Shown one piece after another: positions 1 through 10,696 of a stretch of DNA of 10,696 nucleotides; the stretch's first letter is position 1; every line of letters starts with the position of its first letter. Made by a program: the position numbers and the translations under genes. The notes beneath the pieces were generated by a model. It saw nothing but the letters and a program-made list of their open reading frames with translations. It made no database searches and was not told where the DNA came from. Origin of the DNA: Candidatus Woesearchaeota archaeon. GTDB lineage: Archaea > Nanobdellota > Nanobdellia > Woesearchaeales > UBA525. The stretch lies in NCBI GenBank assembly GCA_013331575.1, contig DUGD01000058.1, forward strand, positions 1 through 10,696, given 5' to 3'.

Positions 1-2
1 GC

Positions 3-137
3 CACGCCGAAGCGAAAGAACAGACTGAAAAAACAAACCCCGAAAAAGCGGTCCGTTCTGTGCAGTCAGTGAGGGCTGATCGTGGCAGGATCTCCCGCTC
101 TCGACGACAGATAGCATTGACCATTACGGAATGGTAA
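3..137 (+). CDS. Possible C-terminal end of an upstream protein (partial)
   Basis: This frame is open from the window edge to a TAA at 135-137, 44 codons. It has a Lys/Glu-rich start, then an Arg/Ser-rich stretch, and ends in LTITEW. No family is recognisable. The stop lies only 6 nt before the TATA box of the next gene, the usual spacing for one gene ending as another promoter begins. Another frame is also open at the edge but stops at 70-72, so the assignment is tentative. It could be no gene at all. Confidence 0.35.
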   Translation, partial: HAEAKEQTEKTNPEKAVRSVQSVRADRGRISRSRRQIALTITEW

Positions 138-143
138 GAAACT

Positions 144-207
144 TTTTTATAGGTTCTTCCGTGTTTTCCGACGCAGAAGGGGGTGAAGCCGCGGCAGTGC
201 CGCGCGC
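144..207 (+). promoter_or_regulatory. Promoter and leader of the Pro-rich gene
   Basis: A TATA-like TTTTTATAGG (144-153) predicts transcription from about 175. A strong Shine-Dalgarno GGGGGTGA (179-186) then sits 21 nt ahead of the ATG, too far for normal use. Between them GCGG (191-194) can pair with CCGC (200-203); folding this small hairpin would bring the ribosome site within working distance of the start. No other in-frame start codon fits better. Confidence 0.5.
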
Positions 208-1377
208 ATGATGGGATTTTTGGATTTCCTGAAGAAGCAACCGCCTGCGCCAGCACCCTCTCCTGCGCAGCCCGCGGCGCCATCACTCGCGCCGCCGCTC
301 GCACCTCCGCTCGCGCCGCCTGCCGCGTTACCGGATAGCATCCCGCCTCCGATCGGTCCGGACGCGAAAACATTCCCTGATCCTACACAGCCCGATGCGC
401 AAGATATCGAGGCCCAGAGCACTCTCCAATCACCCGGGCAATCCTCGATACAACAACCCGTCGCGCAGTTCCCGACACCGATAACCGATGATGACCTTCC
501 ACCGCCACCACCGTTAGCCCCCGGATCGCTCGACCTCGCGGAGATAGAACGCAAGATTAACGGCACGAGCGATACCTCAAACGGCGGCGCGGCCTCGCAA
601 AGCCATGACGAGATCGATGATTTCGACAGCCTCCCCGTTCCACCATCGCAAAACGAGGCTGCGCAGAACCTCGATAATGCGTCTGATGAGTACACGGTCG
701 AGACCACCGCTCCTTCTCCTGCCAAGTCATTGGATCCATCGAGCAATACTCCGGACGATGTCATGGCGAGACTGAACGCATCGCTTGACCGCGAAGTAGC
801 GCTCAAGAACGCGCGTGTCGCGTCGACCGCGCAATCCGCGGCGCAGACGGTGCAAGCACCGACGCAAAGCGGCGGACCGGATACTGCGGCCAACGTTCCC
901 GCCGAGGCCTCGAGCCCTGTCGCCATCCCCGATTTCTCGGACGAGGAGCTCGCGTCACTCGATAGGATTGCCACTCCCGCCGCTCCACAACCGACCGGAT
1001 CATCTCTCTTCAACGCGACGCCTGCGAAGGAACCGGCGCGTTCAGCGACGATACGCCTCCAGAGCGAGGAATCAGTAGTGCCGTCGCCGGCGAACGCCGT
1101 GGCGATGCCGAAAGGGGAGATCGTCACGCTTCCCGTCGGAATAAAGGTGGATGCGGAGGACCTCGTGCCCGCGAAATTCATCTCATCGCACGAATACTTC
1201 GGCATGAAATCGGACATCAAGGCGATGAGGCGGTCGCTGCGCGTCTCCGACGACCAACTCAAGGATGGCGTGCTACGCCACGAGCAGCTCGACTTGCAAT
1301 ACCGTCGCGTCGCGCTCGACATGAACGCTATCCAAGACCAGCTCATGAAGATCGACAGAGCGCTCTTCGAGGAATGA
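208..1377 (+). CDS. Pro/Ala-rich hypothetical protein with C-terminal IKVD coiled-coil domain
   Basis: 389 aa, function unknown. It opens with MMGFLDFLKK, a short amphipathic start seen on many archaeal low-complexity proteins. About residues 10-300 are Pro/Ala/Ser/Asp-rich and probably disordered. The last ~80 residues form a compact domain: V-G-I-K-V-D, then charged helices, ending I-D-R-A-L-F-E-E. That domain resembles the whole of the next protein (V-K-V-D start, I-N-K-A-F-Y-E end), so the two are probably paralogous and may interact. No signal peptide or membrane segment is visible. The next gene starts 4 nt after its stop, so they are surely co-transcribed. The antisense strand is open over almost the same span, but its translation is Ser/Gly/Ala-rich and looks like a shadow of this gene's composition. 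The gene call is safe; the role is not known. Confidence 0.85.
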   Translation: MMGFLDFLKKQPPAPAPSPAQPAAPSLAPPLAPPLAPPAALPDSIPPPIGPDAKTFPDPTQPDAQDIEAQSTLQSPGQSSIQQPVAQFPTPITDDDLPPPPPLAPGSLDLAEIERKINGTSDTSNGGAASQSHDEIDDFDSLPVPPSQNEAAQNLDNASDEYTVETTAPSPAKSLDPSSNTPDDVMARLNASLDREVALKNARVASTAQSAAQTVQAPTQSGGPDTAANVPAEASSPVAIPDFSDEELASLDRIATPAAPQPTGSSLFNATPAKEPARSATIRLQSEESVVPSPANAVAMPKGEIVTLPVGIKVDAEDLVPAKFISSHEYFGMKSDIKAMRRSLRVSDDQLKDGVLRHEQLDLQYRRVALDMNAIQDQLMKIDRALFEE

Positions 1378-1381
1378 CACT

Positions 1382-1597
1382 ATGGAAAACATCCCCATCT
1401 ACGTCAAAGTGGACAAGTACAAGGAGGTCGTCGATGTGCTGAACGCGATCAACGCGAAGCTCCAGGCAATCGACAAGACCATAGAGCGCGTCAACCAGCT
1501 CAAGGCGCAAGAGGACCTGCAGCTCCAAGCATGGGGCGAGAACCTCGGCGACATACGGGCGCGCATCGAGAAGATCAACAAAGCGTTTTATGAATAG
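1382..1597 (+). CDS. Small conserved coiled-coil hypothetical protein (IKVD family)
   Basis: 71 aa, two or three amphipathic helices and no membrane segment. It starts ENIPIYVKVDKYKEVVDVLN and ends with a Trp-containing helix and I-N-K-A-F-Y-E. I recognise the pattern (Y-V-K-V-D start, N-x-L-K-A-x-E-D middle, W-x-x-N-L, I-D/N-x-A-F/L-F/Y-E end) as a small conserved hypothetical of DPANN and related archaea; its function is not known to me. The start is fixed by its position 4 nt after the preceding stop, with a GAGG site (1369-1372) inside the upstream gene. Heptad-like hydrophobic spacing suggests it dimerises or pairs with the homologous C-terminal domain of its neighbour. Confidence 0.85.
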   Translation: MENIPIYVKVDKYKEVVDVLNAINAKLQAIDKTIERVNQLKAQEDLQLQAWGENLGDIRARIEKINKAFYE

Positions 1598-1631
1598 ATG
1601 AATCGACAAAGCATAATCACAGCATTCAACA

Positions 1632-1746
1632 GCGCTGCCTTGGCGTGCGATTCGAGGCCCGGCGACTTTCGAGCCGTTAGGCGAAGAAAGACCCTGACGG
1701 GCCGAGACCGTCCCGCGACGGAGCCGCGGTGGATGCGCCGCAGCGC
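1632..1746 (+). ncRNA. Structured RNA, copy A of a two-copy family
   Basis: A closing helix GCGCTGC (1632-1638) / GCAGCGC (1740-1746) is followed by a CTT bulge and an inner helix GGCG (1642-1645) / CGCC (1736-1739). The interior holds further hairpins: GGCCCG/CGGGCC, a CTTTC/GAAAG stem capped by GCC-gtta-GGC with a GA/GAA internal loop, and CCGTC/GACGG. The same frame (GCTGCCTTGGCGTG at the 5' side, TGGATGCGCCGCAGCG at the 3' side) recurs at 5197-5288 with a different interior and a compensatory pair change, which argues for an RNA rather than coding sequence. It fills the gap between two operon genes, so the + strand is assumed. I cannot match it to a known family; a 67-codon reading frame across it looks non-protein-like. 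Confidence 0.6.
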
Positions 1747-1817
1747 CAGAACCCGAGCACGTAATCGGTGCACAACCGACACATACCCAAGACACAACTG
1801 AACACAAGACGATACCC

Positions 1818-2318
1818 ATGGGAAACTACTTCATCAAGGTGGACGACGGACCAGACGTTAGGCGCAAGATACTGGAATCCAGCAAGGCCGGATTGCACCT
1901 GCTCCACGGGCACCAGAAACTCAAAGTGCTGCGCGGGGAGAAGCTCTCGCTCATGAATGACCTGCGCCAGCACATGAAAGAGCTCAACGTGCTCATCAAC
2001 CGCGCGGAGACGCTCATGCCCGAGCTCACCGAGGCAGAAGCGGCCGAATTGCAGCCGAAACAGCTGCCGCAACTGCCCGACGTGCAATTCCCTCCCAAAG
2101 CGGCGGCGAAAAGCGGCAACGTCGTGCGGCCGCAGCAGAAAGGGAGCAAGAAGGTCTTCATAGCAGCGCCAAAGCACACTGTGGTCGAAGAGGTGCCGGT
2201 ATCGATGCCCGACCTCTCGCCTGCGAAGAAGGAATCTGTCAAGCCGAAACCTCTCACCGAGCTCGAGAAGCTCGAACAGGCGCTCGCGGCCGTCGAGAAG
2301 AGACTCGATACGTTGTGA
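1818..2318 (+). CDS. Coiled-coil hypothetical protein, third member of the IKVD cluster
   Basis: 166 aa. Residues 1-75 begin G-N-Y-F-I-K-V-D-D and continue as two long charged helices (R-R-K-I-L-E-S-S-K, then L-R-G-E-K-L to I-N-R-A-E-T-L). This resembles a small DPANN hypothetical that I know only as uncharacterised. A Pro/Lys/Ala-rich linker (about 80-140) follows and a last helix T-E-L-E-K-L-E-Q-A-L closes the chain. The V/I-K-V-D start echoes its two upstream neighbours, suggesting one complex or a shared ancestor. No Shine-Dalgarno or clear TATA box lies ahead of the ATG, so it is probably read from the upstream promoter through the structured RNA, or from a processed transcript. It is followed by a clear terminator. 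Confidence 0.82.
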   Translation: MGNYFIKVDDGPDVRRKILESSKAGLHLLHGHQKLKVLRGEKLSLMNDLRQHMKELNVLINRAETLMPELTEAEAAELQPKQLPQLPDVQFPPKAAAKSGNVVRPQQKGSKKVFIAAPKHTVVEEVPVSMPDLSPAKKESVKPKPLTELEKLEQALAAVEKRLDTL

Positions 2319-2319
2319 T

Positions 2320-2357
2320 GTCGCTTTTTTAGCGACGCTTTTTCACCGTCAGTGAAA
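2320..2357 (+). terminator. Terminator between convergent genes
   Basis: GTCGCT (2320-2325) pairs with AGCGAC (2331-2336) over a TTTTT loop and is followed by a T-run. A second stem TTTCAC/GTGAAA lies next to it, then another T-run near 2363. It closes the + strand cluster and sits just before the end of the oppositely directed glycosyltransferase gene. Confidence 0.7.
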
Positions 2358-2392
2358 GTCATCTTTTTGCATCTCGGCTACGGTTGTAGCTT

Positions 2393-3208
2393 CTAACGCT
2401 GTATCGTCTCAATCTTCTCATTAGTGGTGTACAGTCGGGTGGGGAACCGTGGCTTCACTTTGCGTTCAGTGCCTGACATCGCAGTATCATGGTCGAAGTA
2501 GTCTTTATCGATGAGTCCGATGTCGGTTATCACGCCGTGCTTTCGAGCATAACGGTCTGCTCTGATGCCGTTTTTCAGCACAGGCATGATGCCGTCTTTT
2601 CGCAATCTGCGAGGGTCCACCCGTACATACGCCGGGCGGTCAAGCACGGCGAAACGATACCCGTCATGGACAGCGCGTTGGATATAGTCGGAATCCTCAT
2701 AGAACGCCCATCTTTCATCGAATCCACCGATGCGCTCATGAACATCTCGCTTCGCTGCTATGATTGTGCCGCAACCAAACGGCCGTTTACTGTGCGACAT
2801 GACCCGTTGTGCAGCGTTGAAGATCGCGAAATACGCCTTCTCTCGTATTGACGTGTCGATGCCTACATGGTCTACGGTTGCGACATCGAGGCTCCTCTCT
2901 CGCATGTCTTGTCGTATGTCGCGCAGCAGATATGCGTCACCAGGCAACACATCGGCATCGAGGAACAACAGGAGCTCCCCGTGCGCGTGCCGAGCGCCCT
3001 TGTTCCTGCCCGGCCCCGGCATGCCGCCTTCCACCCATACCGCATCAGGGTGGTATTTCTCTGTCACTTCACGTGATCTGTCAGTCGTGCTCGGCGCGAT
3101 CGCGACAAGGATCTCTTCAGGTGGGTGGGATTGTTCGAGAAGCGCCGGCAGGAGTCGTTCGAGATTACGCTCTTCGTTCTTCACAGGTATGATAACGCTC
3201 ATTCTCAT
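2393..3208 (-). CDS. Family 2 glycosyltransferase (GT-A fold)
   Basis: 271 aa. It transfers a sugar from a nucleotide-sugar donor to an unknown acceptor, presumably in surface glycan or glycolipid synthesis. The N-terminal S-V-I-I-P-V-K-N-E-E-x-N-L and L-x-x-L-L-E-Q are the classic GT2 nucleotide-binding start. The metal-binding D-x-D is F-L-D-A-D (Asp84, Asp86), and the catalytic E-D is F-Y-E-D-S-D (residues 171-174) after G-G-F-D-E. No transmembrane helix is visible, so it is probably soluble or peripheral. The reading frame extends further upstream, but the ATG at 3208 is preferred: it overlaps the stop of the phosphoesterase gene by one base (TGATG) and has GGAGG seven nt ahead. Translation is thus coupled to the gene before it. 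The acceptor specificity cannot be read from sequence. Confidence 0.92.
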   Translation of the reverse strand: MRMSVIIPVKNEERNLERLLPALLEQSHPPEEILVAIAPSTTDRSREVTEKYHPDAVWVEGGMPGPGRNKGARHAHGELLLFLDADVLPGDAYLLRDIRQDMRERSLDVATVDHVGIDTSIREKAYFAIFNAAQRVMSHSKRPFGCGTIIAAKRDVHERIGGFDERWAFYEDSDYIQRAVHDGYRFAVLDRPAYVRVDPRRLRKDGIMPVLKNGIRADRYARKHGVITDIGLIDKDYFDHDTAMSGTERKVKPRFPTRLYTTNEKIETIQR

Positions 3209-4107
3209 CAGTACGCCTCCGTTCCAATCGTGACCTTGGCCAGGCTCCTGTCTTGGCCTCGGTGATAGAGGTACACTATCGGCGGGACTATCACACTCGT
3301 CGATCGTGCCAGCGCACGCAGTCCGACGCGTCGTAGTATACGATGCTCTTTTCTCGCCATCCGCAACAAGTTCTCTTTGCCAATGAGTGTCACATCCCGC
3401 ACGAATCGTGGGAACGTCCCGTATTGCCCTCGAGGTTCGCTCAGGCCAGCCCGGATCGATGCGAGATACTCCTCCTTGCATGCGGCGGGTGCGGTGGTGT
3501 AGGTGAGTCCTATCTCAGCGCTGTGACTGTCGCTTCCCGCCACTCGTGCGGTATGCCCTCGCTCCGCGAGTGATTCTGCGATATCGCACAGGTGCTTGCG
3601 CCGCGTGCCATTGCGCACCTCGATGACTGAGAAGAACGGAAGGAGTGTTTCGAGCATCTGCATATCGAGCGGCCGGTTGCTCTCATTCCACACAGGATGA
3701 TTCCATGCGTACAGGACGCCTTCGCTCTTGAGATACGCGGTCAGTTCGCGCGCGTCGGGACGCAATCTCTGCGATTCTTTGTGTTGGCGTGCGTTGATGC
3801 CGAAAGCGTTCACATGCACTTCGTGCTCATAGCCCGGCAGTCCCGATGTTATCTCGACGCTCGTGAAGAAATCATCCGGCAGCTTTCCGTAGTGGCGTTC
3901 TAATTCGGTAGCGCCATCGATGGTATCGTGGTCTGTGAATGTGACGTAGTCCATTCCACGTCGTTTCGCGAGCGTGTACGCGTCAACAGGGGTGAGAAGG
4001 GGTTTCATCGGTAGATGCACGTGCCATTGCACATGGTCATTGCTCGCTGTTGTGTGGGTGTGGAGATCGGCGTTTTGTAGTGTCTGCGTATTGTGTGGTG
4101 TTTGCAT
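3208..4107 (-). CDS. PHP-domain metal-dependent phosphoesterase
   Basis: 299 aa. PHP (polymerase and histidinol phosphatase) domains hydrolyse phosphoesters with a cluster of two or three metals. Visible metal ligands are A-D-L-H-T-H-T (His16, His18), T-D-H-D-T (58-62), the later W-N-H-P and the final G-S-D-S-H. The C-terminal ~70 residues are Arg-rich with a hydrophobic stretch (S-V-I-V-P-P-I-V-Y-L) that might touch a membrane. The frame is open further upstream, but the ATG at 4107 lies 27 nt from a TATA-like box and so fits a leaderless transcript; the extra upstream residues would be an unlikely low-complexity addition. It forms an operon with the overlapping glycosyltransferase, suggesting a shared pathway. 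The substrate is unknown. Confidence 0.9.
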   Translation of the reverse strand: MQTPHNTQTLQNADLHTHTTASNDHVQWHVHLPMKPLLTPVDAYTLAKRRGMDYVTFTDHDTIDGATELERHYGKLPDDFFTSVEITSGLPGYEHEVHVNAFGINARQHKESQRLRPDARELTAYLKSEGVLYAWNHPVWNESNRPLDMQMLETLLPFFSVIEVRNGTRRKHLCDIAESLAERGHTARVAGSDSHSAEIGLTYTTAPAACKEEYLASIRAGLSEPRGQYGTFPRFVRDVTLIGKENLLRMARKEHRILRRVGLRALARSTSVIVPPIVYLYHRGQDRSLAKVTIGTEAY

Positions 4108-4130
4108 ATCGTGTGTGGTGGCGCAAGGGT

Positions 4131-4151
4131 AATATACTTCTTCTAAGTATA
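4131..4151 (-). promoter_or_regulatory. Promoter of the PHP operon with overlapping palindrome
   Basis: Read on the - strand, a TATA-like AGTATATTAC centred near 4134 lies 27 nt ahead of the ATG at 4107. It is embedded in a perfect inverted repeat, TATACTT (4133-4139) and AAGTATA (4145-4151), with a 5-nt spacer. A repressor bound there would cover the TATA box. The divergently encoded AbrB-domain protein is the obvious candidate to bind it (inference). Confidence 0.6.
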
Positions 4152-4165
4152 GTATGTACAAAAAA

Positions 4166-4178
4166 TTTTTAATATATA
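4166..4178 (+). promoter_or_regulatory. TATA box of the AbrB-PhoU gene
   Basis: TTTTTAATATATA upstream of the ATG at 4195 puts the box centre about 24-27 nt from the start codon, fitting a leaderless mRNA. There is no Shine-Dalgarno before the ATG. It is divergent from the PHP promoter, the two boxes being about 35 bp apart. Confidence 0.6.
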
Positions 4179-4194
4179 GATTGTTCACACTCTC

Positions 4195-5073
4195 ATGGAG
4201 ACTCGCAAAGCCCAGAAAGTAGCGACGGGCACGCTCACCATTTCATTACCTAAGCCATGGGTCGATAAACATCGCGTGAAACAGGGTAGCACGCTCACAC
4301 TGCAAGAGACTTCGGCCGGACATCTTATCATCATGCAGCACGGCCCGGCCGCTATACGGGAGCCCGCGCACCTGTCTGAGCCTTTGCTTCTCGAAGAATC
4401 CATCATATCGACGTATATACTGGGCGAGGAGCGGGTCATTATCGACGCCGCCACGCCGAGCTTACGCGCGAGAACCATGACGGTGCTCCACTACTTGCCG
4501 GGTTTCGAGATAGCGAGCGAGGATGCGAAAACGATAACCTTGCGATGCCTTCTCGACGAACAGAATCTTCGTCTGTATCCGCTCTTGGACAGGCTTTGCG
4601 TCTTGCTCGAGCATGGAGCGAAGCTTGCCGTGACCGGGGACTTGGCGGCGCTTCGGCAGAATGAGCACGAGATCGACCGCGTCTATCATCTGTGCCAGCG
4701 TATTCTCGCGCGGGCAACGCAAGAGGCGGTGTTCCTCGAGCATGCTGGCATACCCTCCGTACGCTCTATCCCAGCATTCCAGTTACTCGTCAAACGACTT
4801 GAACATGCAGGCGATGCGATCGATGATATCCGGACGATTTCATCCGTACACGCAAAATCGCTCTTCGCCATCGTGGGGATCATAGTCACACTCGTCCGTA
4901 CGTTCACTGCCGGGAAACTCAACGCGCAACGGCTTGCGGTACGCTCGCAGATAGCATCCATTATGAGGCCTGATGCGCCCGCGGAGCTGCACTTCCTCGC
5001 GAAGACCGCGGAAGACATCCGTGAAGAACTGGTGCAGCTCTATCTCGGGATGACAACGCTCGCAGAACGATGA
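4195..5073 (+). CDS. AbrB-PhoU phosphate-uptake-type regulator
   Basis: 292 aa. Residues 1-45 form a SpoVT/AbrB-type swapped-hairpin DNA-binding domain (Q-K-V-A-T-G-T-L-T-I-S-L-P-K-P-W, then V-K-Q-G-S-T-L-T-L). From about 90 to the end it is all helical in the PhoU pattern, with E-H-E-I-D-R-V-Y and L-E-H-A-G-D-A-I-D-D-I as the typical acidic metal-binding repeats. Archaeal proteins of this architecture are annotated as phosphate uptake regulators and are thought to act as transcription factors and metal-cluster proteins. No phosphate transporter genes are nearby, so the link to phosphate is by family only. It is divergent from the PHP/glycosyltransferase pair, with a palindrome over that operon's promoter. 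Start: the ATG directly downstream of the TATA box. The gene ends in TGA. Confidence 0.88.
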   Translation: METRKAQKVATGTLTISLPKPWVDKHRVKQGSTLTLQETSAGHLIIMQHGPAAIREPAHLSEPLLLEESIISTYILGEERVIIDAATPSLRARTMTVLHYLPGFEIASEDAKTITLRCLLDEQNLRLYPLLDRLCVLLEHGAKLAVTGDLAALRQNEHEIDRVYHLCQRILARATQEAVFLEHAGIPSVRSIPAFQLLVKRLEHAGDAIDDIRTISSVHAKSLFAIVGIIVTLVRTFTAGKLNAQRLAVRSQIASIMRPDAPAELHFLAKTAEDIREELVQLYLGMTTLAER

Positions 5074-5168
5074 TGATCGATAGTGCTTAGCATGATCAAG
5101 AGCCAGCACATACGCTACGGTCATTGCTTCAGCCATACGCTCCGCGACTGCCGTCATACTCACTCCAC

Positions 5169-5182
5169 ACTCACTTCGTTCG
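5169..5182 (+). repeat. 14-bp inverted repeat, left copy
   Basis: ACTCACTTCGTTCG here is the exact reverse complement of 5606-5619. The pair brackets structured RNA copy B, the mini tRNA-like remnant and tRNA-Leu. The stretch 5074-5196 otherwise holds no gene; CATACGCT occurs twice in it. Confidence 0.5.
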
Positions 5183-5196
5183 TTGGTTCGTCGAGT

Positions 5197-5288
5197 GTCG
5201 CTGCCTTGGCGTGGACCAGACTGTCGTCAACTGGCCGCAGCCGACGACAATCGTAGAACGACGACTGTCATGGATGCGCCGCAGCGAC
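5197..5288 (+). ncRNA. Structured RNA, copy B of a two-copy family
   Basis: The closing helix GTCGCTGC (5197-5204) / GCAGCGAC (5281-5288) is followed by the same CTT bulge and GGCG/CGCC inner helix as copy A at 1632-1746. Inside, CCA-GAC pairs with GTC-a-TGG, then GTCGTC pairs with GACGAC around a GGC-cgca-GCC hairpin. Against copy A the third closing-helix-end pair is T-A (5198/5287) instead of G-C (1632/1746), a compensatory change. The outer 14 and 16 nt are otherwise identical while the interiors differ. It lies between the AbrB-PhoU gene and the tRNA locus with no protein-like reading frame. Strand is taken from the shared orientation with copy A. Confidence 0.6.
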
Positions 5289-5327
5289 CGAAGCGTTCAT
5301 CACCTTGACCCACAGCGCCATCGCTAA

Positions 5328-5337
5328 CCTTTTAAAC
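5328..5337 (+). promoter_or_regulatory. TATA box upstream of the tRNA-Leu locus
   Basis: CCTTTTAAAC centred at 5333 predicts a transcript start near 5360. That is 4 nt before the truncated tRNA-like remnant (5364) and 57 nt before the intact tRNA-Leu, for which no closer TATA box is seen. The remnant therefore seems to occupy the original tRNA start position. Confidence 0.5.
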
Positions 5338-5363
5338 GGGCCGGTGTTCTTGAGGATGATTAG

Positions 5364-5398
5364 GCGGGGATTCGGTCATTGCGATTCCCTCTCCCCGC
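5364..5398 (+). pseudogene. Mini tRNA-Leu-like remnant with intact acceptor stem
   Basis: GCGGGGATTC at the 5' side equals the first ten bases of the tRNA-Leu 53 bp downstream, and TCCCCGC (5392-5398) equals its 3' acceptor strand. The two acceptor strands pair perfectly over 7 bp, but only 21 nt lie between them, so the D, anticodon and T arms are gone. It looks like an internally deleted copy. It may also serve as a leader hairpin for the tRNA transcript. Confidence 0.5.
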
Positions 5399-5416
5399 TT
5401 CTCCTTTTCAGTCGAA

Positions 5417-5520
5417 GCGGGGATTCCGGAGTGGTCAAACGGGTCAGCCTCAAGCGCCACCAATCGGCGGAGAGAGCTGCTTGCCTCGTGCATTCGCAGG
5501 TTCGAATCCTGCTCCCCGCA
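5417..5520 (+). tRNA. tRNA-Leu(CAA) with a 20-nt intron
   Basis: Acceptor stem GCGGGGA (5417-5423) / TCCCCGC (5513-5519) with discriminator A5520, D stem CCG/CGG, and T arm GCAGG-TTCGAAT-CCTGC (5496-5512). The variable arm has a TGC/GCA stem, as expected for class II. The anticodon loop after splicing is CTCAAGA with CAA at 5451-5453, hence Leu. The intron (about 5455-5474, between positions 37 and 38; the cut is ambiguous by one base) folds as CGCC-accaatc-GGCG. Around it lie helix CTC/GAG (5449-5451, 5470-5472), three-nt bulges AAG and AGA, and outer helix CAGC/GCTG. This is a bulge-helix-bulge with a 3-bp rather than 4-bp centre. The mature length would be 84 nt with no encoded CCA. The 27/43 pair is a T-C mismatch. 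The discriminator and anticodon exclude tRNA-Ser. Confidence 0.9.
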
Positions 5521-5605
5521 CTCGATTCTTCTTGTGAGATGTCTCGTGATTCTTGAGTGCGGGAGCATGGATAGGAATGCTTCGCGTTCGAAGAAGGCGA
5601 AGTGC

Positions 5606-5619
5606 CGAACGAAGTGAGT
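5606..5619 (-). repeat. 14-bp inverted repeat, right copy
   Basis: CGAACGAAGTGAGT, the exact reverse complement of 5169-5182. It lies inside the degraded tRNA-like remnant, just ahead of the tRNA 3'-end copy. Confidence 0.5.
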
Positions 5620-5630
5620 GCAAAGTGACT

Positions 5631-5646
5631 AATCCTGCTCCCCGCA
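5631..5646 (+). repeat. Direct copy of the tRNA-Leu 3' end (candidate attachment site, left)
   Basis: AATCCTGCTCCCCGCA is identical over 16 nt to 5505-5520 of the intact tRNA. tRNA 3' ends are the commonest archaeal integration sites. This copy borders the AT-rich two-gene cassette on its left. Confidence 0.6.
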
Positions 5647-5655
5647 TCAGAGAAT

Positions 5656-5668
5656 AAAGTTCGAAACG
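5656..5668 (+). repeat. 13-bp cassette inverted repeat, left arm
   Basis: AAAGTTCGAAACG is the exact reverse complement of 7423-7435 and has a TTCGAA core. It lies 9 nt inside the left tRNA 3'-end copy and 7 nt upstream of the SGNH TATA box. It could be a recombinase arm, an activator site, or both. Confidence 0.6.
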
Positions 5669-5675
5669 GGGTTGT

Positions 5676-5684
5676 TTTATAAAT
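5676..5684 (+). promoter_or_regulatory. TATA box of the SGNH hydrolase gene
   Basis: TTTATAAAT followed by exactly 21 nt and an ATG (5706). The box centre is 26 nt from the ATG, so the mRNA should be leaderless. The same nine bases and the same 21-nt gap precede the phosphotransferase start. Confidence 0.75.
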
Positions 5685-5705
5685 ACCCGAATATTGAATA
5701 ATTCT

Positions 5706-6359
5706 ATGTGGGCAATCTTGTGCTTCGGCGATAGCGTGACTTGGGGACGAGGGGAAACCCCCAATATCGGTTGGGCTGGACGACTCAAGAAAAGCGTAGA
5801 GTCTTCTGGAGAATATCGAGCAGTCTACAATCTCGGCGTGTGCGGGGATACTTCTTCTGATTTGTTGAGACGATTCAAAGCAGAGTGCGACGCGAGAGCA
5901 AGGGCCTATCGAAAAGAGGATCAGTTCTTGATACTCATTGCCGTAGGACTCAATGATTCTCGGTGGCGAGGTGGGCCGCAAAGCAAAGTCGTATACGCTA
6001 CTCCGAAGCAGTTCGAAGCGAATATCTTGAAGCTCATTCGACTTGCAAAGACGTATCCTGCGAAGGTGGCGCTCGTCGGCTTGACTCCTATAGATGAATC
6101 ACTTACCGTTCCTTACGAAGAAACGGTATTCAGAAACGAACGCATCGCTCTGTTTAATGACCTCTTAAGAAAATGCAGTGGGCGCGAACACGTGCCATTT
6201 CTCGATATGTTCGCAAAAATGAGTGCCGCAAAGTATCGTTCGATGATCGACGATGGGTTACATCCTAATGAGAGGGGATACGATTTTATGTATGCACAGG
6301 TTATGCGATTCATCAAGCAAAACAAACTCTTTCCAGAACTTCGCAACAGCAATCCGTAG
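5706..6359 (+). CDS. SGNH/GDSL-family hydrolase
   Basis: 217 aa. SGNH enzymes hydrolyse esters (lipids, acetylated sugars, thioesters) using a Ser-His-Asp triad. Block I is F-G-D-S-V-T with nucleophile Ser10. Block II N-L-G-V-C-G-D-T supplies the oxyanion Gly47, and block III V-G-L-N-D supplies Asn83. Block V D-G-L-H-P supplies Asp183 and His186, so all catalytic residues are present. There is no signal peptide, so it should be cytoplasmic; length is normal for a single domain. A TTG start four codons upstream is possible, but the ATG fits the TATA box for a leaderless mRNA. It faces the phosphotransferase gene tail to tail with 8 nt between stops. More AT-rich than the flanking genes, as expected of imported DNA. 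The substrate is unknown; sugar or acyl deacetylation is one guess from the kinase partner. Confidence 0.9.
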   Translation: MWAILCFGDSVTWGRGETPNIGWAGRLKKSVESSGEYRAVYNLGVCGDTSSDLLRRFKAECDARARAYRKEDQFLILIAVGLNDSRWRGGPQSKVVYATPKQFEANILKLIRLAKTYPAKVALVGLTPIDESLTVPYEETVFRNERIALFNDLLRKCSGREHVPFLDMFAKMSAAKYRSMIDDGLHPNERGYDFMYAQVMRFIKQNKLFPELRNSNP

Positions 6360-6367
6360 CGCTCACG

Positions 6368-7378
6368 TCATTCATATTGCTTATTCGCGAGGATGTTTCT
6401 TATGCGCTCAAGAGTTCTCGCCTTCTCAAGATCATATTGCTTTTTCGTAAAGTGCGCTTTCCATAAGACGAGAACGCGCACACCAACAAGTGACCTTGAG
6501 AGCGCGTAGAATGCCCGACGCTTCTCATACCCGTTGTCTAATTTAATGTGTCTGGTATAGCTATTGAAAAATGCCTCGCGCATCGCGTTGTTCTCGAACA
6601 GGTTCTCTGTTCGCATCAAATCGTACTCGTTGTGTCCGACAAGTGATTCTTCAACATCAAGTATTCCAGTGATAGTGCTTCCCTCGACAAAGACGTTTCC
6701 TTTGTTCAAATCAAGATGCAACAGGCGAGGAGTTATGTCATAATCAATGAGGTGCTCGTTATCCTTGAAGTATTTCTTGATGGGGGATATGAGTGGTGCG
6801 AACTCCGTTCCTTTGAAATAATAGAGCCGTGATTTAATGATCTCTCGGTGCATCTCTTTCCAGGTCTTGAATGGGCCTTTCTTGATGTCTTTGGCCACTC
6901 CTAATTCGTGCGCTTTACCTACTACGATACCGCGCGGAGTCCTCTTGATGTCGCCGAAACGATTGAAGATATTCGAGTGCATTCTTCCAAGGTACTCTCC
7001 GAGCTGTCCCATGACTTTAATTTTCACTGCTGCTTGAAGCGTTGTGTCATTAAGACTCTTGCCAGACAATCGTTTGCTGATTGCATAATTGAACGGGATG
7101 AGGTTCTTGGAGGTGTCTGTCAGTAACACCTCTGGTGCAGGAATGCCTTCTCTCGACAGCAATTCATACACCACTGCCTCTTTTTTCGGTTTCCAATCGC
7201 CCGCGATCGGATTGAAGACACGCAATACGATGTCGCCGCTTCGAGAATGCACGATGAAAACAGGATTAGCGACGCCTTGTCGGGCAGGAGTTATCTTTTC
7301 TGCACAGTATTTTGGGTCATACGAGCTGATGACTCTGCGAAGTTGTGCGTTGGTTATCTTTATCGCTCCTTTCTCCAT
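6368..7378 (-). CDS. Aminoglycoside phosphotransferase/choline kinase-like enzyme
   Basis: 336 aa, a small-molecule kinase of the APH fold that phosphorylates hydroxyls of sugars, aminoglycosides, choline or similar. The N-lobe has the glycine-poor loop and V-L-R-V-F (ATP-binding region), followed by E-A-V-V-Y-E-L-L. The catalytic loop is L-L-H-L-D-L-N-K-G-N-V-F-V (His221, Asp223, Asn228), the metal motif I-L-D-V-E-E (Asp241, Glu243). The W-K-P-K-K-E and I-P-A-P-E-V-L segments are typical. The frame extends 15 codons further to a GTG, but that extension overlaps the TATA box TTTATAAAT. The ATG 21 nt after the box is therefore the start. It is convergent with the SGNH gene and ends in TGA. A resistance role is not implied; in archaea such proteins are usually of unknown substrate. 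Confidence 0.88.
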   Translation of the reverse strand: MEKGAIKITNAQLRRVISSYDPKYCAEKITPARQGVANPVFIVHSRSGDIVLRVFNPIAGDWKPKKEAVVYELLSREGIPAPEVLLTDTSKNLIPFNYAISKRLSGKSLNDTTLQAAVKIKVMGQLGEYLGRMHSNIFNRFGDIKRTPRGIVVGKAHELGVAKDIKKGPFKTWKEMHREIIKSRLYYFKGTEFAPLISPIKKYFKDNEHLIDYDITPRLLHLDLNKGNVFVEGSTITGILDVEESLVGHNEYDLMRTENLFENNAMREAFFNSYTRHIKLDNGYEKRRAFYALSRSLVGVRVLVLWKAHFTKKQYDLEKARTLERIRNILANKQYE

Positions 7379-7399
7379 GAGCCTATCTACCAGATTCGC

Positions 7400-7408
7400 A
7401 TTTATAAA
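7400..7408 (-). promoter_or_regulatory. TATA box of the phosphotransferase gene
   Basis: On the - strand TTTATAAAT is followed by exactly 21 nt and ATG (7378), the same arrangement as in the partner gene. This decides the start and indicates a leaderless mRNA. The 13-bp TTCGAA repeat lies 14 nt upstream of it. Confidence 0.75.
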
Positions 7409-7422
7409 TTGTGTCCTCTCCA

Positions 7423-7435
7423 CGTTTCGAACTTT
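7423..7435 (-). repeat. 13-bp cassette inverted repeat, right arm
   Basis: CGTTTCGAACTTT on the + strand, the exact reverse complement of 5656-5668. It lies 12 nt inside the right tRNA 3'-end copy. Confidence 0.6.
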
Positions 7436-7447
7436 TTCCCCCGTTTT

Positions 7448-7460
7448 CTGCTCCCCGCAC
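7448..7460 (+). repeat. Direct partial copy of the tRNA-Leu 3' end (candidate attachment site, right)
   Basis: CTGCTCCCCGCAC equals tRNA bases 5509-5521, including the first base after the gene, over 13 nt. Same orientation as the intact tRNA. From here to 7551 no gene is evident; T-runs at 7460-7470 may end transcription. Confidence 0.5.
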
Positions 7461-7550
7461 TTTTTTCTTTATCAACAGTCTTCTGATTGTGGAGAAAATA
7501 TAGATTTCGTTGGCGTGAAAGAATATGCTGCATATAGTATTACACCCATT

Positions 7551-7690
7551 TGTTTATACCGGAAAAAGTGTTCTTTACGTCAGGGTATGATGGCCTAGAT
7601 CATCATCCCTCTATTGTGATGCGCCTCCGGGCGATAGCATGGCGGGATGGTCCCCCATCATCCCGCCGTTAAATACTGATAAACGAGGTG
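7551..7690 (+). promoter_or_regulatory. Promoter and hairpin-rich 5' leader of the disordered-protein gene
   Basis: TGTTTATACC (7551-7560) predicts a start near 7583. Exactly there begins hairpin 1: GGG(t)ATGATG (7583-7592) / CATCATCCC (7601-7609). Hairpin 2, CGCC-tccg-GGCG (7622-7633), and hairpin 3, GGCGGGATG (7641-7649) / CATCCCGCC (7659-7667), follow. GAGGTG (7685-7690) then precedes the ATG by 6 nt. The 3' strands of hairpins 1 and 3 carry the same CATCATCCC (7601-7609 and 7656-7664), so the stems can swap partners. This resembles a regulatory leader (riboswitch or thermosensor); no known class was recognised. Confidence 0.5.
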
Positions 7691-7696
7691 GTACCT

Positions 7697-8176
7697 ATGG
7701 CAGACAAGAATACGAATGATAAGAGCAAAGATATGGCAGATAAGAATAAAGACAGGTTCACGAAGGAATCGGACGGGAAGGACGTAATCGGCAAGGATTT
7801 CTCCGGTGGTGTGAAAAAAAATGACGATGTCTCCGAGGCGACCAAAGCGCTCTCAACCAACGGACGCGATAGTAGCGATAACCTCGCCAAGGACGAGGCT
7901 GCGCGCGATCGATTCAACAAAGAGAGCGCTCCGAGATCAACGCAGGACGCGATAAACGCGATAGAGATCCCGCATGACGAACGGGAGTCAAAAGATGCCC
8001 TTGGAAAAAACAGGCGCGCAGATTTGTCGGACTCCGATCGATACTCGGTGGAAACTCCGAATAAGGAGCGTGTAGCGAGCGAGTCTTCAACACACGATCC
8101 GCGTGAAAAAGAGCGATCGTATGATGAGAGGATGGCTGAGGGTGTAAAGAAACGCAAACTACCGACGGATACATAG
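7697..8176 (+). CDS. Highly charged, disordered hypothetical protein
   Basis: 159 aa dominated by Lys, Asp, Glu, Arg, Ser and Asn, with no Cys or Trp and few hydrophobic residues; it should be unfolded and soluble. Short repeats are visible: M-A-D-K-N at residue 1 and again near 13, and D-R-F-x-K-E-S twice. The composition resembles stress-related hydrophilins such as LEA or KGG-type proteins, but no actual domain can be named. A GTG three codons upstream overlaps the GAGGTG ribosome site, so the ATG is chosen. Its long structured leader contrasts with the leaderless genes around and hints at post-transcriptional control, which would suit a stress-induced protein (inference). Confidence 0.75.
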   Translation: MADKNTNDKSKDMADKNKDRFTKESDGKDVIGKDFSGGVKKNDDVSEATKALSTNGRDSSDNLAKDEAARDRFNKESAPRSTQDAINAIEIPHDERESKDALGKNRRADLSDSDRYSVETPNKERVASESSTHDPREKERSYDERMAEGVKKRKLPTDT

Positions 8177-8200
8177 ACTGACCTGTTCTGCGTTCGATCA

Positions 8201-8220
8201 TTCTTCCTTTTTTTATTGTT
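8201..8220 (+). terminator. Poly-T terminator after the disordered-protein gene
   Basis: Pyrimidine-rich sequence with seven consecutive T at 8208-8214, 25-40 nt after the TAG stop, the usual form of an archaeal terminator. No stem precedes it. Confidence 0.55.
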
Positions 8221-8268
8221 CATATTTGTATCATGATGATTTGAATATACCAGGTCATTATGCAAGAA

Positions 8269-8315
8269 GATTATATAGTCACAAAAACATCCATGCAATA
8301 GTTGTTGGGGAGGTG
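8269..8315 (+). promoter_or_regulatory. Promoter and ribosome site of the cupin gene
   Basis: GATTATATAG (8269-8278) predicts a start near 8299. A very strong Shine-Dalgarno GGGGAGGTG (8307-8315) sits 5 nt before the ATG at 8321. Confidence 0.65.
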
Positions 8316-8320
8316 CTGTC

Positions 8321-8710
8321 ATGACAGGATATGTCGGGGATATAGAGGATGAGACGCTCAAGAATGGATTCTTCCGCAAGGTGCTCTTCACGGGGAAGCA
8401 CGCGCAGTTGGTGGTGATGTGCCTGCCGCCAGGCGAGGAGATAGGCGATGAGATGCACAAAGCCGTAGACCAGTTCTTCCGTATCGAGCAAGGGGATGCG
8501 AAGTTCATCTTCAACGAGAAGGAGACGCACGAGGTCGGGAACGGCGACGGTATCGTGGTGCCTGCAGGAATATTCCACAACATCATCAACGCGTCTAAGA
8601 CCAAGCCGCTCAAGCTCTACACCGTCTACTCGCCGCCCAATCACCCGCCTGGCACCGTGCATAAGACAAAAGCAGAGGCAGTCAAGGCAGAGGCCGCTAA
8701 GCATAAGTGA
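8321..8710 (+). CDS. Single-domain cupin protein
   Basis: 129 aa, one cupin barrel. The first motif is P-P-G-E-E-I-G-D-E-M-H-K-A-V-D-Q-F-F-R-I-E-Q-G and the second V-P-A-G-I-F-H-N-I. The usual H-x-H...E metal set is changed to E44-x-H46...Q51 with His86 in motif 2, a pattern I know from a widespread subfamily ending L-Y-T-x-Y-S/A-P-P-x-H-P-P-G-T-V-H. That tail is present here at full length, followed by a short Lys/Ala-rich end. Members are often labelled mannose-6-phosphate isomerase-like, but catalytic activity is unproven. It is soluble and probably strongly translated. It stands alone between its own promoter and the convergent membrane gene. Confidence 0.9.
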   Translation: MTGYVGDIEDETLKNGFFRKVLFTGKHAQLVVMCLPPGEEIGDEMHKAVDQFFRIEQGDAKFIFNEKETHEVGNGDGIVVPAGIFHNIINASKTKPLKLYTVYSPPNHPPGTVHKTKAEAVKAEAAKHK

Positions 8711-8726
8711 TTGATGTAGAATAGAA

Positions 8727-8748
8727 TAAAAAAAGAAAACTTTTCCTC
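8727..8748 (-). terminator. T-run terminator between the cupin and membrane-regulator genes
   Basis: On the - strand, directly after the TAA at 8749-8751, the sequence runs AGGAAAAGTTTTC then seven T, a likely terminator for the - strand unit. In the + direction GAAAACTTTTC offers only a short T-run for the cupin gene. Confidence 0.5.
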
Positions 8749-8928
8749 TTATTTCGCGAGCTTGTTCAGCTCCAGCTGTGTTATCGCGGGCATGACGAAG
8801 CCTACGAGTATCCATAGGATGAACCAGAGGATCGTGTTGTTGTCATTCTTCACTTTCAGCGCGAACGCGTCAGAGTATTTGTAGAGCCAGTACAGGTTGG
8901 CTATCGGGATGATGAGGAGCCACGCGGT
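8749..8928 (-). pseudogene. DUF4234-like two-helix membrane segment, in frame after a TAG stop and lacking a start
   Basis: 59 open codons run from immediately after the TAG of the winged-helix gene, in the same frame, to a TAA. The product would be W-L-L-I-I-P-I-A-N-L-Y-W-L-Y-K-Y (first helix), a charged loop V-K-N-D-N-N-T, a second helix W-F-I-L-W-I-L-V-G-F-V-M-P, and Q-L-E-L-N-K-L-A. This resembles DUF4234-type small membrane domains. There is no ATG, GTG or TTG before the first helix, so it cannot be initiated normally. Either the two parts were one gene split by a nonsense change, or the TAG is read through, or a sequence error is present. TAG is used as the normal stop by several other genes here, so recoding is not general. 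Confidence 0.6.
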
Positions 8929-9480
8929 CTACCGCTTCTTGTCGCGCAGTATCTCGTAGAACTCGCTTTCCAGCCGCAACCGTCGCATCTTGCCCATTGC
9001 ATCCTTCCGTATCACTCCTTTCTCGACGAGCGATTGCACGACGCGGTGGGCCTTCACTTTCGTGAACCCTTGCAGGTGCGATATCTCGTACTGCTGCACA
9101 TTGCCGCCGTTCTCCACCATGAATCGCATCACCGCGCGTTCTTTCTGGTCGAGCAGCTTGAAGATGGTCTCTGCATTGTGCTTGATCGTCTCGTCCTTGC
9201 GTTCCATCTCCGCCGCGAGCAGGTAGTACATCAACGCTCCTACCGCCACGCCGAAGAACGCGAAGATGGGGATGAAGTAGTAGAATGGCGTCCATCCGGT
9301 CGATTGCCGGTCGTAGATCTCCTTGAGGATCTGGTCCTTCGTCATTGCTTCAAGGTCGACCGGGTCGAGCTGCCGTTGCTCGTGCGAGCGATCCATATAG
9401 AGCAGGATGCTTGCCACTAATAGTACAAAGCTCACGATGACTAGTGCGGCGACGAGCTTGCGTTGTGTCTGTCTTTGCAT
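8929..9480 (-). CDS. Membrane-anchored winged-helix transcription regulator
   Basis: 183 aa. Two transmembrane segments: L-V-A-A-L-V-I-V-S-F-V-L-L-V-A-S-I-L-L (about 9-28) and F-Y-Y-F-I-P-I-F-A-F-F-G-V-A-V-G-A-L (about 66-88). A charged helical stalk leads to a C-terminal MarR-like winged helix (about 112-180) with R-A-V-M-R-F-M-V-E-N-G-G, Y-E-I-S-H-L-Q-G-F-T-K-V-K-A-H-R-V-V as recognition helix, and G-V-I-R-K as the wing. Archaea carry many such membrane-tethered wHTH proteins, thought to relay an envelope signal to a nearby promoter; the target here is unknown. The ATG lies 25 nt from a TTTAAA box, so leaderless. Its stop is TAG with the same frame continuing into a membrane domain. Confidence 0.85.
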   Translation of the reverse strand: MQRQTQRKLVAALVIVSFVLLVASILLYMDRSHEQRQLDPVDLEAMTKDQILKEIYDRQSTGWTPFYYFIPIFAFFGVAVGALMYYLLAAEMERKDETIKHNAETIFKLLDQKERAVMRFMVENGGNVQQYEISHLQGFTKVKAHRVVQSLVEKGVIRKDAMGKMRRLRLESEFYEILRDKKR

Positions 9481-9502
9481 GCGATGGCGTTCTCTCGTCC
9501 GG

Positions 9503-9508
9503 TTTAAA
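9503..9508 (-). promoter_or_regulatory. TATA box of the membrane wHTH gene
   Basis: TTTAAA centred 25-26 nt from the ATG at 9480 fits a leaderless mRNA. Being palindromic it could also serve + strand transcription starting near 9532, just ahead of the folded block at 9549-9742. Confidence 0.6.
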
Positions 9509-9516
9509 GACTCTTC

Positions 9517-9537
9517 GATGTACTGCGCTCTTTAGAC
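9517..9537 (+). repeat. Direct repeat flanking the folded block, left copy
   Basis: GATGTACTGCG is followed by CTCTTTAGAC. The same 11 bases and TTTAGA recur at 9771-9791, 254 bp away, with two differences in between. Confidence 0.65.
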
Positions 9538-9548
9538 AATAGATGCTT

Positions 9549-9742
9549 TTGTTGTGGCCCCAGTCACTTCGTTTCTAGGTTTGCCTACTTTGTAGTCAAA
9601 CCTTGGCGCGAAATCAGATGCTCGAGATTTGCGAAGGATTCGGTCCATTACTCGAATCCTTGCACAGGGAGAACATCTCCCTCGTGGCAGCGGCCCTCGA
9701 GCATCGCAAAAGGACTGCGTCACAAAAGCGCCGCCACAACAA
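9549..9742. ncRNA. Strongly self-complementary non-coding block
   Basis: Nested perfect helices span the region. Outer TTGTTGTGGC (9549-9558) / GCCACAACAA (9733-9742). Hairpin AGGTTTG (9577-9583) / CAAACCT (9597-9603) with inner CTAC/GTAG. GGCGC (9605-9609) / GCGCC (9728-9732). GATGCTCGAG (9617-9626) / CTCGAGCATC (9696-9705) enclosing hairpins AAGGATTCG/CGAATCCTT and GGGAG-aacat-CTCCC. That is a multibranched fold with a three-way junction. RNase P and SRP signature sequences were looked for and not seen. Strand cannot be set, since helices fold on both. Reading frames across it do not look like proteins. It could be a new RNA or a non-autonomous palindromic element with TGCTT...GTTGTGGC ends. 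Confidence 0.5.
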
Positions 9743-9770
9743 GCACAAATTAGTGATTTGCCTAAGAGCC

Positions 9771-9791
9771 GATGTACTGCGACCTTTAGAT
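9771..9791 (+). repeat. Direct repeat flanking the folded block, right copy
   Basis: GATGTACTGCG then ACCTTTAGAT, the partner of 9517-9537. The following stretch to 9895 holds no gene that I can support. Confidence 0.65.
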
Positions 9792-9921
9792 GGAGTATGC
9801 TGACTGTTGCTGCGGAGAATATCCTCTCAGTTTCATGTAGCACATTGATAGTTTCACAAGTTGATATGTATGGTTTCATCCATTGATACTTGTATGCGGA
9901 GAGCCGCGTGGAGATGAGACG

Positions 9922-10446
9922 ATGAATGCGAAGACCATCATGTTATGGAGTTTGCCGATATTGTTCCTGACTGGTTCGGTGGCGCTCGCCGCAGGGTATC
10001 ACAGCGGTGGGGCGAACGTGCAGGGCGCGAACTACAATGCGCAAGCGCACGAACAGCTTGAGTCCGCTATAGAGGCGCGGGATTATGATGCTTGGCTCAA
10101 GGTCCGCCAGGAGTACAACTTGCCGATGCGCGGGAAGATATTCCAGGTCATAAACAAGGATAACTTCGGGCTCTACGCCGATCTCCATGCTGCGAATGAG
10201 GCGGGGGATCTCGAGCGCGCCGCGGCGATACGCACCGAGCTTGGTGTAGGTACTGGTCGCGGTAGTGGTCAGGGCGGTCGTATGCAAGGTGCGGGTCAGC
10301 ACTCCTGCAATCAGGCGGGGCATTCCGGAATGCAATCCGGCATGTATCGGTCCGGTTCGTGCGGGATGCATCCGCGCGGCGCAGGATATACTGGTCCGGG
10401 GTTCGTCGATGTGAATGGCGACGGACTCTGCGATCGCTTGAAGTAG
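9922..10446 (+). CDS. Secreted Met/His/Cys-rich protein with EF-hand/dockerin-like loop
   Basis: 174 aa. Residues 1-24 form a signal peptide (M-N-A-K-T-I-M-L-W-S-L-P-I-L-F-L-T-G-S-V-A-L-A-A). A helical region follows, about 35-110, with E-A-R-D-Y-D-A-W and E-A-G-D-L-E-R-A-A-A-I-R-T-E-L-G, a helical repeat type I associate with small secreted DPANN and CPR proteins. Next is a Gly/Met/Gln/His/Ser linker with three Cys (about 112-158), then D-V-N-G-D-G-L-C-D (163-171), a D-x-N-x-D-G-x-x-D calcium loop. Metal binding outside the cell is likely. The ATG at 9922 is chosen over an upstream TTG because it starts the signal peptide and has GGAGATGA (9910-9917) 4 nt ahead, itself after a GCGG-agag-CCGC hairpin. 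No partner gene is adjacent. Confidence 0.82.
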   Translation: MNAKTIMLWSLPILFLTGSVALAAGYHSGGANVQGANYNAQAHEQLESAIEARDYDAWLKVRQEYNLPMRGKIFQVINKDNFGLYADLHAANEAGDLERAAAIRTELGVGTGRGSGQGGRMQGAGQHSCNQAGHSGMQSGMYRSGSCGMHPRGAGYTGPGFVDVNGDGLCDRLK

Positions 10447-10460
10447 AGCTTGGATGTTCC

Positions 10461-10485
10461 TTGTTTTTTCTAGCCTTTTTTATTC
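10461..10485 (+). terminator. Poly-T terminator after the secreted-protein gene
   Basis: Two runs of six T (10464-10469 and 10476-10481) shortly after the TAG stop. The following 10487-10609 holds no supported gene, only short stems such as GTGC-ttccgg-GCAC near 10520. Confidence 0.55.
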
Positions 10486-10609
10486 TTACAGATCCCATCC
10501 CAGGTACGTGTTTGCCTTTGTGCTTCCGGGCACGGTCTTCATGAAGAACGTTTTGCGAGGCAATAGAACTGCGTTGCAAAAAATGGTATCACTCAAAAGT
10601 AACTAAAAG

Positions 10610-10618
10610 TTTATAAAT
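10610..10618 (+). promoter_or_regulatory. TATA box of the last, partial gene
   Basis: TTTATAAAT followed by 20 nt and ATG, a third instance of the leaderless promoter seen in the cassette genes. Confidence 0.7.
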
Positions 10619-10638
10619 GTCTTGAGCATCCGCCGTCT

Positions 10639-10696
10639 ATGCTCGGTAAGCCTGAACCTTTTGAGACATTTCTCCGGCGTTGCCTAGATGGCATTC
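10639..10696 (+). CDS. Start of an unidentified leaderless gene (partial)
   Basis: The frame opens at the ATG 25 nt after the TATA box centre and stays open for 19 codons to the window end (M-L-G-K-P-E-P-F-E-T-F-L-R-R-C-L-D-G-I). Too short to assign a family. The promoter spacing is the main support for a real start. Confidence 0.55.
   Translation, partial: MLGKPEPFETFLRRCLDGI

Follow-up and report, generated by a model that had tools for sequence, protein, structure and literature searches.

By the account in PMC3049150, the BOX elements of Streptococcus pneumoniae are composite intergenic repeats in which end modules enclose variable middle modules; an RNA stem-loop is predicted for them from alignment, they are over-represented between convergent genes, and some have been shown to be transcribed. 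According to PMC10969869, RNase E or RNase III cuts the transcripts of the ERIC and Correia MITEs. The repeats analyzed here, found in a 10,696-nucleotide stretch of a Candidatus Woesearchaeota archaeon (the window, by which we mean the whole DNA analyzed), resemble BOX as depicted in PMC3049150 in their end modules and variable middle, their alignment-predicted stem-loop and their excess between convergent genes. They resemble ERIC and Correia MITEs, as presented in PMC10969869, in numbering up to hundreds of copies, in lying mostly between genes and in having inverted ends, and in both cases the likeness is one of working and not of membership. Unlike BOX as portrayed in that source, they have an archaeal host, a near-invariant CUU bulge, an arm with tandem G-A mismatches and clear 9-bp target site duplications (TSDs) in their B/E members; unlike ERIC and Correia elements as portrayed, class A copies carry no recognizable TSD and several subfamilies combine one core with different ends. 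The Sulfolobus MITEs SM1-SM4 (PMC10969869) are likewise multi-copy non-autonomous elements in an archaeon, but the covarying RNA fold reported here is absent from their description in that source, and it is with this description that the comparison is made. REP palindromes share the extragenic position and high copy number but are given as 20-40 bp long in PMC3733652. A search of the Woesearchaeota literature found no report of such elements, and this dispersed folded intergenic family is apparently undescribed so far.

Copies in the window and extent of the family

A first-pass annotation of the window had proposed two copies of an unrecognized structured RNA (copies 1 and 2 in Table 1) and had missed the third. 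The closing helix, CTT bulge and GGCG/CGCC inner helix that it described as common to copies 1 and 2 can be read directly, and the differing interiors that it noted correspond to subfamilies A and B. Of the two identical ends, given as 14 and 16 nt, the second has the right length (1730-1745 equals 5271-5286) and the first is 15 nt (1633-1647 equals 5199-5213). The compensatory change is present (1632 G-1746 C versus 5198 T-5287 A), although it is not at the end pair of copy 2, which has one further pair outside.

Table 1. Coordinates of repeat copies and neighboring genes in the window
Feature	Position	Strand	Remarks
Copy 1, subfamily A	1632-1746	+	Read directly from sequence
Copy 1, P1	1632-1638/1740-1746		GCGCTGC/GCAGCGC
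Copy 1, CTT bulge	1639-1641		
Copy 1, P2	1642-1645/1736-1739		GGCG/CGCC
Copy 1, interior			Inner P3/P4 arm and P5 hairpin
Copy 2 (interior of subfamily B)	5197-5288	+	Read directly from sequence
Copy 2, P1	5197-5204/5281-5288		GTCGCTGC/GCAGCGAC
Copy 2, CTT bulge	5205-5207		
Copy 2, P2	5208-5211/5277-5280		
Copy 2, inner hairpin	5219-5252		
Third copy	9526-9770	+	E-type MITE-like element
Third copy, inverted ends	9526-9539 and 9758-9770		First end imperfect
Third copy, P1	9549-9558/9733-9742		
Third copy, extra module	9559-9600		Ahead of the CTT bulge
Third copy, CTT bulge	9602-9604		
Third copy, P2	9605-9608/9729-9732		
Third copy, left 9-bp TSD	9517-9525		GATGTACTG
Third copy, right 9-bp TSD	9771-9779		GATGTACTG, exact repeat of left
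Small gene upstream of copy 1	1382-1597	+	In G002 the next gene comes directly after
Gene downstream of copy 1	1818-2318	+	

No family in Rfam 15 matches either copy, the rest of the window or seven copy-bearing loci; the only match past the cut-off is the tRNA at 5417-5520 (41.3 bits; ARAGORN found no tRNA there), in line with the tRNA that had been placed next to copy 2. Searching the window's 1.63-Mb assembly with the covariance model R1, whose 17 seed copies include copy 1, yields 124 matches at an E-value of at most 0.1. These are dispersed on both strands with no head-to-tail array. The two-copy RNA of the first-pass annotation is instead a repeat scattered over its own genome in more than 120 copies. 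Under stricter filters, six of the eight other genomes of the same family have matches and none of 49 genomes from other families of the order does. The search of related archaeal genomes that had been suggested thus returned many further copies, with compensatory changes, and the reading of conserved ends, variable middle and covariation as marks of a family is borne out.

Copy 1, as one of the 17 seed sequences, is matched by R1 at 1630-1748 with 66.7 bits. Stretches with the end pattern also occur in named genomes (80 tested of at least 103; 15 archaeal, 65 bacterial). Among the matches listed, the nine R1 matches of at least 36 bits are all from Woesearchaeota; bacterial R1 matches (20.5-32.3 bits) exceed some archaeal ones, and at these scores we treat the bacterial end-pattern matches as chance. 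Copy 2, at 32.4 bits with R1, does not stand out from these bacterial sequences, which had been selected beforehand for having the same ends; what supports its membership is a subfamily of its own, made up of close copies. The likeness of copies 1 and 2 exceeds chance, to judge from the 124 R1 matches and from BLAST, which locates copy 1 at 44 and copy 2 at 45 sites of the own genome (E up to 10), in many cases by a single end. Viral spread was rejected: nine end-pattern matches fall in viral contigs, and the sole one listed with R1 is at background level (23.9 bits).

Fold and covariation

The fold is maintained across diverged copies. In alignment A3 (113 own-genome copies), double changes occur in 24 of 26 pairs, and the covariation score is 0.593 versus 0.184 for shuffled data; 93.3% versus 69.1% of cells are paired (approximately 2,600 of 2,823 pair cells intact), with 681 double-change cells versus 222 +/- 12. 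Scores are also high in alignment A2 (17 copies aligned without structure; 0.446 versus 0.157 shuffled), in 35 copies from carrier genome G002 (0.581 versus 0.170) and in 32 distinct copies from other genomes of the family (0.434 versus 0.147). The CTT bulge is nearly invariant (C in 112, T in 111 and T in 113 of 113 copies), an invariance that is partly selected for because the copies were collected with R1, and the P1 pairs vary. Tandem G-A mismatches in the inner arm are conserved and not repaired.

Folding energy is modest for copy 1 (z of -1.87 on the plus and -1.64 on the minus strand) and stronger for copy 2 (-3.71 and -3.77), and does not tell the strands apart. The covarying pairs do carry a strand signal, with G-U exceeding A-C by 129 to 86 over all 26 pairs and by 119 to 28 without three pairs (dropped after looking), and the folding strand is likely the top strand. 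Function of that same strand as single-stranded DNA would give identical covariation.

Turnover and mobility

Copies are gained or lost between genomes. At the copy 1 site G002 is empty, lacking a surrounding 215-bp stretch (1596-1810 as aligned), and 19 of the 25 mappable G002 gaps are without an R1 match. Only one locus, beside the gene for ribosomal protein S7, has a clear ortholog retained in place. This copy (L053/L192) persists in two species, where four compensatory double changes have occurred in place, and it forms a mutual best pair among 54 and 113 copies, the sole such pair among seven that match in position. One other pair (L055/L203) comes close, with ranks 2 and 8; in the remaining five the partner is no closer than other copies, and we do not take them as evidence of selection in place.

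Terminal inverted repeats are confined to B/E copies, whose 13-bp ends read GGCTCTTAGGCAA. Flanks of 9 bp with 0-2 mismatches accompany four of 16 candidate B/E inverted-end pairs (some of which share one end) versus one of 240 control pairings. A match to a DNA transposon end, which the first-pass annotation had held to speak against an RNA, is thus found in the B/E members, and these are one part of the family. The subfamily of copy 2 includes elements with both inverted ends and TSDs; beside copy 2 itself no 13-bp inverted ends were seen by eye. In class A the flanks listed have no shared outer inverted end, and direct repeats beside the copies are not generally in excess, so that TSDs were rejected as a class A trait; five of 112 copies have a direct repeat of at least 10 bp within 100 nt, versus a control rate of 1.0%. 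Class A may have spread by the same route as B/E.

Searches of the family genomes for Y1 transposase (PF01797) and reverse transcriptase, and of the own genome (assembly 74.6% complete) for GGCTCTTAGGCAA end pairs, of which six were seen, 144-248 bp apart, found no mobilizing enzyme. Y1 transposase occurs in two of nine family genomes (G006, G008) and was not found in carriers G000, G002, G003, G004 and G007; reverse transcriptase occurs in two (G006, G007) and was not found in carriers G000, G002, G003, G004 and G008. Being absent from most carriers, neither is a common mobilizer, and retroelement, REP/RAYT and IS200/IS605-type identities were rejected for the same reason. REP palindromes are tied to Y1 transposase, unlike the present elements in the first four of these carriers.

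Dispersed copies, empty sites, B/E ends with TSDs, and sequence similarity that mostly ends near P1 would all suit a purely mobile MITE/REP-like DNA, its hairpin kept only as the folded single-strand substrate of an enzyme and having no RNA role. We find this explanation possible but doubtful. TSDs with inverted ends suggest double-strand cut-and-paste, which requires no hairpin; the Y1 enzyme was not found in those same four carriers; and the compensated fold at the S7 locus and the unrepaired G-A mismatches also speak against it.

Placement beside genes and proposed role

Context was counted twice, with looser and then stricter gene calls, the stricter count covering the 50 best own and 20 best G002 copies; the gene caller is simple and missed two window genes with Pfam matches. 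The copies are mostly intergenic (five of the 70 overlap predicted ORFs) and biased to gene 3' ends. Convergent gaps outnumber divergent ones by 21 to 5 (p 0.002; G002 baseline 66 versus 68 gaps), sense orientation to the gene outnumbers antisense by 24 to 11 (p 0.041), and the median distance past a same-strand stop is 73 nt. The sense bias is weak and is absent in 63 lower-scoring own copies (13 versus 14). No recurring partner gene emerged among 341 predicted proteins around copies, two-member clusters mostly reflecting either common families or loci that overlap at a single place.

The complex conserved fold, discrete size and mostly intergenic position might also indicate a family of trans-acting small RNAs, encoded by many genes and each transcribed independently at 90-200 nt. 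This is improbable: base composition shows no signal over the 30 nt preceding the copies, more than 120 copies turn over by presence and absence, and orientation is partly linked to the upstream gene. Archaeal bulge-helix-bulge splice sites could bound excised RNAs; in their canonical form each strand carries a 3-nt bulge on the 3' side of the 4-bp central helix. They would match the 3-nt bulge, the P2 of exactly 4 bp and the unpaired stretch on the other strand. In A3, however, the folding strand has each bulge 5' of its P2 strand; the order is correct on the opposite strand, whose inner arm would then hold C-A and tandem pyrimidine mismatches. With bulge order and strand wrong, we rejected this very improbable identity. 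Integron-like attC recombination sites also have a folded single strand, conserved ends and a variable interior, but their GTTRRRY core differs from the conserved end here and the copies are dispersed on both strands instead of forming cassette arrays, and we rejected that scarcely credible identity.

On balance we favor modular, structured, non-coding intergenic repeats, BOX/ERIC-like, in one Woesearchaeota-type family (two genera), that are mobile and would act as RNA structure when co-transcribed. They would spread as small non-autonomous elements. Once included in a neighboring transcript, in many cases past the end of a gene, their top strand would fold into a fixed architecture, in which a variable closing helix P1 is joined by the invariant CUU bulge and a 4-bp P2; the inner arm has two tandem G-A motifs, and there is a second hairpin. 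A protein or RNase probably recognizes the bulge together with the GC/GG pairs that flank it, and the 3' ends or the stability of carrier transcripts would depend on the fold, as is thought for bacterial BOX, ERIC and Correia elements; transcription, protein partner and mRNA effect are what we infer. More tentatively, and with a good deal less confidence, the mobile hairpin may have turned into a genome-wide RNA regulon, in which one host protein reads the near-invariant CUU bulge of more than 100 elements biased to gene 3' ends, and so governs where many mRNAs end or how stable they are; this fits the in-place compensation at the S7 locus and the architecture common to the second genus.

Structured RNA families are usually thought to be low in copy number within a genome, and structural selection on small mobile repeats to be slight. 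Here one fold is kept by 113 diverged copies in one genome of an uncultured archaeal group. The covariance model is usable for annotating these genomes, and the family makes it possible to test directly whether an RNA regulatory part has arisen from a mobile repeat.

Family size and distribution

BLAST with copy 1 and copy 2 as queries matched 44 and 45 places in the genome of the window (E up to 10, many of the matches covering one end only). In the first 77 sequences, compared by script, the ends pair up at many places, with closing helices (P1) that are altered yet complementary. Seventeen class A copies, copy 1 included, were aligned as the basis of a covariance model, R1, which finds at least 124 places in the same genome (E up to 0.1, with 150 of 935 first-look candidates scored). 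The two copies described in the first-pass annotation are present in the window, with small corrections to coordinates and lengths (15 and 16 identical end bases by BLAST), and the G-C to T-A compensatory change it reported holds, at 1632/1746 in copy 1 and 5198/5287 in copy 2.

Further copies in related genomes were found when R1 was searched against 58 genomes, using E up to 0.01 and stricter filters than in the own-genome search. Seven genomes were matched: the window's own (65 matches), its congener G002 (48), G003 (24), G004 (11), G006 (10), G007 (2) and G008 (10). This search returned zero matches in G005, of the same family, in any of the 49 genomes from other families of the order, and in G001 (0.8 Mb, 74% complete), which belongs to the window's genus and has three congeners with 24 to 65.

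The family has several interiors. Copy 1 belongs to class A; the interior of copy 2 is class B, and its alignment with 15 others gives 25 pairs, eight with double changes. Interiors that we label C and D carry the ends common to the rest of the family, and E copies have an extra module 5' of the CTT bulge. Units resembling GTAGTTGAC lie within 120 nt downstream of 21 of 113 own-genome copies versus 3 upstream, and near none of 54 copies in G002. Some class A copies of the own genome have downstream tails of GTAGTTGAC units at a spacing of about 24 nt (for example, the L048 and L053 elements).

Elements and neighbouring features, with window positions unless a locus is named
Feature	Position	Remarks
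Copy 1	1632-1746	class A
Copy 2	5197-5288	class B interior
Third element	9526-9770	E-type; exact TSD GATGTACTG; one inverted end imperfect
tRNA	5417-5520	matched by Rfam, missed by ARAGORN; carries long insertions, which may be an intron or an extended variable arm
tRNA 3' end CTGCTCCCCGCA	5505-5520	recurs downstream at 5631-5646 and 7444-7459
Copies with a GAGGGA-core P5 loop	L012:1506-1612; L014:1440-1542; L015:1506-1596	also in G004-G008 copies (e.g. L111, L117)

Fold and covariation

RNAalifold places 26 pairs in the 17 class A copies, with double changes in 19. Across 113 own-genome copies from 80 sources, in an alignment fitted to R1 and biased towards it, 93.3% of paired cells are paired (69.1% when shuffled), double-change cells number 681 versus 222, and sliding the partners abolishes the covariation signal (0.593 real versus at most 0.083 slid). 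The same covariation appears in a structure-free alignment of the 17 copies (0.446 versus 0.157 shuffled and at most 0.114 slid), and copies outside the set used to build R1 agree with it and with the fold: 35 from G002 and 34 rows, 32 of them distinct, from G003, G004, G006, G007, G008 and the MAGs t2.113 and PL23a_bin.69.

By a generous count (G-U allowed, best of ten offsets), 79 of the 110 own-genome copies, 28 of the 51 from G002 and 18 of the 19 from G003-G008 have an uninterrupted P1 of at least 7 bp, with a maximum of 17 bp. The CTT bulge and its adjoining pairs show almost no variation among the 113 copies. P3, in the inner arm, is flanked by two tandem G-A motifs (CGAG/CGAG); among 109 copies, 16 to 20 have C-G pairs in place of the inner motif. 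With the P5 hairpin modelled next to the P3/P4 arm, the fold may contain a three-way junction, but the pairs that close P5 are the least secure in the model, at 66-79% paired. A GAGGGA core recurs in the P5 loop in both genera; it could pair elsewhere within the fold, or be a likeness to a ribosome-binding sequence.

The folding energy of copy 1 by itself is unremarkable, and folding energy does not separate the strands of copies 1 and 2. The + strand is probably the one that folds, because G-U pairs outnumber A-C mismatches there (129 to 86 over all 26 pairs, and 119 to 28 with three weak pairs excluded post hoc, after inspection).

Genomic position, turnover and mobility

The elements are largely intergenic, 13 of 113 own copies overlapping a predicted ORF by at least 40 nt; neighbouring genes are ++ in 31, -- in 21, convergent in 26 and divergent in 12. 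In the 70 copies that score best, 50 of them own and 20 from G002, convergent gaps exceed divergent ones by 21 to 5 and sense exceeds antisense orientation by 24 to 11. No orientation bias is seen in the 63 own copies with lower scores (13 versus 14). Of the 20 copies from G003-G008, 6 are sense and 4 antisense, with 2 in convergent and 2 in divergent gaps, too few to reveal a bias.

Occupancy turns over between species. The genes at 1382-1597 and 1818-2318 are directly adjacent in G002, which is missing 215 bp including copy 1 (1596-1810). Over 760 kb of G002, in stretches picked largely for carrying copies, both neighbours of 25 of the 113 own copies are placed together; the gap is without an R1 match in 19, eight of these being at most 55 nt, and is occupied in six (four in the same orientation, two opposite). 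One intergenic gap occupied in both species (L088:1501-1604 and L198:12959-13063) holds copies that face opposite ways and are not especially similar, which suggests independent insertion in each. Of 308 alignments within the genome, the 45 longest mostly lose similarity no more than about 50 nt from the ends of the element, with up to about 110 nt more shared in a few groups.

B and E copies carry 13-bp inverted ends flanked by 9-bp TSDs; among 16 candidate pairs, 4 match at 0-2 mismatches, compared with 1 of 240 control pairings. Class A shows no general excess of TSDs over control. No autonomous partner was found among inverted-end pairs in the own genome, nor a Y1 transposase or reverse transcriptase in G000 (the window's assembly), G002, G003 or G004. 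Near copy 2, the block bounded by the CTGCTCCCCGCA repeats contains a GDSL hydrolase gene and one of the phosphotransferase family, an arrangement that looks like tRNA-targeted integration.

At one locus, that of ribosomal protein S7 and signal peptidase II (identified by Pfam on G000 and tblastn on G002), a copy is kept in place in both species, in the same orientation. Each of the two is the other's best match, among 54 and 113 copies, and they agree at 76 of 103 positions. Four pairs show double compensatory changes, 20 of the 26 are unchanged and two are broken in one copy; the flanks of the two copies align poorly. The R1 search found no copy at the S7 loci of G001, G003, G004, G005, G006 or G007. 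A second, weaker case is L055/L203, with agreement at 64 of 111 positions, 10 double changes and, as matches of each other, ranks of 2 and 8.

Likeness to known repeats and proposed role

We found no literature report of such elements in Woesearchaeota, in a search outside which subscription papers mostly lay. As described in PMC3049150, BOX elements likewise have end modules, a variable middle, an RNA stem-loop and a preference for convergent gaps, and PMC10969869 gives ERIC and Correia MITEs a similar anatomy and behaviour. Because anatomy and behaviour match those of these composite repeats, we propose that the archaeal elements are a mobile-derived structured intergenic repeat. They would be transcribed, the repeat functioning as RNA inside the transcripts that carry a copy, where a protein may bind at the bulge and the mRNA may be affected.
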